Of a stretch of DNA of 64,000 nucleotides, positions 1 through 64,000 are shown piece after piece. The position numbers and the translations under genes were made by a program. The notes below the pieces were generated by a model that saw only the letters and a program-made list of their open reading frames with translations, did no database searches and was not told the origin of the DNA. How positions within the stretch are numbered: the stretch's first letter is position 1; each line of letters starts with the position of its first letter. Origin of the DNA: Clostridia bacterium (GTDB lineage Bacteria; Bacillota; Clostridia; Lachnospirales; Cellulosilyticaceae); assembly GCA_029239755.1 (NCBI GenBank), contig JARBUI010000004.1, forward strand, positions 1 through 64,000, in the 5' to 3' direction.

Positions 1-119
1 CCAGACCAATTACTCCCTTTATTATAAATTAAAATAAGTGCAGCCGTCTTATCAGTTATACTGACTTAACAACTACACTTTTATAGTACCAAAAGCAACT
101 AAAAAACAGTTCATTAGTA

Positions 120-148
120 TTGACATTTAAAATTTAATGATGTAAAAT
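120..148 (+). promoter_or_regulatory. Predicted sigmaA promoter of the redox operon (TTGACA-N17-TAAAAT)
   Basis: TTGACA at 120-125, TAAAAT at 143-148, followed by SD and ATG at 184. Confidence 0.6.
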
Positions 149-183
149 TAAATTGTACACAATATAAAAGAGGAGATGAAAAG

Positions 184-666
184 ATGACAGTTTATGATTT
201 TACTGTTAAGGATATTGAGGGCAATAAGGTAAGTCTTTCTAACTATAAAAATAAGGTATTGCTTATTGTAAATACAGCTAGTAAATGTGGTTTTACACCA
301 CAATATAAAGATTTAGAAAACCTTTATAAAAAGTTTGGAAATGAAAAGTTTGAAATCCTTGCTTTTCCATGCAATCAATTTGGTAATCAAGAGCCTGGGA
401 ATAATGCAGACATTAAAAGCTTTTGCGAGTTATCTTATGAGACCACATTTCCGATCTTTTCTAAGATTAACGTAAATGGTAAAGATGCAGATCCTCTTTA
501 CAAGTATTTAACATCAGCTAAAAAAGGACTATTAGGGGACGCTGTAAAGTGGAATTTCACAAAGTTCTTAGTAGATTCTAATGGAAAAGTGGTAGATAGA
601 TTTGCACCTACTGCTGCGCCGGCTAAATTAGAAAGTATAATTGAGAAATTAATTAATAATATATAG
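184..666 (+). CDS. Glutathione peroxidase family (Cys-type thiol peroxidase)
   Basis: [12 protein letters not shown] active site, [12 protein letters not shown] and [10 protein letters not shown] motifs; 160 aa. Confidence 0.95.
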
Positions 667-682
667 TATAGGAGTGAAGGAT

Positions 683-1228
683 ATGTCAATTTACAGTTTT
701 AAAGCAAAAACAATCGATGGAGAAGAAATATCGTTAGAAGAGTACAGAGGTAAGGTGGCGATTGTAGTTAATACAGCTAGTAAGTGCGGATTTACACCAC
801 AGTATGAAGGATTAGAAAAGTTATATGAAAAATACCATTCAAAAGGTTTAGAGATACTTGGATTTCCATGCAATCAATTTGCTGGGCAGGAGCCAGGGGA
901 CAATACAGAGGTTAAGAATTTCTGTCAGCTTAACTATGGGGTATCCTTCCAAATGTTTGAAAAGACTGACGTAAGGGGTGAGTCAGCTCATCCACTATTT
1001 AAATTCTTAACAAGTGAAAAACCATTCGAAGGCTTTGATATGAAGCACCCTATAGGAGAAAGACTTTATCATGCGCTTGAAACAAACTTTCCTGAATATC
1101 TAGAGGGAGACGAAGTTAAATGGAACTTTACTAAATTTCTTGTAGACAAAGAAGGAAAAGTGGTTCACAGATTTGAACCTACTTCAGAGCCTTCTGAAAT
1201 GGAAGCAGTAATAGAAACTTTATTATAA
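683..1228 (+). CDS. Glutathione peroxidase family, second paralogue (Cys-type)
   Basis: [43 protein letters not shown]; start moved to ATG 683 (ORF track 674). Confidence 0.94.
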
Positions 1229-1240
1229 GGAGGAGTTAAA

Positions 1241-1474
1241 ATGAGTGTAACAATTTATACAACAAATACATGTCCATGGTGTGATAAAACAAAGGAATAT
1301 TTAAGAGCAAATGGGGTTTCCTATAATGAAATAAATGTAGCAAAAAATAAAGAAGCTGCGATGGCTATGATACAAAAGTCAGGGCAAAGAGCAGTACCTG
1401 TATTAGATGTAGATGGCAGCATTATTATTGGATTTGATAAGAGCAGGCTTGATAAACTGTTTAATATTAGGTAA
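1241..1474 (+). CDS. Glutaredoxin-like protein (CPWC)
   Basis: TNTCPWCDKTKEYL thioredoxin-fold motif and cis-Pro AVPVLD; 77 aa. Confidence 0.88.
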   Translation: MSVTIYTTNTCPWCDKTKEYLRANGVSYNEINVAKNKEAAMAMIQKSGQRAVPVLDVDGSIIIGFDKSRLDKLFNIR

Positions 1475-1502
1475 GATAATTGACTTATGAGGGGTTGGTT
1501 AA

Positions 1503-2441
1503 ATGGATAAAGATATAAAGGACTTAGACCTGTTGATTTTAGGAGGAGGTCCTGCAGGATTAACAGCTGCTATGTATGGTGCCAGGGCTAAGCTAGAGTT
1601 ACTTCTTATAGAAAATCAGATGGTTGGAGGTCAAGTTAGATCAAGTTATACTATAGAAAATTATCCGGGATTTAAAACCATAGAAGGCAGTAAACTAGCT
1701 GAGTTCATGAAAGATCAGGCACTAGAGCTAGGAGTAAAAATTGACGAGTTTGATAAAATACTTAAAGTGACTCTTAGTCATAATGAAAAGCTTATTGAGA
1801 CTGAAAAATTTATCTATAGACCAAAAGCTCTCATTATATCTACTGGCGGAGCTCCTAAAAAGTTACCAATACCTAATGAAAATAATTTTTCAGGAAAGGG
1901 AATACATTACTGTGCAGTATGCGATGGGGCAGTTTATGAGGACTGCACTTTAGGAGTAGTAGGAGGAGGCAATTCTGCCCTGGAAGAGGCTCTTTTCCTC
2001 ACTAAGTTTGCATCCAAAGTCATTATGATAAGAAGATATGATTACTTTAAAGGTGAAAAAGCAACTTTGGAAAATCTATTAAAGCATCCGAAGGTAGAAG
2101 TCCTTTATAACTGGGATTTAGTAGATGTTAAGGGAGATATGTTTGTAAATAAGGCCATGATAAAAAACACAAAAACTGGTGAAGAAAAAGAAATATGCTT
2201 AGACGCAGTATTTGGATATATAGGAAATGAGCCGAAGACTGATTTATTTAGAGAATATATAGAACTAAATAATGAGGGTTATATTTTAACAGATGCTAAT
2301 ATGGAAACAAACATTAAAGGAGTATATGCTGCAGGTGACGTCAGAGAAAAGGTGTTTAGGCAAATAACAACTGCTGTAGCTGATGGTACAATTGCGGCAC
2401 TTGCTGCAGAGAAGTATATAGCAGACAAAAAGATATACTAA
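1503..2441 (+). CDS. Thioredoxin reductase-like NAD(P)/FAD-dependent oxidoreductase
   Basis: GGGPAGLTAAMYGARA FAD motif, CAVCDG redox-active dithiol, GVYAAGDV motif. Confidence 0.92.
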   Translation: MDKDIKDLDLLILGGGPAGLTAAMYGARAKLELLLIENQMVGGQVRSSYTIENYPGFKTIEGSKLAEFMKDQALELGVKIDEFDKILKVTLSHNEKLIETEKFIYRPKALIISTGGAPKKLPIPNENNFSGKGIHYCAVCDGAVYEDCTLGVVGGGNSALEEALFLTKFASKVIMIRRYDYFKGEKATLENLLKHPKVEVLYNWDLVDVKGDMFVNKAMIKNTKTGEEKEICLDAVFGYIGNEPKTDLFREYIELNNEGYILTDANMETNIKGVYAAGDVREKVFRQITTAVADGTIAALAAEKYIADKKIY

Positions 2442-2471
2442 ATAGAAGAATCAATTAAATAGATAACAATG

Positions 2472-2513
2472 ATAGTAGTCTTCGTGATTTTAACACCAAG
2501 ACTACTATTTTTT
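2472..2513 (+). terminator. Intrinsic terminator after redox operon
   Basis: 11-bp perfect stem atagtagtctt/aagactactat followed by T-tract. Confidence 0.8.
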
Positions 2514-2538
2514 ATGAAATAGAAAAGAGTTAGAAGCA

Positions 2539-3264
2539 TCAGTGCTTGATAGGGGGAATACTTATAGTATCTTGCTCACTAAAAGAAATATGAAGTTCAT
2601 GGTTGTTATTAAGAGATGCAAAAAAAACATTATTCATATCATAGATTTCTTGTTGTCGGAGTTCTTTTCGAAGCCAAGCCTCATCTAAGCCTAGGTGTAT
2701 TAAAACATCTGTATATACTTTCCCTTCTATAATAACAGGAAAAGCAATAGAAGAAGTCTTCTTTGCTATTTTCATATCTTCTAGGGTCACAGTATTTTTC
2801 TTAGGCTTTTTTAAAACACTTAAATTGCCGCTAGCTTCAATAATAGCTGTTTCTACTTCATTAATATCAAATACATCTTTTTCTCTAAGCAGTTGAAGAA
2901 CATTATCGATAGAATATTGAATTTTTTTAAGGTTTTTATTAAGGAGTATGCCATTTTGGATAATAATAGTAGGTTCAAAGGTAATGAGATGACCTATTTT
3001 GCGGTTAGATAACTTAAGTTTGGCAACAAGTTTTTGAAGAATGGCTATGCCTATCATAGCTACAGCCGTAGGAAGGTGTTTAATTTCTGGATCAGCAATG
3101 TCAGCCCCAACAACTGCTCCCAAGACAACTATAATCAAAAAATCAAATACAGGAAGTTCACCAATAGTACGCTTTCCCATATAGAGTGAGAGAAATAGCA
3201 ATAGAGGTAAAATAGTAACGATTCTTAAGAGAACAATCCCTGAGTCCTTCATAAATTCAAGCAT
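2539..3264 (-). CDS. DUF421 family membrane protein (YetF-like)
   Basis: RTIGELPVFDFLIIVVLGAVVGADIADPE, N-terminal TM helices, YetF-like C-terminal domain. Confidence 0.85.
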   Translation of the reverse strand: MLEFMKDSGIVLLRIVTILPLLLFLSLYMGKRTIGELPVFDFLIIVVLGAVVGADIADPEIKHLPTAVAMIGIAILQKLVAKLKLSNRKIGHLITFEPTIIIQNGILLNKNLKKIQYSIDNVLQLLREKDVFDINEVETAIIEASGNLSVLKKPKKNTVTLEDMKIAKKTSSIAFPVIIEGKVYTDVLIHLGLDEAWLRKELRQQEIYDMNNVFFASLNNNHELHISFSEQDTISIPPIKH

Positions 3265-3384
3265 GTTGAGATCCTTTCTAAATAGGCTTAGATTTTAAAT
3301 ATCAGTATACATACTAGCATCTTTCCCAGAACTTCGTTTATAAATACATTTCCTAAAAACTGTAACAGGGTATTCAAATGATTA

Positions 3385-3465
3385 TTGACAATATATTTAG
3401 AAAGTGGTAAATTTAAGCTAGAGTTAATAAAACACTTTAATAAAGTATTTTATTAACTCTAGCTT
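3385..3465 (+). promoter_or_regulatory. Promoter (TTGACA-N17-TAAATT) followed by long inverted repeat upstream of ROK gene
   Basis: 18-bp perfect arms aagctagagttaataaaa (3415-3432) / ttttattaactctagctt (3448-3465), stem extendable by cactttaataaagta. Confidence 0.55.
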
Positions 3466-3533
3466 TTCATAGGTTATACAGTATAAAAGGATTCTGTTTG
3501 TAGTATAAATAAAAACTGTTTGAAATAGGAGGA

Positions 3534-4559
3534 ATGCTTTTGGAACATATAGGAGGAAATGCTCTTGTTATTAAAGAAGTCAATATAAACCTTGTGCGCA
3601 AGGTTTTAAAAGAGAAGGGGCAAGCAACAAAGCAGCAGATCGCAGAGGAAACTGGCCTGAGCACGGTTACTGTTGGCTCAGTGCTGCAGCAGCTCATAAA
3701 GGAAAATGAAGTTTTCGAAGCAGAGTTATCTTCTTCTAGGGGAGGAAGACCAGCAAAACAGTTTCAGTATAATAATGATTTTGCACTAGTGCTTACTTTA
3801 TTTCCATACGAAGCAGAAGGGAATATTGTGATTCACTGCATGGTGGCTAACCTTTCAGGGGAAAGTATATTTGAAAAGAATGAAGAAGTATCGCATATTG
3901 ATTTAGAAAGTCTTGAACACATGATTAATCCTTTAATGAGCACTTACCCTGCTATCAGTGCTATTGGAATAGGTCTTCCTGCTGTTGAGTCAAATGGGAA
4001 AATCGTTGTGTCAGATTATAAGGCATTAATAGGAATATCACTCACTTCACATTTTAATGATCTTTACCAAAGACCTGTCATCATAGAAAATGATGTAAAT
4101 GCAGCAGTTGTAGGTTTTGTAAAACGTAAGGAGCTAATCCGTGGCCACGCAGTTGTTTACCTTTATTTTCCGGATAAGTATCCCCCGGGAGCAGGTATTT
4201 TTATAGATGGAAAACTATATAGAGGAAAAGGAAACTTTGCAGGCGAGGTCAGTAATATACCTGTAGGTGTTTCCTGGAGTGAGTCGTTATATCAATCATT
4301 TGAAGAACTATGCGATGCAATAGCTAAACTGATTATTATCATGAGCAGTGTACTAAGTCCAGAACATATCGTACTAAGCGGTCATTATATAAATCAGACT
4401 CATGTAAATGCTATTATTCAAGGGGTTTGCAGTCATCTTCCTCAGAATATAATGCCTAGTATTTCGCTTTCGGAAAATTATATTGACGATTATGCACTAG
4501 GCATGATAGAAGAAACACTAGAAATATTGGAACCAGATATAGTATTAACAAGAAAATAG
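3534..4559 (+). CDS. ROK family transcriptional regulator
   Basis: N-terminal wHTH (ATKQQIAEETGLSTVTVGSVLQQL), ROK fold with IENDVNAAVVGF and GAGIFIDGKLYRG. Confidence 0.88.
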   Translation: MLLEHIGGNALVIKEVNINLVRKVLKEKGQATKQQIAEETGLSTVTVGSVLQQLIKENEVFEAELSSSRGGRPAKQFQYNNDFALVLTLFPYEAEGNIVIHCMVANLSGESIFEKNEEVSHIDLESLEHMINPLMSTYPAISAIGIGLPAVESNGKIVVSDYKALIGISLTSHFNDLYQRPVIIENDVNAAVVGFVKRKELIRGHAVVYLYFPDKYPPGAGIFIDGKLYRGKGNFAGEVSNIPVGVSWSESLYQSFEELCDAIAKLIIIMSSVLSPEHIVLSGHYINQTHVNAIIQGVCSHLPQNIMPSISLSENYIDDYALGMIEETLEILEPDIVLTRK

Positions 4560-4576
4560 TAGGGGAGAGATAAAAA

Positions 4577-5803
4577 ATGGCAACGTTTTTTTTAATTATT
4601 ATCTATTTAGCATTTATAAGCTTAGGTCTGCCAGACTCTTTATTAGGAGTGGCTTGGCCTATTATGCAGACTGATTACAATGTACCTTTTGCGGCAGCAG
4701 GGGTTGTTTCTATGACAATATCAGGGGGAACCATTATTTCGAGTTTGCTGAGCGGAATGGTCATTAAACGTTTTGGAACTGGAAAAGTAACCTTTATAAG
4801 CTGTTTAATGACAGCCGGAGCACTAGTAGGTTTCTCGTTTTCACCTTCTTTAGTCTGGCTTTGCGCCCTGGCAATACCTCTTGGACTTGGAGCAGGCGCT
4901 GTTGATTCAGGACTCAATAACTATGTTGCCTTACATTACAAGGCGCATCATATGAGCTGGCTCCACTGTTTTTGGGGTGTTGGGGCAACCCTTGGGCCAA
5001 TCATAATGGCTCAGTTTATTAAAGATCAGAATTCTTGGAGAAACGGTTACTTTGCTATTTCAATAATCCAATTCATACTCGTTATACTGCTTTTATTGAC
5101 CTTACCCTTATGGGATAAAGCAGCAAAAGAGGTAAATAATAATCTAGATCATATAGGTGAAGTAAATGAGTCTCTACAAAAAGTACATCCTTTGCAAATT
5201 AGAGGCGTTAAACTAGCACTTGTTTCTTTCTTTTTTTATTGTGGGACAGAAGCAACTATGGGTCTATGGGGCAGCAGCTTTTTAGTAAATGTAAAGGAGC
5301 TGCCTGCAGCGACAGCGGCCCAGTGGGTATCAATGTATTATGGCGGGATTACAATTGGAAGGTTCATTACAGGATTTATTACTATGAAAGTCAGCAATAA
5401 GGGGCTTATTCGCATGGGGCAAAGTATTGCACTAGCTGGAATTCTACTTATAGTATTACCTATAGGAACTGTATTTTCTCTTGTTGGATTTATAATGGTA
5501 GGATTAGGATGTGCGCCTATCTTCCCGTGTATGCTGCATGAAACACCTGCGAATTTTGGAAAAGAGCATTCACAAATGATAATGGGATATCAGATGGCTT
5601 TTGCATATATAGGAGGGACTTTTTTGCCCCCGATCCTTGGCTTCATTGCATCTAAAACAACAATAGGAATTTTCCCGTTCTTTGTTTTATTTTATATTGT
5701 TGCTATGCTGATTGGTTCAGAAAGAGTAAATGTTTTTATGAAAAAAGAGAATGATAATAGACATATGGAGAGATTTAAGTATAGTCAAACAGAAATAGAA
5801 TAA
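4577..5803 (+). CDS. MFS transporter
   Basis: 408 aa, about 12 TM segments, MFS-like LHCFWGVGATLGP and GCAPIFPCMLHETP. Confidence 0.88.
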   Translation: MATFFLIIIYLAFISLGLPDSLLGVAWPIMQTDYNVPFAAAGVVSMTISGGTIISSLLSGMVIKRFGTGKVTFISCLMTAGALVGFSFSPSLVWLCALAIPLGLGAGAVDSGLNNYVALHYKAHHMSWLHCFWGVGATLGPIIMAQFIKDQNSWRNGYFAISIIQFILVILLLLTLPLWDKAAKEVNNNLDHIGEVNESLQKVHPLQIRGVKLALVSFFFYCGTEATMGLWGSSFLVNVKELPAATAAQWVSMYYGGITIGRFITGFITMKVSNKGLIRMGQSIALAGILLIVLPIGTVFSLVGFIMVGLGCAPIFPCMLHETPANFGKEHSQMIMGYQMAFAYIGGTFLPPILGFIASKTTIGIFPFFVLFYIVAMLIGSERVNVFMKKENDNRHMERFKYSQTEIE

Positions 5804-5805
5804 GT

Positions 5806-5843
5806 AAAACAAAAAGGACAATGAAAATTGTCCTTTTTGTTTT
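5806..5843. terminator. Bidirectional intrinsic terminator
   Basis: 17-bp perfect stem aaaacaaaaaggacaat-gaaa-attgtcctttttgtttt between convergent genes. Confidence 0.85.
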
Positions 5844-5884
5844 AGTGGTCTGAAGTGATCTGAAGTTTAACGGCAGAAGATAGT

Positions 5885-6445
5885 TTATCTAATATAGTTA
5901 ATAACTTCAGCATTTCTTAGGGGAGCAGTAGGCGTAGGGCCAGCTTTGTAGCCTAGGACTACACTGCAAATATGATTATATCCTTTGGGAATACCTAAAT
6001 CTCTTTTTAAGGCTTCAGCCTTTTCATAATCAAAAGCAAAGTTTGGCATAGTCATAATACAGGAGCCTACACTTAAAGATTCGGCCGCAAGGGCAATGTT
6101 TTGTGCTGCTGTACCGGCTTCAATTTGAATGAATTCATTTGCAGCATCTCCGCTTATTAAAATAACTGTTGGAGCTTTATAGAAGGGGTGATACCCTGGT
6201 GCACTTACCATATTTGTTAAAGCTTTATTATTAAGGTTAATGACATTCTCAATGATTCTGTCTGCGAGCTTATCAAGAATATCTTTATTTTGCAGGACAG
6301 TAAAGTGCCAATTCTGTTTATTCATAGCATTAGGTGCATGCAGAGCGGCATTTAATATTTCTTGGAGCTCAAAATCAGATATTTGTTCTGATTTATAATT
6401 TCTAACAGCTCTTCTAGTCTTAATAGTTCTTAACGTTTCATTCAT
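5885..6445 (-). CDS. Nitroreductase family protein
   Basis: TIKTRRAVRNYKSEQISDFELQEILNAALHAPNAMNKQNWHFTV; AAQNIALAAESLSVGSC. Confidence 0.92.
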   Translation of the reverse strand: MNETLRTIKTRRAVRNYKSEQISDFELQEILNAALHAPNAMNKQNWHFTVLQNKDILDKLADRIIENVINLNNKALTNMVSAPGYHPFYKAPTVILISGDAANEFIQIEAGTAAQNIALAAESLSVGSCIMTMPNFAFDYEKAEALKRDLGIPKGYNHICSVVLGYKAGPTPTAPLRNAEVINYIR

Positions 6446-6619
6446 CTAGAGTCCCCCTTTTTTATACCATTACTCATAAAACAGTACACTATAATTGAAT
6501 CATATACTAAATAAAATAGCTTGACTAGAGTAATATTTTTATTAAGCAAGAATAGAATGATTTTAACTAAAGTAACAGGAGTGCTGCATCAAACTATGGT
6601 GTAATAGTAAAAGAGAACA

Positions 6620-7627
6620 ATGAAAAGAAAAGCGGGAATTATTTTGGGCATAGTAGTTTGTATCTGTGGAAATGTATTTGGCGGTGAAAAGATTTTTAGT
6701 GCGGAGGAGTTATATACTAAGGACTTGCATCAGAACCTCAATACTAACCTGGAAATGATACATAATGAGTATCCTGATTTTACAGAACTGAAAAGTATTG
6801 GTGCATCTATCAAGGGGAAAGATATAAAAGCTCTTAAAATAGGCACAGGAGAAAAGAGCATTTTAATTAATGGAGCACATCATGGAAGAGAAATGATGAC
6901 AGCAGTTTTATGTACCCAGCAGGCTAAAGAGTTAGCAGATAAGTATGCAGAAGATGAAGTCATAAGAAGAAAACTAGATACTGTAAGTGTATGGTTTGTT
7001 CCATTAACTAATCCAGATGGCGTACTGAAAGCCCTTACGACTTATCCAAGCTGGAAAGCTAACGCAGGAGGAGTAGACTTAAATAGAAATTATCCAACAA
7101 AAGGAGCTAAACGAACAGTTTTTAGACCTTCATCTAAGGAATACCATGGCCCCCAGCCTTTTTCAGAACCAGAGACTATAGCAATAAGAGATTTTTGCTA
7201 TGAACAGAATTTTGAAACAGCCATTGCCTATCATTCGGCAGGAGAAATGGTTTATTGGTGGTTTTACCAACAAGGAGAGTGCTTAGACAAATCCCGTTCC
7301 ATCGCAAAAAAAATTAGCTCTGCTACAGGTTATAGGCTAGTACCCATTGCAGAGTCTAAAGGAGGCTATGGATTTACAGACTGGTTCATTGCAGAATTTA
7401 ATAAACCGGCTTTTACATTAGAGATCGGGAAGACCTGTAATGGGCTGCCATTAGGTTTTTGGGAGTATAAAAACATATGGAAGAAGAATAGAAATATTCC
7501 AATGCTGATAGTAGAAGAAATGATAAAGGTTAATCAGATACAATTAATTGAACCCGTAATAGATACAAATATATTACTTCCAGAAATGACAACTTCAAGT
7601 AGTATTGAAGCTGAAGTTCTAGATTAG
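6620..7627 (+). CDS. M14 family zinc carboxypeptidase, secreted
   Basis: Signal peptide; GAHHGREMM (HxxE zinc motif), NPDGV, DLNRNYPT, FTLEIG. Confidence 0.92.
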   Translation: MKRKAGIILGIVVCICGNVFGGEKIFSAEELYTKDLHQNLNTNLEMIHNEYPDFTELKSIGASIKGKDIKALKIGTGEKSILINGAHHGREMMTAVLCTQQAKELADKYAEDEVIRRKLDTVSVWFVPLTNPDGVLKALTTYPSWKANAGGVDLNRNYPTKGAKRTVFRPSSKEYHGPQPFSEPETIAIRDFCYEQNFETAIAYHSAGEMVYWWFYQQGECLDKSRSIAKKISSATGYRLVPIAESKGGYGFTDWFIAEFNKPAFTLEIGKTCNGLPLGFWEYKNIWKKNRNIPMLIVEEMIKVNQIQLIEPVIDTNILLPEMTTSSSIEAEVLD

Positions 7628-8034
7628 AAGTTTGATTGCTTTAAAGATTCTAGAGACGTTTTCTCATACGCTATTTCTGAAGCTGTACGGATCCCCAATC
7701 TTCTAATAATAGGAAGGGGCGGACACCATCCCTGCACAGCATGCTGAAGCAAAAAGAAAGCTATAAAACCTACTAAAATAAACCAATAAGGACTAAAGAC
7801 AAATCCTAGAATAGTACTTATCAGTATAATGGCAGAAGCATTTGTTTCAAGAACACGTTCTGTATCCCATTCTTTATTCAGCTCTTCAATTCGAGCAGCA
7901 ATTGTTTCTTCATCACAATGTTTATACCGCTGAACGGCTGCTTCAGTTTGGCGTAAAATGAGTTCATTTATTTCTTGGCTAGTGTGTAATTGCACTCTTT
8001 TGGTTGTAGGTGGTATTAGTCTACTTAACATCAT
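7624..8034 (-). CDS. Hypothetical protein with two TM segments (DUF2892-like hydrophobic core)
   Basis: ORF of 136 aa, hydrophobic segment ASAIILISTILGFVFSPYWFILVGFIAFFLLQHAVQGWCPP; overlaps convergent M14 gene by 4 nt. Confidence 0.65.
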   Translation of the reverse strand: MMLSRLIPPTTKRVQLHTSQEINELILRQTEAAVQRYKHCDEETIAARIEELNKEWDTERVLETNASAIILISTILGFVFSPYWFILVGFIAFFLLQHAVQGWCPPLPIIRRLGIRTASEIAYEKTSLESLKQSNF

Positions 8035-8264
8035 ATCTCATCCTTATAATTTTAAAATGTACATTTTTAGGCAGCAACTATTTACTAGAGTAATAAATAA
8101 GTAGTATTACTTCTTTAGTTATTATGAGTATGCTAATATATTTTATACCTACATAATGCTTTCACCATGGGTTCATAATAAATACAACGAGAGTAAGTTT
8201 TGCTGTTGGTACTAATAGTTTAAATGATTTGAGGGCCTAATTATTTTATGAGGAGCTGAGGGTA

Positions 8265-9110
8265 ATGAGCGAGAATAAGATTGTACTTATCACAGGGGGT
8301 AGTGCGGGAATGGGAAAAGCAGCAGCATCGGAGCTAATGAGACTTGGTTACTTTGTAATTATTCTTGCTAGAAATAAGGAAAGAGGCGAGAAGGCGCTGG
8401 CAGAAATTAAAAGTGAAAGCAAGAGCAATTTGGCAGATTTAATGCTGTGTGATTTAGCTAGTCAGGCTAGCATAAGACGCTTTGTAAGTCAATTTAAGGA
8501 AAAATATAAGAGACTGGATGTACTCATTAACAATGCTGGGGTTATACTGCCAAGCAGACATGAAACAAATGATGGATTTGAGCTGCAGTTTGCAGTTAAT
8601 CACCTGGGACATTTTCTACTCACAAACTTACTTTTAGATACCATCAAAAACAGTAGCCCTGCCAGGATTATTAATGTTTCATCAGGGGCTCATAAAGCAG
8701 GCAAAATACATTTTGATGATCTTAATCTTAAAAAGAACTATAATCTTATAAAATCATATTCACAGTCAAAGCTTGCTAATATACTTTTCACCTACGAACT
8801 TGCAGACCGGCTAAAAGATAGGGGGGTAACGGTTAATACTCTTCATCCTGGAGCAGTGGCTACGCAAATGGGAATTAACCGAACGACTGGGTTTGGAACA
8901 CTTATAACGAGTATGCTTAAACCTTTTTTTAAGTCGCCGGCAGAAGGAGCTTCAACAACTGTTTACCTAGCCACGTCTAATGAAGTTCAAAATATAACTG
9001 GGAAGTATTTTTACAATAAAAAACCTATTCCCTCTTCGAAGCTGTCTTATGACAAAGAACTTGCAAAGAGGTTATGGCAGGTTAGTGAAAAGATGGTGCA
9101 TTTAAGTTAG
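8265..9110 (+). CDS. SDR family NAD(P)-dependent oxidoreductase
   Basis: TGGSAGMGKA, NNAGV, YSQSKLAN catalytic motif. Confidence 0.93.
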   Translation: MSENKIVLITGGSAGMGKAAASELMRLGYFVIILARNKERGEKALAEIKSESKSNLADLMLCDLASQASIRRFVSQFKEKYKRLDVLINNAGVILPSRHETNDGFELQFAVNHLGHFLLTNLLLDTIKNSSPARIINVSSGAHKAGKIHFDDLNLKKNYNLIKSYSQSKLANILFTYELADRLKDRGVTVNTLHPGAVATQMGINRTTGFGTLITSMLKPFFKSPAEGASTTVYLATSNEVQNITGKYFYNKKPIPSSKLSYDKELAKRLWQVSEKMVHLS

Positions 9111-9236
9111 GATTTTAATTTCTAGTGCAGCCAAGCATAATATAAGAATAATTTATATCAAAGAAGAGATGCTATTGCTAGGAGTATCGGCACTAGATAG
9201 GTATTATTCTTGTAAATAATGTTGGAGGCTATCAAT

Positions 9237-10121
9237 ATGAATGTGATAGAGATCAATAATCTCACTAAAAGTTATGGCAAGACAAGGGGTATTGTTAATG
9301 TAAACTTTAATGTTGAAGAAGGGGAGATATTTGGTTTTATCGGCCCTAATGGCGCAGGCAAGTCAACAACCATAAGGACATTGCTGGCACTTATTAGGCC
9401 AACAGGCGGCAGTGCAAAAATTTTTGGGAAAGACTGCATAAAGTATGCCCCTGAAATTGCAAAAGAGATAGGTTACTTGCCTTCTGAAGTTTTTTATTAT
9501 GAAAATATGAAAGTAATGGACATATTAAGGTATTCGGCAAGTTTTTATAAAAAAGACTGTAGTAAAAGGATACAAGAGTTAACTGATGTAATGGAGCTTG
9601 ATGTCACTAAGAAGGTGGATGATTTATCTTTTGGTAATAAAAAAAAGGTAGGGATAGTAGCAGCACTTCTGCATGAACCTCGGCTTATCATACTTGATGA
9701 ACCTACAAGTGGGCTGGACCCTCTGATGCAGCAAAAGTTTTTTGAGCTGCTTTTTGAAGAGAATAAAAAGGGTGCAGCGATCTTATTCTCTTCTCATATT
9801 CTGACGGAAGTTCAAAAAATGTGCAGCCGAGTTGCAATTATTAAGGATGGCAGCATAGTGAAAGTCGAAAATATAAATACACTGCGAGAAAATAATTATA
9901 AAAGATTTAATATAGAAGTAAGGTCACTTCCTTACAAGAACTATTTTAACTTCGGAGGAATAGATAATTTACGGTCAGAAGGGAATAAGATAAGTTTCTT
10001 ATACAGAGGAGATATTAATTTAATTCTTAGAAAACTTTCAGAAGCACAATTATCTAATATTTGGATAGAAGAGCCGAGCCTTGATGAAATATTTATGCGC
10101 TATTACGAGAGAGAGGATTAG
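9237..10121 (+). CDS. ABC transporter ATP-binding protein
   Basis: Walker A GPNGAGKST, signature LSFGNKKKVG, Walker B LIILDEP; start moved to ATG 9237 behind GGAGG. Confidence 0.94.
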   Translation: MNVIEINNLTKSYGKTRGIVNVNFNVEEGEIFGFIGPNGAGKSTTIRTLLALIRPTGGSAKIFGKDCIKYAPEIAKEIGYLPSEVFYYENMKVMDILRYSASFYKKDCSKRIQELTDVMELDVTKKVDDLSFGNKKKVGIVAALLHEPRLIILDEPTSGLDPLMQQKFFELLFEENKKGAAILFSSHILTEVQKMCSRVAIIKDGSIVKVENINTLRENNYKRFNIEVRSLPYKNYFNFGGIDNLRSEGNKISFLYRGDINLILRKLSEAQLSNIWIEEPSLDEIFMRYYERED

Positions 10122-10126
10122 AGCTT

Positions 10127-10924
10127 ATGAACATATTTTTATATGAATTAAAGGCCTATTCTAAGAACACGATAGTATGGACCATTGCATTAATAATGCT
10201 TGTTTTCTTACTGTTATCTCTATTTCCTAGTTTTGCAAAAGAAGCGGTAAGTGTGCAAAAGCTGCTGAAAGGATACCCGGAAGCAGTAAGAAAGGCACTT
10301 GGTATTTCTATATCAAATATTTCTTCGTTTCTCGGCTTTTATTCATTTGTATTTGTATATGTTGTCCTTTGCGGAGCTATTCAGGCCATGAACTTAGGTA
10401 TCGGGATTTTATCTAAAGAAACACGGGCAAAGGCAGCAGATTTTCTTTTTACAAAACCGGCAGCCCGCTCAAAGGTAATGACGGCAAAGCTGCTGGCTAG
10501 TCTAAGCTTAATTATCATTACAAATACTATTTATTTAATGGCTGCTACTTTAATAGCTAGTATGGTGAGTGAAAAGTCGTTTGATGCAAAGATATTTGGG
10601 ATGATTTCTTTGACGTTATTTTTCATTCAGCTTATGTTTATGGCTTTAGGGGTTGTAATAGCAGTACTTATTTCAAATATTAAATCAGTTATTCCTATTT
10701 CATTAGGGACTGTATTTGGATTTTTCATGATAAGTATGTTTGGATCAGTTGTCGAGGATGACGCTATGCGTTATATGACGCCATTTAAGTACTTTGATAC
10801 AGCGTATATTATTAAGCATAGTGCATATGAAAGCAGTTTTATGATGGTGGCACTTCTATTTATTAGCGTAGCTTTATTAATAAGCTATGGCATTTATTCA
10901 AGAAAAGACAAGCATACAGTTTAA
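10127..10924 (+). CDS. ABC-2 type transporter permease
   Basis: 6 TM protein directly downstream of the ATPase; SKETRAKAADFLFTKPAARS. Confidence 0.88.
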   Translation: MNIFLYELKAYSKNTIVWTIALIMLVFLLLSLFPSFAKEAVSVQKLLKGYPEAVRKALGISISNISSFLGFYSFVFVYVVLCGAIQAMNLGIGILSKETRAKAADFLFTKPAARSKVMTAKLLASLSLIIITNTIYLMAATLIASMVSEKSFDAKIFGMISLTLFFIQLMFMALGVVIAVLISNIKSVIPISLGTVFGFFMISMFGSVVEDDAMRYMTPFKYFDTAYIIKHSAYESSFMMVALLFISVALLISYGIYSRKDKHTV

Positions 10925-10959
10925 ATTAGAAGTCACTTAGTATTTCATGAGGAGGCTAA

Positions 10960-11760
10960 ATGATGAATTTATTCAAAAGAGAAGTAAGAGCACACTTAAA
11001 ATCGCTTGTTATATGGAGCGTTGGAATGATTTTTATGGTTGCTGGGGGAATGGGGAAATACGCAGGATATGCGTCTTCAGCGAAGACGCTAAATGAATTT
11101 ATTGCACAAATGCCTAAAATGGTTCAGGCTATAATGGGATTTAGTACATTTGACTTATCAAAGGCCAGTGGGTTTTATGGGGTACTCTATTCATTTCTTG
11201 CGGTTATGGCAGCAGCACATGCTGCTATACTTGGGACAGAAATCATTTCAAAAGAAGAAAGGGATAAAACAGCGGAGTTTTTACTAGTAAAGCCTATTTC
11301 TAGGAATGCAGTCGTTTCTTCAAAGATACTTGCTGGGATTTTTAATATTACAGTATTAAATGGGATTACACTAGTTGCCTCGATTTATATAACGGGTTAC
11401 TTAAGTAATGGAGAAAATGTTACAGATGATATTTTATTGTTAATGAAAGGGATGTTTATACTTCAGCTTTTATTTATGTTTAGTGGGACAAGTGTTGCCG
11501 CACTTAGTAAGAATCCTAAGGGAGCTGTATCAATATCAGCTATGGCTGTACTAGTTACATTTATAGTATCAAAAGTAACTGAAATAGACAGCAGACTTAT
11601 CAATCTAAAATATATTACACCTTTTAAGTACTATGATGCTAAAGATTTGATGTATCATGCAAGGCTGGATAGTGTTTTTATAACCCTATCCATTTTCATC
11701 ATGGGAGTGATGGCAGGTGTAACGTTTACGGCGTACAGTAAAAGAGATTTAAAACTATAA
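10960..11760 (+). CDS. ABC-2 type transporter permease (paralogue of preceding)
   Basis: SKEERDKTAEFLLVKPISRN, same architecture as 10127-10924. Confidence 0.88.
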   Translation: MMNLFKREVRAHLKSLVIWSVGMIFMVAGGMGKYAGYASSAKTLNEFIAQMPKMVQAIMGFSTFDLSKASGFYGVLYSFLAVMAAAHAAILGTEIISKEERDKTAEFLLVKPISRNAVVSSKILAGIFNITVLNGITLVASIYITGYLSNGENVTDDILLLMKGMFILQLLFMFSGTSVAALSKNPKGAVSISAMAVLVTFIVSKVTEIDSRLINLKYITPFKYYDAKDLMYHARLDSVFITLSIFIMGVMAGVTFTAYSKRDLKL

Positions 11761-11856
11761 GTAGATTATAATAAAGCATATTTTTAGAGATTTTTATCTA
11801 AAATAATCGGATTAATATGGCATAAATTGGATATTTATGATATTATATATACTAAT

Positions 11857-11923
11857 AACGATTAGATTACTTTAGTATCTGCCTGTAGCGGCAAGATATA
11901 AAAGAAGTAATATGTTAATCGTT
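11857..11923 (+). other. Predicted structured leader RNA upstream of MCP gene
   Basis: Nested complementary arms aacgatta/taatcgtt, attactt/aagtaat, tatctgcc/ggcaagata with tgtagc loop. Confidence 0.4.
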
Positions 11924-11957
11924 TTACATAGAGAGAGATCACGTTTAGTAAATCATA

Positions 11958-13733
11958 TTGTACAACACTATGACTGCTCAAAAAAACACTATAGGGGGAC
12001 ATATGTTTAAAAAACTTAGGGGGCTTAATAAAAGTTTAGGATTTAAGATTACATTAGCATTTTTAAGTATTATTATAATATCCATTAGTTTAATAGCAAG
12101 TGCAGCATACACACAAAGTTATGCTATGCTGATCAACAACTTGGGAGAGAGAAGTCTTAAAATAGCAGAAATAGGATCACAAAAAATTGATGTTGAAGCA
12201 TTTAAAGCGTTAAAAACACCTGAAGACGAGCAAACAGAAGCATATCAGAGCATGAGAAAAGATTTAAGTCATTTAAGGGAAATAACTGGAGCTAAATATT
12301 TATATACAATGACCAAAAATGATAACGGAGAGTTTATTTACATAGTAGATGGCTCAGCAGAAGAGGACGTGTCTCATATTGGTGATATTGAAGAACCTAG
12401 TTTGAATTTTGACGCTGCTTGGGAAGGTAACAAATGTATTGGAGAGAAAATAGAGGTTACTGAGTGGGGCACACTTATCAGTTCATATGTTCCAATAAGA
12501 GATACGAACGACCAAGTAGTTGGCTTTGTAGGAATTGATTACGATGTCGAAGTCGAATATGAAGCCTTTCAAAGGTTTAGACTAGTGCTCTTATGTATTG
12601 CTTTAGGACTTGTAATAGGTACATCCATATTTGGAATGATACTCTCAAAGAAGATTACTCGTCCAATCAAAAAGCTTATGGAGCTGATGCAAAAAGCTGA
12701 AAAAGGTGATTTAACAGTACAAGCTGATATACGAACAAAAGATGAAATTGGAAGTTTATCTGTCAGCTTTAACAATATGATGGGAAACATAAAACATCTG
12801 ATTAAAGAAGTAAACCAAAACAGTGAAGAAGTATATAAGGCAAGTGAAAAGCTTACTACCTCTGTTGAAGAAATAAGTAGCCAAACTGTTACTGTTGATA
12901 CTAATGTCCAGCAAATAGCAGCAGCAATGGAGGAAACATCAGCTTCAGTGCAGCAGGTTACAGGGTTCAGTAATGAAATTACTACAGTACTAAAGAGCCT
13001 TCTTGATAAAGCAGATCATAGTAATGAGATAGTCAGAGAAATAAGGAAACGAGCATCTGAAATGAAAGAAGATGCAGAAAAATCAAATCATATTGCTAAG
13101 CAGATTTATAGTGAAAAGCAAAGTGAAATGGCTAAGGCGATAGACGAAGGTAAGGTTGTTTTGGAAATTAAAAAAATGTCTAACAGTATATCTGCAATTT
13201 CCACGCAGACTAATCTATTAGCACTTAATGCATCTATAGAAGCAGCAAGGGCTGGAGAGTATGGCAGAGGATTTGCAGTAGTTGCTGAAGAAGTAGGGAA
13301 ACTTGCAAACCAATCATCACAAACAGTAAAGGGTATTGAAGAATTAATTAATGAGGTACAGAGGGCTTTCGATAATCTGTCAAATACCTCAGCTGGTATT
13401 CTTGAATTTATTGAGAATAAAGTTATTAATGATTATGAGATGCTAGTACATACAGGGATGCAATACCTTAAAGACGCCGAATCTGTAGGCAGTTTAATTA
13501 GTGATTTTGCAGATAGTTCAGAGGAAGTTGTTAGAACGGCTAGTGAAGTTAATCAGTCAATAGAACATGTAGCTGCGACGGTAGAAGAAGTAACGGCAAG
13601 TGTGCAGGAAATCTCTTCAAATACTAATCAAACAACAAAAACAATGAAGGAAGTAGCTGGAGTAGCCAAAGAACAGGCGAATGCAGCAGAAGCGTTAAAT
13701 ACTTTAGTAGTAAAGATTTTTGAAACTAATTAA
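11958..13733 (+). CDS. Methyl-accepting chemotaxis protein
   Basis: N-terminal TM, extracytoplasmic sensor domain, HAMP ([16 protein letters not shown]), signalling tip [28 protein letters not shown]; true start may be ATG 12003. Confidence 0.94.
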
Positions 13734-13746
13734 ATAGCAGTATCTA

Positions 13747-13780
13747 AAAAGAAGCTTCCGATTTTGGAGGCTTCTTTTGG
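13747..13780 (+). terminator. Intrinsic terminator
   Basis: aaaagaagcttcc / ggaggcttctttt stem with one G-U. Confidence 0.65.
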
Positions 13781-13882
13781 TGTCCCCGAAAATATCAGTA
13801 TTGTAAAATAATTGTCATAATGTGCATACAATGAAGGGGAGAGTCTAGATATATTATAGTGCTATTAGGGGAGTGAGGGTGA

Positions 13883-15613
13883 ATGGTCAAACTTTTTAGG
13901 AATATTAATCAAAGTTTAGGTCTAAAGGTTATACTTACATTTTTATCGACTGTTACATTATCTATTGGTTTAATATCAGGTATAGCTTATACACAGAGCT
14001 ATCAGGTGCTAGTAGCTAATTTAGGGCAGAGAAGTGTTAAGATAGCAGAGGTTGCTTCCAAAAGAATAGATATTGAGGCATTCAGAGAACTAAAAACTAT
14101 TGAGGATGAGGAGACAAAGGCATATAAAGAGATGAGGGGAAGCTTAAGTGAACTGCGAGAATTAACAGGGACAAAGTACTTATATACGATGAGAAAAGAT
14201 GATAAGGGGCAATTTATTTATGTAGTAGATGGATCAGAGATCGAAGAGATATCACACATAGGAGATATTGAAGAATCAAATGTAGTTTTTGAGACTGTGT
14301 GGGAAGGAAATAAATACATTAGTAATACAATTGATGTAGGGCCATGGGGCATACTTGTAAGTTCTTATTTTCCTTTAATAGACGAAAAAGGAGAGGTGGT
14401 AGGGTTTGTAGGGGCTGATTATGACGTTGAAGTAGAGTACAAATCATTTCAAAGGTTTAAAGTTGTGCTTCTAAGCGTTACGCTGGGCTTATTAATATTT
14501 GCAGTATTTTTAGGTGTTCTTCTATCAAGCAAAATACTTTCACCTATTAAAATCCTTATGAAGCTCATGCAAAAGGCTGAAAAAGGAGATTTAACAGTAC
14601 GGGTTCAGGTAACTTCAAAAGATGAAATAGGAAAGCTCTCTGCTAGCTTTAATAGAATGGCAGAGTATATAACACGCCTTATCAAAAGAGTTCATGACAA
14701 TAGTGTGAGCATGAGTGAATCAAGTCAGAAGCTTAAGAGAACAGTAGAAGCAATAAGTGCGGAGACAAATACGGTCAATATAAGCGTGAATGAAATAACA
14801 ATAGGGATGGAGCAGACTTCCGCAGCAGTTGAAGAGATAACAGCAGCAAGTAATGAGATAATAATTGATGTAAAAGCTCTTTTAGATAAAGCTAATAATA
14901 GCAGTGAGACAGTAAAAGAAATTAAAAAGAGAGCAAATCAAATGAAAAATAACATGCAGAAATCAAATGATGTAACGCAGGAGATATATAAAGAAAGACA
15001 ATATGAAATGATGGAGGCCATTGAAAAGGGAAGGGTAGTTGCTGAAATTAAGACGATGGCAGATATTATATCGAGGATATCAGAACGGATCAATTTAATA
15101 GCAGTTAATGCAGCTATAGAAGCAGCTAGGGCTGGAGAGTGTGGCAGAGGATTTGCAGTAGTTGCCGAAGAGGTCAGAACACTGGCAAAGCAATCATCTC
15201 AAACAGTAAAAGGTATTGACGAAATAGTAAAGCAAGTACAGCAGGCCTTTGGAAACTTATCGGATACATCACAAGGAATGCTTGATTTTATTGACAATAA
15301 AGTTATTAGTGACTATAAGATTTTGATGGATACTGGAGCACAATATTTAAAAGATGCAGAGTGTATGGAAGGGTTAATAAATAATTTTGTAAGTCATTCA
15401 AAAGGAGTGGCAGTAACAGTGAATGAAGTTAATTATGCAATAGAAAGCGTGGCAACGACAGTAGAACAAACAACATTAAGCCTGCAAGAAATTTCAAAGA
15501 GTACAAGTCAGACTGTAGTGTCAGTACAAGAAGTAGGAGAGATATCTAAAAGACAGGCTCATGAAGCAGAGCACCTAAGTTCCATGATTAAAACGTTATT
15601 TGAAACTAATTAA
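13883..15613 (+). CDS. Methyl-accepting chemotaxis protein (tandem paralogue)
   Basis: Same domain order as 11958-13733; [29 protein letters not shown]. Confidence 0.94.
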
Positions 15614-15702
15614 TGAGTAAAAGCTTAAAGATTAGGATTTTTGCTAAAAATTGAGTATAATACTATATAGAAATAATATACCTATCAGCAAAGGAGTCTA
15701 CA

Positions 15703-15954
15703 ATGAGCCAAAATAAAGAGGAAATACTAAAGTCTATCTTAAGCATGAGGAGAAGGCTAACTCATATTAAGCTAGATATAAATAGAGAAATTGATATATT
15801 TGAGGAACAAATGAATAAGTCTTTAAAAAGAATAGATAAGATAAGTTATTTATCTAAAAAGTTTAGCATAGCAGAACTTACTGAAACCCATAAAGCTTAT
15901 GAAAAACTTGTAAATCCAGGACAAGCACAGACACAAGAACAAACTAAGGAATGA
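15703..15954 (+). CDS. Small hypothetical protein, coiled-coil-like
   Basis: 83-aa ORF with SD (aaggag) preceding ATG. Confidence 0.6.
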   Translation: MSQNKEEILKSILSMRRRLTHIKLDINREIDIFEEQMNKSLKRIDKISYLSKKFSIAELTETHKAYEKLVNPGQAQTQEQTKE

Positions 15955-16022
15955 GTACCTGAGCTCAAATACGTACAAGTTCACGGTTAAAAAGAATATA
16001 TACTTAGGAGGACGGGGAAAAT

Positions 16023-16367
16023 ATGGATGTAAAAGCATACTGTTTATCACTTCCGATGGCAGTACTGGATTACCCTTTTGGAGATACTCCGATGGTGATA
16101 AAAGTTAATAAAAAGATGTTTGCACTAATAAATAGTGAGGGAGAAGTTTCATTAAAGTGTGAGCCACTTCAGGCGTTGGCGTATAGAGATATGTTTGAAG
16201 CAGTATCACCAGGTTATCATCTTAATAAAGAACACTGGAATACAGTTAAACCTAATTTAGATGTAGATGAAGAGCTGCTTAAAAGGATGATAAGAGAGTC
16301 TTATAGAGCTGTAGTGCAGACCTTTCCAAAAAAAGATAGAGAGGGTTATTTGAGGCTTCTTCCATAA
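16023..16367 (+). CDS. MmcQ/YjbR family DNA-binding-like protein
   Basis: YCLSLPMAVLDYPFGDTPMVIKVNKKMFALI, PGYHLNKEHWNTV. Confidence 0.9.
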   Translation: MDVKAYCLSLPMAVLDYPFGDTPMVIKVNKKMFALINSEGEVSLKCEPLQALAYRDMFEAVSPGYHLNKEHWNTVKPNLDVDEELLKRMIRESYRAVVQTFPKKDREGYLRLLP

Positions 16368-16480
16368 GCTTATCAAGGATTTTTCCAAGGAATAAAATGT
16401 ATAGTTTACCAATAATAAACGATACAACCTCTCCAATAATCCTGCTACAATGATTATGGATATAAGGGGGAGGTGATATT

Positions 16481-16936
16481 GTGCAAGTAGATCAAATAGA
16501 AGATGAAATTAAGCAAAAACTTCAAACTAAAATGGAACTTGAAGGACAATTTAAAAATGGAGTAAGTTGGTTCTATTGGATTGCAGGCCTTTCAATAATT
16601 AATACAGTGACCTATCTCATGGGAATGGATTGGAGTTTTATTGCTGGTCTTGGAGTTACACAAATGATTGATGTGTTCACCGAGTCGCTGTACGGAAGCA
16701 TTCGAGTGATAGCACTTTTTATTAATTTCCTCCTGGCAGGCTTTTTCGCATTTCTTGGGTATTTAACAAGAAAGAGACGGAATTGGGTGATTATCCTAGG
16801 AGTAGTTCTTTATTCCCTAGATACAATTATATTTATATTTTTTCAGGATTGGATAAGCGTAGCATTTCACGGCCTTGCTATCTATTCATTCATTAAAGCT
16901 ATACTAGCAAACAATAAACTTAAGATGCTTACTTAG
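16481..16936 (+). CDS. Hypothetical membrane protein, 4 TM
   Basis: GTG start behind aggggggaggtg SD, hydrophobic segments. Confidence 0.7.
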   Translation: MQVDQIEDEIKQKLQTKMELEGQFKNGVSWFYWIAGLSIINTVTYLMGMDWSFIAGLGVTQMIDVFTESLYGSIRVIALFINFLLAGFFAFLGYLTRKRRNWVIILGVVLYSLDTIIFIFFQDWISVAFHGLAIYSFIKAILANNKLKMLT

Positions 16937-16942
16937 TAATGG

Positions 16943-16969
16943 AGGACAGAAGTATTCTGTCCTTTTTTT
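16943..16969 (+). terminator. Intrinsic terminator
   Basis: aggacagaa/ttctgtcct stem + T7 tract. Confidence 0.8.
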
Positions 16970-17050
16970 ATTTCAACATGCTAATTGAGGCTATTTAGAA
17001 AACGATTAATAGACTACATTATCTTGTAGCAGCAACCTCCAAGGAAAAGT

Positions 17051-17998
17051 TTAATCAAATAAATAGAGTTGTACTTCGGGATTGTCAATATTTGACTTAT
17101 CATACCAGAAGAATCCTGAATCAATGAAATCTGGTAATGTTTCGCCCCTGTAGGCTCTAAGAGCTGCTTGGATGGCGAGATAGCCCATTCCTATAGGATC
17201 TTGTGAAACAGCACCAGCTACAGTACCTTCTTTAATGGCATTTGAAAGAGTTTTGCTAGCATCAAAGCCAATAATAGTAACTTCACCTTCCTTGTTAAGC
17301 TCCCTTACTGCTTCTATAATACCGGTACTGATATCACCGCTCTGTCCGTATAGTCCGGTAAGATCTGGGTGAGCCGTCAAAAAGGACTTCGCAGCTTCTT
17401 TAGCACTAGCTACAGAATCAACATCATATTGAGGAGGAAGTATTTCTATATCGGGAAAGTTCTGCTTTAGTGTATCGATGAACCCATTTGTCCTGGCTTC
17501 AGCCTCCGTACTTATTCTATCTAATGAAATAATGCCTACTTTACCTTTTCCATTAAGAAATTGCCCCATTTTTTCTGCAGCAAATGTTGAAGCTTTATAG
17601 TTATCGGTTGCGACTGTTGTCTTAACAATAGGATTGTCAACGCCTGTATCCAGTCCGACAACTGGAATATCAGCGGCGTTAGCCTCTTCAAGATAGGGAG
17701 ATACCTCTTGGGAATTAAGCGCTGTCAAAATAATAGCTTGAGGATTTTTTGATAGCGCGGACTTTAATAAATTAAGCTGTACTTCAGCTGGTTCTCCTAC
17801 TTTTTGACCCTCCCAGGTTGTTTCGATACCATAGGCTTTTGCAGCCTGTTCAGTTCCTAATTTAATAAGCTGAAAAAAGCTCGAATCTATTTTTTTTGAA
17901 ATAACGGGTATATATATCTTTTCAGGAGCTTGAGTTTCTTGAGCTTTTATTGGCAACATAAATAGCAAAAAAAATCCTAGTACAAATATTTTTTTCAT
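17051..17998 (-). CDS. Periplasmic-binding-protein type I (RbsB-like) sugar-binding protein, orphan, no lipobox
   Basis: IPVISKKIDSSFFQLIKLGTEQAAKAYG, VVGLDTGVDNPIVKTTVATDN; Sec-type signal peptide without Cys. Confidence 0.85.
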   Translation of the reverse strand: MKKIFVLGFFLLFMLPIKAQETQAPEKIYIPVISKKIDSSFFQLIKLGTEQAAKAYGIETTWEGQKVGEPAEVQLNLLKSALSKNPQAIILTALNSQEVSPYLEEANAADIPVVGLDTGVDNPIVKTTVATDNYKASTFAAEKMGQFLNGKGKVGIISLDRISTEAEARTNGFIDTLKQNFPDIEILPPQYDVDSVASAKEAAKSFLTAHPDLTGLYGQSGDISTGIIEAVRELNKEGEVTIIGFDASKTLSNAIKEGTVAGAVSQDPIGMGYLAIQAALRAYRGETLPDFIDSGFFWYDKSNIDNPEVQLYLFD

Positions 17999-18024
17999 TT
18001 CATGACCTCTTTCAAGTAATAGAA

Positions 18025-18996
18025 TTATTCATATAAATATTTTTGAATTTCAGGACTGTCAATACTTGATTTATCATACCAATAGAATCCTGTATCAATA
18101 AACTCCGGAAGCCGCTCGCCTTTAGCAGCTTGAAGTGCTGTTTCTATAGCCTTGTATCCCATGCCTACTGGGTCCTGAGTAATAGCCCCAGCTATAATAC
18201 CTTCGCGGATAGCATCTGTAATCGTTTTGCCAGAATCGAAAGCGATGACTGTAACCGTCCCTATTTTATTAAGCTCTTTTAATGCATCAATAATGCCTTC
18301 ATTCATAAGGGCATTGATACCGAATAAGCCAGTAATATCAGGATGAGTTTCTAATATTTTTTTTGCAGCCTCTTTTGCATCAGCTCTTGAGTCTAAGCTA
18401 TAGGTTACAGGTATTATCTCGATATCAGAATAGTTTTCTCTAATTGTATTCATGAATCCATCCCCTCTCTCTCTGCTTACTTTGACGGGCTTTGACACTG
18501 AAAGAACCCCCACTTTACCTTTTCCTCCAAGAAGTTCGCCCATTTTCATTCCTGCTAATTCTCCGGCTCCGTAATTATCTATTCCAACTGTTGTTTTCAT
18601 AATAGGGCTATCAACGCCTGTATCTACCCCAACAACTGGAATACCTCTTCTTTGAGCTTCTTCAAGATAGGGGGTGAGGGCTGTTGCATCAAGGGCGGAT
18701 ATAAGAATAGCCTGAGGATTTTTAGTTAATGCTGATTTAAGTACATCAATCTGAATTTCTAGGGGTTCTCCTATTAGCGGGCCTTCAAATGTTGTTTTAA
18801 TTCCATAATCTTTAGCAGCTTGTTCAGTTCCGGCCCTAAGTTGTTTAAAAAAACCAAAATCAAGTGTTTTGGCAATAACCGGGATATATATTTGTTCAGA
18901 AGGCACTGCTTCTTGCGCAGCAGGTCCTGTTATAAAGAATAGAGGTAAACCTAATGTAAATAATAGAAGTAATGCTGATTTTGATGGTTTTTTCAT
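18025..18996 (-). CDS. Periplasmic-binding-protein type I (RbsB-like) sugar-binding protein, tandem paralogue, no lipobox
   Basis: IPVIAKTLDFGFFKQLRAGTEQAAKDYG, VVGVDTGVDSPIMKTTVGIDN, shared C-terminus WYDKSSIDSPEIQKYLYE. Confidence 0.85.
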   Translation of the reverse strand: MKKPSKSALLLLFTLGLPLFFITGPAAQEAVPSEQIYIPVIAKTLDFGFFKQLRAGTEQAAKDYGIKTTFEGPLIGEPLEIQIDVLKSALTKNPQAILISALDATALTPYLEEAQRRGIPVVGVDTGVDSPIMKTTVGIDNYGAGELAGMKMGELLGGKGKVGVLSVSKPVKVSRERGDGFMNTIRENYSDIEIIPVTYSLDSRADAKEAAKKILETHPDITGLFGINALMNEGIIDALKELNKIGTVTVIAFDSGKTITDAIREGIIAGAITQDPVGMGYKAIETALQAAKGERLPEFIDTGFYWYDKSSIDSPEIQKYLYE

Positions 18997-19145
18997 ATCT
19001 GAACCTCTTTCAAGTAAGGTGAATTTTACCTTTAACTAACTCTTACCAAAATTAAGATTTATTATATGTGATACAAATATTATTTATAAATAATTCTTTC
19101 TAGTTTTGCATTAAGATATTCATAAAAATATTAGCTTAAAAACTA

Positions 19146-19176
19146 TTGACTTAGAGTTAACTCTAAGATTTAAAAT
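19146..19176 (+). promoter_or_regulatory. MerR-type promoter/operator (19-bp spacer with perfect dyad)
   Basis: TTGACT-N19-TAAAAT; 18-bp perfect palindrome CTTAGAGTTAACTCTAAG at 19150-19167. Confidence 0.85.
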
Positions 19177-19227
19177 GGATATATAGAGAAACTATCTAGT
19201 TATAGGATTATATAAGGGGGAATTATT

Positions 19228-20385
19228 TTGTTATTTAGGACATTTGGGAAGACAAATGAAAAGGTATCGGTGTTAGGTTTTGGCTGTATGAGATTACCTA
19301 TTATCGATGGAGATACAACTAAAATTGATGAAGAAAAGGCTGTAGAAATGATTCGTTATGCCATTGATGAAGGAGTTAATTATGTAGATACGGCATACCC
19401 TTATCATGGAACAGGCATGGGAAATGGCGGAGAAAGTGAGCCTTTCGTAGGAAGAGCCTTAAAAGATGGCTATAGAGAAAAAGTTAATTTAGCTACAAAG
19501 CTTCCTAGCTGGGCGATCAAAACCAGAGAAGATATGGATAAGTATTTAAATGTTCAACTAGAGCGTCTCCAAACAGATACAATAGATTTTTACTTAGTGC
19601 ATGCTTTAAATGCGGAGACGTGGGAAAACTTGAAGAAATTAGGGATAAGTGAATTTTTAGAATCCGCAATCAAGGATGGAAGAATAAGATATGCAGGATT
19701 TTCTTTTCATGATAAACTAGAGGTGTTTAAAGATATAGTAGATTATTATGATTGGTCTTTTTGTCAAATTCAATATAATTATTTGGATGAAAACTTTCAG
19801 GCAGGAATAGAGGGTTTGGAATATGCAGCAGACAGAGATTTAGGAATTGTTATTATGGAGCCCCTAAGAGGCGGTAAAATAGTAAAAAATCTTCCGTCAG
19901 AAGTTATGGAACTTTTTGATCGGGCAGAGGCTAAACGGTCTCCTGCTGAATGGGCATTAAGATGGATATGGAATCATCCGAAGGTTTCTGTTATTTTAAG
20001 TGGCATGAGCATAATGGATGATGTAATAGAGAATATAAAGGTTGCTGGTGAAGCACTTCCTAATTCTTTGACAGAAAAAGAATTAACAACAATAAGTGAT
20101 GTGAAAAAAGTATTTAATGACAGAATTAAGGTTAATTGTACAGCTTGTGAATATTGTATGCCCTGCCCGGCAGGAGTAAATATTCCTAAGAATTTTGCGT
20201 ATTATAACGAATATAGCTTATTTGTTACACCAGAAAGAGAAAAAGAGCTTAAGTCTGCATACCGCTTAATAGGAGAAAAAGAGAGAGCAGATAGGTGTGC
20301 ATCGTGTGGTGAATGTGAAAGTCATTGCCCACAAGCCATTAAGATCCGTCAAGAACTAAAAAATATTGCAGAACTATTTGCATAA
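19228..20385 (+). CDS. Aldo/keto reductase with C-terminal 4Fe-4S ferredoxin-like domain
   Basis: GCMRLPI, VDTAYPYHG, NCTACEYCMPCPAGVNIP and CASCGECESHCPQAI. Confidence 0.95.
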   Translation: MLFRTFGKTNEKVSVLGFGCMRLPIIDGDTTKIDEEKAVEMIRYAIDEGVNYVDTAYPYHGTGMGNGGESEPFVGRALKDGYREKVNLATKLPSWAIKTREDMDKYLNVQLERLQTDTIDFYLVHALNAETWENLKKLGISEFLESAIKDGRIRYAGFSFHDKLEVFKDIVDYYDWSFCQIQYNYLDENFQAGIEGLEYAADRDLGIVIMEPLRGGKIVKNLPSEVMELFDRAEAKRSPAEWALRWIWNHPKVSVILSGMSIMDDVIENIKVAGEALPNSLTEKELTTISDVKKVFNDRIKVNCTACEYCMPCPAGVNIPKNFAYYNEYSLFVTPEREKELKSAYRLIGEKERADRCASCGECESHCPQAIKIRQELKNIAELFA

Positions 20386-20394
20386 ATAGCAAAG

Positions 20395-20428
20395 AGGTGC
20401 ATGACTATATAAAACATGCACCTTATTT
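20395..20428 (+). terminator. Intrinsic terminator
   Basis: aggtgcatg/catgcacct stem then tatttcgtttt. Confidence 0.65.
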
Positions 20429-20484
20429 CGTTTTAATTTCTATGTATACCTGATAATGAGTATAAATCTATTGGAGTGATAAAC

Positions 20485-21789
20485 ATGAAAGTATTGTATT
20501 ATGATTGTTTTTGTGGTATTAGCGGAGATATGAATCTAGCTGCGCTGCTAGACTTAGGAGTGCCTGCGGAATATTTAACACAAGAAATCTCAAAGCTTAA
20601 GTTGGATGCTGAGTATGAAATTAAGATTGAAAAGGCTGCTAAGCAAGGAATAACTGGCATTAGAGTAGATGTGATATTGAAAAATCAATCCTGCAGTGAA
20701 CATCCTGCAGATGGAAATCATCATGAGCATGGGAATATAAACGGACACCACCATACCCATGTTCATCATCATGCCCATAGTGAAGTTCATACTCATATAA
20801 AAAAGGATGAGCATCATCACAGAAATATAAAGGATATTGAAAATATTATAAGTTCCAGTTCTTTAAATGATAAGGTTAAAAAATTAAGTATGGACATGTT
20901 TATGAAGATAGCAGAAGCTGAAGCAAAAGTTCATGGGAAAGCTTTACATGAGGTGCATTTTCATGAGGTCGGAGCTGTTGATTCTATTATAGATATGGTA
21001 GGGGCAGCTATCTGCTTGGATTATCTGGAGGTGGATAAGATTCTTGCTTCTCCTGTTCAAGTGGGGGGAGGCTTTGTTAAGTGTGCACATGGACTTATGC
21101 CGGTCCCAGCACCAGCAACTGTAGAAATATTAAAGGAGATACCCATTAATACGGGTATAGTTCCTTTTGAGACAACTACTCCGACGGGAGCTGCTATCCT
21201 GGCAGCAAACGTTCAGAAATTTACCCCTAAAATAGATTTCGCTATAAAGAAAATCGCCTATGGCATAGGACATAGAGATTTAGAAATACCTAATGTATTA
21301 CGGGTTTATTTAGGAGAAACGAAAGAGTATGGATCTCCGGAAATAGAAGAACAGTATATGTTAGAAACGAACATAGATGATATGAATCCAGAATTTTATG
21401 GATATATTGAAGAAAAGCTTTTTGAAGGCGGGGCCTTAGATGTCTTTAAGACCCCTATATCTATGAAAAAGGGAAGGCCAGGAGTAAAATTAAGCGTATT
21501 AGTAAATAAACAAAGTGAAGAAAATATTCTTGATATCATTTTCACGGAAACCACTTCAATAGGCATCAGGAAATATAAAGTCGAGAAAATAATGTTAAAC
21601 AGGGATTTTTCCAAGATTAAAACACAATATGGAGAAGTGACTATCAAACAATCTTATTATAAAGGAGAGTTAATTAAGTATAAGCCAGAATACGAAGAGT
21701 GCAGAAGTATAGCAAAAGAAAATAATATAACGATAGATAAGGTTTATAAAGAAATCCATAAAAAGATAGGGGAGTTGTATGATAAATAA
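20485..21789 (+). CDS. larC: Nickel pincer cofactor biosynthesis protein LarC
   Basis: DCFCGISGDMNLAALLDLG, His-rich insert, HFHEVGAVDSIIDMVGA, LETNIDDMNPE; single uninterrupted ORF. Confidence 0.95.
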   Translation: MKVLYYDCFCGISGDMNLAALLDLGVPAEYLTQEISKLKLDAEYEIKIEKAAKQGITGIRVDVILKNQSCSEHPADGNHHEHGNINGHHHTHVHHHAHSEVHTHIKKDEHHHRNIKDIENIISSSSLNDKVKKLSMDMFMKIAEAEAKVHGKALHEVHFHEVGAVDSIIDMVGAAICLDYLEVDKILASPVQVGGGFVKCAHGLMPVPAPATVEILKEIPINTGIVPFETTTPTGAAILAANVQKFTPKIDFAIKKIAYGIGHRDLEIPNVLRVYLGETKEYGSPEIEEQYMLETNIDDMNPEFYGYIEEKLFEGGALDVFKTPISMKKGRPGVKLSVLVNKQSEENILDIIFTETTSIGIRKYKVEKIMLNRDFSKIKTQYGEVTIKQSYYKGELIKYKPEYEECRSIAKENNITIDKVYKEIHKKIGELYDK

Positions 21790-22591
21790 TGATAAATACA
21801 ATGAATTAATTAATTATCTTAAGCGTTTAGGAAAAGTTGTTATAGCTTTTTCGGGTGGAGTAGACAGTACTTTTTTAGTTAAAGCAGCCAAGGAGGCCCT
21901 TGGAGAACATGTGAAGGCAGTAACCATTGTATCTCCATATATTCCTAAATGGGAAATAGAAGAAGCTAAGGAATTAGTCCGCGAATTAGGGGTTAGGCAT
22001 GAAATTGTAGAGGCTCCCATTATTGAATCTATTAAATATAATCCTGAAGACAGATGCTATCTTTGTAAAACCGCTGTATTTAGTAAGATTATATCTATAG
22101 CTAAAGAAGAAGGATATCACTCTGTTGTTGACGGAACAAATTTTGATGACACAAGCGATTATAGACCAGGCCTGAGGGCACTGAAGGAATTAGAAGTAAG
22201 AAGTCCACTACTTGAATGTAAGTTGACCAAAGCAGAAATTAGAGAATTCTCCCATGAACTCGGTCTCAATACTTGGGACAAACCTGCATATGCTTGTCTT
22301 TTAACAAGAATACCTTATGGAAGTGAGCTTAAAGAAGAGGATTTTGAAAAAATCGAAAAGGCTGAAAAGTTTATGATGAGCATAGGGTTTAGAGCGGTTA
22401 GGGTAAGGTGTCATGAGAATCTCGCGAGAGTGGAAGTAAGTAGAGATGATAGAAGCAGGTTGTTTGATGAAGTGCTTTTAGATACTATTGCTCATAAGAT
22501 AAAGGCCTGTGGATTTAAGTATGTATCATTAGATTTAGAAGGTTATAGAGTAGGAAGTTTCAATGAAACGATGGTGAAAACGAATGAATAA
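21779..22591 (+). CDS. larE: ATP-dependent sacrificial sulfur transferase LarE
   Basis: AFSGGVDSTFL PP-loop, DRCYLCKTAVFS, ACLLTRIPYG; overlaps larC by 11 nt. Confidence 0.95.
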   Translation: MINNDKYNELINYLKRLGKVVIAFSGGVDSTFLVKAAKEALGEHVKAVTIVSPYIPKWEIEEAKELVRELGVRHEIVEAPIIESIKYNPEDRCYLCKTAVFSKIISIAKEEGYHSVVDGTNFDDTSDYRPGLRALKELEVRSPLLECKLTKAEIREFSHELGLNTWDKPAYACLLTRIPYGSELKEEDFEKIEKAEKFMMSIGFRAVRVRCHENLARVEVSRDDRSRLFDEVLLDTIAHKIKACGFKYVSLDLEGYRVGSFNETMVKTNE

Positions 22592-23330
22592 AGAGGAAAT
22601 TAGAAATTTATTGGAATCGGTTAAAGAGAATAAAATAAATATAGAAGAAGCTCTTGGAAAATTAGAAGATTTACCCTTTAAAGATTTGGGATTTGCAAAG
22701 ATAGATAACCATAGAGAATTAAGAGGGGGTTATCCTGAAGTTATATACTGTGGGGGTAAGACTGTAGAGCAAGTTAGAGATATAGTCCAGTTTATGCTGA
22801 CAAAAGATAATAACATATTGGGAACCAGAGCTACTGAAGAAATGTACCATGCAGTAAAGGAAATATGTGAAGAAGCAGAGTACAATAAGCTTGGAAGAAC
22901 AATAACTGTAAAGAAAAAAGAAGAACCTCTTACGGATAGTTATATTGCTGTAGTGGCGGCTGGGACATCAGACCTGCCAGTAGTAGAAGAGGCTGTTGAA
23001 ACTGCAAAAATACTAGGAAACCGAGTTGAAAAGATAACTGATGTAGGTGTTGCGGGTATACATAGACTCTTTTCAAGATTAGATATCATAAGAGGAGCTA
23101 AGGTGGTTATAGTGATTGCGGGAATGGAAGGAGCTTTAGCCAGTGTTATAGGAGGGCTTGTAAACAAACCTGTCATAGCAGTTCCGACTAGTGTTGGTTA
23201 TGGAGCAAACTTTGGAGGGATTTCAGCTCTGCTATCCATGCTAAATAGTTGTGCCAGCGGGGTTAGCGTAGTCAACATAGATAACGGATTTGGTGCAGCC
23301 TATAATGCCAGCATCATTAATAAATTATAA
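22584..23330 (+). CDS. larB: Nickel pincer cofactor biosynthesis protein LarB
   Basis: PurE-like domain AAGTSDLPVVEEAVETA, GMEGALASVIGGLVNKPVIAVPTSVGYG; overlaps larE by 8 nt. Confidence 0.94.
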   Translation: MNKEEIRNLLESVKENKINIEEALGKLEDLPFKDLGFAKIDNHRELRGGYPEVIYCGGKTVEQVRDIVQFMLTKDNNILGTRATEEMYHAVKEICEEAEYNKLGRTITVKKKEEPLTDSYIAVVAAGTSDLPVVEEAVETAKILGNRVEKITDVGVAGIHRLFSRLDIIRGAKVVIVIAGMEGALASVIGGLVNKPVIAVPTSVGYGANFGGISALLSMLNSCASGVSVVNIDNGFGAAYNASIINKL

Positions 23331-23446
23331 GTTAAAGTAACTACAAATAAGATGTTTAATAAGCTAAATACGGTGTGGCAATGATTAAAAAGATTTATAG
23401 CATTTCTTAAATAGGATGTTATAAATTTTTTTTATAAAAATGTCTA

Positions 23447-23477
23447 TTGACTTTAACCTTAGGGGAAGGTATACACT
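23447..23477 (+). promoter_or_regulatory. MerR-type promoter/operator upstream of MerR regulator
   Basis: TTGACT-N19-TACACT with internal dyad ACCTTaggggAAGGT (23456-23470). Confidence 0.7.
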
Positions 23478-23520
23478 CATTTTGTTGAAAGAAATAAACT
23501 TAGGGAGGAGGATCATAAGT

Positions 23521-24342
23521 GTGTTTACAATAGGAATGTTTTCAAAGATCAACAGGATTACTACAAAAACACTGCGGCATTATGATGAACTAGGATTATT
23601 AAAACCAGAGTATATAGATGAATTTACCGGTTACAGATACTATACTACGAATCAGCTTATGCAGCTTCATAGAATTATAACGCTTAAGCAAATGGGATTA
23701 TCACTTAGCGACATCAAAGAGATACTAAACAATCCAAGGGCAATAGATTTGTTTCTAAAGCTTAAGGAGCAAGATGTTTTGAAAAGTATAGAAGCTGAAA
23801 AGGCAAAACTATTACAAATACGCAGCTACCTTAGCTGCATAAAAGGAGAGAACCCCAAAATGTATACCCCTATAATTAAAGAATTACCTGAAGTTATTGT
23901 AGCCTCTATGAGGCAGGTTGTAGAAGGCTATGATGTATTTTTTGATTTAGTTCCCAACGTTATGGGAAAAGAAATGAAGCGAGTAGGCTGCGAGTGTGCG
24001 GTTCCTGAGTACTGCTTCAACATTTATCACGATGGAGAGTATAAAGAAAAAGATATAGATGTAGAGATATGTGAAGCGGTAACAGAAATGAAAGAAGATA
24101 CAAATATATTAAAGTTTAAGAAGATTGATAAAGTACCTGCTGCGATTTGCATACTTCATAAAGGATCATACAATAAGCTTGGTGAAGCTTATGCATTTGC
24201 CTTCAACTGGATTAAAGATAATAACTATGAAGTAGTGGGTGATCCAAGAGAATCTTTCATTGATGGCATATGGAATAAAGAAAGTGAAGAAGATTGGCTG
24301 ACAGAGATTCAGGTTCCGATACGAATGAAGGTAAATGAGTAG
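23521..24342 (+). CDS. MerR family transcriptional regulator with GyrI-like effector-binding domain
   Basis: MFSKINRITTKTLRHYDELGLLKPEYIDEFTGYRYYTTNQL; GTG start behind GGGAGGAGG (ORF track starts 23440). Confidence 0.9.
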   Translation: MFTIGMFSKINRITTKTLRHYDELGLLKPEYIDEFTGYRYYTTNQLMQLHRIITLKQMGLSLSDIKEILNNPRAIDLFLKLKEQDVLKSIEAEKAKLLQIRSYLSCIKGENPKMYTPIIKELPEVIVASMRQVVEGYDVFFDLVPNVMGKEMKRVGCECAVPEYCFNIYHDGEYKEKDIDVEICEAVTEMKEDTNILKFKKIDKVPAAICILHKGSYNKLGEAYAFAFNWIKDNNYEVVGDPRESFIDGIWNKESEEDWLTEIQVPIRMKVNE

Positions 24343-24485
24343 GCAGCAGGGGTCTATTCATTTGGTGCGATTAGTGAAACACAGGTATTTCCGGGAAATG
24401 TAAATGTGTATAAATAAACAGTTTACATAGTTCATTAATCATGGCATTTTGGTATAACTTAAAAGTGAAAATAATGATAGATATT

Positions 24486-24522
24486 AAACAAATGCAGGTG
24501 AATGCCTGCATTTGTTTTTTTT
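24486..24522 (+). terminator. Intrinsic terminator
   Basis: aaacaaatgcagg/cctgcatttgttt 13-bp stem + T8. Confidence 0.8.
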
Positions 24523-24761
24523 GGAGAATTTTCAATAGGTTCAAAAATTAATACTTATAATGAGTTTAGTAAATATAAGTAATAAATTTAGTTGATAATT
24601 ATTTATAAACTTGTATATTTTTAATATTTGCAGCATAAGTATAGTAAATAGAAAGACTTATTTAATTAATAAATTTAGACATAATAAAGAGATGTTATAG
24701 TAAAATAATACAAATCAACATAAAAGATGATGAAAAATATATATAGATTAAATATAAAACA

Positions 24762-24790
24762 TTGACTCTATATAAAAGTGGCTATATAAT
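24762..24790 (+). promoter_or_regulatory. Predicted promoter of sugar ABC operon (TTGACT-N17-TATAAT), about 285-nt leader
   Basis: Consensus -10 and correct spacing upstream of 25076. Confidence 0.65.
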
Positions 24791-25075
24791 GAATTCAATA
24801 GGAGGCAGATTTTTTAAAAAAGATAGAGCTAATTTTAGCTAATAAAATACTAAATAATTACTAAACTAAATACTTTACAACATAATTTGTACATAAATTC
24901 TTGCAGAAGTTAATAAACTTTTTAGTAGTTGCTATATATCAGAATACATGATTTCCCTGCTGTTTCGTTATTGTCTTGCAGAGAAGTCTGTAGAATAAAT
25001 TTTAAAATCTGTAAACAGAAATGTTACAGTACTTTGTAATGAACTAAAAACATTTATATTCAAGGGGGATGTAGT

Positions 25076-26188
25076 ATGAAAAGAATAACAAAAAAGATTG
25101 GTGCATTATTAACATGTGTTATGATGGCATTTTCACTTGCAGCTTGTGGGTCACTAGATAGCGCAGCTAATACATCTGCGCCAGCAGATACAGCAAAAAC
25201 AGATACAGCAAAAACAGACACAGCGCAGCCAGATGCAGCGGCAGCGGATACAACAAAAACAGATACTGCAAAGAGCAGCTATAAAATTGCAGTTGTTCCT
25301 AAATTAACAAGTATTGCTTGGTTTCAAAGAATGGAAGTTGGTGTAAAGGAATACGCTAAAGAAAAAGGTGTAGATGCTTTTTATACAGGGCCATCAGAGG
25401 GAGATGGAGCACTTCAGGCGCAGGCAATTGAAGATTTAATCTCACAAGGTGTTGATGCTATTTGCGTCGTTCCTTTTTCAACTGAATCATTAGAACCAGT
25501 TCTTAAAAAAGCAAAAGAAGCTGGTATTGTTGTTATTACTCATGAAGCAGCTAATATGCAAAATATTGATTATGATATTGAGGCATTTAATAACGAAGAA
25601 TACGGTACACATTTTATGGCGAGACTTGGTGAGTTAACAGGGGGCAAAGGAGAGTATATCTTAACAGTAGGTGGACTCACTTCAGCGTCACATAATCAAT
25701 GGGTTGATGCAGGGAAAAAATTACAAGAAGAAAAGTTCCCAGATATGAAACAATATGGGGACAAGATTGAAACTGCAGATGATCAATCAGTATCTTACAA
25801 TAAAGTTAAAGAAGCTTTAACAGCTAATCCAAATATTGCAGCAATTCAAGGGTCTGCTATGCCTGACGTTGCAGGAGCAGCTTTAGCAGTAGAAGAATTA
25901 GGTTTAGCAGGAAAAGTTAAAATTTGCGGTACATCACTTGTATCTGTTGCAGGTAAGTATGTTAAAAACGGAACCATTGATACGATTTCTTTCTGGGATC
26001 CATCACTTGCAGGTAAAGCAATGATTGAACTTGCAGTTAAAGTATTAGATGGGGAAAAAATTGAAACAGGTTTAGATTTAGGCATTTCTGGCTACGATAA
26101 GTTAACTTTAGACGGAAAAGTACTTACCGGTCAAGCTTGGATTGATGTTAATAAAGATAATGTAGATGATCCAGCATATAATTTTTAA
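25076..26188 (+). CDS. LsrB-like sugar ABC transporter substrate-binding lipoprotein
   Basis: Lipobox FSLAACGS; PKLTSIAWFQRMEVGVKEYAKEKG; LsrB-like C-terminus. Confidence 0.88.
   Translation: MKRITKKIGALLTCVMMAFSLAACGSLDSAANTSAPADTAKTDTAKTDTAQPDAAAADTTKTDTAKSSYKIAVVPKLTSIAWFQRMEVGVKEYAKEKGVDAFYTGPSEGDGALQAQAIEDLISQGVDAICVVPFSTESLEPVLKKAKEAGIVVITHEAANMQNIDYDIEAFNNEEYGTHFMARLGELTGGKGEYILTVGGLTSASHNQWVDAGKKLQEEKFPDMKQYGDKIETADDQSVSYNKVKEALTANPNIAAIQGSAMPDVAGAALAVEELGLAGKVKICGTSLVSVAGKYVKNGTIDTISFWDPSLAGKAMIELAVKVLDGEKIETGLDLGISGYDKLTLDGKVLTGQAWIDVNKDNVDDPAYNF
25187..25276 (+). repeat. 15-bp in-frame tandem repeat, 6 units (DTAKT-like pentapeptides)
   Basis: gatacagcaaaaaca x2, gacacagcgcagcca, gatgcagcggcagcg, gatacaacaaaaaca, gatactgcaaagagc in strict 15-nt register. 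Confidence 0.9.
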
Positions 26189-26215
26189 TCATTAGCAAGG
26201 TCTCACTATGTAGGT

Positions 26216-26269
26216 GCGAACCTCATGAAGATGCCAGTTCTAGAGGGATCTCTATGGGGTTCGTATTTT
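26216..26269 (+). terminator. Possible attenuator/partial terminator between SBP and ATPase genes
   Basis: gcgaacctcat ... atggggttcgt arms with inner agag/ctct hairpin, followed by atttttaaaa. Confidence 0.45.
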
Positions 26270-26292
26270 TAAAACAACAAAAGGAGGGGAGG

Positions 26293-27801
26293 ATGGAAAT
26301 GAATGAAGTATTTCTAAAACTAGAAGGCATTAAGAAATCATTTGGTGGTGTAGAAGCTTTAAAGGGTGTGGATTTAGAAATAAAAAAGGGTGAAATACAT
26401 TGTTTGGCCGGTGAAAATGGCTGCGGAAAATCAACACTCATCAAGGTTATTTCGGGTGCGCATGATGCAACAGAAGGAAATATTTACATTGAAGGCAAAA
26501 AAATAGAACATTTGAACCCCATTGATGCTATCAGATTAGGTATTCAAGTAATCTATCAGGATTTTGCTGTTTTTCCTAATCTTACAGTTGCCGAAAACAT
26601 TGCAATGAACAGGGCTCTGATGACAGGAGCTAAAAAAATGGATTGGAAGAAAGCAAGAGAACTTGCAGTTATGGCAATGGAACAAATTGGTGCTCATATG
26701 AATCCTGATATTTTAGTAGAAAGATTATCAGTAGCTAATAAGCAAATGGTTGCGATTTGCAGAGCAATTATTAACGATGCAAAACTATTAATACTAGATG
26801 AACCTACTACAGCACTTACTGCTAAAGAAGTTGATAAATTAAATATTATTATCAGAAGGTTAAAGGCTAAGGGCATTGCAATAGTTATTGTAAATCATAA
26901 ATTAGATGAGATTTATGGTATTGCAGACAAGTTAACTATTCTTAGAAATGGTGAGAATGTTGCAAATGGTGGAATAGAAGAGTTTGACAGAACAAGGTTT
27001 ATTAAAGATTTAACAGGCAGAGATATCGTAGAAACTACATATAGGCCAGAAAAATCAACAGAAGAAATTCTTAGAGTAGAGCGTTTTACAAGGAATGGTG
27101 CTTTTGAGGATGTCAGCTTTGTACTTAATAAAGGAGATGTGCTGGGAATCACAGGTCTTTTAGGTTCGGGACGTAGTGAAATAGGAGATGCACTGTTTGG
27201 TCTCGCGCCGGCTGAATCGGGAAAAGTATTTTTAAATGAGAAAGAAATTAGCATTAAATCAATTGAGGATGCTATGAATCATAAGATTGGTTATGTTCCT
27301 GAAGATAGGTTAACACAAGGTTTATTTCTTGATCGTTCTATCCAGGATAACACAGTTGCAGCGTCGATTAGCAAGTATTTGATAAAAGGGAAGCTAGACC
27401 ATGCCAAAATGTATGAAGTAACCAAAGAATGGATCAAAAAGATTGGTTGCATCGCACCGTCGCCAAATCCAGATATCCGCACCTTATCAGGAGGCAATGC
27501 TCAGAAAATGGTCATTGCAAAATGGCTGAATACAGAACCCAAGCTCCTGGTGTTAAATGGTCCTACGGTGGGAGTCGATGTTGGCTCTAAATCTGATATA
27601 CATATGATTTTACATGATCTTGTTAAAGCAGGAGTAGGCATTATTATTATTTCAGATGACCTGTCTGAACTCATACAAAATTGTAATAAGATCATGATTA
27701 TGAAAAATGGTAAGGCTTCAGGGATGCTTGAGGCAGCTACCCTAAATGAAACAGAATTAACGCATTTGTTAAGCGGCAAGAAGGAGGATAACAATGAATA
27801 A
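26293..27801 (+). CDS. Sugar ABC transporter ATP-binding protein (two ATPase domains, CUT2)
   Basis: GENGCGKSTLIKVISG, LLILDEPTTALT, second domain LSGGNAQKMVIAKWL. Confidence 0.95.
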   Translation: MEMNEVFLKLEGIKKSFGGVEALKGVDLEIKKGEIHCLAGENGCGKSTLIKVISGAHDATEGNIYIEGKKIEHLNPIDAIRLGIQVIYQDFAVFPNLTVAENIAMNRALMTGAKKMDWKKARELAVMAMEQIGAHMNPDILVERLSVANKQMVAICRAIINDAKLLILDEPTTALTAKEVDKLNIIIRRLKAKGIAIVIVNHKLDEIYGIADKLTILRNGENVANGGIEEFDRTRFIKDLTGRDIVETTYRPEKSTEEILRVERFTRNGAFEDVSFVLNKGDVLGITGLLGSGRSEIGDALFGLAPAESGKVFLNEKEISIKSIEDAMNHKIGYVPEDRLTQGLFLDRSIQDNTVAASISKYLIKGKLDHAKMYEVTKEWIKKIGCIAPSPNPDIRTLSGGNAQKMVIAKWLNTEPKLLVLNGPTVGVDVGSKSDIHMILHDLVKAGVGIIIISDDLSELIQNCNKIMIMKNGKASGMLEAATLNETELTHLLSGKKEDNNE

Positions 27802-28792
27802 TAAAATTAAGAATGTGCTGACGTCAAATGAAATGATCGTTGCGTATATTATCATAGGATTATCCATACTGATTGGCTGCGTTAATTCAGCATTTTTTGG
27901 AGTATCAACTTTAGTAAGCTTATCTCGGTCTATGCTGGTTATGCTTATATTTGCAGTTTGTGAGATGGTAGTTATTATATCAGGGGGGATAGATGTATCC
28001 TTTCCGGCTGTAGCTTGTATTTCACTCTATGCGACTATTAGATTTATGCTTGCTTCAGGGATAGATAGTCCGCTATTTGCATTTGCAATGGCAGCGGTTA
28101 TTGGTATTTCGTTTGGGGCTTTTAATGCATTTCTTATTTGTAAGATGAAAATCCCTCCGCTTATTGCTACTTTGGGTGTGAGCAGTGTAGCGAATGGAGG
28201 CACATTAGCATTTTTGGGTACAAAAGAAATTTCTAATATTCCTGAGCACGTAGATAAGCTTTCGCAAATTTTTATATTCACTTATACCAATGCGGGAGGT
28301 ATTAAATATTCGCTGACAGTTTTGTTTTTGATTCCTGTTATTGTTTGTATTGGAGCTTATATTATTTTGAAATACACGATGTTAGGGAGAGGAATCTACG
28401 CAATTGGCGGAGATAAAAATGCAGCTAGAATTGCGGGCTTTAATGTAACTAAAATCCAATTTATTATTTATATGACAGTTGGATGTTTTGCAGGTATAGG
28501 CGGCATGACATATATGATTCTTATGAGACAGGCAAGTCCGCAGGTGCTTATGGGCAGCGAAATGATGGTTATTGCGGCAGTAGTTATGGGCGGAGCAAGA
28601 ATTACTGGCGGACATGGTTCTGTTTTTGGAACGATTTTAGGTGTAGGTTTAATTACACTTGTACAAAATAACTTAATTATGCTTGGGGTCCCTACTCACT
28701 TCCAGACATTAGTAGTTGGTTTAATCATTGTAATTGGTATATCTATTACATCACTAAGAGCTAAGAAAATTGCTAATAGTGCGAAGGTTTAA
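27794..28792 (+). CDS. Sugar ABC transporter permease (CUT2)
   Basis: SGGIDVSFPAVA, GVSSVANGGTLAF, AIGGDKNAARIAGF. Confidence 0.93.
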   Translation: MNNKIKNVLTSNEMIVAYIIIGLSILIGCVNSAFFGVSTLVSLSRSMLVMLIFAVCEMVVIISGGIDVSFPAVACISLYATIRFMLASGIDSPLFAFAMAAVIGISFGAFNAFLICKMKIPPLIATLGVSSVANGGTLAFLGTKEISNIPEHVDKLSQIFIFTYTNAGGIKYSLTVLFLIPVIVCIGAYIILKYTMLGRGIYAIGGDKNAARIAGFNVTKIQFIIYMTVGCFAGIGGMTYMILMRQASPQVLMGSEMMVIAAVVMGGARITGGHGSVFGTILGVGLITLVQNNLIMLGVPTHFQTLVVGLIIVIGISITSLRAKKIANSAKV

Positions 28793-28806
28793 GGAGGGAA
28801 AGAAAA

Positions 28807-29781
28807 ATGGATAAACTCAAAACATCCTTAAAAAATACAGATAAAAATACAACTGCTTTATTTGGAATTGCGGTACTTATTTTTGTTATTATGGGAATCT
28901 TAGCGCCGAGGTCTTTCTTGGGTATTAAGAATCTCCAGGGCATGTGCGTTCAGTTTCCGGAATTTGGTATACTTGCGTTTGGTATGATGCTTGCTATGAT
29001 TTCGGGGGGGATTGACTTATCGCTTGTTGGAATAGCAAATTTTGCAGGAATTGTCGGCGCAGTTTTAATGATTAGAATGGGCGGGAGCAACTTTTCTATT
29101 GTTATAGGGATTGCAGCTGCAATACTTGTGGGAGCTTTATGTGGAGTATTCAATGGATTTTTAATTGGATATCTGCAAATCCCAGCTATGTTAGTTACTC
29201 TTGGAGGACTACAGCTCTATACAGGTCTTGGGCTTGCGATTACCAAAGGGCCTGCGATTATAGGTTTGCCTCCTGCATTCAATTTAATAGCAAATGGGAC
29301 TCTGCTTAATATTCCAGTTGCTCTCTTTATATTTGTTATAGCAGCTGTCGTTGTAAGCTTTTTATTAAAGTCTACTGTTTATGGTCAGCATGTAAGTTTC
29401 ATGGGAACTAACGCCACAGCTGCTAGATATTCCGGAATTAATAATTTAAAGGTTACCATTTATACATATGGATTATCAGGTATTCTAGGCGGAATTGGCG
29501 GTATTCTTATGGCATCCCATTATAATTCTGCAAAGTCTGATTATGGTTCAAGTTATACGCTTTTGACACTGCTTATTGTAGTACTCGGCGGGACGAATCC
29601 AGACGGCGGCCGCGGCCGAGTAATAGGAGTTACATTATCTGTTATTGTGCTGCAATTGGTATCCAGCGCATTTAATATCTTAAGAGTTAACGGATTTATT
29701 AAGACGTTCGTATGGGGAATCATTTTGCTTGCCATTATGATAGGAACTCATTTTATTGAAAAAAACAAACAGAGAAGTTAG
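28807..29781 (+). CDS. Sugar ABC transporter permease (CUT2)
   Basis: SGGIDLSLVGIANFAGI, LGGLQLYTGLGL, LGGTNPDGGRGRV. Confidence 0.93.
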   Translation: MDKLKTSLKNTDKNTTALFGIAVLIFVIMGILAPRSFLGIKNLQGMCVQFPEFGILAFGMMLAMISGGIDLSLVGIANFAGIVGAVLMIRMGGSNFSIVIGIAAAILVGALCGVFNGFLIGYLQIPAMLVTLGGLQLYTGLGLAITKGPAIIGLPPAFNLIANGTLLNIPVALFIFVIAAVVVSFLLKSTVYGQHVSFMGTNATAARYSGINNLKVTIYTYGLSGILGGIGGILMASHYNSAKSDYGSSYTLLTLLIVVLGGTNPDGGRGRVIGVTLSVIVLQLVSSAFNILRVNGFIKTFVWGIILLAIMIGTHFIEKNKQRS

Positions 29782-29791
29782 GAGAAGAGCT

Positions 29792-30274
29792 ATGAGGAAG
29801 ATTAAAGCAAAGCCAATAACTAGAGAGAACTTTACGCCCTATGGAAGCTTTTATAGTATTACTGAGCCAACGGGGCATAACCTAGGTGCATTTTATCATG
29901 ATCACGTATTATTCCCGGTATCTGGACATATGCCTATAGCATTTTCAGCACTCGTTTCAGAAAAACCAGAAAAAATGGTTGTTACAGCAGCAGAATATCA
30001 TAACACAACAGCGGAAGGTGTACTTCCGATAGATGATGATGTTATTTTGCATGTTGCACCGCCATCCAATAAACCTGTTCCAGAATTGACAGAGGCATTT
30101 ATAGTACCTAAGGGGACTATGGTTAAATTAAATACTGGGGTATGGCATCTGGCAGCTCTGCCTATTCACCAAGATAAAGTACATGTACTTATAGTTCTGC
30201 CAGAAAGAATATATTTTAATGACTGCACAGTAGTAGAGTATGCACCTGAAGATCAAATAGAAATTGCATTATAA
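29792..30274 (+). CDS. Ureidoglycolate lyase (AllA)-like cupin-fold protein
   Basis: FTPYGSF, HNTTAEGVLPIDDDVILHVAPP, FIVPKGTMVKLNTGVWHLAALPI; ATG 29792 behind ggagaagagct. Confidence 0.7.
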   Translation: MRKIKAKPITRENFTPYGSFYSITEPTGHNLGAFYHDHVLFPVSGHMPIAFSALVSEKPEKMVVTAAEYHNTTAEGVLPIDDDVILHVAPPSNKPVPELTEAFIVPKGTMVKLNTGVWHLAALPIHQDKVHVLIVLPERIYFNDCTVVEYAPEDQIEIAL

Positions 30275-30303
30275 AAACTATACTAAACTTAGGAGGTAAC
30301 ACT

Positions 30304-31314
30304 ATGAAAAAAATAATTAACAGACCAGAAGATTACGTAAATGAAATGTTAGAAGGACTATACATTGCACATCCAGATTTGATTACATATACGGGAGATG
30401 ATGTGCGCTGCTTAGTGGCGGTTAATAAAAAAGCAGGCAAAGTTGGTATTGCAACAGGGGGCGGATCAGGACATTTGCCACTATTTTTGGGATATGTAGG
30501 AAAAGGTATGCTGGATGGCTGCTCTGTAGGAGATGTATTCCAGTCACCAAGTGCAGAACAAATGCTGGCTGTTACAAAAGAAATTGATTCAGGTGCAGGC
30601 GTATTATATATTTATGGTAATTACAACGGAGATATTTTTAACTTTGACATGGCAGCTGAAATGGCAGACTTTGAGGAAAGTATTCGCGTTGAAAGTGTTG
30701 TAGCGGGTGAAGATGTTGCATCTGCAGGTCCTGCAGCAGATGGTGAAAAAAATACCAGAAGAGGTGTTGCAGGGATTATCTTTGTTTATAAGTGTGCAGG
30801 GGCAGCTGCAGATGCGATGATGGACTTAGACGAGGTAAAACGTGTAGCTGAAAAAGCAGCAGCTAACGTACGAACAATGGGAGTAGCTTTAACCCCTTGC
30901 ATCGTACCGAGAGTTGGAACACCTGGTTTTACAATTGGCGCGGACAAAATGGAAATCGGCATGGGCATTCACGGAGAAACAGGTATTAGACGTGGAAAAT
31001 TAGAACCAGCTGACCAAATCGTTGATGAAATGCTAGAAAAAATTGTTGCAGATATACCTTATGTATCAGGGGATGAAGTAGCAGTTCTTGTAAATGGTCT
31101 TGGGGCGACACCTTTGGATGAGCAGTACATCGTAACAAGAAGAATTGATTCTTATTTAAAAGAAAAAGGTATCAAGGTATATCGTTACTATGTCGGTGAA
31201 TACGCAACGTCTCTTGAAATGGCAGGATTTTCAATTTCATTATTAAAATTAGATGATGAGTTAAAAGGCTTGATCGATGCGCCTGCTCAAACACCTTTCT
31301 TTGTACAATTGTAG
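30304..31314 (+). CDS. DhaK-like dihydroxyacetone/tetrulose kinase subunit
   Basis: GGGSGHLPLFLGYVGKGML, NYNGDIFNFDMA, MEIGMGIHGETG with substrate-binding His. Confidence 0.93.
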   Translation: MKKIINRPEDYVNEMLEGLYIAHPDLITYTGDDVRCLVAVNKKAGKVGIATGGGSGHLPLFLGYVGKGMLDGCSVGDVFQSPSAEQMLAVTKEIDSGAGVLYIYGNYNGDIFNFDMAAEMADFEESIRVESVVAGEDVASAGPAADGEKNTRRGVAGIIFVYKCAGAAADAMMDLDEVKRVAEKAAANVRTMGVALTPCIVPRVGTPGFTIGADKMEIGMGIHGETGIRRGKLEPADQIVDEMLEKIVADIPYVSGDEVAVLVNGLGATPLDEQYIVTRRIDSYLKEKGIKVYRYYVGEYATSLEMAGFSISLLKLDDELKGLIDAPAQTPFFVQL

Positions 31315-31328
31315 GAGGTATGTGTGTT

Positions 31329-31958
31329 ATGAATAACAGCTATTTAATTGAACTTTTAAAAGAACTTCAAGATATTATGTGCGAAAACAGGGACTATTTA
31401 ATTAAACTAGATAGCATAGTGGGTGATGGAGATTTAGGGCTTACTATGAGTGATGGATTTACAGCAGCTTATAAAGCGGTTTCTGCAAGCGGCGAAACGG
31501 ATGCTGGAAAACTCCTTTACAATGCTGGGAAGGCAATGTCGACAGCTGTACCATCCACAATGGGAACACTAATGGCTTCTGGCCTTATGCAAGCAGGCAA
31601 AGTATTAAAAGGAAAAACGGAATTAGAAAAAGCAGATATAGCAGCTCTGTTTGAGGCCTACTTAGAAGGCGTTGCAAACAGAGGAAAGGCAAAAGTGGGA
31701 GATAAGACATTTTTAGATGGGCTTGCCCCAGCTGTAGCTGCGCTCAAATCAGCACTGCAAGCTGGAGATGAGCTTAATGTAGCAGCTGCAGCGGCTAGAG
31801 AGGCTGCAGAAGCAGGTTTCCAGCATACAACAACTATGATTGCAGTTCACGGCAGAGCGGCAACAAGAGGAGAAGCATCAAGAGCGCTTCAGGATCCAGG
31901 TGCAGCCGTAGCGATGCTGATGATGAAAGCGTTTGAAAAATCATTTTTAGCTAAATAG
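31329..31958 (+). CDS. DhaL-like nucleotide-binding kinase subunit
   Basis: LDSIVGDGDLGLTMSDGF, RGKAKVGDKTFLDGLAPA, GRAATRGEASRALQDPGA. Confidence 0.92.
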   Translation: MNNSYLIELLKELQDIMCENRDYLIKLDSIVGDGDLGLTMSDGFTAAYKAVSASGETDAGKLLYNAGKAMSTAVPSTMGTLMASGLMQAGKVLKGKTELEKADIAALFEAYLEGVANRGKAKVGDKTFLDGLAPAVAALKSALQAGDELNVAAAAAREAAEAGFQHTTTMIAVHGRAATRGEASRALQDPGAAVAMLMMKAFEKSFLAK

Positions 31959-32025
31959 CATATGAATAATAATTAACCTATTAAGCGTTATATATAGCAG
32001 AGATAGAACTTTTCTAGGAAATGGT

Positions 32026-32070
32026 AAAAGAGTCTAAAGTTAGAGTTTTTCTAATTTTAGACTCTTTTTG
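32026..32070. terminator. Intrinsic terminator between convergent genes
   Basis: aaaagagtctaaagttag / ctaattttagactctttt stem + T-tract. Confidence 0.8.
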
Positions 32071-32140
32071 CTATAACGTAGAAAAGCAAACTAAAATAAT
32101 CATACCTGTACCGAAAGTGTTCAATAAGCTGCCTGCATGT

Positions 32141-33145
32141 TTATTGTTGCACAGCACAAGTACTGTGACGAACCACAATTGATCCGCCAACACAAGTTTT
32201 AACATTTTTAAAAGAGGAGTCTTCAATGGCAGCGTGAAGATGTCTTAATGCTAAAGAACCCATTAGTTTTTTGGGTACACTCATAGTTGAAAGGCAGGGG
32301 GAGTTAATGGCAGAAAAAGGAATATCATCAAATCCGATTACAGAAATATCACGGGGTATTTTATATTTAAATTCATTTACAGCTTTCATTGCACCGATTG
32401 CAATAGTATCATTGTCTGCAAAAGCACAACTAGGTAATTTTATGCCCTGAGCCAGATAGCTTTTCATACTATGATAAGAGCCGAGTAATGTTGGTGTTAA
32501 TAAGAATTCATTTGAAGGATCAAAGCGGAGGTTTAATTTTTTGGCAGACTCCATAAAGCTGAGAGCTCGTTCATCAAAGTTTTGAATATTGATATTGCTT
32601 CGGAAATAGGCAACATGCTTATGACCTAGCTCTGCAAGATGAGATAAGGCATCGTAAACAATCTCTCGGTTGCTTATTGCAATGGAATTACAATGAAAGT
32701 TAGGCATTGCATTATCAACAACGATATACGGAATAGGTATTTTTTCTAAAAGCGGGTAAGAAGAAAAATCAAGTTCTGTGCCTAGAAGAATTAATCCATG
32801 AAAAGACGCGTAATCAATATTTTGAAGAGTTTCCTCTAAATGATTTTCAGAAATAACTATACTTAAATTATAACCTTGACTGCGGCAGTCATTTTCAATA
32901 GAGTCCATAATGGTAGAAATAAATCCGGCATTTTCTTCAACGATCATACCATGCTTAATATATTTTAAAAATAATAGGTTTTTAGGTGAAGTACTAGCTT
33001 TTTTAGGAAGGGTGTAATGATATTCGTCTAACAGGTCTAAAATCAATTTGCGGGTCTCTTTTCCTACACCTTTTTTGTTATTTAGTACAAGAGAAACTGC
33101 TGTAGGAGAAACACCAGCAATATCTGCTATTTCCTTTAGTGTCAA
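32141..33145 (-). CDS. LacI family transcriptional regulator
   Basis: MTLKEIADIAGVSPTAVSLVLNNKKGVGKETR HTH and periplasmic-binding-like effector domain. Confidence 0.95.
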   Translation of the reverse strand: MTLKEIADIAGVSPTAVSLVLNNKKGVGKETRKLILDLLDEYHYTLPKKASTSPKNLLFLKYIKHGMIVEENAGFISTIMDSIENDCRSQGYNLSIVISENHLEETLQNIDYASFHGLILLGTELDFSSYPLLEKIPIPYIVVDNAMPNFHCNSIAISNREIVYDALSHLAELGHKHVAYFRSNINIQNFDERALSFMESAKKLNLRFDPSNEFLLTPTLLGSYHSMKSYLAQGIKLPSCAFADNDTIAIGAMKAVNEFKYKIPRDISVIGFDDIPFSAINSPCLSTMSVPKKLMGSLALRHLHAAIEDSSFKNVKTCVGGSIVVRHSTCAVQQ

Positions 33146-33244
33146 TGTGTATCAATCCTTTCCGACTACCTAACCAGAACAATATTTGTAGTATTATTAT
33201 ACCATGTTTACATATGTTCAACAATCTTTTTAAAAGATAAGGAC

Positions 33245-34477
33245 CTACTGCTTGCCGTATAAAACAAGGTGCTTGGGGATGCCATTATCATATTTAATAT
33301 TTGCTTCACCTTGGATGAGTGGTTTTAGGTATTGAATCATTTCATCAGTTACATCGTTTCCAGCTGCATTTATTAATTGCAACGGTATTTTCTTTTCGAA
33401 GTTTGCTACTGTTGATACGGGAACGGAAATAAATTCAATATCGTAAGGGGAAGAGCTTTTTCTTCGAATAGAGGCCATTTCGCCAGATGCACCTTCAAGT
33501 GCACACTGCAGTGCTTTCATGCCGAGCATTCTGGATTCACTCAAATCGGTGGCACTGGCAATATGTGCAGCTGAACGCTGCATTAAATTTAACTCTATAG
33601 AACGTACTTTGCAGCCAATTCTATTTCTTACAAGATTCTCAAGCATACGCCCCACTCCGGCGATGTACTTATGACCAAACACATCAAAATCTCCTGACTG
33701 AATTTGTTCTGATATATACTTGCCTTCCGTATCCTTTATGCCTTCGCTGACTGCTACAATGATAGAACCGTGTTCTTTTAGTTTATATTTTACATCTTGT
33801 ATAAAGGATTCTGTGTTGAAGGGTACTTCGCATAAGTAGATTAAGCTGGGGCCTACACCACCGTTTAATCTGGATAAAGCTGAAGCAGCTGTTAACCACC
33901 CGGCATTTCTCCCCATGATTTCCACAATTGTAACGGCCATAGTAGCATATACGGCAATGTCCCTCTCTAGTTCTGAACAAGTCGTTGCCACATATTTAGC
34001 GGCGGAGCCAAATCCTGGACAGTGATCTATCTGTACCAAATCATTATCTATTGTTTTTGGTGCGCCTATAATGTTAATATCCTGTATATTATTTAGTTTT
34101 AGATATTCAGATAACTTATGTACTGTATCCATTGAATCATTTCCACCAATATATATGAAATAGGAAATGTCATGTTTTCTAAATATATTAATCAGTGTTT
34201 CGTATGGAGTGTTATTATCTCCGTAGTGGTCTAACTTAAATCTGCAGGAACCAAGTGCAGCAGCGGGTGTTTGACATAGTAATTCTATGGTATTTGTATC
34301 TTTTATTATCTCATTCAAATCTATAAAAGCCTCATCGAGTACACCTTGTATGCCGTTAATGGCTCCGTATATTTTATCTACTTTAGAACTTGTTTGGGCT
34401 CCTTGTAATATACCTGCTAAAGTTGCATTGATCGCTGCTGTGGGTCCGCCGGATTGTGCAATAAGAAGATTTTTCAT
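33245..34477 (-). CDS. Phosphofructokinase family, probable diphosphate-dependent
   Basis: AQSGGPTAAINATLAG, IGGNDSMDTVHKL, GAPKTIDNDL (PPi-PFK signature), MGRNAGWL. Confidence 0.9.
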   Translation of the reverse strand: MKNLLIAQSGGPTAAINATLAGILQGAQTSSKVDKIYGAINGIQGVLDEAFIDLNEIIKDTNTIELLCQTPAAALGSCRFKLDHYGDNNTPYETLINIFRKHDISYFIYIGGNDSMDTVHKLSEYLKLNNIQDINIIGAPKTIDNDLVQIDHCPGFGSAAKYVATTCSELERDIAVYATMAVTIVEIMGRNAGWLTAASALSRLNGGVGPSLIYLCEVPFNTESFIQDVKYKLKEHGSIIVAVSEGIKDTEGKYISEQIQSGDFDVFGHKYIAGVGRMLENLVRNRIGCKVRSIELNLMQRSAAHIASATDLSESRMLGMKALQCALEGASGEMASIRRKSSSPYDIEFISVPVSTVANFEKKIPLQLINAAGNDVTDEMIQYLKPLIQGEANIKYDNGIPKHLVLYGKQ

Positions 34478-34737
34478 GTAGAATTACCTCTTTTCTTTTA
34501 ATATTTAATGATAGGGTATTTAAGTGATATTTGTTTTTTGTTATTTAATTTTATTGATAATTATTGTTTATTATTATTTTATATTCTTTTCATGCTGTTT
34601 TCAAGTTCTATTTATTGATTTTTATTGTTTTTATTCGAAATGAGGTATTTGGACTTTGCGGCTTTTATGAACTGTTATTGATTTTTTAAAACCTATATAT
34701 TACACTAATAGATATTAATAAAAGGATGGGTGCACAT

Positions 34738-35517
34738 ATGCTTGCAATAGAACGCCATAATTTAATATTAAAGTTATTAGCAGAAAATGATCATTTAACA
34801 ACAAATGAATTCTGTGATTTATTAAATGTCTCTGCTGCAACAGTGCGGAATGATTTAAATAAGTTAGAAAAGAAAAATTTAATTCATAAAACCCATGGCG
34901 GTGCAAGTTTATTAATTAAATCTAATGATGTTTATGAAGCGTCTTATACATTTCATAAACGTGAGGGTTCAAATAGTCTGCAGAAAGATGTTATCAGTGA
35001 AGCGGCCATCAAGTATATTAAAGAAGATCAATGCATTATATTGGATGCAAGTTCCACAGCCTTGGCTTTAGCTAAAAAACTAGGCCGATTTTCAAGATTA
35101 ACCGTTGTAACAAACGGTATATATACCATGCTTTCCTTAAAAGAAATGCCTAATATCACAGTTATTTTTATTGGGGGAGTTGTTACAAAGCACTCAGGAG
35201 GAGTAGAAGGGGTATTGGGATGTGATATTCTAAATCATATTAATGTAGATATCGCATTTGTATCTGGACATGGTTTTGCATTAGAAGAAGGGCTTACCGA
35301 TTTTAATATATATGAAGTAGAATTAAAGAAGCAGATGCTTAAACATGGTAAGAAGTGTATTGCGCTGTTTGATTCTTCCAAATTAGAAAAAGTATCAACT
35401 GCAAGTTTTGGAAAAGCAGAAGATATACATTTGCTTATTACTGACTCACACGCTTCTGAGCAGACATTAGCAAAGTATAAAAATAGTAATCTTCCTATAG
35501 AAGTATGCCTGCTATGA
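34738..35517 (+). CDS. DeoR/GlpR family transcriptional regulator
   Basis: ERHNLILKLLAENDHLTTNEFCDLLNVSAATVRNDLNKLEKKNLIHKTHGGA. Confidence 0.94.
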   Translation: MLAIERHNLILKLLAENDHLTTNEFCDLLNVSAATVRNDLNKLEKKNLIHKTHGGASLLIKSNDVYEASYTFHKREGSNSLQKDVISEAAIKYIKEDQCIILDASSTALALAKKLGRFSRLTVVTNGIYTMLSLKEMPNITVIFIGGVVTKHSGGVEGVLGCDILNHINVDIAFVSGHGFALEEGLTDFNIYEVELKKQMLKHGKKCIALFDSSKLEKVSTASFGKAEDIHLLITDSHASEQTLAKYKNSNLPIEVCLL

Positions 35518-35604
35518 TGTGACAAGAGGATGCAGAAGGAAAACTATTGTTTGTGTCAAAACAGATTTATTGCACAGAACGGCTGAAATTTTATTTATAA
35601 TAAA

Positions 35605-35644
35605 GACAAAAACAGGAGAGCCGGAGAAGCCTCCTGTTTTTGTC
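35605..35644. terminator. Bidirectional intrinsic terminator
   Basis: gacaaaaacaggag / ctcctgtttttgtc perfect 14-bp stem between convergent genes. Confidence 0.8.
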
Positions 35645-35669
35645 TGCAGCTGAAAGGATATAACGTAAA

Positions 35670-36344
35670 TCAAGAACTTTTTAAATAATCCTCATAGATG
35701 CCTTCTATATGTCCAGCAGTTACTTTTTCAAACTGTTTAACTACGATGACTGCTTCTTTTAAATCTTGATCTCCGGAATCAGCATTATAAAAGCCGATAC
35801 AGGGAATACCTGCTGCTTTTGCAGATTTCACTCCATTTGCAGAATCCTCTATAGCTATGCATTCGCGGGGATCTAGGCCAAGTTCTTCAGCTGCTTTTAT
35901 AAACACATCTGGGGCTGGTTTCGGATTTGATACATTCACTGCACTTACAATTTTATCAAAATAAGTATGAATTCCCAGTGATTTGGTTACACGAATGATA
36001 TATTCGTAGGGAGATGAAGAGGCCACTGCAAGCTTATATCCTTTTTTATGAAGCGCACTTATAAGTTTGGAAACTCCTTTAATGCCTTCAAATCCATTAG
36101 TTTCTATTAGTAATTCTCTTTTTTGCTTGAAATTCTTAAAGAATTCTTCATCAGTACAGGGCAGGTTATTTCTTGACCTAATATCTTCCATTACTTTTGC
36201 GTGCGTTGTCCCAATAAATCTTTTGTAAATCTCATAGGGATATGTAATACCATACTCCTCTAGAACGAGGCAATAGGCTTTGTAATGCATCGGTTCAGAA
36301 TTTACAAGAACCCCATCCATATCAAAAATAATTCCTTTTAGCAT
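35670..36344 (-). CDS. HAD-IA hydrolase, beta-phosphoglucomutase-like
   Basis: GIIFDMDGVLVNSEP, VASSSPYEYI, KPAPDVFIKAAEELG, AIEDSANGVKSAKAAG. Confidence 0.93.
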   Translation of the reverse strand: MLKGIIFDMDGVLVNSEPMHYKAYCLVLEEYGITYPYEIYKRFIGTTHAKVMEDIRSRNNLPCTDEEFFKNFKQKRELLIETNGFEGIKGVSKLISALHKKGYKLAVASSSPYEYIIRVTKSLGIHTYFDKIVSAVNVSNPKPAPDVFIKAAEELGLDPRECIAIEDSANGVKSAKAAGIPCIGFYNADSGDQDLKEAVIVVKQFEKVTAGHIEGIYEDYLKSS

Positions 36345-36550
36345 AATACTCCTCCTCGGGTTTTATTGAACTCATTTTACACCATTATTCTTCTTTTATA
36401 AAACTGAAAATCAATAGAAGAGGCTTCAAAGGCTAAATGCATAGTAGTTGTTAAGTTTACACATCATATAGGAGTTGGTAAGAAATACTGCTAGTATATT
36501 TGTATAATAAACTATTGCATATATAATATAACTGTGGTATATTTGTATCA

Positions 36551-36565
36551 AGGAAAACGTTTGCC
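36551..36565 (+). promoter_or_regulatory. Putative RbsR/cre-type operator 1
   Basis: aggaaaacgtttgcc, identical to 37622-37636. Confidence 0.75.
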
Positions 36566-36596
36566 CAAGTATTTTGTTAACGAATAGGGGAGAAGT

Positions 36597-37601
36597 ATGA
36601 AAACAACAATCAAAGATATTGCGCAACAAGCTCATGTATCAGTTGGAACAGTTTCCAAAATTCTTAATAAGAAAGATGGGCATATTAGTGATGAAACGAG
36701 ACAAAAGGTGATGGCTGTAGCGAAACAGCTTAATTATACACCAAATACTTTAGCAAGAAGTCTTGTGACAAAACAAACAAAGACAATAGGGCTTATTTTA
36801 CCTGATATTTCAAATCCTTTTTTTCCGGAACTTGCAAGAGGTGCTGAAGATAAGGCTAGTGAATTAGGATATAGTATTATGTATTGTAATACTGATGATG
36901 ATGTAAAAAAGGAAGATAAGTATATCCAAATGCTTACTGAAAAAATGGCTGATGGTATTATCATTACCCAGTCTGTTGCAAGAAAAATGACATCAGAAAG
37001 ACTGCAGTTAGCTAGAACACCCATTATTTTAATTGACAGAGATGCAGAGGGAGAAGGGGTTGGTGGAAAAGTTCTTGTTGATAACCTGATGGGAGCTTAT
37101 GAAGCTATAAAACATTTACTTATAAAAGGGTATAGAAATATAGTATTTGTTGCAGGGCCGTTGACCTCAAACACAACAAAGGCGAGGCTAGAAGGTTATA
37201 AAAGGGCTTTAGATGAATTTAAAGTTCCTTTTAACAAAGATTATATTTTAGAAGGACAATATAAAAGTGAATGGGGTTTTAAGGCAGTCAATCAACTATT
37301 TGAAAAAAAACTTAATTTTGATGCAGTATTTTGTGGAAATGATGTTATTGCTATTAGCGTAGTTAAGGCACTAAAAGATGCAGGTAAATTAATCCCAGAA
37401 GATGTAGCTGTTATTGGATATGATGATATACACATGGCAAGTCTTATAGAACCGCCGCTCACTACAGTGCGTCAGCCGATATATGAAATGGGTTATCGCG
37501 CTGTTGAAATGCTGGTAGATATTATTGAAAATCCAAATCAAGATATAAAAGAAAGAAGAATATTATTAGCAACTAAGCTAATAATAAGAAAGACGACTTA
37601 G
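36597..37601 (+). CDS. rbsR: LacI family regulator of ribose operon
   Basis: MKTTIKDIAQQAHVSVGTVSKILNKKDGHISDETR; immediately upstream of rbsK. Confidence 0.9.
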   Translation: MKTTIKDIAQQAHVSVGTVSKILNKKDGHISDETRQKVMAVAKQLNYTPNTLARSLVTKQTKTIGLILPDISNPFFPELARGAEDKASELGYSIMYCNTDDDVKKEDKYIQMLTEKMADGIIITQSVARKMTSERLQLARTPIILIDRDAEGEGVGGKVLVDNLMGAYEAIKHLLIKGYRNIVFVAGPLTSNTTKARLEGYKRALDEFKVPFNKDYILEGQYKSEWGFKAVNQLFEKKLNFDAVFCGNDVIAISVVKALKDAGKLIPEDVAVIGYDDIHMASLIEPPLTTVRQPIYEMGYRAVEMLVDIIENPNQDIKERRILLATKLIIRKTT

Positions 37602-37621
37602 ATAATTTTTTTTAGGGTTTT

Positions 37622-37636
37622 AGGAAAACGTTTGCC
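37622..37636 (+). promoter_or_regulatory. Putative RbsR/cre-type operator 2
   Basis: aggaaaacgtttgcc between rbsR stop and rbsK SD. Confidence 0.75.
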
Positions 37637-37660
37637 TAATGCAGATACAGGAGGTTAAGA

Positions 37661-38572
37661 ATGATTACTGTTATTGGAAGTTTAAATATGGATCTAGTTA
37701 CTAAAACAGACAAGGTTCCTAAAGTGGGAGAAACATTTTTGGGAGCTGATTTTAAACAGGCAGCTGGAGGGAAAGGTGCAAACCAGGCAGATGCCATTGC
37801 AAAACTAGGTGGAAAGGTAGCGATGATAGGAAGAGTCGGAAATGATCAATTTGGGCATACTCTTATGAAATCCTTAGAATGTGATGGGGTTGAAGTATCT
37901 TGCATCCAAATAACTGAAGGAACGTCTACTGGTATTGCAACAATTATTGTAAATGGCGACGGAGATAACTCGATTATTGTAGTTCCGGGAGCAAATTTTA
38001 AGTTGACTCCAGAAGATGTTGACGATGCGGAAGTGGTCATTAAGAACTCGGATATAATGATTGCGCAGCTTGAAGTACCTATTGATACTATCAAATACGC
38101 TTTTAAAAAAGCAAAAGAGTACGGGAAATATACTATATTAAATCCTGCACCAGCTAGAGAGCTTGATGAAGATCTGCTTAAAATGACTGATCTTTTGGTT
38201 CCGAATGAAACGGAACTTGAAATACTAACTGGCAGGACGCTTGTGACAAAAGAAGATATGCTTGCAGCGTCCAAGGAACTTATGCAAAAAGGAGTCAAAG
38301 AGATGATGGTTACTTTAGGAAGCAACGGATGTCTTCATATTGACAAGACAAGCAGCACCCATTATCCGGCACATCTTGTAGAGGCGGTAGATACGACTGC
38401 AGCAGGGGATAGCTTTATTGGCGCCATTGCGACTGCATTTTCAGAAGGGAAATCAATTGAGGAAGCCATTAACTTTGCATCAAAAGTAAGTGCACTCACT
38501 GTAACTCGCGCAGGCGCTCAGGATTCTTTGCCTACCAAAAAAGAAGTAGAAGAATACATGACAAAAATTTAG
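37661..38572 (+). CDS. rbsK: Ribokinase
   Basis: GSLNMDLVTKTDKVPKVGETFLG, AAGGKGANQA, DTTAAGDSFIGA. Confidence 0.96.
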   Translation: MITVIGSLNMDLVTKTDKVPKVGETFLGADFKQAAGGKGANQADAIAKLGGKVAMIGRVGNDQFGHTLMKSLECDGVEVSCIQITEGTSTGIATIIVNGDGDNSIIVVPGANFKLTPEDVDDAEVVIKNSDIMIAQLEVPIDTIKYAFKKAKEYGKYTILNPAPARELDEDLLKMTDLLVPNETELEILTGRTLVTKEDMLAASKELMQKGVKEMMVTLGSNGCLHIDKTSSTHYPAHLVEAVDTTAAGDSFIGAIATAFSEGKSIEEAINFASKVSALTVTRAGAQDSLPTKKEVEEYMTKI

Positions 38573-38588
38573 GACAGGAGAAGCTTTC

Positions 38589-39008
38589 ATGAAAAAAGGT
38601 GTTCTTATTCATTCGGAAATATCTTATGTTATCAGCAAATTAGGACATGGAGATAGTATTGTTATTGCAGACAGCGGTTTGCCTATTCCCGGAAGTGTAC
38701 AAAGAATAGATTTGGCATTGACGGAAGGGATTCCATCCTTTATGCAAGTCCTGCAGGCAGTCTTAAGCGAACAATGTGTAGAGGAAATGATTATTGCACA
38801 TGAAATAAAAGATAAAAATGCAAAACTGTATCATCAGGTATTAGAAGTTATTCACAATTATGAAAAAAACGGAAATGTGAAACTTAAAGTAACAGAAGTC
38901 TCTCATGAAGAGTTCAAAGCAGAGACTCAAAAAACCAAGGCAATTATAAGGACGGGAGAATATACACCTTATGCAAACATCATACTAAGATCGGGTGTGG
39001 TTTTTTAG
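38589..39008 (+). CDS. rbsD: D-ribose pyranase
   Basis: [46 protein letters not shown]. Confidence 0.97.
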
Positions 39009-39021
39009 GAGGAGGATGGAT

Positions 39022-40527
39022 ATGGATCAAGCAATTTTAGAGATGAAAGGAATTACCAAGGAGTTTCCGGGAGTAAAAGCGTTAAATTCGGTTAACTTCC
39101 GTATTGTACAGGGAAAAGTTATGGCACTCTTAGGTGAAAATGGTGCAGGTAAATCGACTCTAATGAAAATACTTACTGGAGTATATCCTAAAACCCATGG
39201 AACAATTATCTATGAAAATAAAGAGGTGACCTTTAACACTACAAAAGACTCACAAGAAAGTGGGATTGCAATTATACATCAGGAGCTTAACCTGATACCG
39301 CAGCTTACCATGGGTGAAAATATATTTTTGGGTCGTGAACCAGTAAATGCAATGCGAAAAATTGACTCAAAGGCTCTTTATAAAGAGGCAGAAAAACTGC
39401 TTAGAAGATTAGGTGTAACGGAAGATCCTCGCACTATTACTGGGGAACTTAGTATAGGGAAACAACAGATGGTTGAAATTGCAAAGGCGTTATCTTTAGA
39501 TGCGAAGATCATTATCATGGATGAACCAACAGATGCTCTTACGGATAATGAGACAGAAAACCTTTTTAGAGTAATGAGAGAGTTAAAAAAAGAAGGACGC
39601 AGCCTCGTCTATATATCTCATCGTTTAAAAGAGATTTTTGAAGTATGTGACTATGCGACAGTTCTTAGAGATGGAGAGTTTGTTGCAGAGCATGCAGTAA
39701 GCGAATTAACTGAAGATAAAATCATCGAACTCATGGTGGGAAGAAAACTGACGGAGCAGTTCCCAAGGATAGAATCAAAGCTTGGGGAGTGCCAGCTGGA
39801 AGTTAGACATTTATCTAATGAATATGTAAAAGATGTTAGTTTTACGCTTAGAAAAGGTGAAATAATTGGTATTTCAGGACTCATGGGAGCAGGAAGGACA
39901 GAACTTGCTAAGACCATTTATGGGGCTATTCCCAAAGAAGGCGGAGAGATTCTTATAGGCGGCAAATTGGCAGAAATTAGATCTCCGCAGCAAGGGATAA
40001 AAGCAGGTATTTCTTATGTTTCGGAAGACAGAAAAAGAAATGGACTAGTATTAGGTCTTTCGATTAAAGAGAATATGACACTATCGTCATTAAAAAGTTT
40101 TTCAAGTGCACTTGGAACACTTAGTAATATACAAGAAGAAGAAGCTTCAAAGAACTATGTAAAAAACATGTCTATAAGAACACCAGGCATTAATCAGCTT
40201 GTTAAAAACTTAAGTGGTGGTAATCAGCAAAAGGTATCTATTACTAAGAGTCTTATGACTAAGCCCAAAATATTAATATTAGATGAACCTACAAGAGGAG
40301 TAGATGTAGGTGCAAAGAAAGAAATATATGATATCATTAATAACTTCAAAAAAGAAGGGATGAGCATTATCATGATTTCATCGGAAATACCTGAAATCCT
40401 TGGGATGAGTGACCGCATTCTTGTTATGCATGAAGGAAGAATAACGGGTGAGCTAAATAGAGAAGAGGCTACTCAGGAAAGTATTATGAAATGTGCAGTA
40501 GGTGCAAAAGGAGGGGCAAGCAAATGA
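39022..40527 (+). CDS. rbsA: Ribose ABC transporter ATP-binding protein
   Basis: [45 protein letters not shown]; start at ATG 39016/39022 behind AGGAGGAGG. Confidence 0.95.
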
Positions 40528-41468
40528 GAACACTTTTACAAAAAGATACACTAATGAAATATAAATCGGTTATAGGATTAATTCTCTTTTCAGCTATTGT
40601 AACAATTATTAATCCAAGCTTTTTAAGTATGTCCAATATACTTAACGTGTTTAGGCAAACATCTATCAATGCTATTATTGCTGCAGGAATGACATTTATT
40701 ATACTTACAGGAGGGATTGATCTTTCTGTAGGGTCTGTGCTTGGACTTGCTGGAGCTATTGCGGCATCTATGGTTACAGGGGGGCAGAATATAGTAGTTG
40801 TCCTCTTGGCGGCCATTTTGATTGGGGCTGCTATTGGAGCAGTTAGCGGCATAGTCATCAGCAAAGGAAAGGTACAAGCGTTTATTGCTACATTAGCTAT
40901 GATGACATTAGCAAGAGGATATACGCTAGTCTATACAGACGGAAAGCCTATTGGTGTTGAAGAGGCAAAGAGTGCAGAGGTTTTTGCCTCAATAGGTTCG
41001 GGATATTTATTTGGTATTCCAATCCCCATTTATATTACTGCATTAGTCTTTATTATGTCATATTACATTTTAAAACATACCAGGTTTGGACGCTATGTCT
41101 ATGCTATGGGGGGAAATGAAGAAGCTACCAAGCTGTCAGGGATTAATGTAGACAGGGTTAAAATCTATGTTTATGCATTATCGGGAGCCCTTGCAGCTCT
41201 CGCGGGAATTATTGTGACAGCAAGACTCTCATCAGCTCAGCCACAAGCAGGTTCGGGCTATGAACTTGATGCCATTGCAGCTGTTGTACTTGGCGGTACC
41301 AGTCTTGCAGGAGGGATTGGAAGTATATTTGGAACAATAGTAGGAGCTCTCATTATCGGTATTTTAAATAATGCTCTTAACTTAATGAATGTATCTTCAT
41401 ACTATCAATTATTAGCTAAAGGGCTAGTTATATTGATTGCAGTATTGTTAGATAGAAAGAATAAATAA
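40524..41468 (+). CDS. rbsC: Ribose ABC transporter permease
   Basis: [37 protein letters not shown]; start adjusted to ATG 40524. Confidence 0.95.
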
Positions 41469-41554
41469 TACTCCTATGAAGATAATAAAAACTATGGGTA
41501 TTATGCAGTACAAGAGAAAAGAGATAGGGTACAAACAAAAACTAGGAGGAAAAA

Positions 41555-42496
41555 ATGATGAAAAAAATGATTGCATTCTTAAGCGTATTAGCACTTTCTT
41601 TAGGGGTTTTTGCAGGATGTGCGGCTAAACCGGAAGCACCAGCAGAAACAACAACGCCAGCACCAGGTGAAACACAGGCTGGAGGTTCAAAGCAAATAGG
41701 TCTTGTTATTTCAACACTTAATAATCCTTTCTTCGTAACGCTTAAAGAAGGGGCAGAGGCAAAGGCTGAGGAATTAGGGTATGATTTGGTCGTGTTAGAT
41801 TCACAAAATGACCCAAGTAAAGAGATGTCAAATGTGGAAGACCTTTTAACAAGAGAAGTAGCAGTTCTTTTAATTAACCCTACAGATTCAAAGTCAGTTG
41901 GTAATGCAGTAAAATTAGCTAATAATAAAAAGATACCTGTTATCACACTTGATCGCGGGGCTGATTCTGGTGAAGTAGTTGCACATATTGCTTCAGATAA
42001 CGTAGCTGGAGGAAAGATGGCTGGTGAATACATTGTAGAGAAGCTTGGAGGCAAAGGAAGTGTAGTAGAACTTGAAGGAATTGCTGGAGCATCAGCAGCA
42101 AGAGACCGTGGAAATGGTTTTAATGAAGCACTAAAAGGAACTGAAATTCAAGTTGTAGCAAAGCAGACTGCTGATTTTGATAGAACAAAAGGACTTTCAG
42201 TTATGGAAAATATTCTTCAGGCACAGGCTAATATTGATGCTGTATTTGCTCATAATGATGAAATGGCACTAGGTGCTTTAAAGGCAATACAGGCATCGGG
42301 AAGAAAAATTATGGTAGTTGGTTTTGATGCTACAGACGATGCAGTAAAAGCAGTAGAAAACGGAGAAATGGCAGCTACAGTTGCGCAACAGCCTACTTTA
42401 ATTGGTTCAGCAGGTATTGAGTACGCTGATAAGGTAATTAAAGGAGAAACAGTAGAGGCTTCCGTTCCTATTGAATTAAAATTAGTTACAAAATAA
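41555..42496 (+). CDS. rbsB: Ribose ABC transporter substrate-binding lipoprotein
   Basis: Lipobox [57 protein letters not shown]. Confidence 0.95.
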
Positions 42497-42517
42497 AAGA
42501 ACTATAATGTAATAAGC

Positions 42518-42562
42518 AAATAGAGCTGGCAGCGTTTCGCAAACGAGGTCAGCTCTATTTTG
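42518..42562 (+). terminator. Intrinsic terminator after rbsB
   Basis: aaatagagctg / cagctctattt stem. Confidence 0.75.
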
Positions 42563-42670
42563 GCATGGGAAATAGAATGAGGAATATAAAAGGTATATTT
42601 ATTCTTTACAATTTGATGAAAAAGGGTATAATAAGTATGATTTTGAAAAAACTTAATTGATGGACAGGAG

Positions 42671-43585
42671 ATGAACACATTGAACTGGGAATTTCTTATT
42701 GGCCCAATAGTGGGGGGCGTCATAGGGTATATTACAAATGGCATAGCCATTAAGATGTTATTTAGGCCGCTTAAGCCAGTTTATTTATTGGGCATGAAAC
42801 TGCCGTTTACACCAGGACTTATACCTAAAGAAAAGGGCCGGTTAGCAAGAAGTATAGGGCAAGTGGTAGGGAGAGAACTTATTAATGAAGAAGTACTGGC
42901 CAGAGTACTATTGCAAGATAACATATATGCAAATATCAATCAAAAGATAGATGAGATTATAGAAAGTTTGTCGGCAAACGAACAAACGTTAAAAGAGATT
43001 TGTGATGAGTTACTTGGCGATGAAGTAGCAGAGCAGTTAATTAGGCGGGCAGAAGATAGTCTTACGCATAAAGTCTATACCAAAGTAACAGAAATTGACT
43101 TAGGCAGAGTTGCAGTTGAAAACTTGGTCAAAGAGATTAAAAATGGTTTTGATAAGTCCATGTTTGGAGCGTTTGCCTTTTTTATTAATGACAGCCTCAT
43201 AGAGAGTATTGCAAGTAAGCTCGAGCCTATGATTAATAAAATGATTGCAGATGAAGGAGAAGCTTTAATAGCAAACGCAATCAGAACAGAAAGTGAAGCT
43301 TTTTTAGAAACGTCCGTTATGAATACGGCAGAAAAGATTAAAGATTATGCTGATATTATAAAAAGTATAGTGAAAAAGAGTTATACCTATTTTGTACAGC
43401 ACAACCTGTCTCATGCATTAGAACTTATAGACCTATCCAAAGTGGTAGAAGAACGCATTAATGCTTTTGATACACTTGAACTAGAAAAGCTAATTTTAGA
43501 GATCATGTCAAAGGAGCTTAATGCTATCATATGGTTGGGGGCCCTGCTGGGAGCTATCTTAGGGTGTATTACAAGCATTATTTAA
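42671..43585 (+). CDS. DUF445 family membrane protein
   Basis: GPIVGGVIGYITNGIAIKMLFRPLKPVYLLGMKLPFTPGLIPKEKGRLARSIG. Confidence 0.92.
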   Translation: MNTLNWEFLIGPIVGGVIGYITNGIAIKMLFRPLKPVYLLGMKLPFTPGLIPKEKGRLARSIGQVVGRELINEEVLARVLLQDNIYANINQKIDEIIESLSANEQTLKEICDELLGDEVAEQLIRRAEDSLTHKVYTKVTEIDLGRVAVENLVKEIKNGFDKSMFGAFAFFINDSLIESIASKLEPMINKMIADEGEALIANAIRTESEAFLETSVMNTAEKIKDYADIIKSIVKKSYTYFVQHNLSHALELIDLSKVVEERINAFDTLELEKLILEIMSKELNAIIWLGALLGAILGCITSII

Positions 43586-43603
43586 CAATTAATAAGCAAC
43601 CTG

Positions 43604-44275
43604 TTAAGGACGGCGACAGCCGTCCTTTTTAAATTTATCAGGGAATTGTTCGATTATTCCGGTTGAAAGTGTATCAGCAAACATGATCATATGATCTTCA
43701 CCTTTATCATAAGCATCAATGTCTGACTTGAAGTCCATATTTAGTCTGGCTGTCACTTGATCTGTAAGCAAGGATAAATGCTTATATAACATATCTCTAA
43801 GATCTGAACTTGACCAGTTAGGATTTGCACTGGATAGAAACTCACTAATCATATCTGCATTGGCATACCATAATTTATTGTGCTTATCAAAAGCACTTTT
43901 ATCACCAGTTTTAGCAGCGGCAACGACCTGGCTTGCAATCATAATATGTTCTCTTAATAACCTAGAGAGGTTATTGCCAGCATCTTCACCATAATAGGGC
44001 CTAATTGAATCGGCGATATCATCTTGATTTTTGAGTAATCTCTGTGTTACAGCATCTTTATCGTTAAGTTCAGCTAAGTCGCTTACAATAAAGTTTCTAG
44101 TCCATAAAACATGGTCAATCCAAAGCTTTCTTTGCAGCATCTTAAGCTCAAGTGCACAGTCATTAGATACTGCTCTGTTTACAGAGGAAGTTTTTTTGCC
44201 ATATACTTCAAATGGCGCTGCTGATACAGTGAAAAACAACAGACTTATTAATAAAGCAGAGATGAGTTTTTTCAT
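43604..44275 (-). CDS. Hypothetical secreted alpha-helical protein
   Basis: Signal peptide MKKLISALLISLLFFTVSAAPFEVYG; start adjusted to 44275. Confidence 0.7.
   Translation of the reverse strand: MKKLISALLISLLFFTVSAAPFEVYGKKTSSVNRAVSNDCALELKMLQRKLWIDHVLWTRNFIVSDLAELNDKDAVTQRLLKNQDDIADSIRPYYGEDAGNNLSRLLREHIMIASQVVAAAKTGDKSAFDKHNKLWYANADMISEFLSSANPNWSSSDLRDMLYKHLSLLTDQVTARLNMDFKSDIDAYDKGEDHMIMFADTLSTGIIEQFPDKFKKDGCRRP
43606..43630. terminator. Intrinsic terminator
   Basis: aaggacggc/gccgtcctt stem + T5; overlaps end of minus-strand gene. Confidence 0.7.
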
Positions 44276-44395
44276 TAGCATTTGCTCCTTTTGTTTTTTA
44301 TTCCACCCTATTTTGTTCATATGTTTTTACAAATATACTAATAAATAATATAGCCCAGGTAGTGTATGATATAATATAAAAAAATAAATATTTAA

Positions 44396-46231
44396 ATGAT
44401 GCAAAGGAGAATAAACAAAGTGCTTATTAAATCAAAAAGCAGGAGTTTTAAATATAAGCTTATTTTTTCTTTTGTGGTTGTTTCGATCATTCCTATATTG
44501 TTGATGCAGGCTATCGCCTATTATAATATTACTTCAACAATGAGAGAAAATACTAAACAGCTAATGAATATGAATCTTATCCAAACAAGCAAAAGCCTTG
44601 ATGCGACGCTATCCGTTTATGACAATCTTCTTTATCAGCTCTATACTAACGATGACATTGTTAAGCTTGTGGAAGATGTTAATAAAGAAAAGGATATTGC
44701 GGTAAAATTTAATCAGTTGCGAAGACTTTTACATAGTTTTTCTAATGCAAAGGATGGCATAAAATCCATTACAATTATCACACCAAATGGAAAAACAATT
44801 TATTATGATAAGATAACTGCGTCAACACTTAAAAGTTCATGGCTTGATAAAGGTGTATATCATAAACAAGATATTTATAATAAGGTAAGCAGTACGAACA
44901 ATACAACTATCCTGCCTACTCAGTTTGCAGCGGAACTCGGAGGCCAGAGGTATTATCTTTTTCATATAGGTCACCGCATCATTGATTATATGGATATTAA
45001 TAAAGATGTCGGAGTTATTATGATTAGTATAGACGAAGAAGTTATTAATGAAGTTTGTAATGACAATAAGAGAAGTGCAGTAAATGAAAAAGTCAGCAGC
45101 GTAAACTTTATTTTAGATAAAGAAAATAATATGATTACCTTTACGGATAAGGATTTAATAGGAAAAAATATCAACGAGTACCTGGATGAAAAAGAAGAGA
45201 CTCTTGATAACAGATATATTGATTTGGTGAAAAGAACAAATAAGACAGATTATGAGTCTGCTATTGTTAATACTTTGTTTGACCATGTAACAGGCTGGAC
45301 CATTGTTAATGTAGCTGATCAAAAATATTTATTTGAGAAAATATATTCCCAGCAAAGGATGACAGTTGTAGTAGGACTCCTTGCTATTTTTGTACTTATT
45401 GGCATTATTATTTATATAACCAATAGACTTTCAGGCTCTGTTGGCCGTGTGCTTAATGCTATGAAAATCGTGGAGCAGGGTGAGTTATCTGCCAGAGTTG
45501 AAGTCGATGACAGTATTCCTCAGGAAATACTTATGATAGCTGTTAGATTTAATAAGATGATTAGTAGACTTCAGGAATTAATGGAACAAGTAAAAGCGGC
45601 TACGTTTAAACAAAAAGAAGCGGAAATCCGGGCACTTGAAGCACAAATCAATCCTCACTTTTTATACAATACCCTAGATTGCATTAATTGGATGGCGATC
45701 GATCATAATGAATATGAAGTGAGTAATATGATTAATTCTCTTGCGAAAATACTAAGATACAGTATTGATAAGAGCAATACTATGGTCTATATGCATGAAG
45801 AAATAGATTGGCTTAAACAATATATTTATTTGCAGCAAACACGCATGAAATATACTTTCGAGGTTGAGATTGATGTAGATGAAGAGGTATTATATTGTAG
45901 GATCCACAAGCTGTTATTTCAGCCATTTGTAGAGAACTCAATTATCCATGGCTTTGAAAGAATAAAACGCGGAGGCGTTTTAACAGTAGGGGTTAAAGAT
46001 AATGACAAAAACATATTAGTTAATCTTGCTGATAATGGAAAGGGTATGCCGCAGCATACAGTAAATCGACTTAACAGTAAGCTGCAGTCAATTGAAAATG
46101 AAGACAGTCATATTGGTATTGAAAACGTGAAAGAACGGCTGAATATGTATTATGGTTCTGATGCAGATGTAAAAATAGAAAGTATTGAAGGCATTGGCAC
46201 AACAGTATATATAGAAATACCAAAACTATAA
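44396..46231 (+). CDS. Sensor histidine kinase, YesM-like (His_kinase domain)
   Basis: HAMP, ALEAQINPHFLYNTLDCINWMA, DNGKGMP; GTG 44420 is an alternative start. Confidence 0.94.
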   Translation: MMQRRINKVLIKSKSRSFKYKLIFSFVVVSIIPILLMQAIAYYNITSTMRENTKQLMNMNLIQTSKSLDATLSVYDNLLYQLYTNDDIVKLVEDVNKEKDIAVKFNQLRRLLHSFSNAKDGIKSITIITPNGKTIYYDKITASTLKSSWLDKGVYHKQDIYNKVSSTNNTTILPTQFAAELGGQRYYLFHIGHRIIDYMDINKDVGVIMISIDEEVINEVCNDNKRSAVNEKVSSVNFILDKENNMITFTDKDLIGKNINEYLDEKEETLDNRYIDLVKRTNKTDYESAIVNTLFDHVTGWTIVNVADQKYLFEKIYSQQRMTVVVGLLAIFVLIGIIIYITNRLSGSVGRVLNAMKIVEQGELSARVEVDDSIPQEILMIAVRFNKMISRLQELMEQVKAATFKQKEAEIRALEAQINPHFLYNTLDCINWMAIDHNEYEVSNMINSLAKILRYSIDKSNTMVYMHEEIDWLKQYIYLQQTRMKYTFEVEIDVDEEVLYCRIHKLLFQPFVENSIIHGFERIKRGGVLTVGVKDNDKNILVNLADNGKGMPQHTVNRLNSKLQSIENEDSHIGIENVKERLNMYYGSDADVKIESIEGIGTTVYIEIPKL

Positions 46232-46263
46232 AAAGAGTAAACATACAGTGAACGGGGGAAATT

Positions 46264-47808
46264 ATGAAGATCATTATCGTTGAAGATGAGATAAGAATTA
46301 GAGAAGGGATTATAAAACTTATCAATAGACTAGATAAAGATTATATAGTTATTGGAGAAGCCGATAATGGACAAGAAGGACTTGAACTTATTACAAGGCT
46401 GAGACCAGATCTTATTATTAGTGATATTAAGATGCCCCTAATGGATGGCATGGAAATGCTGCAGGAGTTAGTGAGTAGAGGGATTAAGCATAAGACCATT
46501 TTATTAAGTGCCTATTCGGAATTTGCATATGCCCAGCATGCCATTAAACTAGGTGTTAAAGAGTATTTACTTAAACCTATTTCGGTAGGGGATTTTGAGC
46601 AATCTTTAAGTAACATAGAAAGTGAGCTCAGGGAAGAGAAAATCTCACATTTTGAATACACCAAAGCAGTGGGATCTCTTGAAAGTATTTTATATAATAT
46701 TTTGCTTAGCAGTATGCAGGTAAATGAAGAAGTCAGTACCTATCTCTATCAAAATTGTCAGCTGGATATAGAGGGAGAATTTGGCTTGATAGTATTTTAC
46801 CTTGGGGGGAAGTATGATGAAGATAAATTTAAAGTAAGAAATATGTTAGACAAGAAACTTAATGAGAAGCATAACACAAGATATTGTATCTTCGAACTTC
46901 CTAAGAAGAATGCACTGGTGGTAGTTTTATTTAACTTTATCAATGTGCAGCAAATTGAAAGATGGGCACAAAACACACTGCTTTTAGACATGTGCCAGCT
47001 TACAAGAAGAGGAACTGTATGCGGCTGGATAGTATTTCAGTCTCTCGCTAAAATGAAAGAAAGCTTGGACATGCTGCAGAATGAACTGCATTGGGCCATT
47101 GTTTTAGGAGAAGATGTCATGATTTCATATCCTAAAATTACTCATGTGAAAACAGCTGCTTTTCAATATCCAATTTCAATTGAAAGTCGTATGAAATCAG
47201 CGTTATGTAAGTTTGATTATGAAGAGCTTAAAATAATTTACAATGAATTTTTTGCTTATTGTAAAAAGGATCTTTATCTCCCATCTGCAATAAAAGAGGC
47301 ATTCACTCGTCTGTCGTGGAGTATTATGAGTACGATAAGAGAAATAGACTATCATATTTATGAGAATCTGAAACAACAAGAAATATTAGAGAGCATTTCG
47401 AATGCTATAGTATGGGATGAACTTAAAGATGCACTTTGGAAGCTGCTTGAAAATGTTGAAAAGACCACGCGTACGAAGCAAGAGGCGACTAGCCTTGTCG
47501 TTATAAAAGCTAAAAGTCTCATAGATGAATTTTATAAGGATGGTATAACATTAGAGGAAATTGCGGTAAAACTTAAGATTACGCCAGAATACCTAGGAAC
47601 CTTATTTCATAAGGAATTAGGTATAAGCTTTAGCATCTATATTAAAAATTACCGTATGCAGAAAGCAAAAGAAATGCTTATTGGAACTGAACTAAAGCTT
47701 TATGAGATTGCTGATTTGCTCGGATATAACGACTCCAAATATTTTGCTAGGGTATTTAAAGAAGAAACAGGGCAGTCGCCGGCAGAATATAGAAAACTGA
47801 ATAAATAA
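46264..47808 (+). CDS. Response regulator with AraC-type DNA-binding domain (YesN-like)
   Basis: IIVEDEIRIREG, ISDIKMPLMDGMEML, AraC HTH GYNDSKYFARVFKEETGQSPAEYRK. Confidence 0.95.
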   Translation: MKIIIVEDEIRIREGIIKLINRLDKDYIVIGEADNGQEGLELITRLRPDLIISDIKMPLMDGMEMLQELVSRGIKHKTILLSAYSEFAYAQHAIKLGVKEYLLKPISVGDFEQSLSNIESELREEKISHFEYTKAVGSLESILYNILLSSMQVNEEVSTYLYQNCQLDIEGEFGLIVFYLGGKYDEDKFKVRNMLDKKLNEKHNTRYCIFELPKKNALVVVLFNFINVQQIERWAQNTLLLDMCQLTRRGTVCGWIVFQSLAKMKESLDMLQNELHWAIVLGEDVMISYPKITHVKTAAFQYPISIESRMKSALCKFDYEELKIIYNEFFAYCKKDLYLPSAIKEAFTRLSWSIMSTIREIDYHIYENLKQQEILESISNAIVWDELKDALWKLLENVEKTTRTKQEATSLVVIKAKSLIDEFYKDGITLEEIAVKLKITPEYLGTLFHKELGISFSIYIKNYRMQKAKEMLIGTELKLYEIADLLGYNDSKYFARVFKEETGQSPAEYRKLNK

Positions 47809-47816
47809 AATTCACC

Positions 47817-47848
47817 ATCGCATAAAACCAAAAGTTTATGCGATTTAT
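47817..47848 (+). terminator. Intrinsic terminator
   Basis: atcgcataaa/tttatgcgat stem then ttattta. Confidence 0.6.
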
Positions 47849-47988
47849 TTATATTACTTTAGGATAGTTATCCTTTTTAAGATAATTCGCCTTATGTAAG
47901 GGATTAAACAATTATATAATGAGTACAACAAAGCATAGCAGTAAAACATCACTTCTTGAACTTAACAAATCAAATGGAGGGGAAAAAT

Positions 47989-49266
47989 ATGAAAAAATAT
48001 TTATCAATGATGATGGCAGGTATGATGACTATAAGCCTGCTTGCAGGTTGCGGAAGTCCTAAAAATGAGACGAAAAGTGCGGAACCTGCTGTAGCAGCAA
48101 CTGAAGAAACAAAGGGAGAGACAGCCGCAGAGGGAGAGAAAAAAGATGTAACGTTGTGGTATTACTGGGAGACTGAAAAGCATCAAACTGTTCTCAACAA
48201 TCTTATTAAAGAGTTCAATAGTTCACAGGATAATATTGAAGTCAAAGCAGAATATATACCATTTGCAGACTTCAAGAAGAGACTTTCTATTGGCGTTGCC
48301 GCACAGGACTTAGGAGACATCGTTATTATTGATGGACCGGATCATGCATCTTATGCATCAATGGGAATTTTCGCAGACCTTACAGATAAATTAGGCGATT
48401 GGGATGGCCTCGCACAATATTATGAAGGACCATTAAATTCTTGTAAACTCGATGATAAACTTTACGGTATTCCATTTGGCAGTAACTGTTTAGCGTTATA
48501 TTATAACGAGGATATGCTGAAGGCAGCAGGCTGCAGTGTACCAACAACTTGGGATGAATTAAAAGATGTTGCCGCTAAGACAACTAAAGATGGGGTAACA
48601 GGTCTTGGAATCAGTGCGCCTCAAAATGAAGAAGGCACTTTCCAATTTATGCCATGGTTATGGTCGACAGGAGCTTCTTCATTTGAAATAAATGGTGAAG
48701 GCGGTGTTAAAGCTCTTACACTGATACAAGATCTTGTAAAGGCAGGTTCAATGAATAAAGAGATCATCAATTGGACACAAGGGGACGTAATGAATCAGTT
48801 TATTTCTGGAAACCTTGCAATGATGATTAACGGACCATGGCAAGTACCAACAATGAGAGAACAAGCGCCAGATCTTAAATGGAACGTTGCTTTAATTCCA
48901 AAAGATGCTGACTATGCTACCGTTCTTGGCGGCGAAAACTTTGGTATCATCAATGGAGAAAGAGTTGATGAATCCCTTGAATTTATTAAGTTCGCAACTG
49001 ATCCAGAAAGAATTAAAACATATATCAATGAATTTGGTTATATCTCAGGCCGCAAAGACGTTGCTGAAACACAATTTACAGATGATCAGATTATGAAAAC
49101 ATTTGCTGATGCTATGCAATATGCAAAACCAAGGGGGCCACATGAAAACTGGCCAAAGATTTCAGATGCACTTTCAATGGCGCTTGCTGAGACTATTACT
49201 GAAACCAGTGATGCAAAGACAGCAGCTGATAAAGCACAAAGTACAATTGATGGTCTTGTAAAATAG
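47989..49266 (+). CDS. Extracellular solute-binding lipoprotein, CUT1 (family 1)
   Basis: Lipobox SLLAGCGS; YNEDMLKAAGCSVPTTWDELKDVA; start adjusted to 47989. Confidence 0.94.
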   Translation: MKKYLSMMMAGMMTISLLAGCGSPKNETKSAEPAVAATEETKGETAAEGEKKDVTLWYYWETEKHQTVLNNLIKEFNSSQDNIEVKAEYIPFADFKKRLSIGVAAQDLGDIVIIDGPDHASYASMGIFADLTDKLGDWDGLAQYYEGPLNSCKLDDKLYGIPFGSNCLALYYNEDMLKAAGCSVPTTWDELKDVAAKTTKDGVTGLGISAPQNEEGTFQFMPWLWSTGASSFEINGEGGVKALTLIQDLVKAGSMNKEIINWTQGDVMNQFISGNLAMMINGPWQVPTMREQAPDLKWNVALIPKDADYATVLGGENFGIINGERVDESLEFIKFATDPERIKTYINEFGYISGRKDVAETQFTDDQIMKTFADAMQYAKPRGPHENWPKISDALSMALAETITETSDAKTAADKAQSTIDGLVK

Positions 49267-49285
49267 AAATACTGTCTGGATGTTA

Positions 49286-49320
49286 TTTAGGAGTACATGT
49301 AATAAACATGTACTCCTAAA
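49286..49320 (+). other. Intercistronic RNA hairpin without T-tract
   Basis: 15-bp perfect arms tttaggagtacatgt / acatgtactcctaaa with aataa loop. Confidence 0.7.
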
Positions 49321-49386
49321 AATTAGAAAAGTATTTTAATATAAAATTGCATGATTGATGACTGCAACTATTGGAGGTGTTTGACA

Positions 49387-50286
49387 TTGAAAAAAATCAA
49401 GGAATTTTTCCAGCATGATAATATAGGCTATTTGTTTGTAATGCCGGCACTTATTTATATGTTGGTATTTAACGGCTATCCTATCATTAGAAATATTATC
49501 TTGAGCTTTCAGGATGTTACTGTAAAGACAATTAATTTGGCACATAAGCAGTTTATAGGATTTGAAAACTATATCACTTTATTTAAAGATCCTGTTCTTA
49601 GTAAGTCTATTATAAATACGCTTCTTTTTACTATATGCTGTCTTATCGTTCAATTTTTGATAGGTTTTGCATTAGCGTTACTATTTAACAATAAGTTTTC
49701 TGTAGCTAAGCCTATTAGAGGAATCTTGATGATTCCCTGGATGATCCCGATTACGATTACTGCTTTAATTTTTAGATTTATGTTTGCATCAAATGTAGGG
49801 ATTGTCAATGAAGCACTGCAGCTTTTGGGGGTTATAGATAAACCAATAGATTGGCTCCTGCAGCCAGGAACTGCAATGTTTGCATTAGTTGCGGCTAATG
49901 TATGGATAGGGATCCCTTTCAACATGATTTTGTTAACCACAGGACTTACGACTATTTCAGAAGAGTTATATGAAAGTGCATCTATTGATGGAGCGAGCCG
50001 ATATCAGAAGTTTAGTTATATTACGCTGCCGCTGCTGCGGCCTGCTATAGAAAATGTTCTTATTCTAGGCTTTATCTATACTTTTAAGGTATTTGATTTG
50101 GTTTATGTTATGACAAACGGTGGGCCTGTTAATGCAACACAAGTACTTTCGACCTATTCTTATAAACTATCTTTTGAACTTTTTGAGTATAGTCAGGGGG
50201 CAACAGTTGCTAATATTTTATTTGTTATATTATTTATAGTCAGTCTCTTATATCTTAAATTTACATACCAAGAGGAGGAAGCATAA
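49387..50286 (+). CDS. CUT1 sugar ABC transporter permease
   Basis: MalF-type EAA loop YESASIDGASRYQKFSYITLPLLRP; TTG start behind GGAGGT. Confidence 0.92.
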   Translation: MKKIKEFFQHDNIGYLFVMPALIYMLVFNGYPIIRNIILSFQDVTVKTINLAHKQFIGFENYITLFKDPVLSKSIINTLLFTICCLIVQFLIGFALALLFNNKFSVAKPIRGILMIPWMIPITITALIFRFMFASNVGIVNEALQLLGVIDKPIDWLLQPGTAMFALVAANVWIGIPFNMILLTTGLTTISEELYESASIDGASRYQKFSYITLPLLRPAIENVLILGFIYTFKVFDLVYVMTNGGPVNATQVLSTYSYKLSFELFEYSQGATVANILFVILFIVSLLYLKFTYQEEEA

Positions 50287-51137
50287 TGATGAAAGAAGGA
50301 AATTCTGTACTATCTAAGAAAAACATCGTACTTTGCACAGCTGCAATTGCTATATTGATTATTTTGCTTTTTCCGCTTTACTGGATCGTTGTAACATCTT
50401 TTAAATTCGAGAAAGAAATCTTCATGTCTCCCCCAACCCTTTTCCCACAAGCAATTAATACAGCCTCTTATTATGCGCAGCTTGAAAGTGGAGACTTCAA
50501 TATGTTTCGAGCGTTTGGAAACAGTGCCATTATTTCTGTAACAACAATGATTATTGCTATAGTGCTTGCGGTTCCGGCATCTTATGGTCTTGCCAGATAT
50601 AAGTTTAAAGGTAAGAAGCTTATTATACTTAGTTTTTTAGTGACACAAATGCTGCCTGTCTCTGTAGCTTTAACACCGTTATTTATTTTATTTAAAAATA
50701 TGAAAGTCATTAATACACTTGTTGCACCTATTTTGGCTGATGCGACTATTGGGATACCCTTTTCAATTTTAATATTACGTACCTACTTTGAATCTATCCC
50801 TAAAGAACTGGACGAAGCTGCACGGATAGATGGCTGTAATCGATTTGAAACTTTTATAAGAATTTTTGTACCTATTGCTTTCCCGGGGGTTATTGTTTGT
50901 GGTGTCTTTTCATTTTTGTATGCATGGGGAGATCTAGCATATGCCCTCACCTTTATTGGTAAACAAACTCTAAGGCCTATTACGGCAGGCATCTTTAATT
51001 TTATGGGTCAATATGGAACGAAATGGAGTTACATTTGTGCATTTGGAGTAGTTACAATTATTCCGGTTGTATTAATCTTTATATTCATGCAGAAATATAT
51101 TATCAGCGGATTAACAGCCGGAGCTGTAAAAGGATAG
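50286..51137 (+). CDS. CUT1 sugar ABC transporter permease
   Basis: MalG-type EAA loop LDEAARIDGCNRFETFIRIFVPIAFPG. Confidence 0.93.
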   Translation: MMKEGNSVLSKKNIVLCTAAIAILIILLFPLYWIVVTSFKFEKEIFMSPPTLFPQAINTASYYAQLESGDFNMFRAFGNSAIISVTTMIIAIVLAVPASYGLARYKFKGKKLIILSFLVTQMLPVSVALTPLFILFKNMKVINTLVAPILADATIGIPFSILILRTYFESIPKELDEAARIDGCNRFETFIRIFVPIAFPGVIVCGVFSFLYAWGDLAYALTFIGKQTLRPITAGIFNFMGQYGTKWSYICAFGVVTIIPVVLIFIFMQKYIISGLTAGAVKG

Positions 51138-51161
51138 ATTAAGCTGAGGAGGAGAAGTCAG

Positions 51162-53219
51162 ATGAATAGATTATTTAAAATGGATAACGGAAAATTGCTT
51201 TGGGAATATGACAGTGAAAAGGTACGTATAGAAGCTTGGGGAGAAAATGGTTTAAGAGTGAGAGTAACCAAGAATATGGCCTTTGATGAAACTCAAAACT
51301 GGGCACTGTTAAATGCAGATCAAAATTTAATGATTCCTGAAATACATATTCATGACACTAATGCAGTTATTAGAAATGGCAAGATAAAAGCAGTCGTGTC
51401 TAATAACGGCAAAATCACATTCTTCAATCAAAAAGATGAGGTCCTCCTTGAAGAATATATGCGTACCAGGGTGCTTGAAGACTTTAAGGAAGAAACAACA
51501 ATAGGAGAAAACTTAAATCCTGAGTTTTGCAGTGCGCTTATGGTTACTGCAAGAGAATTTAAACCAATTTTAGGAGGAGACTATGCTTTAACTATGCGTT
51601 TTGAATCTCACAAGGATGAAAAACTGTATGGAATGGGACAATACCAGCAAGAATTTTTAAATCTAAAAGGCTGTACGCTGGAACTTGCGCAGCGTAATTC
51701 TCAGGCGAGTGTACCCTTTTTAATGTCAAATGTAGGCTATGGATTCTTATGGAATAACCCGGCTATAGGGGAAGTTAACTTTTCAAAAAACGTAACACAG
51801 TGGAAAGCTCATACGACTAAAGAGTTAGATTATTGGATTACAGCTGGGGATACACCTGATGAAATTGAGCAGGCTTATGCGAGTGTAACAGGCAAGGTGC
51901 CTATGATGCCAGATTATGCCATGGGCTTTTGGCAGTGCAAACTGCGTTATCGTACCCAAGAGGAACTTTTAAATGTTGCAAGGGAGTATAAAAAAAGAAA
52001 CTTACCACTGTCGGTTATTGTCATAGACTATTTCCATTGGACTAATCAAGGGGATTGGAAATTTGACAAGGAGTACTGGCCGGATGTAGAAGGTATGGTT
52101 GAAGAACTTAAGGAAATGGGCATAGAACTTATGGTTTCAATTTGGCCAACAGTTGAGGCCAGATCTGAAAATTATCAGGAAATGATCCAAAAAGGGCTCC
52201 TTATTAGAACGGAAAGAGGCATACGCCCGCAATTCTTATATAAGGGAAATAGTGCTATTATTGATGCCACTAATCCTCATACAAGAGAATATGTTTGGAG
52301 TAAGGTTAAAAAGAATTATTACGACAAAGGCATTAAAACCTTTTGGCTGGATGAAGCGGAACCGGAGTATGAGGCTTATGATTTTGATAATTATAGATAT
52401 TATCTTGGGCCTAATGTGCAAATTGGAAATATTTATCCCTCTAAGTATGCACAGATGCTTTATGAAGGCATGGAAAAAGAAGGTCAGGAAAATATTATTA
52501 ATTTATTAAGATGTGCATGGGCAGGAAGCCAGCGCTATGGTGCGCTGGTATGGTCAGGAGATATTCACTCAAGCTTCCGCTCTATGCGTAATCAGCTGGC
52601 AGCAGGGCTTAACATGGGCATTGCAGGTATTCCGTGGTGGACTACAGATATAGGAGGGTTCCATGGAGGAGATCCTAATGATGAAAGCTTTAGAGAGTGC
52701 TTTGTCAGATGGTTTGAGTATGCAACCTTTTGTCCTGTCATGAGACTCCATGGCTTTAGAGAACCTATTACCCCTCCGGTGGCCCCAGATAAATTAGGCG
52801 GAGGACTCTGTGAAACAGGAGCAGATAATGAAATATGGAGTTATGGTGAAGAAGCTTATCCCATACTTACAAAGTTTTTACTTTTGCGTGAAAGAATGAA
52901 GCCGTATATCAAAGAACAAATGAAGAAAGCTCATGAAAAAGGGATACCGCCTATGAGACCTCTGTTTTATGATTTCCCAGAAGATAAGAAGGCGTGGGAA
53001 ATTGAAGATGAATACTTATTTGGATCAGGTATTTTAGTTGCTCCGGTTTTGTATGAAGGAGCAGCTTCGAGAAAAGTATATTTACCAACAGGGGCCAAAT
53101 GGACGCATGCCTTTACGAAAGAGACTTTTGAAGGTGGAAGCAGTATAGAATGTAAGACGACACTAGATACTATACCGGTATTTATAAAAGATGATAGTGA
53201 GTTTTTGGGAATTTTTTAA
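51162..53219 (+). CDS. Glycoside hydrolase family 31, alpha-xylosidase-like (YicI-type)
   Basis: KTFWLDEAEPE nucleophile region, ALVWSGDIHSSF acid/base region, IDYFHWTNQGDWKFD. Confidence 0.92.
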   Translation: MNRLFKMDNGKLLWEYDSEKVRIEAWGENGLRVRVTKNMAFDETQNWALLNADQNLMIPEIHIHDTNAVIRNGKIKAVVSNNGKITFFNQKDEVLLEEYMRTRVLEDFKEETTIGENLNPEFCSALMVTAREFKPILGGDYALTMRFESHKDEKLYGMGQYQQEFLNLKGCTLELAQRNSQASVPFLMSNVGYGFLWNNPAIGEVNFSKNVTQWKAHTTKELDYWITAGDTPDEIEQAYASVTGKVPMMPDYAMGFWQCKLRYRTQEELLNVAREYKKRNLPLSVIVIDYFHWTNQGDWKFDKEYWPDVEGMVEELKEMGIELMVSIWPTVEARSENYQEMIQKGLLIRTERGIRPQFLYKGNSAIIDATNPHTREYVWSKVKKNYYDKGIKTFWLDEAEPEYEAYDFDNYRYYLGPNVQIGNIYPSKYAQMLYEGMEKEGQENIINLLRCAWAGSQRYGALVWSGDIHSSFRSMRNQLAAGLNMGIAGIPWWTTDIGGFHGGDPNDESFRECFVRWFEYATFCPVMRLHGFREPITPPVAPDKLGGGLCETGADNEIWSYGEEAYPILTKFLLLRERMKPYIKEQMKKAHEKGIPPMRPLFYDFPEDKKAWEIEDEYLFGSGILVAPVLYEGAASRKVYLPTGAKWTHAFTKETFEGGSSIECKTTLDTIPVFIKDDSEFLGIF

Positions 53220-53234
53220 TTTGATAAGCAAATT

Positions 53235-53278
53235 AAAAAGATGACTTCTGTATGACATGGCAGAAGTCATCTTTTTTA
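53235..53278 (+). terminator. Intrinsic terminator
   Basis: aaaaagatgacttctg / cagaagtcatcttttt stem + T-tract. Confidence 0.85.
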
Positions 53279-53410
53279 GTTTAAAAAGCAATCTATGGAG
53301 TTGCTGAAGTACTATATGACGCCGTTTTAAGTATTGGAAGGAGAAGGCAATAGAAAGAGTAAGAAATACATGATATAATTTTGTTATTAAATGGATGAGG
53401 AGTAAATATT

Positions 53411-55402
53411 ATGAAAAAATGTAAACGACTACTTTGTATGCTGCTTTTGATAACCACAGTTTTTACTATGATATCAGCTATTCCGATTCATACCTTTGCA
53501 GCAGTTAAAACAGTACCACAAACAACAGTGTATAGAATGAAGCAATACTATAAAATAAGTCATGCAGTCATTGATCCGAATAGCCCATACTTATATTTTA
53601 CTGATATGGCAAATAAAAAGGTTCATAGGCTAAACTATGAGACAGGGAAAACTATAAGTATTTCATTTAAGCTAAAACCAGAGAGAATGATTATTCATAA
53701 AGGGCTGCTGTATGTTACATTATTGAAAAAAGAGCATAGTCCATACATATTTGACGAAGACCAAGAAGGGGTTATAGGGGTTCTAGATTTAAAAACATTC
53801 ACCTTAAAGAAACAGCTAGATGTTAATACAGATCCTTATGATATGACTGTTGATAGAAATGGTAATCTATATGTTTCTTCGGGATCAGGGCAGCATACTT
53901 CATTAAAAAGTTATTCACTGATTACAAATCAAGAGAATCATTGGGCACGTATTTATGATGCAAGCTTTATAGAAATGCATCCGTCAATGAATAAGATATA
54001 TTCTTTTAGCTCTAACATTTCACCTAGAGATGGATATGCGTATAATATTTCTAATGGAAAGTTTATAGAGGGAGGATACAAAGGAGGATATAATTCGCCT
54101 TATCATGGAGAATATCCTATGACACCGCGATTTGCTTTATCTCCAGATGGGCAGTATATTTTCAACTATGCAGGAACAGTTTTCGGGTGTGGAGCGGCAG
54201 ATTACTATGATATGAACTATATTACAAAACTTAATAGCCCATTTAATGCCATAGCCTTTAATGTCAAAGATAATTATTTCTATACAGCCGTTAAGGGTAA
54301 AAAGGTAGAGATCTATGATCAGCTGACGCTAAAGAATGTCTCTTCTCTCCAAACTCAAGGAGACTCAGAGTACTTGTTCTATAAATATTCAAAACTCATA
54401 TCAGTTTCCAAACATAGTTCAGGGTTTTATTTTATTGAGGTTTTAAAAGGCCCGCAGTTATCAAGAAGTAAGGCTCCTCAAAACGTCAAACATTATTTGC
54501 CTTATAATGCTAATATTTCTGACACTGAAATAGACCCGGTAAAGTCGGTCATGTACTTAGCGGACCCTGCTAATTCTAAAATATATGGGATAAATTATCA
54601 AAATTTTTCTGTTTCGGAAGTTAAACTAAACTTACCTCCGGAACGTATAGTTTTGAAAAATGGAAAGTTGTATGTCACTCTTTTGAAGATGCCCCATGAT
54701 CATTATACAGATGAAGATAAGCAAAAGGGTGCTATTGCTATCATAGACACGGATACGATGAAACTGTTGAAGCAGTTTGACATTAGGCTAGACCCCTATG
54801 ATATCGAAGTTGATAAGAATGGGAATATCTATATCTCCTCTGGTTCTGGGCAGTCCACGTCTATGAAGATATTTTCTGAAAAGACAGGAGAGGAACTTTC
54901 ATCCTCCTATATGAGGTCAGCATATTTTATAGAGTATAATACCAGATTCAATAAAATTTATGCAATAACTACAAGAAGCTCGCCGAGGGACATTTATGCC
55001 TATAATATAGAAAATGGAAAGTTTGCAGCAGATATCTACGACTCTCCTTATCATGGGGACTATAATATGTCTAAAGCCCTGAAGATTTCTCCAGATGATA
55101 AATACTTATTTAATGGTGGCGGATTTATATTTAATGCTTCTAATGTAAAAAAAGAGGATATTACATTTGTAAAGAAGCTAAATAAAGGATTTACAGATGT
55201 GGCATTCGATGTAGTTCACAAAAGGTTTTATACTGTAGTGGAAGATAAGTTTATTTACTCTTATCATTATGATTCATTTGAAGGAATAGGAACTTATACT
55301 TCGAAAGGAGCAATTCAGAGCTTAGATTACAAAGATGGAAAACTTATTGCGCTCACCAAGATAAAGGACAGAGGGTATATCATTGAAAAGTTCAATCCAT
55401 GA
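53411..55402 (+). CDS. Secreted protein with two tandem homologous beta-propeller-like halves
   Basis: Signal peptide; halves share PERxxxxxGxLYVTLLK, DPYDxxVDxNGNxYxSSGSGQ, SPYHGxYxM, ISP/LSPDxxYxFN. Confidence 0.8.
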   Translation: MKKCKRLLCMLLLITTVFTMISAIPIHTFAAVKTVPQTTVYRMKQYYKISHAVIDPNSPYLYFTDMANKKVHRLNYETGKTISISFKLKPERMIIHKGLLYVTLLKKEHSPYIFDEDQEGVIGVLDLKTFTLKKQLDVNTDPYDMTVDRNGNLYVSSGSGQHTSLKSYSLITNQENHWARIYDASFIEMHPSMNKIYSFSSNISPRDGYAYNISNGKFIEGGYKGGYNSPYHGEYPMTPRFALSPDGQYIFNYAGTVFGCGAADYYDMNYITKLNSPFNAIAFNVKDNYFYTAVKGKKVEIYDQLTLKNVSSLQTQGDSEYLFYKYSKLISVSKHSSGFYFIEVLKGPQLSRSKAPQNVKHYLPYNANISDTEIDPVKSVMYLADPANSKIYGINYQNFSVSEVKLNLPPERIVLKNGKLYVTLLKMPHDHYTDEDKQKGAIAIIDTDTMKLLKQFDIRLDPYDIEVDKNGNIYISSGSGQSTSMKIFSEKTGEELSSSYMRSAYFIEYNTRFNKIYAITTRSSPRDIYAYNIENGKFAADIYDSPYHGDYNMSKALKISPDDKYLFNGGGFIFNASNVKKEDITFVKKLNKGFTDVAFDVVHKRFYTVVEDKFIYSYHYDSFEGIGTYTSKGAIQSLDYKDGKLIALTKIKDRGYIIEKFNP

Positions 55403-55461
55403 TATCATCCATGATATTATTCACTCATAGCTTGAGAGTGGATAAGCTTTTGGAGAATGAA

Positions 55462-55489
55462 TTGACAAAAATTATTATCGTGATAAAAT
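55462..55489 (+). promoter_or_regulatory. Promoter (TTGACA-N16-TAAAAT) with AT-rich element AAAATTATTATCG
   Basis: Element at 55468-55480 also present upstream of tnaA. Confidence 0.6.
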
Positions 55490-55533
55490 AGTCTTAAGAC
55501 GAAACATTTTTATTAGGATAAGAGGTGGTGGGT

Positions 55534-56205
55534 ATGACAACAGAATTTGATTTTTCATCGTATATCCAGTTAGTTGATTTTTTGGGTGCATGTTTTGGGG
55601 AAAATACAGAAGTTGTACTACATAGTTTTGAGGATATTAATCATTCTGTTATTGCAATACATAATGGGCATATCAGCGGCAGAAAGATTGGTGCACCTCT
55701 AACTAGATTTGCTTTATCAAAATTAAAAGACAAAGGAAAAGACGGTCCTCCGTATTATTTAAATTATTTGGGGAAATCTGCAAATAACATTTCGTTAAGG
55801 TCTAATAGTTTTTTTATTTTGGACAAGCAAGGTAATCCTAGAGGTATGCTGTGTGTCAATACCGATGTAACGAAGTATCAACAGGCAGCAGATTTATTAC
55901 AGAAATTAGCATTTATTCCATCTGAAAAACCTGAAGAAAAGGGGAATAATACTATTGAAGTCTTTCAGTCAACATCTGAAGATATGATTCAGGGTATTAT
56001 CAATGAGGTAACTCATTCAGCTGGAGTGGCAGTAGAACGTCTGACTGTAGATGAAAAAGTCGAAGTTGTAAGGCGTCTGAATGATGAGAAGTTTTTTCTC
56101 ATTAAAGGAGCTGTAAGCCAGGTTTCAGATATGTTAGGTGTTTCTGAAGCAACTGTTTATAGATATTTAAGCAATATCAATAAAAAAATAAAGAATGGAG
56201 AATAG
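55534..56205 (+). CDS. YheO/DauR-like transcriptional regulator (PAS_6 + HTH_22)
   Basis: [43 protein letters not shown]-terminal [22 protein letters not shown]. Confidence 0.9.
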
Positions 56206-56207
56206 AC

Positions 56208-56591
56208 ATGAGTAAAAAAATAATTAACGCAAAGGCAGCACCAGCTGCAATAGGACCTTATTCACATGCAATTGATACTGGGCTAGGGTTCATTATCACA
56301 TCTGGGCAAATTCCAATTGATCCAGCAACAGGTGAAATAGTCCCTGGAGGAATTGAAGCTCAAACAGAACAAGTATTTGCAAACTTAAAAGCCGTGTTAG
56401 AAGAAGCAGGATCTTCTTTTGAGAAAGTTGTAAAGGTAACTGTATTTTTACAGGATTTAAAAGACTTCGTTTCTGTAAATGGTATTTATGCAAAATATTT
56501 AGGAACTGATTCGCCTGCACGCTCTGCTGTACAAGTAGCGGGACTTCCGAAAGGCTCTTTGGTTGAGATAGAGCTTATTGCACTGAAATAA
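56208..56591 (+). CDS. ridA: RidA family reactive intermediate/imine deaminase
   Basis: [58 protein letters not shown]. Confidence 0.95.
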
Positions 56592-56680
56592 AATATAACA
56601 ATTAATTATTATGGTAATAAGTGTAAAGCTTTTAAAATTAATAACATATTTTTATAATAAGAAAATAAAATAGAATTATC

Positions 56681-56727
56681 AAGCCTTGATTTTGTTTAAT
56701 GTAAACAAAATCAAGGCTTATTTTTTT
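56681..56727 (+). terminator. Intrinsic terminator
   Basis: 18-bp perfect stem aagccttgattttgttta / taaacaaaatcaaggctt + T-tract. Confidence 0.88.
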
Positions 56728-56742
56728 GGGTTTATGTCGGTA

Positions 56743-56815
56743 TTGACAAAAGGGCGAAAAAGTAATATAGTAATAATGTAATAGAAAATTATTATCGAAA
56801 TAAAAAATTATTATC
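56743..56815 (+). promoter_or_regulatory. tnaA promoter (TTGACA-N17-TATAGT) and two direct AT-rich repeats
   Basis: AAAATTATTATCG at 56785-56797 and AAAATTATTATC at 56804-56815, 19-bp period. Confidence 0.6.
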
Positions 56816-56891
56816 TGCGTTATAAGCCATTACATTTAAAAACATAGCTTATATAACGTAAACATATCAATCTAAAATGGAGGAATTTATA

Positions 56892-58280
56892 ATGACCAAT
56901 GTAAAACACCCAGCAGAACCATTTAAAATCAAAATGGTAGAACCTCTTAACATTACGACTAGAGAACAAAGAGAAAATGCCTTGAAAGAAGCGGGGTATA
57001 ATCCATTTTTACTAAAATCGAAAGATGTATATATTGATTTACTTACAGATAGCGGAACAGGTGCTATGAGCGATAACCAATGGGCTGGACTTATGTTAGG
57101 GGATGAAGCCTATGCAGGAAGTAAAAACTTCTATAATATCTGTAATGCTGTTAAAGATATTTTTAACTACGATTATGTAGTTCCAACTCATCAGGGCAGA
57201 GGTGCGGAACAAGTATTATTCCCATTATTATTAAAGCAAGGTCAGTATGTATGCAGCAATCACCATTTTGATACAACTAAAGCTCATGTAGAATTATCAG
57301 GAGCAAAAGCAAGAAACTTTTTAATTCCAGAGGCTACAGATACAGGTACATACTATGATTTTAAAGGAAACTTTAACATCCCTGCACTTGAAGCCTTTAT
57401 TGAAGAAGTTGGAGCAGACAATGTTGCTTTCTTCATTATGACAGTAACAAATAACTCAGCTGGCGGACAGCCTGTTTCAATGGCGAACATGAAAGAGTTA
57501 AAAAGAGTTGCTGACAAATATGGCAAAAAAATTGTAATGGATTCTGCAAGGTTTGCAGAGAATGCAATGTTTATTAAGAAAAGAGAAGCAGGCTATGAAA
57601 ATACTTCTGTAAAAGATATTATTACTGAAATGTACTCCTATGCAGATATGTTAACAATGAGTGCTAAAAAAGATGCGATTGTTAACATGGGTGGTATGAT
57701 TGCCATTAAGAATGATGAGGAAATCTATAGAGGGGCTCAGGCGAGATGTGTACCGATGGAAGGGTTTGCAACTTATGGGGGCTTATCTGGAAGAGATATG
57801 GAGGCACTCGCAAGAGGTTTATATGAAGGTATTGATGAAGACTATTTAGAATACAGATTAGGTCAGATTAAGTATCTAGGGGATAAATTGATGGAAATAG
57901 GTGTCCCTATTCAGTATCCAACAGGCGGTCACGCAGTTTTCGTAGATGCCAGAAAGATTTTACCTGATATGCCAGGCTATGAATTCCCTGCACAGGCAAT
58001 ATGTAATGCACTTTATTTAGAATCAGGTGTTAGACCGGTTGAAATTGGCTCTTTCCTACTAGGCAGGAATCCTCAAACCGGAGAGCAGGAAGAATCAGCA
58101 CTTGAACTTGTGAGGTTAACGATTCCAAGAAGAGTTTATACACAAAGTCATATGGATGAAATTGTTGAAGGCTTTGCAAAAGTAATGGAACATAAAAATG
58201 AATTAGTTGGGTTAACCTTTGACTATGAACCACCTGTATTAAGACACTTCCTAGCAAGATTAAGACCACTAAACAAATAA
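56892..58280 (+). CDS. tnaA: Tryptophanase
   Basis: [67 protein letters not shown] (tryptophanase-like rather than TPL-like). Confidence 0.92.
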
Positions 58281-58293
58281 TACTCTTAGTTTT

Positions 58294-58354
58294 AAGACCC
58301 CTTACAAACCTTAATAGCCATACTTTCCTATTTAAGATTTGTAAGGGGTTTTTA
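58294..58354 (+). terminator. Intrinsic terminator/attenuator between tnaA and NSS transporter
   Basis: agaccccttacaaacctta / taagatttgtaaggggttttt arms. Confidence 0.7.
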
Positions 58355-58396
58355 GCAAATACGAAACATAGTATAAACGTTGAGGAGGAAGCTTAG

Positions 58397-59905
58397 ATGA
58401 GAGAAAATTGGCAAAGTAGAAAAGGATTTATCTTTGCTGCTGCGGGGGCAGCGATAGGGCTAGGAAACCTGTGGAGATTTCCGTTTCAGGCTTATAAAAA
58501 TGGAGGAGGAGCATTCCTTTTACCGTATTTCGTAGCATTAATTACATGTGCAATTCCACTCATGATTATGGAGTATGCATTTGGCAGGAAAATCAGGGGA
58601 GGTTCTGTAAAAGCATTTTCTAGCCTAAACAAGAAGGCTGAAGTTGTTGGTTGGGTTCAAGTAATGGTTCCTATTATTGTTATGACTTATTATTCAGCAA
58701 TTATTGCGGTCTCGGTTATTTTTATGATTTATTCTCTGGGTCATGCGTTTGGTATGATTAACTGGCTTTCGGATCCAGGACCGATTATGGGAATGGTTAC
58801 GGGAAGTGCTGAAAACGCGCTGGATCTTGGAGCGGGTATCAGTATTTATATACTCATTGCAGTTATTTTTGTTTGGTTATGTAACTGGCTGATTGTTAAA
58901 AAGGGTATTTCTGGCGGTATAGAAAAGATGTCAACCTTTTTTACCCCTATGCTTATGGTATTAATGATTATATTTATGATTAATGCAGTTCGTCTGCAAG
59001 GTTCTGCAATTGGACTCGAAGCACTCTTCAAACCAGATTTCTCAAAAATTTTAAATCCTAGTATTTGGGTTTCGGCCTATGCACAGGTATTCTTCTCAAC
59101 TACCTTAGCAGTAGGGGTTATGATTGCATATGGTTCGTACCTGCACGATAAAGCAGATGTTGTTAATAGTGCATTTATTACTGTTTTTGCTAATTCAAGT
59201 TTTGACCTTATAGCTGGTGTATTAGTGTTCTCTACACTTGGATATTTAGTAAATAGTATGGGAGTAGAGTTTACATCATTTGGAACAGGTGCTGGCGTTG
59301 CATTTATTGCCTTTCCGATTGCTATTTCAACTATGTCCCAAAATGTAGTTGTTCAAGGTTTATTGGGCTTTGTATTCTTCTTCTGTTTATTTATTGCAGG
59401 ACTGTCATCTAGTATTTCAATGCTGGAATCCTTTGCCACTGCAGCTCTTGATAAATTTAAAATTTCCAGGGAAAAGTTAGTAACCATTATTTCGATTGTT
59501 GGGTTTATAGGAAGTGCTTGCTTTGCAAGTTATGCAGGCTTTAACTATATCTTGGATATCGTAGATGCTTATGTTGGTAATATCGTTATTGCTGGATTAG
59601 GTTTAGTAGAAGTAGTTTTGATTAGTTACATTTATGGAACAGGTAAACTACGAGATGAGGCTAATGAGTTTTCTGACTTCAAAGTTGGTAAGTGGTGGGA
59701 TTATTTATTAAGATATTTCACTCCTCTTTTACTGGGAGCGGTTGTTATTACAAATCTTTTCAACTTAGTTACTGGACTATTTAGTCAAGATACTGTAGGA
59801 ATTCTTTCTAATATCGTATTTGGATGGGGAACAGTTTTAATCATGATTGGTGCATCAGTCATATTCTATAAGAGAAAATGGACTACAGATGCAAATCAAG
59901 AATAA
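58397..59905 (+). CDS. Sodium-dependent transporter, NSS family
   Basis: RKGFIFAAAGAAIGLGNLWRFPFQAYKNGGGAFLLPYF. Confidence 0.95.
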   Translation: MRENWQSRKGFIFAAAGAAIGLGNLWRFPFQAYKNGGGAFLLPYFVALITCAIPLMIMEYAFGRKIRGGSVKAFSSLNKKAEVVGWVQVMVPIIVMTYYSAIIAVSVIFMIYSLGHAFGMINWLSDPGPIMGMVTGSAENALDLGAGISIYILIAVIFVWLCNWLIVKKGISGGIEKMSTFFTPMLMVLMIIFMINAVRLQGSAIGLEALFKPDFSKILNPSIWVSAYAQVFFSTTLAVGVMIAYGSYLHDKADVVNSAFITVFANSSFDLIAGVLVFSTLGYLVNSMGVEFTSFGTGAGVAFIAFPIAISTMSQNVVVQGLLGFVFFFCLFIAGLSSSISMLESFATAALDKFKISREKLVTIISIVGFIGSACFASYAGFNYILDIVDAYVGNIVIAGLGLVEVVLISYIYGTGKLRDEANEFSDFKVGKWWDYLLRYFTPLLLGAVVITNLFNLVTGLFSQDTVGILSNIVFGWGTVLIMIGASVIFYKRKWTTDANQE

Positions 59906-59919
59906 TCGGAGGGGTTCAT

Positions 59920-60045
59920 ATGTCTACTAGTACTATAATAATGATGATCATTGGATGTGGAACAGTCTGGGGCGGCACTGTTGTTACGATTCTAATTGCC
60001 TTAGCTGTAGAAAAGAAAAATAATCTTAAGAATCAAGTGAATTAA
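59920..60045 (+). CDS. MetS-like NSS transporter small subunit, 41 aa (absent from ORF track)
   Basis: MSTSTIIMMIIGCGTVWGGTVVTILIALAVEKKNNLKNQVN; SD cggaggggt; single TM, directly behind NSS gene. Confidence 0.82.
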   Translation: MSTSTIIMMIIGCGTVWGGTVVTILIALAVEKKNNLKNQVN

Positions 60046-60060
60046 TAAGTATAAGTTTGT

Positions 60061-60110
60061 AAACAAATGGGCTTGCCTTAAACTGGTTTTAAGGCAGCCC
60101 ATTTGTTATT
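60061..60110 (+). terminator. Intrinsic terminator
   Basis: aacaaatgggcttgccttaaa / tttaaggcagcccatttgtt stem with one bulge. Confidence 0.75.
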
Positions 60111-60120
60111 GTGGTATAAT

Positions 60121-60161
60121 ACATGTATATAATGCATGTATATAGTGCATGTATATAGTGC
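60121..60161 (+). repeat. 13-bp tandem repeat, 3 units
   Basis: acatgtatataat gcatgtatatagt gcatgtatatagt gc. Confidence 0.85.
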
Positions 60162-60219
60162 GATATTTTAATCAGTATGGATATAGTATAAACAAAAGTA
60201 AATGCAGGAGATGGATGAT

Positions 60220-61086
60220 ATGATTATAGAAGTTATTCCTTTGCTTGAAGGGGTATCAAATGCTGCTTTAACAGCATATATTCAAGATGCATCTATGGAT
60301 CAACGTTTTAGGGTTATAAGACCTGCGGTCGTTATATGTCCAGGCGGAGCCTATATAGGAATCACAGAAAAAGAAGCTGAACCAGTTGCTCTAAGATTTA
60401 TAGCGGCGGGATATCATGTGTTCGTACTCAAATACTCGATTGGAACCCAGATAGGAAGATTTCCGGCGCCGTTTATAGATGCGGCCAAGTCAGTAATGCT
60501 CATACGTGAAAATGCTAAGAGATGGGGTGTGGATCCAAATAAGATTAGTTTATGTGGCTTTTCGACAGGAGGACATGTTGCGGCGATTTTATCTGCTACT
60601 TGGCAAGAAGAGTATTTATCAAAAGCAATAGGAGCAGATAATTACTTGTTTAAGCCCAATGCCCTCATTTTAGGATATCCTTTACTAGATATGTATGAGT
60701 TCAAAGTGAGAAGTCTAGAAAATTCTTTGGGGATGCAGCCGTTATTAGAGACAATGTTCAGCTGTATATATGGAACCTTAAATCCCGATGATGAGCTTTT
60801 AAAGGAGTGGGATTGTAAAAGCAGAGTCACTTCGGATATGCCACCGACCTTTTTGTGGACAACTTCGCAAGATACAGTTGTTGATGTGGTGCAAAGTCTT
60901 GACTTCGTTAAGTCACTAGCTATCAATAAGATCCCTCATGAGTTTCATGTTTTTGAAAAAGGGGCTCATGGATTGTCGCTCGGAGATGAAACAGTTGGGT
61001 ATACGGAGGCTGATATAAGAAACAATGTAAATGTTCATAAATGGGTAGATTTGGCTCTAGGCTGGCTGAAGAATTTGAACGGATAA
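60220..61086 (+). CDS. Alpha/beta hydrolase (acetyl-esterase/lipase-like)
   Basis: VICPGGAYIGITEKEAEPVALRFIAAGYHVFVLKYS, GFSTGGHVAA nucleophile elbow, GAHGLSLG; start adjusted to 60220. Confidence 0.9.
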   Translation: MIIEVIPLLEGVSNAALTAYIQDASMDQRFRVIRPAVVICPGGAYIGITEKEAEPVALRFIAAGYHVFVLKYSIGTQIGRFPAPFIDAAKSVMLIRENAKRWGVDPNKISLCGFSTGGHVAAILSATWQEEYLSKAIGADNYLFKPNALILGYPLLDMYEFKVRSLENSLGMQPLLETMFSCIYGTLNPDDELLKEWDCKSRVTSDMPPTFLWTTSQDTVVDVVQSLDFVKSLAINKIPHEFHVFEKGAHGLSLGDETVGYTEADIRNNVNVHKWVDLALGWLKNLNG

Positions 61087-61189
61087 ATCACCTGAAAAAT
61101 CAATTTTATCTATAGATGCAGTCTTCTTTGCTTTAGCAGCATAGAAGGCTGCATTTGCAAGTGTGAGGAATGGTAATTAATATTCAGCC

Positions 61190-61259
61190 TAAGTGTATTG
61201 TAAACTTTATAGAATTTTGTAGTTGACAAATAATACAAGAAAAGTTTACAATACACTTA
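61190..61259 (+). promoter_or_regulatory. 19-bp perfect inverted repeat flanking/overlapping the bioY promoter
   Basis: taagtgtattgtaaacttt ... aaagtttacaatacactta; promoter TTGACA (61224-61229)-N18-TACAAT (61248-61253). Confidence 0.85.
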
Positions 61260-61289
61260 TATAAAATATATATCATAAGGAGAATTGAG

Positions 61290-61859
61290 ATGGAACAAAG
61301 AACAATAGCTCAAACGAAAACTTATACATATGTTATCTGTGCTTTATTTGCTGCTCTTTCAGCAGTAGGAGCATTTATTAAAATTCCTATGCCTCTTGTA
61401 CCATTTACTTTGCAATTTTTATTTGTAGCTCTATCAGGGGTATTGCTGGGGTCTAAAAGAGGACTTATTGCACAAATGCTGTACGTAGGTATCGGACTTG
61501 CAGGTATACCAGTATTTACAAAGGGTGGAGGGATCGGATATATCTTTCAGCCTACCTTTGGATATCTTGTAGGATTTATTATAGGAGCCTACATTATTGG
61601 TAAGATTGTAGAAAAAACAGGTGTAAGCTTTAAAACTATATTTTTAGCTTCTTTTATAGGTCTTTTGGTTGTATACCTTGTAGGTGTGGTGTATATGTAT
61701 TTTATCGTTAATCTGTATATAGGCAAAGAACTGCCTCTTGCAAAAGCCATCTATGTAGGTGCGATTAGCTGCTTGCCAGGAGATCTTATTGGGTGTTTTA
61801 TTACATCTTTAGTAGGTTCTAAGCTCATTCCTATTTTGAAAAGACAACAGCTTATCTAG
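61290..61859 (+). CDS. bioY: Biotin transporter BioY
   Basis: ALSAVGAFIKIPMPLVPFTLQFLFVALSGVLLGSKRGLIAQMLYVGIGLAGIPVF, GYLVGFIIGAYIIG. Confidence 0.95.
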   Translation: MEQRTIAQTKTYTYVICALFAALSAVGAFIKIPMPLVPFTLQFLFVALSGVLLGSKRGLIAQMLYVGIGLAGIPVFTKGGGIGYIFQPTFGYLVGFIIGAYIIGKIVEKTGVSFKTIFLASFIGLLVVYLVGVVYMYFIVNLYIGKELPLAKAIYVGAISCLPGDLIGCFITSLVGSKLIPILKRQQLI

Positions 61860-62044
61860 TTAAAAGTTTATACTTTGCATTTTTTATTTAGAGGCTTGCC
61901 TAGTACGCTAGGATGTTGTCTCTTGGCTTAAGAAAAATAATAAAGAATAAATACATTGAGATAGATGGCAAGATATCCAGCTCTATTTGTTTTGGTCTTT
62001 AGGCTTTGTCTTTCCACTAAGTAGCTAAAGGCTAGCTGGGCGGG

Positions 62045-62113
62045 GGAGGGATATCTTTTGGCGCGACTCCGGTTGGCTGTGGGTTGGGGTGGAGCGCCAA
62101 AAGATATCCCTCC
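62045..62113. repeat. GC-rich palindromic element (20-bp perfect arms, 29-nt loop)
   Basis: ggagggatatcttttggcgc (62045-62064) / gcgccaaaagatatccctcc (62094-62113). Confidence 0.9.
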
Positions 62114-62194
62114 TCTGTCTTGCGGACCTCAATTAGACTGCTTTAAATGCTAAATTATTTATGTCCTAATAAAAGATAAGAGGAGGAAATGGTA

Positions 62195-63154
62195 ATGAGC
62201 TTTTTAAACCAAATCACCAAGGTTATTAAAGAAGGTTATAACATTACAAAAGAAGAGGCCATAAAACTCTTAGACTATAAAACAGAAGAGCTCATGAAGT
62301 CTGCGAACGAAATAAGAGAACACTTCTGCGGTAATCATTTTGATTTTTGCAGCATTATAAACGGTAAAAGTGGTAAGTGCAGTGAAGATTGCAAGTACTG
62401 TGCTCAGTCAGCACATTATCATACGAATGTTGAGACTTATTCACTTCTTAGTGAAGAAGAGTTCGTAAGAGATGCAGATCATAATGCAGAGCAGGGTGTT
62501 AATAAATACTCTATCGTAACCTCTGGAAAACAGTTAGGCAGCGGGGACATAGAAGCTGTCTGCAAAGCATATGAAACGATAAAGGGCAGAGTAAAAATTA
62601 AACTTTGCGCCTCTCATGGTCTTTTAGGTGAGGAAGCTTTGTCGGCTCTTAAAAGTGCAGGGGTACTGCGTTATCATAATAATCTTGAAACATCAAGAAG
62701 CTTCTTTCCTAATATCTGCACAACACATAGTTATGATGAAAAAGTGGAAACGATAAAAGCGGCTAAAAGAGTAGGTTTAGAAGTTTGCAGCGGAGGGATA
62801 CTGGGTCTTGGAGAGAGTGCTGAGGATCGCGTAGACTTAGCATTCGAACTAAAAGAGTTAGGAGTAGATTCTATTCCTTTGAATATGCTAAGTCCAATAC
62901 AAGGGACGCCGTTAGAGCATATAAGCAAGATTACAGAAGATGAATTTTTAAAAGCAGCAGCACTTTTTAGGTTCATTAATCCTACAAAGTACATACGGCT
63001 TGCGGGTGGCAGAAACCTTCTTTCGGGATATGGCAAATCAGCCTTTACAGGAGGAGTAAATGCTGCAATTACGGGAGATTTACTTACAACTTGCGGAAAT
63101 AAAATTGCAGATGATATGCAGATGATTAAAGAACTCGGGTATACAGTTGGGTAG
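62195..63154 (+). CDS. bioB: Biotin synthase
   Basis: Radical SAM GKCSEDCKYCAQS, HNLETSRSFFPNICTTHSYDEKVETIKAAKR-like, LAGGRNLLSG. Confidence 0.97.
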   Translation: MSFLNQITKVIKEGYNITKEEAIKLLDYKTEELMKSANEIREHFCGNHFDFCSIINGKSGKCSEDCKYCAQSAHYHTNVETYSLLSEEEFVRDADHNAEQGVNKYSIVTSGKQLGSGDIEAVCKAYETIKGRVKIKLCASHGLLGEEALSALKSAGVLRYHNNLETSRSFFPNICTTHSYDEKVETIKAAKRVGLEVCSGGILGLGESAEDRVDLAFELKELGVDSIPLNMLSPIQGTPLEHISKITEDEFLKAAALFRFINPTKYIRLAGGRNLLSGYGKSAFTGGVNAAITGDLLTTCGNKIADDMQMIKELGYTVG

Positions 63155-63247
63155 TCAATGGGAATAAGTATGGAGACTAGGGTAAGTCGGTTTATAATAT
63201 TTAAAGGTTTATTTTTTATAAAATACTGTTATAATGAAAACAGACAT

Positions 63248-63286
63248 AAAATAGCAGCTTACTTTTGCAGAAGGGCTGCTATTTTT
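63248..63286 (+). terminator. Intrinsic terminator after bioB
   Basis: aaaatagcagc / gctgctatttt stem + T-tract. Confidence 0.75.
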
Positions 63287-63316
63287 GATGTTTTATAAAG
63301 GCAGGAGATGATTTGT

Positions 63317-64000
63317 TTGACAGGATTTAAAAATGACAAAAAAATATTTTTGCTTATGGTGCCTACTGCATTCTTTTGGGCTGGGGCTTTTATAGCTGGT
63401 AAAATAGCTGTAGAGGAGTTTTCATTATTTACACTAACTTTTTTAAGGTTTTTTATTGCGCTTCTCATTGTTTTCCCGATGATGGTAAAATATGAACCTC
63501 AAAAGTGGAAAATAACTATGAAAGACATACCAATTTTTATTCTTACGGGATTTCTGGGGATTTTTACATATCATGTATTGTTTTTTATGGCACTTACAAA
63601 AACAACAGCCATTAATTCTTCTCTTATTGGGGCAACGAATCCTATGGCAACTACGATTCTAGCAGCGATTTTTCTTCGTGAAAAAATTGGACTGAAGAGA
63701 GCTGGGGCAATATTACTAGCTTTTGCAGGCGTTTTGCTTACTGCCTCAAGAGGCAACCTCCAAGCTTTTACAACACTAAGTTTTAATATTGGAGATATCA
63801 TGATGTTATGTGCAGTCATATCTTTTGCGGCCTACAGTATCATAAGTAAAAGAATTATGAGCAGGTATTCGCCTATTATCATACTTACTTATAGTTTTTT
63901 AACAGCAGTAGTTATGTTAGTGCCACTTGCGATAATGGAGAATCCGGTAAGTTATTTTTCGGCTGTAAGCCTTAAGGCGTGGTTTGCTTTAGCTTATATG
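63317..64000 (+). CDS. EamA/DMT family transporter (3' truncated by window end; absent from ORF track)
   Basis: TTG start behind gcaggag: LTGFKNDKKIFLLMVPTAFFWAGAFIAGKIAVEEFSLFTLTFLRFF ... GAILLAFAGVLLTAS; open to end of window. Confidence 0.88.
   Translation, partial: MTGFKNDKKIFLLMVPTAFFWAGAFIAGKIAVEEFSLFTLTFLRFFIALLIVFPMMVKYEPQKWKITMKDIPIFILTGFLGIFTYHVLFFMALTKTTAINSSLIGATNPMATTILAAIFLREKIGLKRAGAILLAFAGVLLTASRGNLQAFTTLSFNIGDIMMLCAVISFAAYSIISKRIMSRYSPIIILTYSFLTAVVMLVPLAIMENPVSYFSAVSLKAWFALAYM

Follow-up and report, generated by a model that had tools for sequence, protein, structure and literature searches.

The closest described relatives of the kinase genes considered here are the PTS-type DhaKLM systems of E. 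coli and L. lactis and the ATP-dependent dihydroxyacetone (DHA) kinases (DAKs), in which K and L are fused. A ketose-1-phosphate logic also underlies the DHAP shunt or drd pathway (MtnK-MtnA-Ald2), in which an aldolase yields DHAP and an aldehyde (PMC6079011, PMC10986504). The drd pathway begins with the phosphorylation of an aldose by a kinase, and PMC6079011 mentions neither microcompartments nor a dihydroxyacetone kinase; a fucose-mutarotase homologue is present in one drd cluster (PMC6079011, PMC10986504). D-ribulose is taken up by the Rbl/Aau systems, which combine an ABC importer with an FGGY ribulokinase or AraB, and whose binding protein AauA has a Kd of 2 μM for D-ribulose (PMC12307932). 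The DUF4867 proteins SqvB and SftX are AllA-fold cupins encoded beside ketose genes, and ring opening in sulfoglycolysis has been proposed as their role (PMC11968277, PMC9594981).

The locus described here lies in a window of 64,000 nucleotides, part of contig C32 of a 3.4 Mb clostridial genome (73% complete) that is near Anaerocolumna, the genus of the closest named relatives of the kinase. Seven intact, co-directional and uninterrupted open reading frames encode a substrate-binding protein (SBP), a CUT2 ATPase, two permeases, an AllA-like protein, DhaK and DhaL (Table 1), as an earlier note on this DNA had described; DhaM, dehydrogenase and isomerase genes are absent from the operon, as also stated there, and so is an aldolase gene. 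We read the operon, with a probability of roughly 0.4, as a self-contained module for the uptake and activation of a ring-forming ketose, most likely a D-ribulose-type pentulose. The ABC importer would take in the cyclic ketose and the AllA-like cupin would speed its conversion from the ring to the open-chain keto form, which the conserved His of DhaK would bind covalently; DhaL would then phosphorylate the ketose at C1 with ATP and without DhaM, and a class II aldolase of the FucA/Ald2 type, whose gene lies elsewhere in the genome, would split the ketose-1-phosphate into DHAP and a small aldehyde. In this scheme we infer the substrate, the C1 phosphorylation, ATP as the donor, the ring opening and the aldolase partner. 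If one sugar has to be named, D-ribulose itself is our first choice, though one we hold loosely.

Table 1 Features of the operon and its 3' flank in the window
Feature	Coordinates	Strand	Basis or remark
SBP, lipoprotein, Peripla_BP_4	25076..26188	+	Pfam; closest solved structure 5BRA; K, W, E and H of a D-ribulose-type site kept
CUT2-type sugar ABC ATPase, two ATPase domains	26293..27801	+	Pfam ABC_tran
ABC permease 1	27794..28792	+	Pfam BPD_transp_2
ABC permease 2	28807..29781	+	Pfam BPD_transp_2
AllA-fold cupin, predicted ExHx4E...H metal site; proposed mutarotase	29792..30274	+	Ureidogly_lyase, weak, 43 bits
DhaK, GHLP/YGNY clade; H56, D109, H218 kept, E57 to L, K104 to G	30304..31314	+	Dak1, 403 bits
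DhaL, same clade; GDGDLG and PSTMGTLM; three Asp ligands kept	31320..31958	+	Dak2, 133 bits
Inverted repeat and T-run 3' of DhaL, terminator-like	32010..32070	+	By eye; terminator scan does not list it
LacI-family regulator	32141..33145	-	Relatives close to DhaKL in 32 of 80 loci, of ABC, microcompartment and fused type
Phosphofructokinase, PRK14072 type; place in system uncertain	33245..34477	-	Immediately 3' of DhaL in relative G007

The genome holds a single Dak1 gene, whose product differs from E. coli DhaK in two motifs, with GHLP for GHEP and YGNY for IKNY; the motifs quoted earlier (GSGHLPLF, GMGIHGETG, VGDGDLG and AVPSTMGTLMAS) are exact. When aligned to E. coli K-12 DhaK, all examined relatives of at least about 60% identity have Glu57 replaced by Leu and Lys104 by Gly, and His56, Asp109 and His218 are constant among them, so the substrate-binding His of GMGIHGETG is indeed kept. 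The replacement of Lys104, which the earlier note lacked, is the most telling change in DhaK: this residue, which from the E. coli structure we take to bind DHA, is present in E. coli, PTS-type and ATP-type DHA kinases and is Gly in all clade members. The DhaL proteins of the clade read GD[GS]DLG, compared with GD[AG]DHG in canonical DhaL and GDGDFG in ATP-type DAKs, and have PSTMGTLM where both canonical DhaL and ATP-type DAKs have GGASG. Because every examined relative of at least 60% identity shows one linked signature, these motif changes are not due to chance.

Several further comparisons set the clade apart. In a maximum-likelihood tree with three canonical DhaKs, the variant falls on its own branch (SH-aLRT 100) and does not cluster with them. 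Canonical DhaKs from the same order share ~50-55% identity with the window DhaK, and both subunits score below the NCBIfam equivalog cut-offs (dhaK1, 384 versus 406 bits; dha_L_ycgS, 137.0 versus 138.3 bits). The pair thus shares with PTS-type DhaKLM the fold families, the three conserved DhaK residues and the three Asp ligands of DhaL, but has lost Glu57 and Lys104; the ATP-dependent DAKs are single K-L fusions with Lys104 and GGASG, and the window pair differs from them in these motifs and in being encoded by two separate genes. Members of the clade occur in Firmicutes, spirochaetes and Enterobacterales, and such proteins are annotated as 'dihydroxyacetone kinase subunit DhaK'; we found no substrate assignment for the clade in the open-access literature. 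The clade is a distinct and apparently uncharacterised kinase branch within a real, ordered and widespread system of known parts, and its signature and gene neighbours together suggest a substrate other than DHA.

No match to DhaM (TIGR02364) was found in the window's own genome (73% complete) or in the complete relative G002 (100%), and the other close carriers also gave none except G007, where DhaM adjoins another DhaK, of canonical type, on contig C3. More broadly, among 50 variant-bearing genomes 40 have no DhaM above cut-off; 10 have one, its position at the variant locus having been checked incompletely. The proposal of a stand-alone kinase therefore agrees with what the genome contains, and the lack of DhaM there, in G002 and in most variant genomes makes ATP the likely phosphoryl donor.

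To place the kinase in context, we compared 80 loci from other species that carry the variant. These comprise ABC-importer loci like that in the window (type a); microcompartment loci with MtnK, MtnA, a class II aldolase and an acylating aldehyde dehydrogenase, together with PduL, a CoA transferase and an alcohol dehydrogenase (type b); galactitol-type PTS loci, also found on enterobacterial plasmids, with an aldolase immediately upstream in 12 of 12 (type c); and DhaK-DhaL fusions next to a FucI-family isomerase (type d). Relatives 82-84% identical to the window DhaK end MtnK-MtnA-aldolase microcompartment operons, and in many genomes a related kinase is joined to the genes of a DHAP shunt. 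MtnK was found in all 13 type-b genomes searched, a few of which had been assigned to type b on account of MtnK, and by coordinates it lies in or beside the locus in most of them; in G163 we saw directly the order MtnK-MtnA-(divergent regulator)-aldolase-ALDH-shell-PduL-...-ADH-DhaK-DhaL. Across 196 genomes related to that of the window, MtnK scored above cut-off in 5 of the 7 with a close variant DhaK versus 11 of the 189 others (Fisher 4e-5, kinship ignored). To map types a and b onto the tree takes a minimum of four changes for each on well-supported branches, which, with 84%-identical DhaKs in both, suggests that the two types probably share a reaction.

The PTS loci that join an aldolase to variant DhaKL are L045, L061-L063, L067, L093, L095, L098-L100, L103 and L109, and the copies L112 and L114, carried by enterobacterial plasmids, lie amid IS and transposon genes. 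Most of these galactitol-type loci add another DhaK, which belongs to a third signature class (Glu57 with Gly104) and occurs as a partner there. Six spirochaete and related DhaKL loci (L071, L076, L085, L087, L091 and L105) also carry FGGY kinase, BtpA/SgcQ-family and M29-peptidase-family genes in varied combinations. The inositol-like genes that adjoin DhaKL in L034 were judged to be chance neighbours.

The window operon encodes none of the three DHAP-shunt enzymes, but all are present in the same genome, in an MtnK-MtnA-aldolase microcompartment operon on C20 (L125, 714-19677) that is without DhaKL and is apparently a compartment-housed DHAP shunt with a FucA-type aldolase. The microcompartment aldolases retain all of the FucA residues Asn29, Thr43, Gly44, Ser71, Ser72, Glu73, His92, His94 and His155, which we take to bind the phosphate of DHAP and the metal. 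Since every one of these is kept, the enzymes probably cut ketose-1-phosphates, and DhaKL acting as a ketose C1 kinase would feed them directly. In the PTS-type aldolases, the phosphate-loop residues Gly44 and Ser71 are replaced, so these enzymes may release free DHA, which would then be the kinase substrate in those loci. G002 and G007 carry the operon and have no full match to MtnK, and only distant relatives (~50%) of the C20 aldolase.

The description of the SBP as LsrB-like holds at the superfamily level only, as RhaS outscores LsrB (130 versus 111 bits) and both fall below cut-off. Its closest solved relatives are 5BRA and 9I1M, the latter being AauA of EHEC with D-ribulose, a member of the same SBP superfamily. 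Four of the six AauA contacts to D-ribulose are kept in the window protein, and Lys37, Trp43, Glu118 and His167 are identical in it and in all DhaKL-linked SBPs examined. At the other two positions the window has Asp for Glu196 and Met for Ser223, and the linked SBPs have Asp or Glu and mostly Met, respectively; in AauA these residues are assigned to the 'C5' hydroxyl (PMC12307932), a numbering that we could not reconcile with a furanose, so we draw no conclusion from them. The conserved Trp stacks on the sugar ring in AauA (PMC12307932), which disfavours DHA and tetruloses as ligands. Imported 5-deoxyribulose, at first favoured through the link to MtnK, was set aside because without a C5 hydroxyl it could not close into the ring implied by the SBP site and by a mutarotase; the unrelated site of the SBP in the MtnK operon counts further against it.

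Of 28 ABC loci, 18 have the AllA-like gene no more than 2.5 kb from DhaKL, versus 1 of 52 others, so its conservation with the kinase, on which the earlier proposal depended, is borne out; where any of the 196 relatives of the window genome has a close orthologue, it adjoins DhaKL. On the tree, where independent pairs are few, the link between ABC loci and the AllA-like gene does not reach significance. The protein scores far below the NCBIfam cut-off for AllA (36 versus 230 bits) and below that of Pfam DUF4867 (PF16161; 23 versus 28.7 bits), and its start is more probably the ATG at 29792 than the TTG at 29756, as the ATG is preceded by AGGAGAAGAGCT (by inspection). In a Foldseek search with the AlphaFold model (pLDDT 88), the best match was AllA (2bdr; TM 0.86, E 4e-12), followed by DUF4867 and then, with weaker scores, by further cupins, among them the sugar isomerases 3kmh/3mpb and a cupin phosphoglucose isomerase. 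Glu68, His70, Glu75 and His119, the predicted metal ligands, are invariant in 18 rows, and the Gln of E. coli AllA (ExHx4Q...H) is Glu in all 22 rows. This putative site would resemble that of DUF4867, formed in SqvB by Glu97, His99, Glu103 and His150 (PMC11968277), rather than that of AllA, with a spacing that differs from DUF4867 by one residue; no sulfoglycolysis genes were seen here. The step left unassigned in the earlier note can now be given a likely role in ring opening, or mutarotation, and a ketose ring opener is plausible. In five microcompartment-type loci, the position immediately upstream of DhaK is taken by a FucU-type mutarotase, which may serve MtnK instead. Two more AllA-like genes of the same genome (C13; L151 5139-10365 and L152 5295-10893) lie in operons with FGGY sugar kinases, one of which adds an ABC importer and glycyl-radical-enzyme-like and activase-like genes.

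The pentulose reading draws on the loss of Lys104 from a DhaK that keeps its three other conserved residues, on the position of the clade beside an aldolase in every PTS locus and beside a FucI-family isomerase when fused, and on the company that the other AllA-like genes of this genome keep with FGGY sugar kinases. Against it stand the lack of an aldolase in the operon itself, the two carriers without a full MtnK match, the two altered AauA contacts, the non-significance of the ABC-AllA association after correction for relatedness and the finding that mutarotase activity could not be shown for the DUF4867 relative, which did not speed up the reaction in exchange NMR (PMC11968277). The self-contained layout of the operon, with neither aldolase nor isomerase, would also be explained if the importer took in DHA or a DHA adduct and an ATP-dependent DhaKL turned it into DHAP with no further enzyme, and such scavenging is compatible with the retained His56, Asp109 and His218; its best argument is that DHA could come from the PTS-type aldolases, whose phosphate loop is altered. 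We nevertheless consider DHA scavenging rather unlikely, as the lysine of DHA kinases is Gly throughout the clade, MtnK-aldolase operons already release their triose as DHAP and would make a DHA kinase superfluous, the SBP has retained a site for stacking against a sugar ring, and a ring opener would be pointless for DHA. It is unlikely, too, that the pentulose scheme holds with the cupin acting as an aldose-ketose isomerase, so that an imported aldose would become the ketose for DhaKL: the weaker fold matches to cupin isomerases and the FucI-family isomerase in the neighbouring place of the fused type fit this, but the best fold and sequence matches are to AllA and then DUF4867, DUF4867 co-occurs with a separate isomerase in sulfoglycolysis (PMC9594981), and the SBP site resembles a ketose site.

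The earlier note had proposed an imported ketose, possibly a tetrulose. The ketose is supported; the tetrulose fares less well, because the SBP keeps residues that in AauA hold cyclic D-ribulose and because the linked aldolases point to cleavage of a ketose-1-phosphate into DHAP and an aldehyde. DhaKL homologues do act on erythruloses in tetritol pathways, a precedent to which our results lend no support. However, neither an RpiB/TpiA-like tetrulose-phosphate isomerase nor a tetritol dehydrogenase could be recognised next to the window operon, a tetrulose is unable to close into the ring for which the SBP site is shaped, and the linked MtnK-MtnA-aldolase genes handle C5 sugars, so that an erythrulose operon is less likely than a pentulose one and, overall, quite unlikely. 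Uptake and phosphorylation of AI-2, with DhaKL in place of LsrK, would suit an SBP of the LsrB/RhaS superfamily but is very improbable: among the ligand residues of LsrB, which we take to be K, D, D, Q, P and A, the Lys alone is kept in the window SBP, which therefore lacks the AI-2 signature and leads us to reject such uptake, and no lsrF or lsrG was seen nearby.

More tentatively still than for the operon itself, we suggest that this widespread DhaKL branch is an ATP-dependent ketose 1-kinase that would receive its sugars from ABC importers, PTS transporters or MtnK salvage and feed class II aldolases, including those of the microcompartment DHAP shunt, with an AllA-fold ring opener added in ABC operons. 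If so, many annotated DhaKL pairs are misnamed, including plasmid copies in Klebsiella, Citrobacter and E. coli; anaerobes would gain a kinase for their ketose and DHAP-shunt pathways; and the AllA/DUF4867 fold would gain a testable role as a ketose ring opener.

A terminator-like hairpin lies 5' of the operon at 24486-24517 (terminator scan). CTAAAT repeats, possible regulator sites, occur at 24830-24880 and 5' of the SBP gene in L127; their spacing is ~11 bases in G002 and less regular in the window. By eye, no convincing LacI operators were common to the window and the C20 operon. A PRK14072-group phosphofructokinase accompanies DhaKL in a few close relatives (window 33245-34477; L128 7095-8324; L043). 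Ribose-operon-like genes (LacI regulator, RbsK, RbsD, ABC ATPase, permease and SBP) lie close downstream at 36597-42496, and on the other side, at 20476-23330, are larC-, larE- and larB-like genes of nickel-pincer cofactor synthesis, named by eye.
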